Shown: positions 1-40,510 of the stretch, piece after piece | How positions within the stretch are numbered: the first letter of the stretch is position 1 | Layout: every line of letters begins with the position of its first letter | Source of the DNA: Bacillota bacterium | GTDB taxonomy: Bacteria; Bacillota; Sulfobacillia; Sulfobacillales; Sulfobacillaceae | Direction: 5' to 3' | Assembly: GCA_021792935.1 (NCBI GenBank) | Contig: JAJYTS010000007.1 | Coordinates: 1-40,510, forward strand | DNA: 40,510 bases | Position numbers and translations under genes: made by a program | Notes under the pieces: generated by a model | Databases searched by the model: none | The model's input: only the letters and a program-made list of their open reading frames with translations | What the model was told of the DNA's origin: nothing

Positions 1-843
1 ATAAGCGTACCAATCCTCCCCATAAGGAACATAAACACGAGTGCGGTAGCCTTCATGCGCAAGACTCTCCAGAACGCTAAACCCCACCCCATACAACATT
101 TGAAATTCAAATCGCTCACGCGGCACGTTTCGCTCATGCACAAACTTTAATACCTGCCCGATGATGCGCTCGTCGTGAGTGGCAATCGCCGTGTAGTTGC
201 CCAGATTTAAAGACTCTTGCACCAATTTGACATAGTTTTCATCCACGTCAGGCTTAGAGGGAAAAGCCATGGCCACCGGTTCTTGATAAGCTCCTTTGAC
301 AATCCGCAAATTGGCCGTGGACCCGCTTAAGTTTCGCAAGTCGTCCAACGTGCGGTACAAGTAAGCCTGCAACACCAGCCCCACATTTTGGGGAAAGATC
401 TGGTGCGCTTCTTGAAATAACCGGATGGTGGCATCAGTATATGGCGTGTTTTCCATATCAATGCGGACATAATTCTGAAATTCCGCGGCTTTTGCGACAA
501 TCTCCCTGAGATTGCGCCGCGCCAGTTCTTCATCCAGCGCGAGTCCCATCATCGTAAGTTTCAACGACACCGTAGACTGGACCCCACTCTGCCGGATTCC
601 ATCCAACATCGCTAAATAACTATCCTTCGCGTCGACAGCCTCCGTCACATCGCCAACCGACTCACCCAAATGGTCCATGGTGGCCATTATCCCACGGCTG
701 TTAATATCACGGACCCGCTCAAGAGCTGTCGGCAGTGTGCTGCCGGCCACAAACCGGGCCGCTCCCATCTGCATGCCGTATCGTTTTAAGACGCCCTCCA
801 CCACCGGATTGCCGCCAAGCCCCAATACCGCTTCCCGAAACAT
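1..843 (-). CDS. Proline dehydrogenase, C-terminus cut by window edge
   Basis: FAD-dependent oxidation of proline to pyrroline-5-carboxylate, the first step of proline catabolism. The frame is open for 281 codons from the ATG at 843 to base 1. Recognisable PRODH segments in order are a DMENTPYTDAT block, an LQAYLYRTLDDL helix, the RIVKGAYQEP motif, an ATHD motif, and near the edge YVPYGEDWYAY, which leads into the conserved arginines that bind proline (these fall outside the window). The ATG follows a GGAGGG site at a good distance. The start lies inside the 3' end of truA, in another frame. A pyrroline-5-carboxylate dehydrogenase gene might follow further left, but this cannot be seen. Confidence 0.93.
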   Translation of the reverse strand, partial: MFREAVLGLGGNPVVEGVLKRYGMQMGAARFVAGSTLPTALERVRDINSRGIMATMDHLGESVGDVTEAVDAKDSYLAMLDGIRQSGVQSTVSLKLTMMGLALDEELARRNLREIVAKAAEFQNYVRIDMENTPYTDATIRLFQEAHQIFPQNVGLVLQAYLYRTLDDLRNLSGSTANLRIVKGAYQEPVAMAFPSKPDVDENYVKLVQESLNLGNYTAIATHDERIIGQVLKFVHERNVPRERFEFQMLYGVGFSVLESLAHEGYRTRVYVPYGEDWYAY

Positions 844-1651
844 CTCGCACTCCCTCCTGCTCAAACCCAATGGCGTCCAACATCAAACCCCTCGATGGCG
901 CCAGCGGAGTCACCTTAACCCGGGCATCCGCCAGTCCTCGCCGAATCAGGGCTAGTGAACCTGCAGGCGCTGCCGCTGCCAACATACTCCCCACCATATG
1001 CCTCACCATTCGATACAAAAAACCATCTCCGACCACCTGATAGCGCCAAATCCGGCCATTATCCTCAATTGTCCAGCGACTCATGAGGATGGTGCGCATC
1101 GTGGTGCGAGCCGTCGACCCCTCGGTCCGAAAGGGCCGAAAATCATGAGCCCCTCCGAACAATTGGGCCCCAGCCTGTAAGAGAGACCACGACAGCGGGC
1201 CGGAATAGCGATGCACGAACCGATGCCAGGCAAGGTCGGCCGGCCCTTCGCCACGCCAAATCCGATAGCTGTACTGCTTGCAGGTGGACGACCGGCGCGG
1301 ATCCCAACCCACCGGCACCCATCGCGCCCCGATAATCTGAATGGAGGATGGCAGACGGCGGTTAACCACCTCCACCAATCGCTCTGCCGGCACCAGCACC
1401 GGACCGCGCCATACCACCACCTGCCCGGCTGCATGCACCCCCACGTCTGTCCGACTAGCCCCCAGTATTGTGCCTGCGCCGAATAATCGCGTTAAATGGG
1501 ATTCCAACTCGCCCTGAATGGTTCGACCCTGCGCCTGCTTTTGAAACCCATGATAATCGGTCCCGTCGTAGCGAATGACCAGACACAACTGAGAATAAGA
1601 CTCTGAAGGAAATGCGGCACCCGGAAGGGGTGCCGCAATATGTGCCGACAT
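719..1651 (-). CDS. truA: tRNA pseudouridine(38-40) synthase TruA
   Basis: Converts uridines 38-40 of the tRNA anticodon arm to pseudouridine. The product is 310 residues. The catalytic aspartate is D69 in the SRTDVGVHA motif (usual form GRTDAGVHA), and the usual C-terminal core ends near residue 265 with SRGLMLDAIGF. The following ~45 residues, rich in Gly, Arg and Ser, have no counterpart that I recognise in TruA and are encoded by DNA that also encodes the start of proline dehydrogenase in another frame. The ATG begins 5 bases after the rplQ stop, so it is probably translated by coupling; the ribosome binding site is weak. TruA often lies downstream of rplQ in Bacillota, usually after ECF transporter genes that are missing here. 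Confidence 0.95.
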   Translation of the reverse strand: MSAHIAAPLPGAAFPSESYSQLCLVIRYDGTDYHGFQKQAQGRTIQGELESHLTRLFGAGTILGASRTDVGVHAAGQVVVWRGPVLVPAERLVEVVNRRLPSSIQIIGARWVPVGWDPRRSSTCKQYSYRIWRGEGPADLAWHRFVHRYSGPLSWSLLQAGAQLFGGAHDFRPFRTEGSTARTTMRTILMSRWTIEDNGRIWRYQVVGDGFLYRMVRHMVGSMLAAAAPAGSLALIRRGLADARVKVTPLAPSRGLMLDAIGFEQEGVRDVSGSGIGAWRQSGGGGRLKTIRHADGSGPVCGRQHTADSS

Positions 1652-1656
1652 ACCGA

Positions 1657-2001
1657 CTAAACCAACTCTAATATGGCCATAGGGGCGGCGTCCCCTTGCC
1701 GGTAGCCAGTGCGAAGAACACGGGTATAACCGCCAGTCCGCTCCTGGTACCGAGGTGCCAAGGTGGTAAATACCTTGGTGACCACATCCTCGTCGAGAAT
1801 ATAGGCCAGCGCCTGCCGGCGAGCGGCCAAATCACCGCGCTTGCCAAGCGTAATCATATGCTCAGCGACCCGGTTCACTTCACGGGCGCGGGTCACGGTG
1901 GTCTGAATGCGTTCTTCGCGCAAGAATGACGTCACCAGATTTCGCATCATAGCCCGGCGATGGCCACCGTTCCGGCCTAGTTTGCGATGATTTCCAGGCA
2001 T
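1657..2001 (-). CDS. rplQ: 50S ribosomal protein L17
   Basis: Large-subunit protein located near the peptide exit side of the 50S particle. It has 114 residues, a normal bacterial length, and opens with [22 protein letters not shown], carrying the usual LGR...HR.AMLRNL signature, and ends in MAILELV. It follows rpoA as in nearly all bacteria (last ribosomal gene of the alpha operon), with 39 bases between them. No frameshift or unusual feature is seen. Confidence 0.98.
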
Positions 2002-2040
2002 GTTCCGACTCCTTTACCAATGTGGTGGCTGTGCCCTCCA

Positions 2041-2988
2041 CTACTCTTCCGACGGGCGCAGCGACAAGCTCAAACTGGCCAGTTTCTCTTTAACTTCCTC
2101 CAAAGACTTCTTCCCCAAATTGCGGACTTTCATCATATCATCGTCCGTCTTCGCGGTGAGCTCGCCCACGGTGTTGATGCTGGCGCGCTTGAGACAATTA
2201 AACGAACGTACCGACAGATCCAGTTCCTCAATGGGCATTTCTAACAGCCGATCGCGTTTGTCTTCTTCTCGCTCCAGACCGATATCCACGCCTGGCGCCC
2301 CGTCAGTAAGATTCACAAATAGACGCAGGTGGTCCGACAAAATTTTACTTCCCATGGATACGGCTTCTTCCGGCGACATGGAACCGTCCGTCCACACCTC
2401 AATGGTTAGTCGGTCGTAATCGGTGATATGGCCCACCCGAGTATCTTCCACGCGCCAATTAGCCTTCAGCACGGGACTAAAAATAGAGTCAACCGGAATG
2501 GCGCCAATGGCTTGTTCACCGTGCTTGTTTTTTTCAGCTGGCACATAGCCACGACCGCGCTCGATAGACATTTCCATGGAGAGGCGAGATCCTTCGTCCA
2601 CATAGGCCACGTGCTGCCCGGGATTCAGAATATCCACATCGGAATCGCCCAGGATATCAGCGGCTGTCACTTCCGCCGGCCCTTCTTTGTCAATGCGAAG
2701 CAACTTCACTTCATCCGACCACGATTTTAGGGCAAGCCGCTTCAGGTTCAGGATTATGTCCGCCGTATCCTCCAGGACACCCGGAATGACCGAAAACTCG
2801 TGAAGAACCCCCTCAATACGAACGGAGGTCACCGCCGTCCCGGGAAGCGAAGAAAGAAGAATCCTTCTGAGCGAATTGCCTAAGGTGATGCCGTAGCCTC
2901 TGTCTAGCGGTTCCACGACAAACTGCCCATAGTTGGGCTCACCGCCATCATCTACCCGTCGAATTTCCGGTTTCTCGATTTCGGTCAT
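2041..2988 (-). CDS. rpoA: DNA-directed RNA polymerase subunit alpha
   Basis: Alpha subunit, which dimerises to scaffold beta and beta' and contacts upstream promoter DNA and activators. From the ATG at 2988 it is 315 residues, against about 314 in B. subtilis, and opens MTEIEKPEI like its homologues. The N-terminal domain has the dimerisation signature [21 protein letters not shown]; the C-terminal domain has [20 protein letters not shown] and [12 protein letters not shown] with the DNA-binding helix-hairpin-helix. An in-frame ATG at 3003 has a better-placed AAAGG and would add five residues, so the start is uncertain by that amount. The frame remains open upstream into rpsD, which is a shadow. 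Confidence 0.97.
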
Positions 2989-3043
2989 TCCCGCAGCCCG
3001 CATCCGCAGGCCTTTGCCCCCTTTCGGTAACCCACTATGCCAA

Positions 3044-3670
3044 TTATCGGGAGTACCACTCAACAATGAGCTGCTCTTGCACCGGCGCGTCAATCTCGTC
3101 GCGATTGGGCAAGCGCAGCACAGTGCCACGCAAGGCCTCCGAGTTCACTTCCAACCAAGCGGGAACCAGCCGGGACGATGTTTGATCCATCTGCTTAAAC
3201 CGGGGTTTTTGCCGGCTTGACTCGCGCACCTCAATAACATCTCCAGGCTTAACTAAGAAGGACGGAATATTAACCCGTCGGCCATTCACCTGAAAATGAT
3301 TATGGCGCACTAGCTGACGAGCCTCCGCCCGCGAAGACCCCAGTCCCATGCGATAGATGACGTTGTCAAGACGTCGCTCCAGGGTCTGCAGTAATAGCTC
3401 ACCCGTAATGCCCCGCTTATTTTTCGCCGCTTTCTCGAAGTACCGGGCAAATTGACCCTCCATGACCCCGTAGGTCCTGCGTGCCTTCTGCTTCTCACGC
3501 AACTGCACCCCGTACTCAGAAAGTTTACGGCGCCCCTGCCCATGTTGACCGGGCGGCACGGGCCGACGAGTCATCGGACACTTGTCGGTAAAACACTTTT
3601 CACCCTTGAGATACAGCTTGGTTCCCTCACGTCGGCAAATCTTGCAGACGGGATCCGTATAACGTGCCAT
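3044..3670 (-). CDS. rpsD: 30S ribosomal protein S4, zinc-binding form
   Basis: Primary 16S rRNA-binding assembly protein, also involved in decoding accuracy at the mRNA entry side. It is 208 residues. Cysteines C9, C12, C26 and C31 form the zinc-binding N-terminal knot of the 'C+' version of S4. The S4 RNA-binding domain ([23 protein letters not shown]) starts near residue 98. A GGAGG site stands 8 bases before the ATG. In B. subtilis rpsD is a separate gene controlled by S4; here it sits inside the alpha operon between rpsK and rpoA. Confidence 0.98.
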
Positions 3671-3696
3671 AGTTTGCGCCTCCTTCCTTTCTGTTT

Positions 3697-4089
3697 TTAG
3701 ACTCGACGCCGCTTAGGCGGCCGACAGCCATTGTGCGGAATCGGGGTCACATCTTTAATCATGCTGACCTCAAGTCCTGCCGACTGCAATGACCGGATAG
3801 CAGCCTCACGGCCTGATCCCGGTCCCTTCACCAATACCTCAACCTCTTTAAGGCCGTACTCCATAGCGCCTTTGGCAGCGGTTTCCGCGGCTAATTGCGC
3901 GGCAAACGGGGTACTTTTACGAGAACCCTTAAAGCCCGACTGACCGGCAGAAGCCCATGACAAGGTGTTTCCCTGGGGGTCGGTAATGGTCACGATGGTA
4001 TTATTAAAGGTGGAACGAATATGCGCCACTCCCCGATCGACGTGTCGACGATCGCGGCGCTTGGTGCGTGTAGTACGACGCGCTGGCAT
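3697..4089 (-). CDS. rpsK: 30S ribosomal protein S11
   Basis: Protein of the 30S platform that lines the mRNA exit/Shine-Dalgarno cleft with S7 and S18. It is 130 residues, the standard length. Conserved segments are [38 protein letters not shown], the [15 protein letters not shown] stretch and the C-terminal [16 protein letters not shown]. It lies between rpsM and rpsD in normal alpha-operon order, and a GGGAGGGG site precedes the ATG. Confidence 0.98.
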
Positions 4090-4113
4090 AAAGCGGAAAA
4101 CCCCTCCCTTAAA

Positions 4114-4485
4114 TTATCGCTTCTTTTTGGCGCCCACGGTCCGACGGGGACCTTTGCGGGTGCGAGCGTTAGTTTTGGTGCGTTGGCCCCGCACAGGCAA
4201 GCCGCGGCGGTGACGCATGCCGCGATAGGAGCCAATGTCGCTCAATCGCTTAATGTTCATTTGCACCTCACGGCGCAAATCACCCTCGACCCGCCAATCA
4301 CGGTCGATAACCTCGCGAATCCGACTGACTTCTTCTTCTGTCAGATCGCGCACCCGGGTGTCGGGATCTACTTGGCTTTGCGCTAAAATTTGCCGCGACG
4401 CCGGCCAACCAATCCCATAAATATAGGGCAAGGCCGCTTCCACACGCTTGTCCCGCGGCAGGTCGATGCCAGAAATACGAGCCAC
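4114..4485 (-). CDS. rpsM: 30S ribosomal protein S13
   Basis: Protein of the 30S head that forms bridges to the 50S subunit and contacts the P-site tRNA through its basic tail. It is 123 residues, starting [19 protein letters not shown], with the helix-hairpin-helix [13 protein letters not shown] and the conserved [24 protein letters not shown] segment. The C-terminal [13 protein letters not shown] is strongly basic as expected. It is preceded by rpmJ and followed by rpsK. Confidence 0.98.
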
Positions 4486-4515
4486 TCAATATCCTCCTAA
4501 CCGGCCGGATGCGGC

Positions 4516-4629
4516 CTATCCTTGAGTCTGCTTATGCTTGGGATTCTCGCAGATCACCATGACACGTCCATGCCGCTTAATCACCTTGCACTTCTCGCAT
4601 ATGGGTTTGACCGATGCGCGAACCTTCAT
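4516..4629 (-). CDS. rpmJ: 50S ribosomal protein L36, zinc-binding form
   Basis: A 37-residue gene of the alpha operon: ATG at 4627-4629, TAG at 4516-4518. It starts [16 protein letters not shown] and ends [10 protein letters not shown]. Zinc ligands are C11, C14, C27 and H32, the 'C+' type of L36. L36 binds 23S rRNA late in 50S assembly. A GGAGG site (in the plus strand, cctcc at about 4642) lies 11 bases upstream of the ATG. The position between infA and rpsM is the classical one. Confidence 0.97.
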
Positions 4630-4671
4630 GGAGATCACACCTCCTCAAAAACTGCGTTCCCTGCTCTGCCG

Positions 4672-4890
4672 TTATTTGAACCGATAGGTAATGCGGCCTC
4701 GTGTCAAATCGTAAGGCGACAACTGCACCGTCACCTTGTCACCGGGATAGATCTTAATAAAATGCATGCGAATCTTTCCCGAAACGTGAGCCAAGACCTT
4801 ATGACCATTGGATAATTCCACGCGGAACATGGCGTTGGGCAAGGGTTCAATAACAGTGCCCTCCACCTCGATCGCGTCCTCTTTCGCCAA
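4672..4890 (-). CDS. infA: Translation initiation factor IF-1
   Basis: OB-fold factor that binds the 30S A site during initiation. From the TTG codon at 4890 the product is 72 residues, exactly the usual bacterial length, starting (M)[10 protein letters not shown] and ending [13 protein letters not shown]. The TTG is preceded by a long purine run (AAAGGGGGGGAGG). Two in-frame upstream starts exist: ATG at 4923, also preceded by AGGAAG (83 residues), and TTG at 4944 (90 residues). The family length favours 4890, but an extended form cannot be excluded. Confidence 0.9.
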
Positions 4891-4964
4891 AGCCTCCCCC
4901 CCTTTATGCGGACTCTGCTTCATAAGCTCTTCCTGCAATGACAATTTTGCCCAAATTAGCGCGA

Positions 4965-4984
4965 CAGTATCCCGAGCAGTATCC
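4965..4984 (-). repeat. 8-bp direct repeat in the infA 5' leader
   Basis: The octamer GGATACTG occurs twice on the minus strand (4977-4984 and 4965-4972), separated by four bases, so the copies repeat every 12 bases. The first copy lies at the expected transcription start of the infA promoter. It may be chance or a protein-binding site; nothing in the sequence decides. Confidence 0.4.
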
Positions 4985-4989
4985 GATCC

Positions 4990-4998
4990 ATTATACCA
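4990..4998 (-). promoter_or_regulatory. Extended -10 promoter element upstream of infA
   Basis: On the minus strand the sequence reads TGGTATAAT: a perfect TATAAT hexamer with the TGn extension. No good -35 lies at 17 bases; a TTGACT sits at 21 bases, too far for normal spacing. The element falls immediately after the map stop codon (5005-5007) and about 100 bases before infA. Transcription would start near 4983 and serve infA-rpmJ-rpsM-rpsK-rpsD-rpoA-rplQ-truA. Confidence 0.6.
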
Positions 4999-5004
4999 GA
5001 TTAC

Positions 5005-5757
5005 TTATCGCAGCGCAGTCAATATCTCAGGCCCGTCCTCACTGACAAAAATAGTGTGTTCAAAGTGGGCCGAGAGACTGTGGTCTCGGGTGGTTACCGT
5101 CCAGCCGTCTGCTCCCACGTCTACCTGGTGCGTGCCGACATTCACCATCGGCTCAATCGCGATGGCCAAGCCAGACTTCAGCAGCAGACCGCGTCCCGGG
5201 GTGCCGTAATTCGGCACCTGCGGATCCTCATGCATTTTCCGGCCTACTCCATGGCCCACAAAATCGCGCACCACGCTAAATCCGTGAGCCTCCACATGTT
5301 GCTGCACGGCGGCTCCCACATCGCCCAGATGGCCACCAACCCGAGAGGCCTCGATGCCTTTGTACAACGCCTCTTCCGTAACCTGAAGCAATTCTTTGGC
5401 GCGGTCATTCGGGGGGTTCCCAACAAACATGCTGAACGCGGCGTCGCCCACAAATCCATCCAATACGGCTCCGAGGTCAATGCTCACCAGGTCGCCGGGA
5501 TGAATAACACGAGTCCCGGGGATGCCGTGGACCACCTGATCATTGATGGAGACACAAACGCTGGCGGGATAGCCCTGGTACCCCTTGAATACCGGGATGG
5601 CCTCCCGATGGCGAATTTCTCTATCAGCCACCACATCCAAATCCCGGGTCGTTACGCCCGGCTTAACCGTATCACGAAGTATCTCCAGCACCTCGGCCAC
5701 GACCCGGCCAGCACCGCGCATTTTCTCCCGATCCCGGCTGCTTTTCAGCTCAACCAC
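5005..5757 (-). CDS. map: Methionine aminopeptidase, type I
   Basis: Removes the N-terminal methionine from nascent proteins. From the GTG at 5757 it is 250 residues, starting (M)VELKSSRDREKMRGAGR like other type I enzymes. The five metal ligands are D94, D105, H169, E202 and E233, with the conserved H78 and H176 also present. The GTG overlaps the adk stop (GTGGTTGA), and a GGAGA site lies 6 bases upstream inside adk, indicating translational coupling. An upstream ATG at 5880 in the same frame would give a 41-residue extension wholly inside adk and is not credible. Confidence 0.95.
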   Translation of the reverse strand: MVELKSSRDREKMRGAGRVVAEVLEILRDTVKPGVTTRDLDVVADREIRHREAIPVFKGYQGYPASVCVSINDQVVHGIPGTRVIHPGDLVSIDLGAVLDGFVGDAAFSMFVGNPPNDRAKELLQVTEEALYKGIEASRVGGHLGDVGAAVQQHVEAHGFSVVRDFVGHGVGRKMHEDPQVPNYGTPGRGLLLKSGLAIAIEPMVNVGTHQVDVGADGWTVTTRDHSLSAHFEHTIFVSEDGPEILTALR

Positions 5758-6403
5758 GCGAGTTCTCCAATCTCTCCAAAATGTTGTCGGTGACAGCATC
5801 GGCACTGAGCTCGCCGTTGAACTCATACACTCGCTCTTGTTGGCGATAATAATCCACCAGAGGAGCGGTTTCACTCTCATAAACCGCTAATCGGCGCACC
5901 ACCGTGCCCTCACTGTCGTCGGCGCGTTGCACCAATACGGAGCCGCACGCGTCACAGACATCCCGCACCCGCGGTGGATTCCAGGCGACGTGATAGAGCC
6001 TGCCGCAGTTCTCGCAAACGCGCCGCCCGGTTAACCGCTCGACCAGCACGGACCGCGCCACCAGCAAATAAATGACGGCGTCCAACTGGCGGCCCCCTTC
6101 GGCCAGCAAAGCGTCAAACATCTTGCCTTGGACAATAGTTCGCGGGAAGCCATCCAAAATGAAACCGTTTAGCGCATCGGTTTCCCCTAAGCGGGCTTTT
6201 ACCATGGCCCCGGTGACATCGTCCGGCACCAACAGCCCTTTATCCATATAGCCTCGCGCCAACAGCCCCAGTTGGGTACCTTCACTCAGGTTTTTGCGAA
6301 AAATATCGCCAGTGGAAATGTGGGGGACGTCAAGCCGCGCTGCTAAGACTTTGGCCTGCGTGCCCTTACCGGACCCCGGAGGGCCAATTAGTACCAGCCG
6401 CAT
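5750..6403 (-). CDS. adk: Adenylate kinase, zinc-lid form
   Basis: Interconverts ATP + AMP and 2 ADP. From the ATG at 6403 it is 217 residues. The P-loop GPPGSGKGT covers residues 7-15, the DGFPRT motif is near residue 84, and the LID domain carries four cysteines C130, C133, C150 and C153 for structural zinc, as in Gram-positive and thermophilic enzymes. GAGGGGG lies 9 bases before this ATG; a TTG directly upstream (6406) is a possible alternative. It sits between secY and map as in B. subtilis and overlaps map by 8 bases. Confidence 0.97.
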   Translation of the reverse strand: MRLVLIGPPGSGKGTQAKVLAARLDVPHISTGDIFRKNLSEGTQLGLLARGYMDKGLLVPDDVTGAMVKARLGETDALNGFILDGFPRTIVQGKMFDALLAEGGRQLDAVIYLLVARSVLVERLTGRRVCENCGRLYHVAWNPPRVRDVCDACGSVLVQRADDSEGTVVRRLAVYESETAPLVDYYRQQERVYEFNGELSADAVTDNILERLENSRG

Positions 6404-6416
6404 CAATGTCGCCCCC

Positions 6417-7703
6417 TCATTTCATGAACCCCTGGTACTGCCGCATCACCAACTGTGACTGCATCTGCTTCAGGGTATCAAGGGAGACACCCACAATAAT
6501 CAAAAGCGACGTGCCGCCGAAGTATAGGTTGACGGGGCCCATGGCTAAACTGACAATGCTGGGCAAAATGGCAACCAGCCCTAAGAATATCGCGCCCACA
6601 AAAGTGAGCCGATTGCTCAGGCGGGCCAGATAGTCGGCCGTTGGCTTACCCGGGCGAATACCAGGGATATGGCCGCCCGCTTTTTTCAAGTTGTCGGCCA
6701 CGTCATCCACTTTAAACACCACTTCGGTGTAGAAGAAGGTGAAGACCACCACCAGGAAAAATTCCACCACAATATATAAAGGCGACTTGAACCCAAAATA
6801 ATTAGTAAAAGCGGTTACCCAGGCGCCGTGGAAAAACTGCGATACGGTATAGGGCAAAATCAATAACGAAATAGCAAAAATGACGGGAATAACCCCCGCT
6901 TGATTCACACGGATGGGGAGATGAGTATTTTGCCCTTGATAAATGCGGCGGCCCACCACCCGCTTGGGATATTGCACCGGCACCTTGCGTTGACCTTCAT
7001 TAACAAACACCACCGCTGCGATAATGCCCAAAGCCACCACCAGGAAGGCAATGAGCTTCGGCACGGTGAGGATTCCAGCGGAGACGTATCGAGCCATGAC
7101 CTGCAAGCCATAGGGCAAACGGGACACAATTCCGAACAGCACCAACAACGAAATACCGTTGCCAATCCCTTTTTCACTGAGACGCTCACCGATCCACATG
7201 AGAAACGTGGAACCGACCAAGAGCATGAAAGCGGTAAAGAAGAGCATCCATACCGTGTGGTGCACAAACACGGATTGTCCGCTGGCGGAGCGGAACCGGT
7301 AGAGATAATACGAGATTCCCACCGCCTGAAGGAGCCCCAAGCCGATGGCAAGCCACCGGGTCCATTGGGTTATTTTCTTCTGACCCTCTTCTCCCTCTTT
7401 GCCCCATTCCTCGACTTGCGGAATAACCACCGTCATCAACTGCATAATAATGCTGGCATTAATATAGGGAATAATGCTCAGCGCGCCCACCGACAACGTG
7501 GCGGTGGCGCCCCCGCTAAAGAGATTTAATAAGGCGAAAATGGTGGCGCCCGAACTAAACAAGTGCTGAATGACACTCGCATTCACACCCGGAATGGGAA
7601 CATGCACACCCAGCCGGAACACCACCAGCATGCCCAGGGTATAGAGAATCCGTTGAGTGAGCTGCGAGCCCTTGAGGGCCCCCAGCATGGCATTTTGCGC
7701 CAC
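6417..7703 (-). CDS. secY: Preprotein translocase subunit SecY
   Basis: Channel subunit of the Sec translocon in the cytoplasmic membrane, with about ten hydrophobic segments. It is 428 residues. Recognisable parts are the N-terminal RILYTLGMLVVFRLGVHVPIPGV (first transmembrane segment), the plug region after it (LLNLFSGGATATLSVGALSI), INASIIMQLM, and the C-terminal loop RPGKPTADYLARLSNRLTFVGAIFLG. The start is a GTG placed directly after the rplO TAG, with GAGGTGG upstream; an ATG five codons later is the alternative. Confidence 0.97.
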   Translation of the reverse strand: MAQNAMLGALKGSQLTQRILYTLGMLVVFRLGVHVPIPGVNASVIQHLFSSGATIFALLNLFSGGATATLSVGALSIIPYINASIIMQLMTVVIPQVEEWGKEGEEGQKKITQWTRWLAIGLGLLQAVGISYYLYRFRSASGQSVFVHHTVWMLFFTAFMLLVGSTFLMWIGERLSEKGIGNGISLLVLFGIVSRLPYGLQVMARYVSAGILTVPKLIAFLVVALGIIAAVVFVNEGQRKVPVQYPKRVVGRRIYQGQNTHLPIRVNQAGVIPVIFAISLLILPYTVSQFFHGAWVTAFTNYFGFKSPLYIVVEFFLVVVFTFFYTEVVFKVDDVADNLKKAGGHIPGIRPGKPTADYLARLSNRLTFVGAIFLGLVAILPSIVSLAMGPVNLYFGGTSLLIIVGVSLDTLKQMQSQLVMRQYQGFMK

Positions 7704-8141
7704 CTAAACCACCTCGGCCCGTCCCGAAGCCGCCTCGATTTTCTCCTTGGCAGACTTGGAGAAAGCGTTTGCTTGCACCACCAGCGGTCGGTCCAAAGCA
7801 CCATCGCCAAGTATCTTCACGGGAAGATTGCGCCGAACCAAGCGGTGCTGCTTTAAAAGACTCACCGTGACAACCGTATCGGCCTCAAACTGGTTGAGAG
7901 ACTCGATATTGACAATCTCGTACTCGACCCGGAAGGGATTCTTGAAACCGCGTTTGGGCAGCCGGCGCTGCAAGGGCATTTGGCCGCCTTCAAATCCGGG
8001 ACGAATGCTTCCGCCCGACCGCGCCTTTTGCCCCTTGTGCCCGCGGCCCGCAGTCTTGCCGAGTCCAGATCCTAGCCCCCGGCCACGCCTGGTCTTCTTC
8101 TCATGGGAACCGGGCGCCGGCTGCAAATCATGAAGTCGCAT
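7704..8141 (-). CDS. rplO: 50S ribosomal protein L15
   Basis: Large-subunit assembly protein contacting several 23S rRNA domains. It is 145 residues. The glycine-rich, basic N-terminal tail ([26 protein letters not shown], then [17 protein letters not shown]) and [18 protein letters not shown] are diagnostic. It abuts rpmD (stop at 8142) and secY with no spare bases, so the three are probably translationally coupled. Confidence 0.98.
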
Positions 8142-8336
8142 TTATTCCCCCGCCTCCTCAATCTCTTCAACCCGCACCAAATGGCGAACCTTGTGCACCA
8201 TACCGCGGATAGAGGGATTGTCGTTATGCTCCACCGAGCGCCACATTTTCCCCAGCCCCAGGGACTTAACCGTGTCCTTTTGCTCCTTGGCATAGCCGAT
8301 GGGACTCTTCACCAGGGTGATACGAATCTTAGCCAT
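8142..8336 (-). CDS. rpmD: 50S ribosomal protein L30
   Basis: Small 50S protein, 64 residues, starting [28 protein letters not shown] and containing the conserved [14 protein letters not shown]. Typical bacterial L30 is about 60 residues; the short C-terminal EIEEAGE makes it slightly longer. Its start overlaps the rpsE stop by 8 bases, another coupled pair in the spc cluster. Confidence 0.97.
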
Positions 8337-8862
8337 GATGCGCGCCTCCCAAAACCTGTTGCAAGGTCAGACCCCGCAACTTGGCCACGTGATGAGCGCT
8401 CTTGAGCTGGCGCAAGGCGTCCATGGTCGCCGCCACCACATTATTCGGATTGGAGGTGCCCAAGGACTTGGTCAACACATCGCGAACCCCGGCCGCCTCC
8501 AACACCGCGCGAACCGGCCCACCCGCAATCACACCGGTACCTTCCGCGGCCGGCTTAAGCAAGACCCGTCCAGCCCCGAATGTCCCGACCACCTGATGCG
8601 GGATGGTTGTTCCCAACCGCGGCACGACAACCAGATGCTTTTTGGCATCTTCTATTCCCTTGCGAATGGCATCGGGAATTTCGGCCGCCTTGCCTAGGCC
8701 CACGCCCACTTTGCCTTCTTCGTCGCCCACAACCACCAGGGCACTAAAGCTGAAGCGTCGTCCACCTTTAACAACTTTGGCCACACGATTGATGGCCACT
8801 ACTTTTTCTTTATACTCCCCCGCGCGCTTATCGTCGCTCGATGGTGTCTGCCCGCGTGCCAT
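8329..8862 (-). CDS. rpsE: 30S ribosomal protein S5
   Basis: 30S protein at the mRNA entry channel, important for decoding accuracy; the binding surface for spectinomycin lies beside it. It is 177 residues with the double-stranded-RNA-binding fold ([28 protein letters not shown]) and the C-terminal S5 domain ([31 protein letters not shown]). The loop VKGGRRF, where spectinomycin-resistance changes occur in other bacteria, looks normal. The gene lies 14 bases after rplR. Confidence 0.98.
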
Positions 8863-8876
8863 AACTGCCCCCTTGT

Positions 8877-9242
8877 CTAGAATTCCAGCCCGGATTCGCG
8901 CGCCGCGTCCGCCAAAGCTTTGACGCGCCCGTGATACCGATAACCGCCGCGGTCAAAAACGACCGTGGTCACTCCCTGCTCGCGCGCCCGCTCCCCCAGC
9001 CGCCGACCGACCTCGGCAGCCTTTGCCACCGTAAGACGCCCCGGCAAAGCTTTAATGGGTGTTTCCAGGGTTGAGGCGGAGGCAATGGTGCAGCCCCGCG
9101 TATCGTCAATAATCTGGGCGTAAATGTTCAAATTGGACCGAAAGACATTAAGGCGCGGCCGCTCCGACGTACCGTGCACCTTGGCACGAATGCGATAGTG
9201 CCTCTTTTTACGCGCCGCGTTCCTGTCAAATCGTTTGTACAC
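8877..9242 (-). CDS. rplR: 50S ribosomal protein L18
   Basis: 5S rRNA-binding protein of the central protuberance. From the GTG at 9242 it is 121 residues, the standard size, starting (M)[26 protein letters not shown] lies 7 bases before the GTG. The frame stays open further upstream into rplF, but that extension lacks any family support. The C-terminal part ([28 protein letters not shown]) is typical. Confidence 0.97.
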
Positions 9243-9252
9243 GCCTAATCCC

Positions 9253-9792
9253 TCACTTCTTTCCAGTCTTTCCGACCTTGCGGCGGATCCGCTCACCCTT
9301 ATAATGAATGCCTTTGCCCTTATAGGGCTCCGGGGGCCGCACCCCGCGAATCTTAGCGGCCGTCTCTCCCACGGTTTCGCGGTCAAATCCCTTGACCAGC
9401 ACGTTGGTGGGATTGGGCACCTCGAAGCTAATGCCGGCCGGCGGGTCGATATGCACGGGATGGGAGAACCCCACCGCTAGTACCAGGCGCTCGCCTTGCT
9501 TAGAGGCACGGTACCCCACACCAGCCAGTTCTAAATGCTTTTCAAATCCCTTGGAGACGCCCTCCACCATATTGGCAATCAAGGTGCGCGACAGTCCCCA
9601 CTGAGCCCGGGCCATGCCGCTATCGTTGACAGGGCCCACCCGCACCTCTTGACCTTCCAAGGCGATAGTCACTTCAGGCCTTAAGGTACGTTCCAAGGTT
9701 CCTTTGCTGCCCTTTACCCGCACCGTCTGGCCGTCCACGGTCACTTCGACGCCAGCGGGCACGGGAATGGGCTGCTTGCCTATCCGAGACAT
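9253..9792 (-). CDS. rplF: 50S ribosomal protein L6
   Basis: 50S protein near the GTPase-associated centre and the L7/L12 stalk base. It is 179 residues with the two repeated L6 domains: [21 protein letters not shown] at the start and the signature [26 protein letters not shown] at the end. Located between rpsH and rplR in normal spc order. Confidence 0.98.
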
Positions 9793-9820
9793 TTTTCGTT
9801 TCCTCCCCTAAACGGGCATT

Positions 9821-10213
9821 CTACCACACGTAACATAGCACTTCGCCGCCAATATGCTCCTCGCGGGCCCGCTTTTCCGTCATAATCCCCCTGGAGGTGG
9901 ACAATACCGCGATACCCAATCCTCCCAAGACGCGCGGCAACTGATCATGGCCAGCATACACTCTAAGCCCCGGGCGGCTGATCCTTTTGAGCCCGCTAAT
10001 CACCCGCTCACGGTTGGAACCATATTTAAGGTGCAGGCGCAGCATCCCCTGCTTGCCGTCCTCAACCAGTTCAAATTCCCGAATGTAGCCCTCTTCTTTG
10101 AGAATTTGGGCTAATGCGCGCTTTATGCGAGAGGATGGAACATCCACCACATCTCGATAGACAATATTGGCGTTTCGAATACGGGTCAACATATCCGCAA
10201 TTGGATCAGTCAC
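9821..10213 (-). CDS. rpsH: 30S ribosomal protein S8
   Basis: Primary 16S rRNA-binding protein of the 30S platform; in many bacteria it also represses its own operon. From the GTG at 10213 it is 130 residues, starting (M)[15 protein letters not shown], with AAAGGGGG 7 bases upstream. The C-terminal [26 protein letters not shown] is diagnostic. The longer open frame upstream runs antisense-free through rpsN and is not supported. Confidence 0.98.
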
Positions 10214-10238
10214 AACGATCCCCCTTTCTTCTTCCCGA

Positions 10239-10424
10239 TTACCAGCTAGCCTTGCGCACTCCGGGGATGGCTCCTTGATGCGCAAGTTCCCGGAAGCAAA
10301 GCCGACACAGTCCGAAATCGCGCAGGTAGCCGTGCGGGCGACCACATAACTGGCAACGGTGGTACTTGCGAACCTGAAACTTTGGCTTGCGTTTCGCCTT
10401 GGCAATCAATGACTTTTTGGCCAT
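10239..10424 (-). CDS. rpsZ: 30S ribosomal protein S14, type Z
   Basis: Short zinc-binding S14 of the 30S head, 61 residues, the normal length for the type Z form. Zinc ligands are C24, C27, C40 and C43 (CQLC ... CRLC). The end [11 protein letters not shown] is characteristic. The ATG at 10424 follows GGGAGG by 6 bases; a TTG two codons upstream is less likely. Lying between rplE and rpsH is standard. Confidence 0.98.
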
Positions 10425-10444
10425 AATCAACCTCCCTCTTGTGA

Positions 10445-10999
10445 TTATCGATGCTGGTGCAACGGCATCCCCAGCATGGTGAGCAAAACCTGGGCTTCTT
10501 CATCAGTCTGCGCGGTCGTGACCAAGGTGACGTCCATCCCTCTCAGCTTGTCAACCTTGTCATAATCCACCTCGGGAAAGATAATCTGCTCCTTGATGCC
10601 CAGCGTGTAGCCGCCCCGACCATCAAATCCTCGCGCCGACAATCCGCGAAAGTCCCGCACTCGAGGCAAGGCCACATAAAACAGCTTTTCCAAGAAGTCG
10701 TACATGCGCTGCCCCCGCAAGGTCACCTTAGCGCCAATCGCCATGCCTTCCCGGATCTTGAAGCTGGCGATAGACTTCTTGGCTCGCGTCACTAGAGGCT
10801 TTTGCCCGGTGATGGCCGCCAGGTCACTGACGGCGGCATCCATCGCCTTTGAATTGCCGACTGCATCCCCAACTCCCATATTGACGACAATCTTCGCCAC
10901 CTTGGGAACTTGCAAGGGGTTTTTATAGCGAAACCGCTCCATTAAGGCCGGAATGATTTCGGTCTGATAGCGCTCCTTTAGCGCCGACTCAATAGCCAT
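10445..10999 (-). CDS. rplE: 50S ribosomal protein L5
   Basis: 5S rRNA-binding protein that contacts the P-site tRNA and S13 across the subunit interface. It is 184 residues. Diagnostic segments are [45 protein letters not shown], and [18 protein letters not shown]. The order rplX-rplE-rpsZ is that of other Gram-positive bacteria. Confidence 0.98.
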
Positions 11000-11022
11000 G
11001 GTCTCTTTGTTCCTTTCCGCAC

Positions 11023-11331
11023 TTAATCAAGCGAAGCCCCACAGTGCTTACAGGCCCGCACTTTCTTGCCGTTATCCAAGAACTTGTGCGCGATGCGGGT
11101 AGGCTTCTTGCAGGAAGTACATACTTTCAAAACGTTAGAGACATGAATGGGGGCTTCCTTGCTGATGATACCGCCCGCACTATTGAGGGAGGCCCGTTCG
11201 TGCCGCTTTACCATGTTCACCTTTTCCACGATGACCCGATTCTGCTTAGGGATGGCCGTCAAAATATGCCCTTCCTTACCCTTGTCACTCCCAGCTATCA
11301 CCCGCACCAGGTCGCCCTTTTTTACGTGCAC
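11023..11331 (-). CDS. rplX: 50S ribosomal protein L24 with a zinc-ribbon tail
   Basis: Assembly initiator protein at the 5' end of 23S rRNA. From the GTG at 11331 it is 102 residues, starting (M)[20 protein letters not shown] with the KOW motif; AAGGGGGG lies 6 bases upstream. The C-terminal part carries two CX2C pairs (C71/C74 and C94/C97), which look like a zinc ribbon; B. subtilis L24 lacks them. The in-frame TTG at 11364 would add 11 residues and is not needed. Confidence 0.96.
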
Positions 11332-11368
11332 CGCTAACCCCCCTTTTTGACCGCCCTGCCTCAACCGT

Positions 11369-11740
11369 TTAAAGAACCTCGGGAGCCAGGGAAATAATTT
11401 TCATATAATCCCGTTCCCGCAGCTCCCGGGCCACTGGTCCAAAGATGCGGGTTCCGCGGGGTTCTTTATCATCGCCGCGTAAAATCACGGCAGCGTTTTC
11501 ATCAAATTTGATATGGGAGCCATCCGTGCGGTTGCACCCGGTTTTGGTGCGCACAATTACGGCCTTTACAACATCGCCCTTTTTGACCACGCCCCCGGGC
11601 GAAGCCGACTTCACCGACGCCACGATGACATCGCCAATGTTCCCATATTTGCGGTACGAGCCACCCAAAACCCGGATGCACATCAGTTCCTTCGCGCCGG
11701 TATTGTCGGCCACCGCCAAGCGCGTTTGCGGCTGAATCAC
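11369..11740 (-). CDS. rplN: 50S ribosomal protein L14
   Basis: Highly conserved 50S protein forming an intersubunit bridge; also the docking site of the silencing factor RsfS in other bacteria. It is 123 residues, starting [27 protein letters not shown], with VVRTK and the C-terminal [26 protein letters not shown]. Start and end match the family. Confidence 0.98.
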
Positions 11741-11769
11741 GGGTCACCCTCCTTCCCTCTTGCCAATGA

Positions 11770-12033
11770 CTAGTCCTCTTGATGACCCAAAACAGCAATC
11801 ACACGCCAATTTTTATCCTTGGATAAAGGCCGTGTCTCTTCAATGCGAACCCGATCGCCGGTACGGCAACGGTTCTCTTCATCGTGCGCCTTATACCGTT
11901 TGGTGCGGCGCATCCGCCGCCCATAAATGGGATGCGTCACCAGTGACTCCACCGCCACCACCACGGTCTTGTTCATCTTGTCACTCACAACCAGACCTTC
12001 ACGGGTTTTGCGCTTGCCCTGCACTTCCGCCAT
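11770..12033 (-). CDS. rpsQ: 30S ribosomal protein S17
   Basis: Primary 16S rRNA-binding protein of the 30S body, OB fold. It is 87 residues with the conserved [36 protein letters not shown] and [20 protein letters not shown]. Situated between rpmC and rplN as expected. Confidence 0.98.
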
Positions 12034-12044
12034 CTCTGTCCCCC

Positions 12045-12248
12045 CTATCTCGCTGTCTCGCGAAGCTCACGCTCGCGAAGAATGGTGTGGACCCGCGCGA
12101 TATCCTTGCGAACTTGGCGGATGCGCATGGGGTTCTCCAATTGCGCCGTGGCCAGCTGGAACCGTAGGCGGAACAATTGCTCTTTGAGGGACTTCAGTTG
12201 GGCGGTCAGTTCATCCTGACTCATCTCTCGCAACTCTTTAGGCTTCAT
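12045..12248 (-). CDS. rpmC: 50S ribosomal protein L29
   Basis: Small helical protein next to L23 at the peptide tunnel exit. From the ATG at 12248 it is 67 residues, starting [21 protein letters not shown] and ending in [16 protein letters not shown] lies 7 bases before this ATG. The start overlaps the end of rplP by 11 bases. An ATG two codons upstream (12254) is too close to the ribosome binding site. Confidence 0.97.
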
Positions 12249-12675
12249 GGGCATTCTCCCCTGACTGCTGTTCCCGCATGACGAACCGGGTCTTGATGGG
12301 CAGTTTGTGCTGCGCCAGCCGCATAGCCTCCCGCGCCACTTCCTCCGGCACCCCACTCAGTTCGAACATAATTCTGTCCGGCTTCACCACGGCCACCCAA
12401 AACTCCACGTTGCCCTTTCCAGACCCCTGCCGAGTCTCCGCAGGCTTCTTGGTTACGGGCTTGTCGGGAAAGATGGTGATCCAAACCTTGCCGCCTCGCC
12501 GAATATACCGAGTCAACGCGACACGGGCTGCCTCAATTTGGCGGTCGGTTATCCAGGCTGGTTCCAGAGCCTGCAGTCCATAATCACCAAAACTGAGGGC
12601 ATTCCCCCGATGGGCACGTCCCTTCATCCGTCCGCGATGCATCTTGCGATACTTTGTGCGCTTTGGCTGCAGCAC
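12238..12675 (-). CDS. rplP: 50S ribosomal protein L16
   Basis: 50S protein that positions A-site tRNA beside the peptidyl transferase centre. From the GTG at 12675 it is 145 residues, starting (M)[18 protein letters not shown]; conserved [15 protein letters not shown] and [27 protein letters not shown] follow. The GTG is one base after the rpsC stop, and its GGAGGG site lies within the rpsC end, so coupling is likely. Confidence 0.98.
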
Positions 12676-12676
12676 G

Positions 12677-13351
12677 TTAGCGCCCTCCCTCCGAGACGGT
12701 TGCCGGCCGCCGATCCTTGCCGGGCAAAATCTGCCCCTTGTAAACCCAAACCTTAACTCCAATCACGCCATACGTGGTATGCGCTTCGGAAAAACCGTAG
12801 TCGATATCGGCTCGGAGCGTGTGAAGCGGAATCGACCCTTCCCAAGTCCATTCCCGCCGCGCGATCTCAGCGCCCCCCAACCGTCCGCTTACCATGATTT
12901 TTATGCCCTTAGCGTTCTGCCGCATGGCACGGCCCACGGACTGTTTCATGGCTCGCTTAAAGGCAATCCGCTTTTCCAACTGGCTGGCCACCGACTCCGC
13001 CACCAATTGCGCATCTGTTTCCGGGGTCTTGACTTCCACGATGTTGAGGTTGACCTGCTTCTTGGCTAACGCTTCCAAGTCCTTCTTCAACTGGTCCACA
13101 CCAACTCCGCCCTTGCCAATCACCATCCCAGGCTTGCCTGTGTGAACAGTAATCTTTAACTTGTTGGCCGCCCCGCGCTCAATCTCTACTCGCGAAATTC
13201 CCGCATTGTAATGCCGCTTTTTGATGAAACGGCGAATGGCATAATCCTCCGTCAATAGTTCGGGAGTAGTTTTCTCGGTTCCATACCAGCGGGAATCCCA
13301 ACCCTTGACGATGCCCAGCCTAAGCCCTTTTGGATGTACCTTCTGACCCAT
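12677..13351 (-). CDS. rpsC: 30S ribosomal protein S3
   Basis: Protein at the mRNA entry of the 30S head with helicase-like function. It is 224 residues: N-terminal [23 protein letters not shown], a KH domain around [16 protein letters not shown], and the C-terminal domain with [31 protein letters not shown] and [12 protein letters not shown]. It follows rplV by 11 bases. Confidence 0.98.
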
Positions 13352-13362
13352 GCTCTACCCCC

Positions 13363-13716
13363 TTAATTCCCGTGTCGCGGACGCAGCACCACGGATACAT
13401 GGCTGGTGCGCTTCAATATCGCAAAGGCCTGGCCGCGGCTGCGCGGATGAATCCGCTTCAAAATAGGTCCGCCATCCACCCAAATCTCCGCCACGTATAA
13501 ATCGCGCGCGTCCAAGTCATGATTGTTCTGCGCATTGGCGGCCGCGCTCTGTATAAGCTTCGCCACCACTTTGGACGCCCGCTTGGGCGTATGCCGCAAT
13601 ATGGCCATGGCGTCACGCAAATTCTTTCCGCGCACCAAATTCACCACAATGCGGACCTTGCGCGGGGCGATGCGCACATGGCGTACGTGCGCACGGGCCT
13701 CAGCCGCTTCTCCCAT
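13363..13716 (-). CDS. rplV: 50S ribosomal protein L22
   Basis: Lines the peptide exit tunnel with an extended hairpin. It is 117 residues; the core VRIAPRKVRIVVNLVRGKNLRDAMAIL and the hairpin PILKRIHPRSRGQAFAILKRTSHVSVVL are present without insertion or deletion in the tunnel loop, where macrolide resistance changes occur in other species. Confidence 0.97.
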   Translation of the reverse strand: MGEAAEARAHVRHVRIAPRKVRIVVNLVRGKNLRDAMAILRHTPKRASKVVAKLIQSAAANAQNNHDLDARDLYVAEIWVDGGPILKRIHPRSRGQAFAILKRTSHVSVVLRPRHGN

Positions 13717-13730
13717 AAACTACGCCCCTC

Positions 13731-14015
13731 CTATCGCATGCCGGTTGACCGCTCCGACTTGTCCGCATGCCCCTTAAACGTGCGGGTAGGGGCGAACTCG
13801 CCGAGCTTATGGCCAACCATTTCTTCACTAATGTAAATGGGCACGTGCCGACGCCCATCATGAACCGCTATCGTATGCCCGACCATATCGGGAACGATGG
13901 TGGAAGCTCGCGACCAGGTCTTGACAACCTTCTTTTCGCGCCGCTCGTTTTGCCCCTGGATCTTCTTCAAGAGGCTTTCTTGGATATAAGGTCCCTTTTT
14001 GACTGAACGACCCAT
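13731..14015 (-). CDS. rpsS: 30S ribosomal protein S19
   Basis: 30S head protein partnering S13. It is 94 residues, starting [19 protein letters not shown], with the diagnostic [43 protein letters not shown]. It lies between rplB and rplV in S10-operon order. Confidence 0.98.
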
Positions 14016-14025
14016 GCTATGCCTC

Positions 14026-14853
14026 CTACTTGCGCCGTCGGACGATTAACCGGTCCGAGGACTTCCGCTTCTTACGGGTTTTCTTCCCGAGCGCTGGCTT
14101 GCCCCAAGGCGTGACAGGATGCTTGCGGCCAATTGGCGCCTTGCCTTCTCCACCACCATGAGGGTGATCGACCGGGTTCATGACGACGCCGCGCACCGTC
14201 GGGCGCTTGCCGGCCCAGCGGTTGCGACCCGCTTTGCCAATGGTAATATTCTCATGCTCCACGTTTCCCACTTGTCCCACGGTCGCCATACACTGCACCG
14301 GAACCCGGCGCAATTCGCTTGAGGGCAGCCGCAAAAGCGCGTAGCGCCCTTCTTTGGCGGCCAGTTGAGCAGAAGTCCCAGCGGAACGAGCCAATTGCGC
14401 CCCGCGCCCGGGATGCATCTCCACCGCATGCACTACTGTGCCCACGGGGATGTCGGCCAGCGGCATGGCGTTCCCCGGCTTAATATCCGAACCGGCCCCG
14501 GCCACCACCGTGTCGCCAACTTTTAGACCGAGCGGAGCCAGAATGTAAGCCTTCTCCCCGTCCTGGTAGTGCAACAGGGCGATGCGCGCCGTCCGGAACG
14601 GGTCATACTCAATCGCGGCCACTTGCGCCGGGACATTCAGCTTTTGCCGTTTGAAGTCGACCACGCGATAGAGCCGCTTGGTTCCCCCTCCACGGTGCCG
14701 CACCGTAATACGACCATAATGATTGCGGCCGGCTTTGCGATGCATTCCCACGGTTAAAGACTTTTCCGGCTCGCTCTTGGTAATTTCCTGAAAAGTTGAG
14801 ACTGTCATCTGCCGAACTCCGGGGGAGGTCGGTTTCATTTTACGAACTGGCAT
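14026..14853 (-). CDS. rplB: 50S ribosomal protein L2
   Basis: Core 23S rRNA-binding protein needed for peptidyl transferase activity and subunit joining. It is 275 residues. The N-terminal [29 protein letters not shown] and the C-terminal [24 protein letters not shown], with the conserved histidine of the [12 protein letters not shown] loop, are intact. Followed by rpsS after 10 bases. Confidence 0.99.
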
Positions 14854-14870
14854 AGTGCCCTCCTCCTTCG

Positions 14871-15155
14871 TTAGACTCCTTCAAACAATTCAATGCTGTC
14901 ATCGGCGACCAAAGTCACAATGGCCTTCTTCCAGCGAGGGGTGCGACCCACGGAATACCCACGGCGCCGAGTCTTGCCGGGAACCCACATGGTGTTAACC
15001 TTTACCACTCGTACTTTGAAGATTTGTTCGACCGCCTCCCGGACCTGCACCTTATTCGCCCGGGCGTCCACCTCAAAGGTATATTTGTTGAGCGCCATGG
15101 CGTCGGTGCTGGACTCCGTGACTACAGGCCGCACTAGCACGTCGTACCGATTCAT
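14871..15155 (-). CDS. rplW: 50S ribosomal protein L23
   Basis: Tunnel-exit protein, docking site for trigger factor and SRP. It is 94 residues, with [38 protein letters not shown] and [27 protein letters not shown]. Its start overlaps the rplD stop by four bases (ATGA type), a typical coupled junction. Confidence 0.98.
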
Positions 15156-15778
15156 GAGCTGAACACTCCTTCCACCGCTCCCACGGCGTCCCGATCGAAG
15201 ACCAGCCGATGATACTTCAAGAGACTATAGGCATCCAAACTTCCCGCGGTGGTCGCGTGAACGTCCTTAATATTGCGGAGAGACAGCTTGAGCGACTCTT
15301 GCGGCTGGGCCGTCACAAATAGTACATTGCGCCCCAATTCGAGCCGATCCAACGCCTCAATCAACTGGCGAGTCTTGACCTCCGGCAGGCTGAGTGTGTC
15401 AATGACCATCAGCTCCTGATCACGCAATTTGGCCGACAGCGCCTGACGAATGGCGGCACGCCGCATCTTCTTAGGAAACCGCATGCTGTAATCCCGGGCA
15501 TGAGGGCCAAACGCCACCCCACCATGCCGCCAATGGGGAGCTCGAGTCGTTCCGGCTCGCGCGCGCCCAGTGCCCTTCTGGCGCCAGGGCTTGCGGCCTC
15601 CCCCGCGCACCTCGCTGCGGGTCTTGGTTTCCGCCCGCCCGCTGCGGCGGTTGGCGAGATGAACCATAACCGCCTGGTGCAATAGAGCTTTATTGGTAGG
15701 CACATCAAACACGCGCTCGGACAATTCTAGTTCGCCGACGACCTCACCGGCCAAGTTGTACACATTGACGGTCGGCAT
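15152..15778 (-). CDS. rplD: 50S ribosomal protein L4
   Basis: Forms part of the exit-tunnel constriction with L22. It is 208 residues. Conserved are [68 protein letters not shown] (the tunnel loop region, in separate blocks) and the C-terminal [14 protein letters not shown]. It directly abuts rplC, whose stop is at 15779. Confidence 0.98.
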
Positions 15779-16429
15779 CTACACGGCCCCCTTCCGATTG
15801 CGCACGGATTCCCGCACCATTACCAGCGATCCCTTGGGCCCCGGAACGGAACCGCGAACCAGCAACAGATTGCGGTCCGCATCCACCCGCACCACCGTTA
15901 GGCGTAGAGTGGTGACTCGTTGATGGCCCATGTGCCCCGGCAGGCGCCGGCCGGGATGCACGCGACCGCCCCCGCCTGACGTCCGTGACCCTAACGAACC
16001 CACGCGGCGATGATATTTGGAACCGTGGGTGGTGGGGCCCCGATGGAAACCCCAGCGCTTAATGACGCCAGCAAAACCTTTACCTTTGCTGGTGCCCGTC
16101 ACGTCCACGATGTCCCCGGCCGCGAACGTCTCATCCACCTTCACGAACTGCCCGGACTCCAACTCGACCGCGCCGGGTAGGCGGAATTCGCGAACATACC
16201 GCGCCGGATTTACTCCGCGTTGTGAATAGTCCAATCGCTGGGCATGGGCGATCTTGTGTTCTCGAATCGCGCCAACCCCTAACTGCACCGCCTCATACCC
16301 ATCCCGCTCACGCGTGCGCACTCGCAGCACCTGATTGGGTTCGGCGTGAATTACCGTTACTGGAATGGCACGGCCCTCATCGTCAAAGACCTGGGTCATC
16401 CCCAGTTTCAATCCCATAATTCCCTTCAT
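15779..16429 (-). CDS. rplC: 50S ribosomal protein L3
   Basis: Early 50S assembly protein whose loop reaches towards the peptidyl transferase centre. It is 216 residues, starting MKGIMGLKLGMTQVFDDEGRAIPVTV; the signature GKGFAGVIKRWGFHRGPTTHGSKYHR and the loop with RVHPGRRLPGHMGHQRVT are present. Preceded by rpsJ with a 13-base gap. Confidence 0.98.
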   Translation of the reverse strand: MKGIMGLKLGMTQVFDDEGRAIPVTVIHAEPNQVLRVRTRERDGYEAVQLGVGAIREHKIAHAQRLDYSQRGVNPARYVREFRLPGAVELESGQFVKVDETFAAGDIVDVTGTSKGKGFAGVIKRWGFHRGPTTHGSKYHRRVGSLGSRTSGGGGRVHPGRRLPGHMGHQRVTTLRLTVVRVDADRNLLLVRGSVPGPKGSLVMVRESVRNRKGAV

Positions 16430-16442
16430 GATGTCCCCCTGC

Positions 16443-16751
16443 CTACAGCTTAATCTCGATATCCACTCCCGCAGGCAGATCCAGGCGCATCAACGCGTTA
16501 ACAGTCTTTTGGCTCGGATCCATGATGTCTATGAGACGCTTATGGATACGGCGTTCAAATTGCTCGCGAATGTCCTTTTCCCCATTGGGCGCGGTCAAGA
16601 TCGTGTAGATCGTCTTTTCCGTCGGCAGCGGGATCGGGCCAGAGACTGAGGCGCCATTGCGCCTGGCAGTCTCCACGATCCGTACCGCGGACTGATCCAG
16701 CACCTCGTGATCATAGGCTTTCAGTCGTATGCGAATCTTCTGCTGGGCCAC
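16443..16751 (-). CDS. rpsJ: 30S ribosomal protein S10 (NusE)
   Basis: 30S head protein that also acts with NusB and NusG in antitermination. It is 102 residues, starting [26 protein letters not shown] and containing [36 protein letters not shown] in separate conserved blocks. Only about 20 bases separate it from the tuf stop, so no separate S10-operon promoter or leader is seen. Confidence 0.98.
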
Positions 16752-16772
16752 TACTGTCTCCCCCTACCTAAA

Positions 16773-17975
<1,203 letters not shown>

Positions 17976-18048
17976 TGAGATGGTACCCTCCTCTGATTGC
18001 TATCCGGCCCTGGCCTCTACACCCGGGTCTTTGGCATTCGTCACATTT

Positions 18049-20124
18049 TTATTGCTTAGACTTAATGACCTGTTCGGTCACATGGCGTGGCGCTTCCTCA
18101 TAATGCGAGAACTGCATAGTGTAGGTGCCGCGCCCTTGAGTACGGGACCGCAAGTCGGTGGCGTACCCGAACATTTCCGCTAGGGGAACAAAACCCCGAA
18201 TGGCCTGCACTCCACCCGGCCGAGGCTCCATTCCCTCAATCCGTCCGCGGCGCGCGTTAAGGTCGCCGATGATGTCCCCCATGTAGTCCTCGGGAACCAC
18301 CACTTCCACGGACATCAAAGGCTCCAGCAACACCGGACTGGCTTTGCGGGCACCCTCTTTAAATCCAATGGATCCCGCGATCTTAAAGGCCATTTCACTG
18401 GAGTCGACCTCGTGATAGGAGCCGTCAAAAATGGTGGTGCGCACGTCAATCGTGGGATATCCACCCAGCACACCGGATTGCATGGCCTCCTTGACGCCCG
18501 ACTCAACGGCCGGAATGTACTCTCGAGGAACCACGCCACCCACAATTTTATTGACGAACTCGAATCCTTGACCGGGCTCCAGAGGTTCTAGCTTCAGCCA
18601 CACATGACCGTACTGGCCGCGGCCTCCACTTTGCCGGATGAATTTCCCTTCCGCCTCCACCGCCTTGCGGATGGTCTCTTTATAAGCCACCTGCGGCTTG
18701 CCGACGTTGGCCTGCACCTTAAATTCGCGCAAGAGCCGGTCCACAATAATTTCCAGGTGTAATTCACCCATTCCGGAAATAATAGTTTGGCCGGTTTCAG
18801 TATCGGTGTACAGTCGGAAGGTAGGATCTTCCTCCGCCAACTTACCCAAAGCCACTCCCATCTTGTCCTGGTCAGCTTTGGTCTTGGGCTCAATGGCAAC
18901 GGAGATCACGGGTTCGGGAAACACCATGGACTCTAATAATATGGGGTGCGCTTCGTCCGCTAGCGTGTCTCCGGTTCCCGTATCCTTTAGACCGACGGCA
19001 GCGGCAATATCGCCGCTGTAGACTGTATCAATCTCTGAGCGATGATTGGCGTGCATTTGCAGGATACGGCCAATGCGCTCGCGCCGTCCCTTGGTCACGT
19101 TGTACACGTATGAGCCGGAAGTTAACTTGCCGGAATAGACCCGGAAAAATGCCAACTTGCCCACAAACGGGTCCGTCATAATCTTAAAAGCCAACGCGGA
19201 AAAGGAGGCGTCGTCGGACACTACGCGGCTTGCCTCTTCCTCCGTAGCGGGGTCGACTCCCCTGGGGGCATCGACATCCAAAGGAGACGGCAAGTAATCG
19301 ACAACCGCGTCCAATAAGGGCTGCACTCCTTTGTTGCGGTAAGAGGACCCACACAACACCGGGACCAAGCGGTTGGCAATCGTGCCCTGCCGCAAGGCCG
19401 TACGAACTTCTTCCTCAGTGATTTCTTCGCCCTCAAGATACTTTTCCATGATGGCATCATCCACATCGGCGCAGGCCTCTAACAGCATCTGGCGGCGTTC
19501 ATCGGCAATTTCCTTAAGATCCTCGGGGATAGACTGATATTCCCCGCGAGTGCCCAAATCATCAGAATAAAAATAGGCCTGCATGCGAACCAAGTCTATC
19601 AACCCGCGAAAACTATCCTCCGCTCCGACCGGCCATTGAATGGCGACCGGGTTGGCACCCAGACGGCTCTTAATTTGATTCACACACATGCTGAAGTCCG
19701 CCCCAACAATGTCCATCTTATTAATGTAGGCCATTCGCGGGACGCCATACTTGTCAGCTTGCCGCCACACCGTTTCTGATTGCGGCTCAACGCCACCCTT
19801 GGCATCAAAAACGGCGATGGCGCCATCCAATACTCTAAGGGACCTCTCCACTTCGACCGTAAAGTCCACGTGGCCGGGCGTGTCGATAATGTTGATTCGA
19901 CACTCGCGCCATTGCGCCGTGGTGGCCGCGGAGGTGATGGTAATGCCCCGCTCCTGCTCCTGGGCCATCCAGTCCATGGTCGCGGTCCCTTCATGCACTT
20001 CACCAAGCTTATGCACAATACCCGTATAAAATAGAATGCGCTCAGTAGTCGTGGTTTTGCCCGCGTCGATATGCGCCATAATCCCAATATTACGGGTTCG
20101 GTCCAAGCTGAATTGACGAGCCAT
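18049..20124 (-). CDS. fusA: Elongation factor G
   Basis: Translocation GTPase, also used in ribosome recycling. It is 691 residues. The P-loop [19 protein letters not shown], switch [12 protein letters not shown], switch [10 protein letters not shown] and NKMD are all present. Domain IV ([17 protein letters not shown], then [13 protein letters not shown]) and domain V ([17 protein letters not shown]) follow. Near-standard length and no disruptions. It lies between rpsG and tuf, with a 73-base gap before tuf that shows no promoter. Confidence 0.98.
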
Positions 20125-20141
20125 AACCGACGAATTCCCTC

Positions 20142-20612
20142 CTACCAGCGATAGTGCGCGAAAGCTTTGTTGGCTTCGGCCATCCGATGAGTTTCGTCCC
20201 GCTTTTTCACGGCGCCTCCGGCGTTTTGAGCCGCATCCAGCAGTTCAGCGGCCAGCCGCTCCTGCATGGAGCGCTCGCCCCGCTTCCGTGAAAACTGTAC
20301 CAGCCAGCGAATGGCTAACGAAGTCCGGCGGTTGGGCCGCACTTCCATAGGCACCTGATAGGTCGCGCCACCGACACGCCGGGGGCGAACCTCAAGAAGC
20401 GGTGTCGCGTTCTTTACGGCGTTTTCAAAAACCTCCAACGCTTCCTTGCCCGACTTCTCGGCTATAACATCAAACGCACCGTAGACAATTCGCTCGGCCA
20501 AGTTCTTCTTGCCGCTCATCATCACTTTGTTGATAAACTTTGCCACTAACGGGCTCTGATACACCGGGTCGCACTCGATCTCGCGCGCCACAACGGTTCC
20601 ACGCCTCGGCAT
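20142..20612 (-). CDS. rpsG: 30S ribosomal protein S7
   Basis: Primary binder of the 16S rRNA 3' domain, located at the E site. It is 156 residues, starting [31 protein letters not shown]; the signature [10 protein letters not shown]-like segment reads [23 protein letters not shown]. The C-terminal [19 protein letters not shown] matches the family. In the str order rpsL-rpsG-fusA. Confidence 0.98.
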
Positions 20613-20624
20613 GATTCTCCCCCT

Positions 20625-21011
20625 TTACTTCTTGGCGCCGGGTTGGTTTTTCTTGGCTCCATACTTGGAGCGTCCTTGAGCCCGCTTCTGTACGCCGCCC
20701 GTGTCCAAGGTGCCGCGAATGATGTGGTATCGCACTCCCGGCAAGTCTCGCACACGCCCTCCCCGAACCAGCACCACGCTGTGCTCCTGCAGATTGTGCC
20801 CAATCCCAGGAATATAGGCTGTCACTTCCTGACCGTTGGTCAAGCGCACACGCGCCACCTTGCGCAAAGCCGAATTCGGCTTTTTGGGAGTAACAGTCTT
20901 CACGCTGATGCACACTCCCCGCTTTTGCGGGTTCTTCTGCAATGCCGGCGCGGCCGACTTGCGCTTGGCCTTCTTGCGTCCATTGCGAACTAATTGATTA
21001 ATGGTCGGCAC
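20625..21011 (-). CDS. rpsL: 30S ribosomal protein S12
   Basis: Decoding-centre protein and the target affected in streptomycin resistance. It is 128 residues. The loop [11 protein letters not shown] retains lysine 43. The second loop reads [13 protein letters not shown], so residue 88 is arginine where E. coli has lysine. The rest ([34 protein letters not shown]) is normal. It follows the L7Ae-like gene by 15 bases. Confidence 0.98.
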
Positions 21012-21026
21012 TCGTCCGCCCCCTTC

Positions 21027-21287
21027 CTAATTCCCGGGTGCCTCACGACTAACCGCCGCACAAGCGGCACCCACTTCGATTCCGCACAACCGGCCTAATT
21101 CGTGCATAGAATCGACATAATAAATCGGTATCTGGTTGGCGCGGCATCGCTCTTCAATCTCACGCAATATGGCCGTATCAGCATCGCGCGCCACGAAAAC
21201 TGCCCGCGCGCCACGCCGAATTTGCTTCATCGTTTCCCGGCGACCGACCACCCGGTGCCGGAAATCTTTGAGCACGGCCTTATCCAC
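21027..21287 (-). CDS. L7Ae-like K-turn-binding ribosomal protein (YbxF family)
   Basis: An 86-residue member of the L7Ae/L30e/Gadd45 family, as judged from the fold-like pattern QIRRGARAVFVARDADTAILREIEERCRANQIPIYYVDSMHELGRLCGIEVGAACAAV. Homologues between rpoC and rpsL in Bacillota (YbxF in B. subtilis) bind kink-turn RNA; their ribosomal role is not well defined. Here it is the first gene after a strong promoter, so it is expected to be cotranscribed with rpsL-rpsG-fusA-tuf. A GGAGG-type site lies just upstream of the start. Confidence 0.88.
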   Translation of the reverse strand: MDKAVLKDFRHRVVGRRETMKQIRRGARAVFVARDADTAILREIEERCRANQIPIYYVDSMHELGRLCGIEVGAACAAVSREAPGN

Positions 21288-21328
21288 GGCATTTCCTCCC
21301 GGCCATCCTCGTTAAGACACACTAGGGT

Positions 21329-21357
21329 ATTCTATCACCGCCATAAAGGCGTGTCAA
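21329..21357 (-). promoter_or_regulatory. Strong sigma-A-type promoter of the L7Ae-rpsL-rpsG-fusA-tuf operon
   Basis: On the minus strand the -35 is TTGACA (21352-21357), the spacer is 17 bases and the -10 is TAGAAT (21329-21334) with the TGn extension, one mismatch in twelve positions. Transcription would begin near 21322, about 35 bases before the start codon. The spacer holds the inverted repeat CGCC-TTTAT-GGCG. It may drive the downstream S10, spc and alpha genes as well, since no obvious terminator is seen before them. Confidence 0.82.
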
Positions 21358-21398
21358 CGCGATAATAAGCTTGACGCGCGACACGCCCGACAGGCGTT

Positions 21399-24300
21399 TT
21401 ACCGGTACAACTCAGCGTCGCTGGACTCTTCTTCGGCAATCACGGCGGCGTTGCGATACCGCGACATCCCCGTTCCCGCCGGCACCAACTTGCCGATAAT
21501 GACATTTTCCTTCAGGCCCAACAAAGGATCCCGCTTACCCTTAATGGAAGCCTCCGTCAAAACCCGCGTGGTTTCCTGGAATGAAGCGGCGGACAAGAAG
21601 GAGTCGGTTGCCAATGACGCCTTGGTTATTCCCAGCACCACCGGCTTTGCCACGGCAGGAGACTGCCCCTGCATCAAGACCTTGGCGTTTTCATCCTCAA
21701 ACTCGAAGCGATCCACCAAGGAACCGGGCAGCATCCCGGTATCGCCGGCCTCGTCCACCTTAATCTTGCGCATCATCTGCCGCACCATGACTTCGATATG
21801 CTTGTCGTTAATATCGACGCCCTGCACCCGATAGACGCGCTGCACCTCATGCAGAAGATACTCCTGCACCCCGCGGGGCCCCAGGACACGCAAGAGATCA
21901 TGGGGATTGACAGATCCTTCGGTCAGTTCCTGACCTTCCCGCACCCGGTCGCCCTCATGCACTTTCAGACGAGATCCGAACGGCACCACATAGACATGCG
22001 TGTCCGCTTCCGCGTCGGCGGTGACGGAAATTTCGCGGCGGCCCCGGTTCTCGCCAATGTGAACCACTCCCGCAACCTCGGAAATAATGGCCTGGCCTTT
22101 GGGTTTGCGGGCTTCGAACAACTCCTCCACACGGGGAAGACCTTGCGTGATGTCGTCTCCGGCCACGCCGCCCATATGGAAAGTGCGCATGGTTAACTGC
22201 GTTCCCGGCTCGCCGATGGACTGAGCGGCAATAATGCCCACCGCCTCACCCACTTCCACAATCCGGCCGGTGGCCAGATTGCGGCCATAGCAGGAGACGC
22301 ACACCCCATACCGAGATTGGCAAGTCAAGACACTGCGAACGGTCGTCTCCAACAGGCCAGACCCAACAATCTCACGGGCCGCGTCCTCATCGATCACATA
22401 ATTGGCTTGCACCATCACGGCGCCCATCTCGGGGTGGATGATATCCTCGGTCGCCACCCGGCCCACAAGCCGCTCCTCAAATCCCTCAATCACTTGGCCG
22501 CCGTCTTTAATCTCCCGCACCACCGTGCCTTCATTGGTGCCGCAGTCAATCTCGCGGACAATAACGTCTTGCGCCACATCCACCAGCCGTCGGGTCAAGT
22601 AACCGGAGTCAGCGGTTCTTAACGCGGTATCCGCCAACCCTTTACGAGCTCCGTGAGTTGAGGTGAAGTATTCCAGCACCGTCAATCCCTCGCGGAAGTT
22701 CGCCCGAATAGGAAGCTCGATAATGCGTCCGGACGGATCCGCCATCAGTCCCCGCATTCCCGCCAGCTGCGAGATTTGCTGCACATTGCCTCGAGCTCCC
22801 GACGTGGCCATCATGTATACGGAATTAATCGGGTCCATGTTGTCCATGAGAGCTTGGGTGACACGCTCCTTGGCTCGCGTCCACACCTCAATCACCCGCT
22901 CATAACGCTCGTCAGCCGTAATTAACCCACGGCGATACTGCCTGGCCACTTGGGTAACCTCGGCTTCCGCCTCCTCCAAGATAGCCTTTTTCTGCGCGGG
23001 AATATTGATGTCGGCCACGGAGATGGTAATGCCAGCCCGGGTGGCGTAACTGAATCCCAACGCTTTCACCCGGTCCAAGACTTCCGCTGTAATTTGATTG
23101 CCAAACAGGCGGAAAAGGTCTGCGACCAACACACCTAGTATTTTCCGATCCACCACTTTATCAATGAAGCGTAATTCCTTGGGCAGCGCGTCATTGAATA
23201 AAAACCGCCCCAGGGTTGATTCGCGCCGTTCACCGTCATAGCGCATGACGACCCGTGCCTGCAAGTCCAGCACGCCTTCCTGGTACGCCATTTCCCCTTC
23301 TTTAAGATCGGCCAGAATCATACCCCCGCCGCGGGCATCATCCCGGTCCATGGTTAAATAGTACGACCCCAGCACCATGTCTTGAGTCGGCGTGACCACC
23401 GGGCGGCCATCCTTCGGGTTTAAGATGTTCTGAGACGACAGCATCAAGATGCGAGCCTCCGCCTGCGCCTCCGCGGACAAGGGCACATGCACCGCCATCT
23501 GGTCGCCGTCAAAGTCGGCGTTATAGGCGGTACATACCAAGGGATGAATCTGAATAGCCCGCCCCTCTACCAACACTGGCTCGAAGGCCTGAATCCCCAA
23601 TCGATGCAAGGTGGGAGCACGGTTGAGCAAGACCGGATGCTCGCGGATGACATCTTCCAAAACATCCCAGACTTCGTCACGAACCCGCTCGACCATGCGC
23701 TTAGCCGACTTAATGTTATGGGCATAGCCTTCGTTGACCAGCTTTTTCATCACGAAAGGCTTAAACAGTTCCAACGCCATTTCTTTTGGCAGCCCACACT
23801 GATGCATTTTTAGATTGGGGCCCACCACAATCACGGAGCGGCCGGAATAGTCGACCCGCTTTCCCAGTAGGTTTTGCCGAAACCGACCCTGTTTTCCTTT
23901 CAGCATATCCGAAAGCGACTTTAAAGGACGGTTGCCGGGTCCCGTGACCGGCCGACCCCGACGGCCATTGTCAATCAGCGCATCCACCGCTTCTTGCAGC
24001 ATGCGCTTTTCGTTGCGAACAATAATGTCTGGGGCTCCCAAATCCAACAACCGCTTTAATCGGTTGTTGCGGTTAATCACCCGCCGGTAGAGATCGTTCA
24101 AATCGGAGGTGGCAAACCGCCCGCCATCCAACTGCACCATGGGGCGAAGATCAGGCGGTATCACGGGAATCACGTCAATAATCATCCATTCCGGGCGATT
24201 GCCGGAACCCCGGAAGGCTTCGACCACTTCCAGCCGACGAATGGCGCGAATGCGGCGCTGCCCCGTGGAGGAGTTCAACTCTTCACGCAGTTCGTCCGCC

Positions 24301-24860
24301 AACTGATCGAGGTTCAGCTCCAAGAGCAACTCTTTAATAGCCTCGGCACCCATGAGAGCCCGAAAGTGCGACCCATATTTCTCCCGGTATTCCCGGAACT
24401 CTGATTCCACCAGCAACTGCTTTTTCATGAGCGGGGTGGTTCCCGGTTCAATGACAACATAGGCGGCAAAGTACAGCACTTTTTCCAAGGCGCGGGGCGA
24501 CATGTCCAGAATAAGCCCCATGCGGGAAGGAATGCCCTTAAAGTACCAGATGTGCGAGACCGGGGCGGCCAGTTCAATATGCCCCATCCGCTCGCGCCGC
24601 ACTTTGGAACGGGTCACCTCAACTCCACAGCGGTCGCACACCACGCCCTTATAACGAACGCGCTTGTACTTGCCGCAATGGCACTCCCAGTCTTTGGTGG
24701 GCCCAAAGATCTTCTCGCAGAAGAGTCCTTCGCGCTCCGGCTTCAACGTCCGGTAATTAATCGTTTCCGGCTTTTTAACCTCGCCCTTGGACCACTCACG
24801 AATCTGCTCGGGTGAGGCCAGCGCGATCCGCATGGAGTCAAAGTTGTTTACGTCCAACAT
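21399..24860 (-). CDS. rpoC: DNA-directed RNA polymerase subunit beta'
   Basis: Largest catalytic subunit of RNA polymerase, 1153 residues (B. subtilis about 1199). The N-terminal zinc ligands are C60, C62, C75 and C78 ([21 protein letters not shown], in two blocks). The catalytic motif NADFDGDQM, whose three aspartates bind magnesium, is near residue 446. The second zinc site is around [15 protein letters not shown], and the trigger loop [18 protein letters not shown] is intact. No lineage-specific large insertion is apparent. The start [17 protein letters not shown] matches the family; rpoB ends 20 bases upstream. Confidence 0.98.
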
Positions 24861-24880
24861 TCGCTAATCCCTCCCCGGCA

Positions 24881-27800
24881 TTAGTACTCGTCGTCCTCGT
24901 CGTCTGACCCGTCCTCATCATCCCCGGAAGCGCTCTCATCTGACTGCGCCTCGGTTCCGCGCCGCAAAATCGCGTAAGCGTTCTCCGCCTCTTGATCGAA
25001 GTCCATTCCCCGCCCGGGCTCGAACATCTCTTTGCCGGCTCCCGCGGTGTCTTCCATCAAGCGATGCAGTTCCTGGCCTTCCGCATCATCCATGTCGGGC
25101 AAGAGTTCCAATCCTTGTCCTTCGCGCGCGGGTTCGTCATCCAACTCGCGAATTTCAATTTCCTCATCCAGTTCGTTAAGCACCTTGACGTCCAAACCAA
25201 GACTCTGCAGTTCTTTAATGAGCACCTTAAAGGACTCGGGCACTCCCGGCTCAGGCACATTCTCGCCCTTGACAATCGCCTCGTAGGTCTTGACACGGCC
25301 CACCACATCGTCTGATTTCACGGTCAACAGTTCTTGCAAGGTATAAGCCGCTCCATAAGCCTCCAGGGCCCACACCTCCATCTCGCCAAAACGCTGGCCG
25401 CCGAATTGCGCCTTACCGCCCAAGGGCTGCTGCGTGACTAACGAGTACGGTCCGGTGGATCGGGCGTGAATCTTGTCATCGACCAAGTGGGCCAGCTTCA
25501 ACATATACACCACGCCCACCGTAATCTCCCGATCAAACGCTTCGCCGGTTCGGCCATCATACAGCACAGTTTTGCCAGACTCGGGAAGCCCTGCCTTGCG
25601 AAGCCACTCCTGCAAATCATTTTCGTGGGCTCCGTCAAAAACCGGCGTAGCCACATTGACGCCCAACGCTCTGGCGGCCCAACCCAAATGGGTTTCCAGC
25701 ACCTGACCGATATTCATTCGGCTGGGAACGCCCAGCGGGTTTAGCACAATCTCCACCGGGGTGCCGTCCGGCAAAAACGGCATATCTTCCTCGGGGAGGA
25801 TGCGCGAAATCACCCCTTTGTTGCCGTGCCGGCCCGCCATCTTGTCCCCTTCAGAAATCTTGCGCTTCTGGGCAATATAGACCTGCACCAATTGGTTGAC
25901 ACCGGGGGACAGCTCATCGCCCTGCTCGCGGGTAAATACTTTGACGTCCACCACAATCCCGGATTCCCCGTGCGGCACTCTTAGCGACGTGTCGCGCACT
26001 TCCCGCGCCTTTTCGCCAAAGATGGCCCGCAGCAAGCGCTCTTCCGCCGTGAGTTCGGTTTCTCCTTTGGGGGTTACCTTGCCCACCAAAATATCACCAG
26101 GCCGCACCTCGGCACCGATGCGGATGATTCCCCGGTCGTCCAGGTCGCGCAGCACTTCTTCACCCACGTTGGGAATGTCCCGGGTAATTTCTTCCGGCCC
26201 CAGTTTGGTGTCACGCGCATCGCACTCATATTCCTCAATGTGAATAGAGGTAAAGACGTCGTCCTTTACCAGCTTTTCGCTCAATAAGATGGCGTCTTCG
26301 TAGTTGTACCCTTCCCAAGGCATGAAAGCCACCAAAACGTTACGGCCCAGAGCCAGCTCACCTTGATCGGTGGAAGGGCCATCGGCGATAATTTGTCCCG
26401 CATGCACCGCCTCGCCCTTGTTGACGATGGGCTTCTGATTGATGCAGGTGCCCTGGTTGGATCGGGTGAACTTTAACAGTTGGTAAGGACTCACCGTGTG
26501 ATCCGCGTTCTTGATCACAATTTGACTGGCGGAAACGCGATCCACCACGCCATCCTTTTGACTAATCAGCACCACCCCGGAGTCGCGGGCGGCCTTCGCC
26601 TCCATGCCCGTTCCCACTACCGGCGCATCTGTCACCAAAAGAGGAACCGCTTGACGCTGCATGTTGGCACCCATTAAAGCACGGTTGGCGTCGTCATGCT
26701 CCAAGAAGGGAATCAGCGCGGTGGCGATAGAGACCACCTGCTTGGGCGACACATCCATATAATCGATGCGCGCCGGTGACTCTTCCAAAATCTCGTGCCG
26801 CGAGCGGGCCGTGACTCGATCCACCTCAAAGTGCCCATCCTCGGTTAAGGGCTCGTTTGCCTGGGCAATGACCGCGTCGTCCTCCTCATCCGCTGTGAGG
26901 TAGACAATCTCGTTGGTCACCACCTCGGCGTCCTTATCCACCCGGCGGTATGGCGTTTCGATAAAGCCAAACTCGTTGATGCGCGCATAAGTGGACAGCG
27001 AGCCGATAAGACCGATGTTGGGACCTTCGGGGGTCTCAATCGGACACATGCGGCCATAATGGGAGTGATGCACGTCCCGCACCTCAAACCCGGCGCGCTC
27101 TCGTGACAGTCCGCCCGGCCCCAATGCCGAAAGGCGGCGCTTATGAGTGAGTTCCGCCAAGGGATTGGTCTGGTCCATAAACTGAGACAACTGCGACGAG
27201 CCAAAGAACTCCTTGACCGCCGCCACTACCGGACGAATATTGATAAGCGCCTGCGGCGTAATGGACTCCATATCTTGAATGGTCATGCGCTCGCGCACCA
27301 CCCGCTCCATCCGGGACAATCCAATGCGGAACTGGTTTTGCAACAGCTCTCCCACCGACCGTAACCGCCGGTTGCCGAGATGGTCAATATCGTCCGTCGT
27401 GCCGATTCCTTCATGCAAAGTGGTCATATAGTTGAGACAGGCCACGATATCCTGACGGGTGATGGTCTTGGTATCCGATGGAAGCTGTCCATTGGATACC
27501 ACCTTCACCTCCTCGCCATTCGGCAATTCCACCTGGATATTCAGCACATGGGCATCATCTAAACGATGAGCAATAATCCGGTCAATGTGGTCCCCTTCCC
27601 GCACCAGAACCTCGCCCGTTTCCGGGTGAATAATCGTCTCTTTGGAGGTGGCCCCGACAAGCCGCTTTCTCATGGCCAATTTTTTGTTAATCTTATACCG
27701 GCCCACACCCGCCAAATCATAACGCTTCGGCTCAAAGAAGAGGGAGTTCAGCAAACTCTGGGAGCTTTCCACAGTAGGCGGCTCACCAGGGCGCAAACGC

Positions 27801-28510
27801 TTATAAAGTTCGATCAGCGCGTCCTCTTGGGCTTTGCTCGGATCTTTGGACAACGTGTTTTGAACCCGCTCATCATCGCCCAAAACTTCCAAGATAGCGG
27901 CATCGGTGCCATATCCCAACGCCCGCATTAAGACCGTGGCGGGCAACTTCCGGGTACGGTCCACCCGAACCGATAAGATGTCATTGCTATCTGATTCAAA
28001 TTCCAGCCACGCACCCCGATTGGGGATAATGGTGGCAAAAAACAAACGCTTGCCGGATGCGTCCAGCTGCTCCCCGAAATACATGCCTGGAGACCGAACC
28101 AACTGACTGACAATGACCCGCTCAGCCCCGTTAATAATGAAAGTCCCCTTATCCGTCATGAGGGGGAAGTCCCCCATGAAGACGTCCTGCTCCTTTACCT
28201 CGCCCGTTTCTTTGTTCAACAAACGAACACGCACATGCAACGGCGCAGAATAAGTGACATCGCGCGCCTTGCATTCCTCAACCGAATACTTGGGCTGCTT
28301 TAACGTATAATCAATAAACTCCAGCACCAGATTCCCCGTGAAGTCTTGAATGGGCGAAATGTCGCGGAACATTTCGCGCAATCCTTCCTGTAGGAACCAA
28401 CGATAGGAATTTTGCTGAATCTCGATGAGGTTCGGCATATCAAGCACTTCGGTAATGCGCGCAAAGTTAAAGCGCTCGGCAGGCTGCTCTACCGGGAGAC
28501 GAAGGGCCAT
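24881..28510 (-). CDS. rpoB: DNA-directed RNA polymerase subunit beta
   Basis: Second catalytic subunit, 1209 residues. The rifampicin-binding region near residues 437-470 reads [29 protein letters not shown]; every residue commonly changed in resistant mutants of other species has its sensitive form. GRHGNKGV, with the conserved active-site lysine region, and [22 protein letters not shown] near the end are intact. The extreme C-terminus is a long acidic tail ([13 protein letters not shown]-like, about the last 20 residues). The ATG at 28510 follows an AAGGAG site. Confidence 0.98.
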
Positions 28511-28607
28511 TCAGGTCAACTCCTTTTTTGGCGAGTCACACGTCTAAAGAAGCTCGCCCCTGCGAGCCGGAGGAATGAATTGGGACTATGAAATATCGCA
28601 ATATAAA

Positions 28608-28636
28608 ACAGTATCACAAGCCCACCCCCGGGTCAA
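28608..28636 (-). promoter_or_regulatory. Candidate promoter for rpoB-rpoC
   Basis: On the minus strand TTGACC (28631-28636) and TACTGT (28608-28613) are separated by 17 bases, and TGA precedes the -10 as a TGn extension. Transcription would begin near 28601, about 90 bases before rpoB. The -35 lies within the long intergenic hairpin, so read-through transcripts from rplJL would carry this region folded. Confidence 0.6.
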
Positions 28637-28655
28637 GTCAACCCAGAGGAGGGCT
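28619..28655 (-). terminator. Long hairpin between rplL and rpoB (putative attenuator or processing site)
   Basis: The minus-strand RNA can form a stem of 15 pairs with one internal U-U mismatch: outer arm AGCCC with GGGCT, inner arm CCTCTGGGT with ACCCGGGGG (including G-U pairs), and a 7-base loop. It begins 22 bases after the rplL stop. The run after it (TGTGATACTGTTTTAT) is only partly T-rich, so complete termination is doubtful; partial termination or RNA cleavage between the stalk genes and rpoBC is more likely. Confidence 0.62.
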
Positions 28656-28677
28656 CATGCCACCCCACAACTAAAAA

Positions 28678-29067
28678 CTATTTAATTTCGACTGAACCGC
28701 CGGCTTCCTCAAGTTTAGCTTTTGCCGCCTCCGCATCAGCCTTGGAAATTTTCTCCTTTATTGCCTTGGGAGCCGCGTCAACCAATGCCTTTGCCTCTGT
28801 CAGCGACAAGCCCGTCAGTTCGCGGACCGCCTTAATGACCTGAACCTTCTTGTCACCGGGGGCGGTCAAGACCACATCAAACTCGGTCTGCTCTACCTCT
28901 TCCGCAGCCCCACCGGCAGCGGCGCCAGCGGCAGGAGCCGCTGCGGCCACCGCCACAGGAGCCTGCGCCGTGACCCCAAACTCCTCTTCCAAGGCCTTGA
29001 CCAACTGGGAAAGTTCTAGCACGTTTAACCCTTTAACAATCTCAATAACTTCTTCGACCTTTGCCAT
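28678..29067 (-). CDS. rplL: 50S ribosomal protein L7/L12
   Basis: Stalk protein that recruits translational GTPases, present in several copies per ribosome. From the ATG at 29067 it is 129 residues: N-terminal dimerisation domain [32 protein letters not shown], an Ala/Gly-rich hinge (about residues 36-58) and the C-terminal domain [42 protein letters not shown] lies 7 bases before this ATG; the preceding TTG is not needed. Confidence 0.98.
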
Positions 29068-29103
29068 CAATTTACCTCCTACGTCTTCAAAAAAGGTTCG
29101 ATC

Positions 29104-29625
29104 CTAGCCTTGGACTTCCCGCTGCTGTCGAATTTGGTCAAGCGCCCGCGCCAAGTTCGCCATAGGCGCGTTAAGCACCCATGCGAACTGCTGTATCGGC
29201 GCGTTCAACGTGCCTACCACGCGGCCCAGCAAAATCTCCTTGGGGGGAAGCTCCGCCAATTCCTTGACACCGTTAGCGGAAATTGCCCGCTTGCCCAAAA
29301 TTCCGGCCTTGATTTCCATCTTGCGAAATTCGCGCTGAGCCAACGACAAAGTCTTGGCCGCGGCTACCGGATCCGGGCTGTACGCCACCGCCGTCGGCCC
29401 GGCAAGATAAGGATCGAGGCCTTCAATGCCCACCTCGTCGGCAGCCCGTTTAATCAAAGTGTTTTTCACCACGCGCAGGGTCACGCCGGCTTGCGCCAAA
29501 CGCTCCCGCAGCTGACCCAACTGATGTACGGTCAAACCGCGATAGTCGGTCAGCACGGTTCCCTGCGAGGCTTCCAATGCTTGCCGGGTTTCCTCGATGA
29601 CGGCCGCCTTTTCGGCTGTCGGCAT
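29104..29625 (-). CDS. rplJ: 50S ribosomal protein L10
   Basis: Stalk-base protein that carries the L7/L12 dimers and, in many bacteria, represses its own operon by binding the mRNA leader. From the ATG at 29625 it is 173 residues, starting MPTAEKAAVIEETRQALE, with TDYRGLTVHQLGQLRERLAQAGVTLRVVKNTLIKRA. A GTG three codons upstream overlaps the AGGAGGTGA ribosome binding site and so is not the start. It is the first gene after the leader/attenuator described separately. Confidence 0.97.
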   Translation of the reverse strand: MPTAEKAAVIEETRQALEASQGTVLTDYRGLTVHQLGQLRERLAQAGVTLRVVKNTLIKRAADEVGIEGLDPYLAGPTAVAYSPDPVAAAKTLSLAQREFRKMEIKAGILGKRAISANGVKELAELPPKEILLGRVVGTLNAPIQQFAWVLNAPMANLARALDQIRQQREVQG

Positions 29626-29637
29626 TGAATTCACCTC

Positions 29638-29671
29638 CTAAAAAAAATAACCTCCACCCACAGGGAGAAGG
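29638..29671 (-). terminator. Attenuator hairpin with U-tract just before rplJ
   Basis: On the minus strand CCTTCTCCC pairs with GGGTGGAGG across a TGT loop (nine positions, with one U-U mismatch and one G-U pair), followed at once by TTATTTTTTTT. This is a proper intrinsic terminator, yet the next bases are the AGGAGG ribosome binding site of rplJ, so it must be conditional. It closes the L10-leader-like RNA. Confidence 0.78.
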
Positions 29672-29750
29672 AACGGTGTCCACCGCCGCTTTTAAACTTC
29701 TACCTGGACGGGCTATTAAGCCAATAAAAGGCACCCGCCGTCTTGGGCTT
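29651..29750 (-). ncRNA. L10-leader-like autoregulatory mRNA leader
   Basis: The leader between the promoter and the attenuator resembles the Bacillota L10 leader: an AAGAC-GGCGGGTGCC segment, a GCC/GGC inner stem with loop TTTTATT, and GCTTAATAGCCCGTCCAGGTAGAAG completing the outer GACGG/CCGTC stem (29707-29742). In the known family L10(L12)4 binds this fold and terminates or blocks rplJL expression when stalk protein is in excess. The match is by eye, without a covariance search. Confidence 0.72.
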
Positions 29751-29757
29751 CGTGAGG

Positions 29758-29787
29758 ATGGTAACAAAGTGCGTGCCAGAATGTCAA
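29758..29787 (-). promoter_or_regulatory. Candidate promoter for rplJ-rplL
   Basis: On the minus strand TTGACA (29782-29787, perfect -35) is followed after 18 bases by TACCAT (29758-29763, four of six consensus -10 positions). It lies between the ddl stop (29810) and the L10-type leader, and would give a leader of about 125 nt, the size expected for an L10 leader. The weak -10 lowers confidence. Confidence 0.6.
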
Positions 29788-29809
29788 GCGCCCATTAAAA
29801 TTCTGGCCA

Positions 29810-30850
29810 TCACTTCCGTCTCAAGCCCAACGCCACCAAATGGGCCATCAACTCGGGAAAGGGGATGCCCGCCGCCCGTGCCGCCTTGGGCAAGAGAGAA
29901 TTGGGAGTCATACCCGGTATCGTGTTGGTTTCCAATACCACCGGACCCTCATCCGTCAAGAATATGTCCGTGCGGGAAAATCCACGACAGCCTAACGCGA
30001 CATGAGCCTTCATGGCGGCTTTTTGCACCATTTGTGACTGGTCTTGGGTCAAATCAGCGGGGCAAATCTCATCCGAACCCCCGTCCTCATACTTGGAGGC
30101 AAAGTCAAAAAACGCGCCGCGGTGGGGCACAATTTCGATGACGGGAAGGGCACGAATGCCGCCATCCAGCTCTTCCAACACGGCACAAGTCAACTCACGG
30201 CCTAAAATTTTTTGTTCCACCAAGACATCGGCGTCAAAACGTGCCGCCCATGCCAGCGCCTCGCGCAACGACTCAACGCCCTCAGCTATGGATACCCCCA
30301 AACTGGACCCGCCCAGATTCGGCTTGACCACCACGGGATATCCCAAATTGGCCTCAATGACCTCAATCGCGTTGGAAATGGAGGCCCGAATAGCCGCGGA
30401 GGTTAAAGATATGTCGTTTGGAGTGGTGAGGCCGTGATAACGGAAGAGTTCCTTGGCTTTCGCCTTATTCATGGCTAAGGCCGACGCCAGGGGGCCACTT
30501 CCCGTATACGGAATGGATAGGCTGTCCAACATCCCTTGTAGTGTGCCATCCTCCCCAAAAGGACCATGAAAGGCCAAAAATACGGCATCGGCTTGGGATA
30601 GCAGCGATATTCCGCGAATAGCCTCCGCGCGGGGCATAGGGCGTTCTTGCGCCTCACCCGGTTTAGGCAGGGCTTGAGGGGCGCTCTCCGAAAGGCTCCA
30701 TTTCCCATCGCGGCCAATGATAATGGCCTGCACCTCAAACTGACTTGAAGTCTTCAAGGCATTAAACACTTGCGCTCCGCTCGCCATTGACACGTCATGC
30801 TCACTCGAGGGCCCGCCCATCATCACGATAACACGCAGTTTTTGAGCCAT
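29810..30850 (-). CDS. ddl: D-alanine--D-alanine ligase
   Basis: ATP-dependent synthesis of D-Ala-D-Ala for peptidoglycan. From the ATG at 30850 it is 346 residues, starting MAQKLRVIVMMGGPSSEHDVS. ATP-grasp features follow: YTGSGPLASALAMNKAKAKELF, VVKPNLGGSSLGVS, GFSRTDIFL and the end motif LETNTIPGMTPNSLLPKAA. The conserved SKYEDGG loop retains the tyrosine expected of D-Ala-D-Ala enzymes rather than D-Ala-D-Lac ligases. GGGAGG lies 7 bases before the ATG, which rules out the in-frame starts further upstream. It occupies the place where rplK-rplA usually precede rplJ. Confidence 0.95.
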   Translation of the reverse strand: MAQKLRVIVMMGGPSSEHDVSMASGAQVFNALKTSSQFEVQAIIIGRDGKWSLSESAPQALPKPGEAQERPMPRAEAIRGISLLSQADAVFLAFHGPFGEDGTLQGMLDSLSIPYTGSGPLASALAMNKAKAKELFRYHGLTTPNDISLTSAAIRASISNAIEVIEANLGYPVVVKPNLGGSSLGVSIAEGVESLREALAWAARFDADVLVEQKILGRELTCAVLEELDGGIRALPVIEIVPHRGAFFDFASKYEDGGSDEICPADLTQDQSQMVQKAAMKAHVALGCRGFSRTDIFLTDEGPVVLETNTIPGMTPNSLLPKAARAAGIPFPELMAHLVALGLRRK

Positions 30851-31196
30851 TTCCAAGCCTCCCATGTGTCTGGCACTCATTAATAGAATACGATTTGCGC
30901 TGCCTACTTTAAAACTCCAGACCTGATACCGCTTAAAATTTGGCAAGCCGGACTTGACGCAATCTTGAACCTTACCAGTGGTATATCGTCGCCTGGTGCT
31001 GGCTTAAGCAGGTGCCACAGGTGTAGGAGAGTGACTAAGAGCATGGGATTGGCCAACTAGCAGATGGCTGCCTTGCAGGTCAACGCCGTCGAGGGTACCA
31101 CTAGTACTAGTGCCGTCACCCAACACAAGAAGGTACAACGGTTCCCGGAAATCACACTGTTATTAGAGGTACCATTCCTTCTCATTCTGCCTGTCA
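30851..31196 (-). other. Intergenic region upstream of ddl
   Basis: About 350 bases with no credible gene. A weak promoter-like pair on the minus strand (TTTAAA, 17 bases, TATTCT at about 30885-30915) could serve ddl. The stretch also holds a perfect 14-bp palindrome at 31099-31112 and other short inverted sequences. A plus-strand open frame crosses it but lacks a ribosome binding site and runs into the exonuclease gene. Confidence 0.4.
31099..31112. repeat. Perfect 14-bp palindrome
   Basis: CACTAGTACTAGTG is identical on both strands. It lies in the gene-free stretch between ddl and the exonuclease gene. It could be an operator, a remnant of a mobile element or chance; no second copy is noticed nearby. 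Confidence 0.45.
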
Positions 31197-31751
31197 TTAC
31201 GAAAGGTGCCGTAGCAACTCGCGCAAGTAAAACTCGCCATACTCATTTCGAGTCCCTAATAGCGATACCCCGGCCACGCAATCCGCGTGGGCTCGGTGAC
31301 GTTCTAACACTTCCACACCGTGAACACGGACCAAAAACTGGAGTCCTTTGTTCGGAAACCCATGGCGTGCCCAATCAATATGCCGCATCGAACACATCCA
31401 AATCAGTGACGTAGCCCATGGAAACAAGCGAACAACAAATTGATAATCGAAATTAGCATTGTGCGCGATAATAAAATCGCTGCCCATTAGGGCCGAACGG
31501 ACTTTTTCTTCGTCCACCTTGCAACCTCTCACCATTCTATCAGTGATTCCATGAACCAAACTCGCGGAAGACCGGATTGACCGCGAGGGTTCATTGAAGC
31601 TCGTGTATTCATAAACCACGTCTAGAACTTCTCCGGTATCGTAGCGAAAGGCGAAAACAACTAAGCCCAGTTCAATAATTTCGTCACGCAAAGGGCTTAG
31701 GCCCGTTGTTTCTACATCAATAAAAGCTGCTTTTCCCAACAAAAGGTTCAA
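31197..31751 (-). CDS. DEDDh 3'-5' exonuclease (DnaQ/RNase T-like)
   Basis: A 184-residue exonuclease domain with all catalytic motifs: FIDVETTGL (D12, E14), AHNANFD (D102) and HRAHAD (H152, D157). Such domains remove nucleotides from 3' ends of DNA or RNA; single-domain forms may proofread with DNA polymerase III or act in repair or RNA processing, and the substrate cannot be told here. The start is probably the TTG at 31751, with GGGGAA 8 bases upstream. No neighbour is obviously linked to it. Confidence 0.85.
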   Translation of the reverse strand: MNLLLGKAAFIDVETTGLSPLRDEIIELGLVVFAFRYDTGEVLDVVYEYTSFNEPSRSIRSSASLVHGITDRMVRGCKVDEEKVRSALMGSDFIIAHNANFDYQFVVRLFPWATSLIWMCSMRHIDWARHGFPNKGLQFLVRVHGVEVLERHRAHADCVAGVSLLGTRNEYGEFYLRELLRHLS

Positions 31752-32138
31752 AACCTTATTCCCCTATCTTTCCACCACTCCAGAGCCGTGATTTCCGTCT
31801 GTGAATTTTGAACCACACCTAGAGGCGGTTGCTGGTAACAACACCGTATACACGTCAAGTCGTTGTCGATAACCGCTAGGTCACGAACCGCACGATTCCC
31901 ATGTGTGGATAGCCCCAATTTATCATCCAGCAGGAACTATTAAAATGGATTTTAGTAGCCAACAAACGTTATCAGGGAAATACTATACAAGCGAGGGTTT
32001 CCTAGTTACGGTCCCCGTTGGCCAAAGATGGAACCATGGATAAGTTACATAATGCGCACGAAATTTTCGAATCATTACTGCGTTTGGGCTTCGGGTCTTG
32101 GGCCGTCACTAACTCGGAAACTTCTACTAGCCTTAACT
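31752..32138. other. Gene-free stretch between exonuclease and ABC exporter genes
   Basis: About 390 bases, more AT-rich than the surroundings. I see no gene, tRNA or convincing terminator. A short plus-strand open frame (from about 32028) overlaps the 3' end of the exporter gene and looks like chance. Confidence 0.4.
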
Positions 32139-33956
32139 CTAAAAGGATCTTTCCACCAGTTCTGTTGGCGCCGCCTTGCTGACCATTCGCGCGTATTGGC
32201 CATTCAGGGCTAACAGCTCCTCATGGTTTCCACGCTCCACAATCCGGCCATGATCCATCACATAAATCATATCAGCATGCCGAACAGTGGACAGCCGGTG
32301 GGCAATGACTAGGGTGGTGCGCCCAGCCGCGATCCGAGTCAATCCCGCCTGTAGAGCCATCTCCGTGGCGGAATCCAAGCTGGCGGTGGCTTCATCCAAA
32401 ATTAGAATCTTTGGCTGCAAGGCTAGTGCACGGGCAAAAGCCAGCAACTGCCGTTGCCCCAAGGACAGATTGGCACCTTTGGCACGAATCCAGGCGTCAT
32501 AGCCCCCCGGCAATTGCCGGATGAACTCGTCCGCACCGGCGACATGTGCCGCTTCTTGCACCGTCTCCTCCCTAATCTCCTCCCGAAACATACGAATATT
32601 ATCCCGGACGGTGCCGGAAAAGAGATTCACGTCCTGCTGAACAATCGCCATAATCCGGTGCAAATCACTCTGGCGCAAGGACCGTACGTCAATGCCATCG
32701 ACCGTAATACTGCCCTTGCGCACATCATAGAAGCGGGTTAAAAGACTCATCAAGGTGCTCTTGCCGGCGCCCGTTTCTCCCACAAACCCCACAAACATGC
32801 GCGGCTTCACCCGAAAGTTGATATCCTCCAGCACCACCGCGTCTGGGGAATACCCGAATGACACCTGGTTAAACGCGACTTCTCCCTCAATCTCGATACC
32901 GCTCGGCCCTAGCGGAACTTCTACGGGTGCTGGGGCATCCGTAATCTCCGCCTCGGTCAAGAGAACGCCGCCAATGCGCTCGGCGGAAATCATTGAGGTT
33001 TGCAGGGTATTCCAATTTTGCGTGAGTGAATTAATGGGATTGAAAAATTGCTGGATATACGTAATAAAGGCATACAGCACCCCGACTTCTATGGTGCGGT
33101 GCAATACCGCCATGCCGCCAACCCACATCATTAGGGCGACGGACAGGTTGCCGAGGGCGTTGAAAGTGCGGTTAAAGCGCACCGACCATTTGTATTCGCT
33201 AATGTTGCCGTCCGTAAACCGGCGATTTAAGGCGGTATGCTGGTCAAACTGCTTCTTCTCCTGATTAAAAATCTGAGTGATGCGCATGCCGCCCAGATTT
33301 TCCGCCGTATAGCCGATAAGGCGCGAATATTGGCTTCGGGTAAAGCGGTAGTTTTCACGGAGTTTCTTGCGGAACACTGCGGAGATGGCCACAATCACGG
33401 GGATGACGAGAAAACTTAGCAGTGCGATTTTCCAGTTTAGAAGCAGCATTGCCCCCATAATTAATATGATGGACATCCCATCTTGAATGAGGCTCAACAA
33501 AAAACTGGTGAAAAACTGACTCACCTGATTGGTATCGCTCGCCACGTTGGTAATAAGGCGTCCCGTTTCATGAGTATCAAAAAAACGAACCGAGAGCGAC
33601 TCAATGTGCGTAAATAGGTCATTACGGATATCACGAACAATGCGCTGACCAATCCACTGCAACTTGCGATTTTGAGTAAAGTTGGCAAATAGCCCGACTA
33701 CGGTGACTCCGAGATAGATCAGACCAATGACCAGAATGGAGCGAAAATGGGGATGCCTCACGATTAAATCTTGGTCAATAACAATTTTAACCAGCCAGGG
33801 CTGCATTACCTGGGTCAAAACATAGACCATCACCAATCCCACTACGGCTAAAAACTCCCGCCAATGGCGGCGCGCATAGCCCAGCAAGTGGCGCATGGCC
33901 GATGCGCTGTCACTCATCCTGGCCTCCCGCTGTTCATCCCAGTCAATGCTAGGCAT
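32139..33956 (-). CDS. Heterodimeric ABC exporter, subunit with intact Walker B (catalytic-site donor)
   Basis: A 605-residue half-transporter: six transmembrane segments in about residues 35-330, then a nucleotide-binding domain. Walker A is GETGAGKST (393-401), the signature is the unusual LSLGQ (497-501), Walker B is ILILDE with E522, and the switch histidine is H553. It pairs with the upstream gene, whose end it overlaps by 8 bases (ATG at 33956 after GGGGGGTGA). Type I exporters of this class (BmrCD, LmrCD, TM287/288) move drugs or lipids outward, but the substrate here is unknown. A GTG four codons upstream is an alternative start. Confidence 0.93.
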   Translation of the reverse strand: MPSIDWDEQREARMSDSASAMRHLLGYARRHWREFLAVVGLVMVYVLTQVMQPWLVKIVIDQDLIVRHPHFRSILVIGLIYLGVTVVGLFANFTQNRKLQWIGQRIVRDIRNDLFTHIESLSVRFFDTHETGRLITNVASDTNQVSQFFTSFLLSLIQDGMSIILIMGAMLLLNWKIALLSFLVIPVIVAISAVFRKKLRENYRFTRSQYSRLIGYTAENLGGMRITQIFNQEKKQFDQHTALNRRFTDGNISEYKWSVRFNRTFNALGNLSVALMMWVGGMAVLHRTIEVGVLYAFITYIQQFFNPINSLTQNWNTLQTSMISAERIGGVLLTEAEITDAPAPVEVPLGPSGIEIEGEVAFNQVSFGYSPDAVVLEDINFRVKPRMFVGFVGETGAGKSTLMSLLTRFYDVRKGSITVDGIDVRSLRQSDLHRIMAIVQQDVNLFSGTVRDNIRMFREEIREETVQEAAHVAGADEFIRQLPGGYDAWIRAKGANLSLGQRQLLAFARALALQPKILILDEATASLDSATEMALQAGLTRIAAGRTTLVIAHRLSTVRHADMIYVMDHGRIVERGNHEELLALNGQYARMVSKAAPTELVERSF

Positions 33957-35697
33957 GAAGGGAATCACCCCCCGCCTGAATCCGGTAGAGATCGCGATAG
34001 ATCCCCGTTTGCTGGATTAATGACTCGTGGGTGCCAACTTGCGTAATAGACCCTTTATCAAGAACGATAATCTGGTCGGTATCACGCAATGCCGACAAGC
34101 GATGAGCGGCGATAATCACCGTCTTTTTGCCCCGCACGGTGCGCAGCACCTCAAGAATTTCGCTCTCGGTGAGGGTATCCACGGCAGAGAGACTATCATC
34201 CAAGATCAATATCTTGGCGTCGCTTTTGATGAGTGCCCGGGCGATGGCGGTACGCTGCCGCTGCCCGCCCGACAACATCACCCCCCGCTCACCAATATCG
34301 GTGTCCATCCCCTGGGGCAGGTCCCGGATTGTCTCCCAGATGCGGGATTGCTGAGCCGCTTCCTTCACCGCTTGCGGAACGACGGTGGGGCGGGAAAAGG
34401 CGATGTTATTCCCAATGGTGGTGGAAAACAAGAATCCGTCTTGAGGAACATAAGCGACCAAGTGACGCAATTCACTGACTCGTATGCCGCGAATATCCAC
34501 GCCATCAATAGCAAGGGCGCCGGGCGGCGGATCATAATCCCTTAACATCAAATTTAATAGAGTGGTCTTCCCCGCGCCGGTGCGACCGACAATCCCGAGG
34601 GTTGTGCCTTCGGGCACTATGAAAGACACCTCGGATAAGGCGTTGTGCTTAGCGTTGGGGTATCGGAAGGTCAGATGCTGGGCCGTGAGCGTCCCTTCCC
34701 AATGAGGCCGCTCCAAGGGATGCTCGGGATCGCGAATGTCAGGCGTCACCGCCAACAAGCGTTGAAGACGAAGCAGCGACGCGGACGCATTTTGAAAAAG
34801 ATTGATAACCACTCCAAACTGCATAAGGGGCTGCACCAGCATGCTTAAATAGACCGTAAAAGCCACAAAACCCCCCAGCGATATACGGTGATGAACCACC
34901 AACCATCCGCCATAGACCAAACCCACGGTAAATCCAATCCCGCTTAAAAGCGGCACCAAGGCCTGGAACAGGGTGTTCATCCGCACCAGACTCATCTGGC
35001 GCTCCACAATGGTCTCGGTGCGGCGGGTGAACCGGTCCACTTCCACCGGCTCATTGGACGAGGCCTTGATGAGGCGGATAGCCTGGAAACTTTCCTCGGC
35101 ACGCTCTGACATGTCCGACAAACTTTCCTGCACTAATCGGGAGCGCAAGCGTACTTGGGGACGAATAATGGCAATAACCACGGGGATAAAAAGAATCGGC
35201 ACCAAACTAAATAGTGTCAGTCTCCAGTCAATCGTTTTCATGGTCATGAACAACGTGGCGATAAAGAGAAAAATCGCTTGGCTTATCTGATTTAACCCCA
35301 TTGAGAGAGCTTGCCGCACGGCGGTCACGTCATTAAGAGAATGGTTTAACAAATCGCCCACACTATGTTGCTGAAAATACCACGAGCTTAACGTTTCCCA
35401 ATGCGCGAACAACGCTTGTCGCATCTCAAATTCCCAAGTGCGCCCTAATTGTCCGATGCGCGTTTGCCCTAAACCAAAGGCCAGCACATATCCGGCCGCC
35501 ACAATCGCCAGTTCTAGCGCAAAACTTAAGATGGCATGCTCCGTGGATCCGCCCAATTTGAGCCGGTCAATAAAGCGCCCAAGAATATGCGGAATGCGAA
35601 CCTGAAAAAATTCCGCCGTACCAATGGCAAGCACACCCAAAAGATATTTCCATTGATTTTTAGCAATAAACGATCGGACAATGCTTGTCGGATCCAT
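33949..35697 (-). CDS. Heterodimeric ABC exporter, subunit with degenerate Walker B
   Basis: A 582-residue half-transporter with six membrane segments in about residues 15-310 and a C-terminal nucleotide-binding domain. Walker A is GRTGAGKTT (371-379), Q-loop Q419, signature LSGGQ (475-479), H532. The Walker B motif is ILILDD, so the catalytic glutamate is aspartate (D501). This subunit therefore forms the degenerate site with the LSLGQ of its partner. The ATG at 35697 follows GGTGAGG; upstream in-frame starts lack a site. The promoter was not clearly found. Confidence 0.93.
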   Translation of the reverse strand: MDPTSIVRSFIAKNQWKYLLGVLAIGTAEFFQVRIPHILGRFIDRLKLGGSTEHAILSFALELAIVAAGYVLAFGLGQTRIGQLGRTWEFEMRQALFAHWETLSSWYFQQHSVGDLLNHSLNDVTAVRQALSMGLNQISQAIFLFIATLFMTMKTIDWRLTLFSLVPILFIPVVIAIIRPQVRLRSRLVQESLSDMSERAEESFQAIRLIKASSNEPVEVDRFTRRTETIVERQMSLVRMNTLFQALVPLLSGIGFTVGLVYGGWLVVHHRISLGGFVAFTVYLSMLVQPLMQFGVVINLFQNASASLLRLQRLLAVTPDIRDPEHPLERPHWEGTLTAQHLTFRYPNAKHNALSEVSFIVPEGTTLGIVGRTGAGKTTLLNLMLRDYDPPPGALAIDGVDIRGIRVSELRHLVAYVPQDGFLFSTTIGNNIAFSRPTVVPQAVKEAAQQSRIWETIRDLPQGMDTDIGERGVMLSGGQRQRTAIARALIKSDAKILILDDSLSAVDTLTESEILEVLRTVRGKKTVIIAAHRLSALRDTDQIIVLDKGSITQVGTHESLIQQTGIYRDLYRIQAGGDSLHA

Positions 35698-35832
35698 AAC
35701 CTCACCCCAAACAGCGACGCTAAAATTAATGGCGGCGACCACTTCCTTTAGAGTACCACAACCATTTAAGAAACTTAACAAATTGATAAAAGGAAGCCCG
35801 ATCGGGTTTGTGTAGTATTGCCGGAGTGGGAA

Positions 35833-36278
35833 TTAGACTTGCGCCAAATTAGTTGGCGTGCCCAAATCCGGCTCCGTGACCATCTGCGCCGCCTCGGGGC
35901 AAAACGGCGCTATCACGCGTCTTATATGGCCGTCGGGCATGAACTTCGCGGCGATATCTGAGACGTCGCAGTCTGGGTCCCAGCCACGCTCGCGGTCCAA
36001 CGACGCATCATCGATCCCACCGCACGCGAGGCGACCATCCTCGCTCAGTAATCAATCTCCGCACGGTATCGAGCCTAATTTGTGCACCCGGTGCATGCGG
36101 CGTAAGAACGGAAGCGGGAGAGTCCTCGTGAACTTGCCATGCGTGAAGACCCCCGGTCGAGCACGCACCTATCTAGTGAGACATCTCCCCTCGGATTGGC
36201 GAACTTGCGGTTATGCTCTCCTTCGAGAGCCACCAGCTCGCGTACACGAGAATGAACCGCCGTCGCCTCAACAATCCG
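35833..36278 (-). pseudogene. Coding-like remnant in two frames, function unrecognised
   Basis: Two adjacent minus-strand stretches look like protein but lack proper starts and lie in different frames. The first, 36075-36278 (67 codons), begins after a TGA and reads RIVEATAVHSRVRELVALEG then EHNRKFANPRGD. The second, 35833-36051 (72 codons), includes DVSDIAAKFMPDGHIRRVIA and ends at a TAA in an inverted repeat. They may be the worn-out end of one gene, perhaps a transposase, but I recognise no family. The opposite strand is open for 185 codons from 35858; its Ser/Pro/Arg-rich product looks like an antisense shadow. Confidence 0.3.
35842..35858. repeat. Inverted repeat CGCCAA-ATTAG-TTGGCG
   Basis: Six-base perfect arms around five bases, overlapping the last codons of the remnant frame that ends at 35833. 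It could be a mobile-element end or a weak transcription stop; there is no T-run on either side. Confidence 0.4.
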
Positions 36279-37030
36279 TCACAGGATTCCCCAAGGACCA
36301 GCGACCCCGTCCCGCCTGGGCCAGAATAGGCCAACTCAGACCTCGGACCTCGTCAAGGTTTCCCTCCGGCGGCTACGCCGACCTTGATGACCGACCTTGC
36401 ATAGCAAAAAAGTAGGCTATCTAGGTTGGTGTCTTCGCACGAGCAAACCGCATAAGTAGAGGGCTACGCAACTTTTAAGCAACATGCTTGGTTATGCTGG
36501 TCACCATGGCGCGATTTGTCATGGAGCAAAACGGGTAGCGTTAGGGCGGCACCGAGAATGATGGGGAAAGGCTAGTGCGCCGCTAGATGAGGTGGGTTAA
36601 GAATCCCACCCTTTAGCACTGGTTGACCAACAAAGACTGGCGCCAATATGTTCGCCAATAAAGAAGCCATAACAAAGAGAGAAGGCGCCCAGCATGAATC
36701 ATTATTGGTTGGCATTCCCACACGAGACGGTCAGATAGTGATTTATGACGTGTTTGAACTCTTTACCCTCGACAAGGTATTTGGGCGACTATTGCGCTTT
36801 TTAATCGGGGAGGCGGGCAATATTCCCAAAAGTCGTAATCTGGACACACTCTGAACCAAGAACGTTGCCGCCAGCTCCAACCGATTAGTTAATCAGAATC
36901 ACCCGTTTTCTGAACGACAAATGGTCTTGTAATGCATACATGCGTGTCAACAAGGTGGCATCGACGCACTTTGCCGATCACAAATGTAATTTTTCGATCC
37001 TCAAATCTCGTCGCTGTGCATAGCCGAAAA
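36279..37030. other. Low-coding region with one short open frame
   Basis: About 750 bases without a secure gene. The only protein-like piece is a 68-codon plus-strand frame at 36648-36854, whose middle reads LLVGIPTRDGQIVIYDVFEL; it has no clear ribosome binding site and may be a fragment. A hairpin GGTGGG/CCCACC lies at 36591-36610, before this frame. The region looks like decayed accessory DNA. Confidence 0.35.
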
Positions 37031-38087
37031 TCAAACTACAGTTCTACCTTCTGTGGCCCATAGCAAATCCCTGAAAACCAACACAGTTGCCCGCCGACCG
37101 CTACCCGGTATAAGTTGCGTTACTACGTTTTGCTCCTTTAACGCGGTAAGAAGTCTACGGGCTGTTGCCCCAGGGATTCCAGAACCTCGAATAAAATCTG
37201 AACTACTAAATACGGGCTTGGAAAAAATCCATTCCAATGCGCGAACAGCATATTGCGATCGGGTCGACTCTGGAATACTTAACTTCAGACTCTGGTAGAG
37301 ATCTTGAATTTGGATCACTTTAGCCAGATTATCCTCTGCCTGTGACCGTACACCCTCCAAAAAAAACCGGGACCACCCTACCCAGTCGTGATCACGTGAA
37401 ACGGCAAGAAGACGTTCGTAGTATTCTTCCCTACGCGCCTCGAAGAATGCGCTAATGTAAAACATCGGCCTCTGTATAATACCAGCTTGCCACAAAAAAA
37501 GTGGTACCAGCATGCAAAATGGCCATCTGCACAAGCCTGTCCATGAACTCTGAGTGTACAAATTTTTCCCAATCACTCATCGCATCGGGAAGTAGCTCCG
37601 CACTGATTGGCACGAAAGTTGCCTCATCTATCGAACACCCTGGCGGGCCAATCCAATTTTGAATTCGCCGGTATTCCCCGGGACTCTTGGATCGTCCCCT
37701 GACGTCCGACATCAAAACTTCATGGGCTTTGCGAATGAGTCGTTGCGATAATGGGATACTAGCCAAAAGTCCCTCGGCTTCATGCATAGCCGCACGATAA
37801 TTCAGCACCTCAAAAATGTCATTTCGACGTTCTGGAGACGAGGCCTCACGGACTGCTTCGAATTCAAGGACCTCGCCAAGCGTCGCTTGGGTTCCCTCGA
37901 TTCGCGAAGACAAAACAGCTTCTCGGGTGATCAAAGGAGCCAGCAAGAGATCCGGGCTAGGTATGGAGGACAACATGCCATCGTACCGCGCAACGGCCGC
38001 GTAAGCTGGCCCAATCAAGGGAATCAGACTTTCCCATGCCAAAGATTCGGGGGGGAATCGCCCCGTATGATATCTTACAGACGGCAT
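37031..38087 (-). pseudogene. Fic-family AMP-transferase gene, catalytic loop deleted and frame shifted
   Basis: The N-terminal half (ATG at 38087, GGAGG upstream) has the Fic N-domain with the inhibitory motif SSRIEG (S60...E64-G65) and runs through YRRIQNWIGPPGCSIDEATFVP up to LVQMAILHA near 37512. The next expected segment, ending in the Fic motif HPFxDGNGR, is missing. The sequence resumes in another frame with LVPLFLWQAGIIQRPMFYIS at about 37510 and continues through a C-terminal winged-helix-like part to 37031. Both halves otherwise align to one protein of about 370 residues. The join removes roughly 55-60 bases (inferred) and shifts the frame, so no active enzyme can be made. Confidence 0.85.
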
Positions 38088-38776
38088 CCCGCACCTCCAT
38101 TACACCACACCACACGGTGGCATATAGACTCAACTCGAACCACCACCACCGTAATGTGGAACATAAATGCAGTATACACAAAAAAACATTCCTTCTTTGA
38201 AAGCCTGCCATGAAGTGGTGAACTCAAGCTGATTTCATGATGTCCGCACCGCGTCTTAGGTCCCCTAACCGATCGGGAGCGTATATGATTTGAAAAAAGT
38301 TGCGACACTCAAGAGACGAAACGACATAAACCGCATGGAGTTGAGGCCCTTGAGGGCCACTCCCGGCTTGCGTTGGAGAGAGTGCGACTCGGCTTTGACA
38401 CAGTGGATGAAGCAGTCTGTCCCAATTGTTGATCCAGGAAAGAGCCGAAAAAATGCCGAGGAGATAACCGAGGTTACCTCAGCGGAAATACTTCTATGCG
38501 GCGCAAATCGCGCCCACCTTGGCTATGAAGCCGTAACTATGCTGCCCGAATGTTTAATGGCCAAGTGAAGCAGCGTCCACCTGGCGCAATAATTCAATCC
38601 GTTGAACGATAATCACCCCGCGAATAATGGAACTACCCGCATGTATCCTAGCGGATTCAGGCGTCGAACAGGCTCCGTCGCCTCTTTCGGATTTCATCGC
38701 ATACGGATAAAACTCTTAACAAACTCTAAAGCGACAACAACCATGATTAATATACGGAGCGAAAGGAGATTCCGGT
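38088..38776. other. Intergenic region between the fic remnant and the TPP enzyme gene
   Basis: About 690 bases between divergently oriented genes. A 92-codon plus-strand frame (38290-38568) begins at a TTG-like context with no ribosome binding site and shows no family features, so I do not call it. A TAATAT hexamer at about 38753 could be the -10 for the following gene, but no -35 is clear. Confidence 0.4.
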
Positions 38777-40393
38777 ATGAACGTAGGAGAAGCCATCGTC
38801 GCGCAATTGCGGCAGTGGGGCATTAAGGATGTCTTTGGACTTTCAGGCTCCAGCATTCTGCCCCTTTTAGAGGCGCTAAGACGACAAGACCACATTCATT
38901 ATTGGACCGTCCGCCATGAGGAGTCGGCAGCCTTCATGGCGTCAGCCTATGCGAAACTCACAGGAAAACTAGGAGTGTGTCTGGCTCACGCCGGCCCTGG
39001 CGCCGCGCACCTCATTAACGGCCTTTACGATGCCCACAAGGATCGTTATCCAGTCTTGGCCATTACCGGCCAGGTAGCCCGCGACAAAATGGGGACCTCG
39101 TATAAACAGTCCTCCGATGAATCGCTTATGTTTGTGGGGTGCACAGGATTTTCGCGGTCAATCGCCGCGCCGCAAGAAGCGCTGGAAATCTTGGCTGCCG
39201 CCATGCGCTACGCCATTGCCATGAACGATGTGGCGCATGTCTCCGTCCCCAGTGATTTATTGGCCCAACCCATTTCTAACACTTCCCTGTATCCGCCCGA
39301 GCCCTATTTAACCACCCCACCACGAGTGGATCCGACCACCATTGACGAGGCGGTAAAAGTTCTTAACGCCGCTAAAAATCCCGTGATACTCATGGGACGG
39401 GGTGCCATAAAGGACGCGCAAACTGTTCAAGCCGTGGCCGAACAGTTGCAGGCACCCGTTATCACTTCGCTTCCGGCAAAAGGATGCTTGCCGGAAACGC
39501 ATCCCTTGGTTATCGGCCCCATAGGAGAGGCGGGTACCGATGCCGCGCTGGCAGCGGTGCAGTCTTGCGATGTGATGCTGGTATTGGGCTCGACCTGGTG
39601 GCCGTCACAATTTATACCCAAAGAGACGCGTGTCGTGCAAGTGGATCTCCGTCCCACCACGATTGGCGTCAGCCACCCAGCCACCGTCGGCATTGTTGGG
39701 TCCATCCAAGAGGTTTTACCTAAGCTCACGGAAAAACTGGCGTCCCGTCGACCCCGGGAAATTCCGTTCCACCCCCAGCCATTCCAAACCGGGTCACGGG
39801 ACCCGTTTCCGGCTCATCCCGCTTCCATCTTGGCACGCATCCGCCAGCATTTGCCGAAGGGGGCCATCATTACCGTCGATACGGGGCTGGTTACACTATG
39901 GTACGGACGCGCGTTCCCCGCCCGCAATGAAACCACGCTGCTTTCCGGCCGCTGGCGCTCTATGGGCTTCGCGCTCCCGGCGGCACTGGCGGCAAAAATC
40001 GCGCGGCCCGATGCCCCCGTTATCGCCCTCACCGGCGACGGAGGGTTTGCCATGAGCGGCATGGAGTTTGCGACCGCGGTTCGATATGACCTGGCCGTAA
40101 CGGTTGTGGTGTTCAACAACGGTTTACTCGGCGAGGAGGCCATCAAGCAAACAAACGCCAATATGCCGATCTACGGAATGGATTTAACCAATCCCGATTT
40201 TAGCGCCTTCGCGATGGCAACGGGCGGGCTGGGATTTCACCCGCAAACGGAGCGCGAACTGGATGACGCGTTGGAAAAGGCCCTCCACTCGAAGCAACCC
40301 AGTCTGGTCGATGTTCCCACTCTGTTAGCGGCACCTCCGACTCTTACGGAAAGCCCCCAGGAGCTGGGCGAAAGCGTCATGGCCCATCCATAA
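38777..40393 (+). CDS. Thiamine-diphosphate-dependent enzyme, pyruvate oxidase/acetolactate synthase family
   Basis: A 538-residue three-domain enzyme. The N-terminal Pyr domain has VFGLSGSSILPLLEAL and the HEESAAFMASAYAK segment with the conserved glutamate (near residue 48) that activates the cofactor. The central domain (about 190-330) is of the FAD/ADP-binding type. The C-terminal PP domain has the thiamine-diphosphate motif GDGGF (420-424) ending in FNN (446-448). Pyruvate oxidase seems the likeliest activity; sulfopyruvate or acetolactate chemistry cannot be excluded. AAAGGAGA stands 8 bases before the ATG. It is the only rightward gene in the window and has no obvious operon partner. 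Confidence 0.88.
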   Translation: MNVGEAIVAQLRQWGIKDVFGLSGSSILPLLEALRRQDHIHYWTVRHEESAAFMASAYAKLTGKLGVCLAHAGPGAAHLINGLYDAHKDRYPVLAITGQVARDKMGTSYKQSSDESLMFVGCTGFSRSIAAPQEALEILAAAMRYAIAMNDVAHVSVPSDLLAQPISNTSLYPPEPYLTTPPRVDPTTIDEAVKVLNAAKNPVILMGRGAIKDAQTVQAVAEQLQAPVITSLPAKGCLPETHPLVIGPIGEAGTDAALAAVQSCDVMLVLGSTWWPSQFIPKETRVVQVDLRPTTIGVSHPATVGIVGSIQEVLPKLTEKLASRRPREIPFHPQPFQTGSRDPFPAHPASILARIRQHLPKGAIITVDTGLVTLWYGRAFPARNETTLLSGRWRSMGFALPAALAAKIARPDAPVIALTGDGGFAMSGMEFATAVRYDLAVTVVVFNNGLLGEEAIKQTNANMPIYGMDLTNPDFSAFAMATGGLGFHPQTERELDDALEKALHSKQPSLVDVPTLLAAPPTLTESPQELGESVMAHP

Positions 40394-40429
40394 CGCCAAA
40401 TACGCGAAGGCGAGGATCGTCCTCTACTG

Positions 40430-40510
40430 ATGAAACGCATGACCAGCGTTGCGGTCTTGGCTAGGAAGCTTGAGTTCGAGTCCGCGGAACAGAAGGGGCT
40501 GAGATCGGAA
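40430..40510 (+). CDS. Possible start of a further gene, cut by window edge
   Basis: An ATG at 40430 opens a frame of 27 codons to the last base (MKRMTSVAVLARKLEFESAE...). Only a poor GAGGAT site stands 13 bases upstream. Too short to recognise; it may be chance. A small GAGGA/TCCTC hairpin at about 40411-40423 precedes it and could be a weak terminator of the TPP enzyme gene, though no T-run follows. Confidence 0.2.
   Translation, partial: MKRMTSVAVLARKLEFESAEQKGLRSE

Follow-up and report, generated by a model that had tools for sequence, protein, structure and literature searches.

A class II, SoFic-like Fic gene in the window, the 40,510-nucleotide stretch of Bacillota contig sequence analysed here, is very probably a young pseudogene, a loss-of-function allele of recent date. 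The gene was probably transferred, and was most likely broken by slippage between 6-nt direct repeats. The gene survives as two halves lying in two frames, and a single continuous frame over the Fic core and the C-terminal part is not present.

Gene layout and the missing stretch

The positions of the two halves and of the features around them are collected in Table 1. The N half carries a Fic_N domain (PF13784; E 1e-25, 90 bits against a cut-off of 26.7) at residues 24-104, including the inhibitory (S/T)xxxE(G/N) helix N-terminal to the core, which is present as SSRIEG. The Pfam Fic model is covered in this half over just the first 70 of its 93 positions. The C half corresponds to positions 207-338 of the SoFic model NF046030, so that the SoFic-type C-terminal region is present; a helix-turn-helix match (PF09339) in this half is weak and below its own cut-off. 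Comparison with solved structures gave SoFic (3EQX, 3ZCN) and the related adenylyltransferase 9VJC for the C half, and 7CB8, 9VJC and SoFic for the N half. The gene shares with SoFic, the class II Fic adenylyltransferase of Shewanella oneidensis (SO_4266), the Fic_N domain with its N-terminal inhibitory motif, the Fic core and the C-terminal winged-helix-like region, in the right order. Unlike SoFic, it has a deleted loop and a broken frame, and its halves score 35 and 60 bits against an equivalog cut-off of 550.

Table 1. Coordinates of the Fic gene, its parts and the neighbouring insertion sequence remnant in the window
Feature	Position	Strand	Description
Fic gene	38087-37031	-	two well-preserved halves, class II, SoFic-like
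Shine-Dalgarno-like GGAGGTG	38092..38098	-	directly 5' of the start codon, intact; read from sequence
N half	37509..38087	-	from the start codon through Fic_N (with SSRIEG) into the Fic core as far as ...MAILHA; 193 aa
N reading frame overall	38087 to 37452	-	211 codons
Deletion junction	37508..37513	-	ATGCTG in CATGCTGGTA; in relatives, near-copies spaced 56 nt apart stand on either side of the catalytic loop
Out-of-frame tail of the N frame	37452..37508	-	GTTFFVASWYYTEADVLH, then stop; 18 codons beyond the junction
C half	37034..37510	-	in the second frame, from LVPLFLW... through the winged-helix-like C-terminal region; 159 aa
Stop codon of C half	37031-37033	-	
IS110-family remnant, 3' part	35819..36452	+	83% identical to G001:C43; nearest recognisable feature downstream of the Fic gene

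In one scan of GTDB genomes, the C half returned 19 relatives at 42-62% identity, 18 of which have DNA over both halves. The Fic genes of Halomonas (L024, L025) and of a Coatesbacteria genome (L026) are 60-68% identical to the window gene in both halves and have the same lengths and boundaries, but they are intact, with HPFLDGNGR in frame. The N half is 68% identical to L026 and L024, and the C half 61% identical to L024.

The size of the gap was measured by tblastn of each half against the 18 relatives. In every one of them the spacing between the halves is exactly 54 nt (18 codons, consensus EFEALHPFLDGNGRLGRM), whereas in the window no bases separate the halves, and the final N-half codon shares 2 nt with the opening codon of the C half. 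The absent 54 nt and the 2-nt overlap together mean that 56 nt were lost, a number not divisible by three, and the frame is therefore broken. The catalytic motif HPFx(D/E)GN(G/K)R, in frame in 18 of 18 relatives, is absent from the window. The same 56-nt loss was found in none of the other relatives examined.

These results agree with the original prediction on several points. The Pfam, NF046030 and tblastn matches bear out the two preserved Fic halves with SSRIEG; alignment of both halves with the 18 relatives places the missing catalytic loop at the junction near 37510, as had been proposed; the earlier size estimate of 55-60 bases was right, at 56 nt by comparison with the relatives; and the frame is indeed shifted, the N frame running 18 codons past the junction to a stop at 37452.

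Several other Fic genes recovered in the searches are disrupted or unusual. Split genes with frameshifts outside the motif occur in L084 (G175:C65), L042 (a KSB1 MAG) and L007/L018 (G036:C118), and disruption of this Fic family is thus not rare in draft genomes. L010/L011 matches weakly, is partly broken and does not contain the motif, and L103 (G423:C1) is a full-length Fic frame whose motif, HPFLDGNGC, is missing the final arginine. The genome that carries the window also encodes a 130-aa Doc-like protein with HPFQDGNKR (L001, G000:C111:5405-5653) and a 267-aa protein with the divergent motif HQFFYDANKR (L002, G000:C66:4253-4531).

The junction and its probable origin

Read on the gene strand, the junction sequence is CATGCTGGTACCA, in which the C of CAT is position 37514. 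In the N frame the junction reads His-Ala followed by G, and all 18 relatives continue after the alanine with Glu (GAR); in the C frame it reads ATG-CTG-GTA, and ATG precedes the leucine position in 17 of the 18. These flanking codons predict ATGCTG on both sides of the deleted stretch. One copy is visible at the junction. We infer an ancestral direct repeat of two ATGCTG copies 56 nt apart, one of them now left, from residues conserved in relatives that are 48-68% identical to the window gene, whose own deleted stretch is unseen. At a spacing of 56 nt, 5 of the 18 relatives match in at least five of the six bases and 9 in at least four; across all positions of these genes, the corresponding shares are 0.8% and 4.9%. 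Repeats of this kind are short and common: the window gene contains 53 pairs of 6-nt repeats 20-200 nt apart.

Replication slippage between short direct repeats is most likely how the deletion arose, as far as can be read from the sequence, and would account for its clean edges. The replicating nascent strand would have slipped from the first ATGCTG copy, in the His-Ala-Glu codons before the loop, to the second, in the Met-Leu codons just past it, with loss of one copy and all intervening bases. The predicted product is a fragment of 211 residues that lacks the C half as well as the loop and the catalytic histidine. In ending at an inferred 6-nt direct repeat, with one copy left and the flanks undamaged, the lesion resembles those of slippage pseudogenes; the sole difference is its place on the active site.

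Amplification can also yield deletions between short repeats, and the assembly is incomplete, with 59.7% completeness in 141 contigs, so we considered that the contig might be 56 nt short through an assembly or sequencing artefact, or might represent a minority allele, with the organism or most of its population intact. A 6-nt repeat, however, is far too short to collapse an ordinary k-mer assembler, and this contig also carries long known genes (rpoB, rpoC, and those for elongation factors, ribosomal proteins and ABC transporters) whose frames are open. We consider such an error or minority allele unlikely.

The coincidence of a short direct repeat with the ends of the deletion might also suggest reversible on/off variation, as had been proposed, with deleted and intact alleles interconverting in the population. 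But unique sequence was lost along with one repeat copy, and reversion would require a donor. Neither a repeat array nor a donor copy from which the intact allele might be regained was found at the junction or in the incomplete genome searched, where the two other Fic-domain genes are of other types. What remains of the sequence does not allow the lost bases to be restored, and reversible switching, which we regard as having almost no likelihood, was rejected because of this loss of unique sequence.

A run of seven T residues (T7) lies at 37500-37494 within the out-of-frame tail, and the intact relative L032 has a T7 run too. Slippage on this run from the N to the C frame might still yield a Fic protein of full length that is catalytically dead but keeps its winged-helix-like C region, and the product would then be a regulator without AMP-transferase activity; we judge this very improbable. 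Restraint of AMP transfer by the inhibitory glutamate is expected, from the sequence, to be absent in a protein without the catalytic histidine.

Selection, chance and the state of the remaining gene

Apart from the deletion, the gene preferred here as a young pseudogene looks intact. There are no stops or further frame breaks inside either half, the C half has the length and end found in the relatives, and the ribosome-binding site, start and stop are kept. Where all other sequences share one residue, the window gene departs from it at 7 of 102 columns, on a terminal branch of 0.42, and the intact relative L029 at 8 of 103, on a branch of 0.43; this comparison rests on one intact relative of equal branch, and very recent breakage looks like intactness. 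The original prediction had described a lone evident lesion in the active site without scattered damage, and these counts agree with it. As no other decay is visible, the lesion looks recent. Every pseudogene starts from one lesion, however, so the contrast with scattered decay holds as a description only.

Could the place of the lesion reflect selection? Some Fic proteins (the FicT type) are toxic once their inhibition is relieved, and what was lost here is the catalytic loop, with the inhibitory motif and both halves retained, as might be expected if an active enzyme were harmful in this host and loss of its loop were favoured. Several observations weigh against such a history. The deletion is out of frame and so destroys the whole C half, beyond the active site alone; any nonsense or frameshift mutation would do equally well, and L042, L084 and L007 are broken at other sites with the motif intact. 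Strong selection against the enzyme is also not obvious, because wild-type class II Fic proteins are nearly inactive, held by their own inhibitory helix, with virtually no auto-adenylylation (PMC3667792).

Chance offers a sufficient account of the position. Across 16 intact relatives, pairs of 6-nt repeats spaced 20-120 nt apart would permit 699 deletions, of which 60 (8.6%) would strike HPFxDGNGR and 48% would shift the frame. With about 9% of such deletions striking the motif, the lesion's place needs no selection, and the loss of the motif is unremarkable, above all for a feature that was chosen as striking. Nothing, then, points to the selection against a toxin-like enzyme that had been suggested, given this proportion, the out-of-frame deletion and the putative repeat at its ends; we regard selected inactivation as improbable.

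Genomic setting and implications

No close copy of the Fic gene was found in seven other genomes of the genus or in 53 further relatives. Several genomes of the genus carry orthologues (73-77% identity) of the ABC transporter gene that flanks the locus on one side, and in the interval from this gene to the thiamine-diphosphate enzyme gene (38777) the only match to the genus is the IS110-family remnant. In G001:C43, which belongs to a genome of this genus, a PF02371/PF01548 transposase gene extends into the stretch that matches the remnant. Additional partial copies of the remnant occur in G001, G003 and G004. The approximately 1.3 kb around the Fic gene (36453-37030 and 38088-38776) contain no recognised genes and no genus matches, and Rfam gave no match within the window.

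The hosts of the Fic relatives are scattered (Halomonas, Coatesbacteria, Lentisphaerae and others). This scatter and the absence of the gene from the genus suggest that it was probably acquired by transfer. The relatives found on plasmids share less than 50% identity, and one scan of viral contigs returned no relative. With no close copy in the seven genomes of the genus and an IS110 remnant nearby, the gene looks accessory, and its loss would for that reason probably be tolerated by the cell.

For annotation, one pseudogene entry fits this locus, rather than two proteins. A literature search turned up no Fic pseudogenes with this motif. The lesion seems aimed at the active site, yet is accounted for by the DNA sequence: the codons for the conserved His-Ala-Glu and Met-Leu residues around the Fic loop tend to form a near-direct repeat with a spacing of 56 nt. 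The implication of this near-repeat flanking the loop is that Fic genes of this class may be prone to losing their catalytic loop by slippage.
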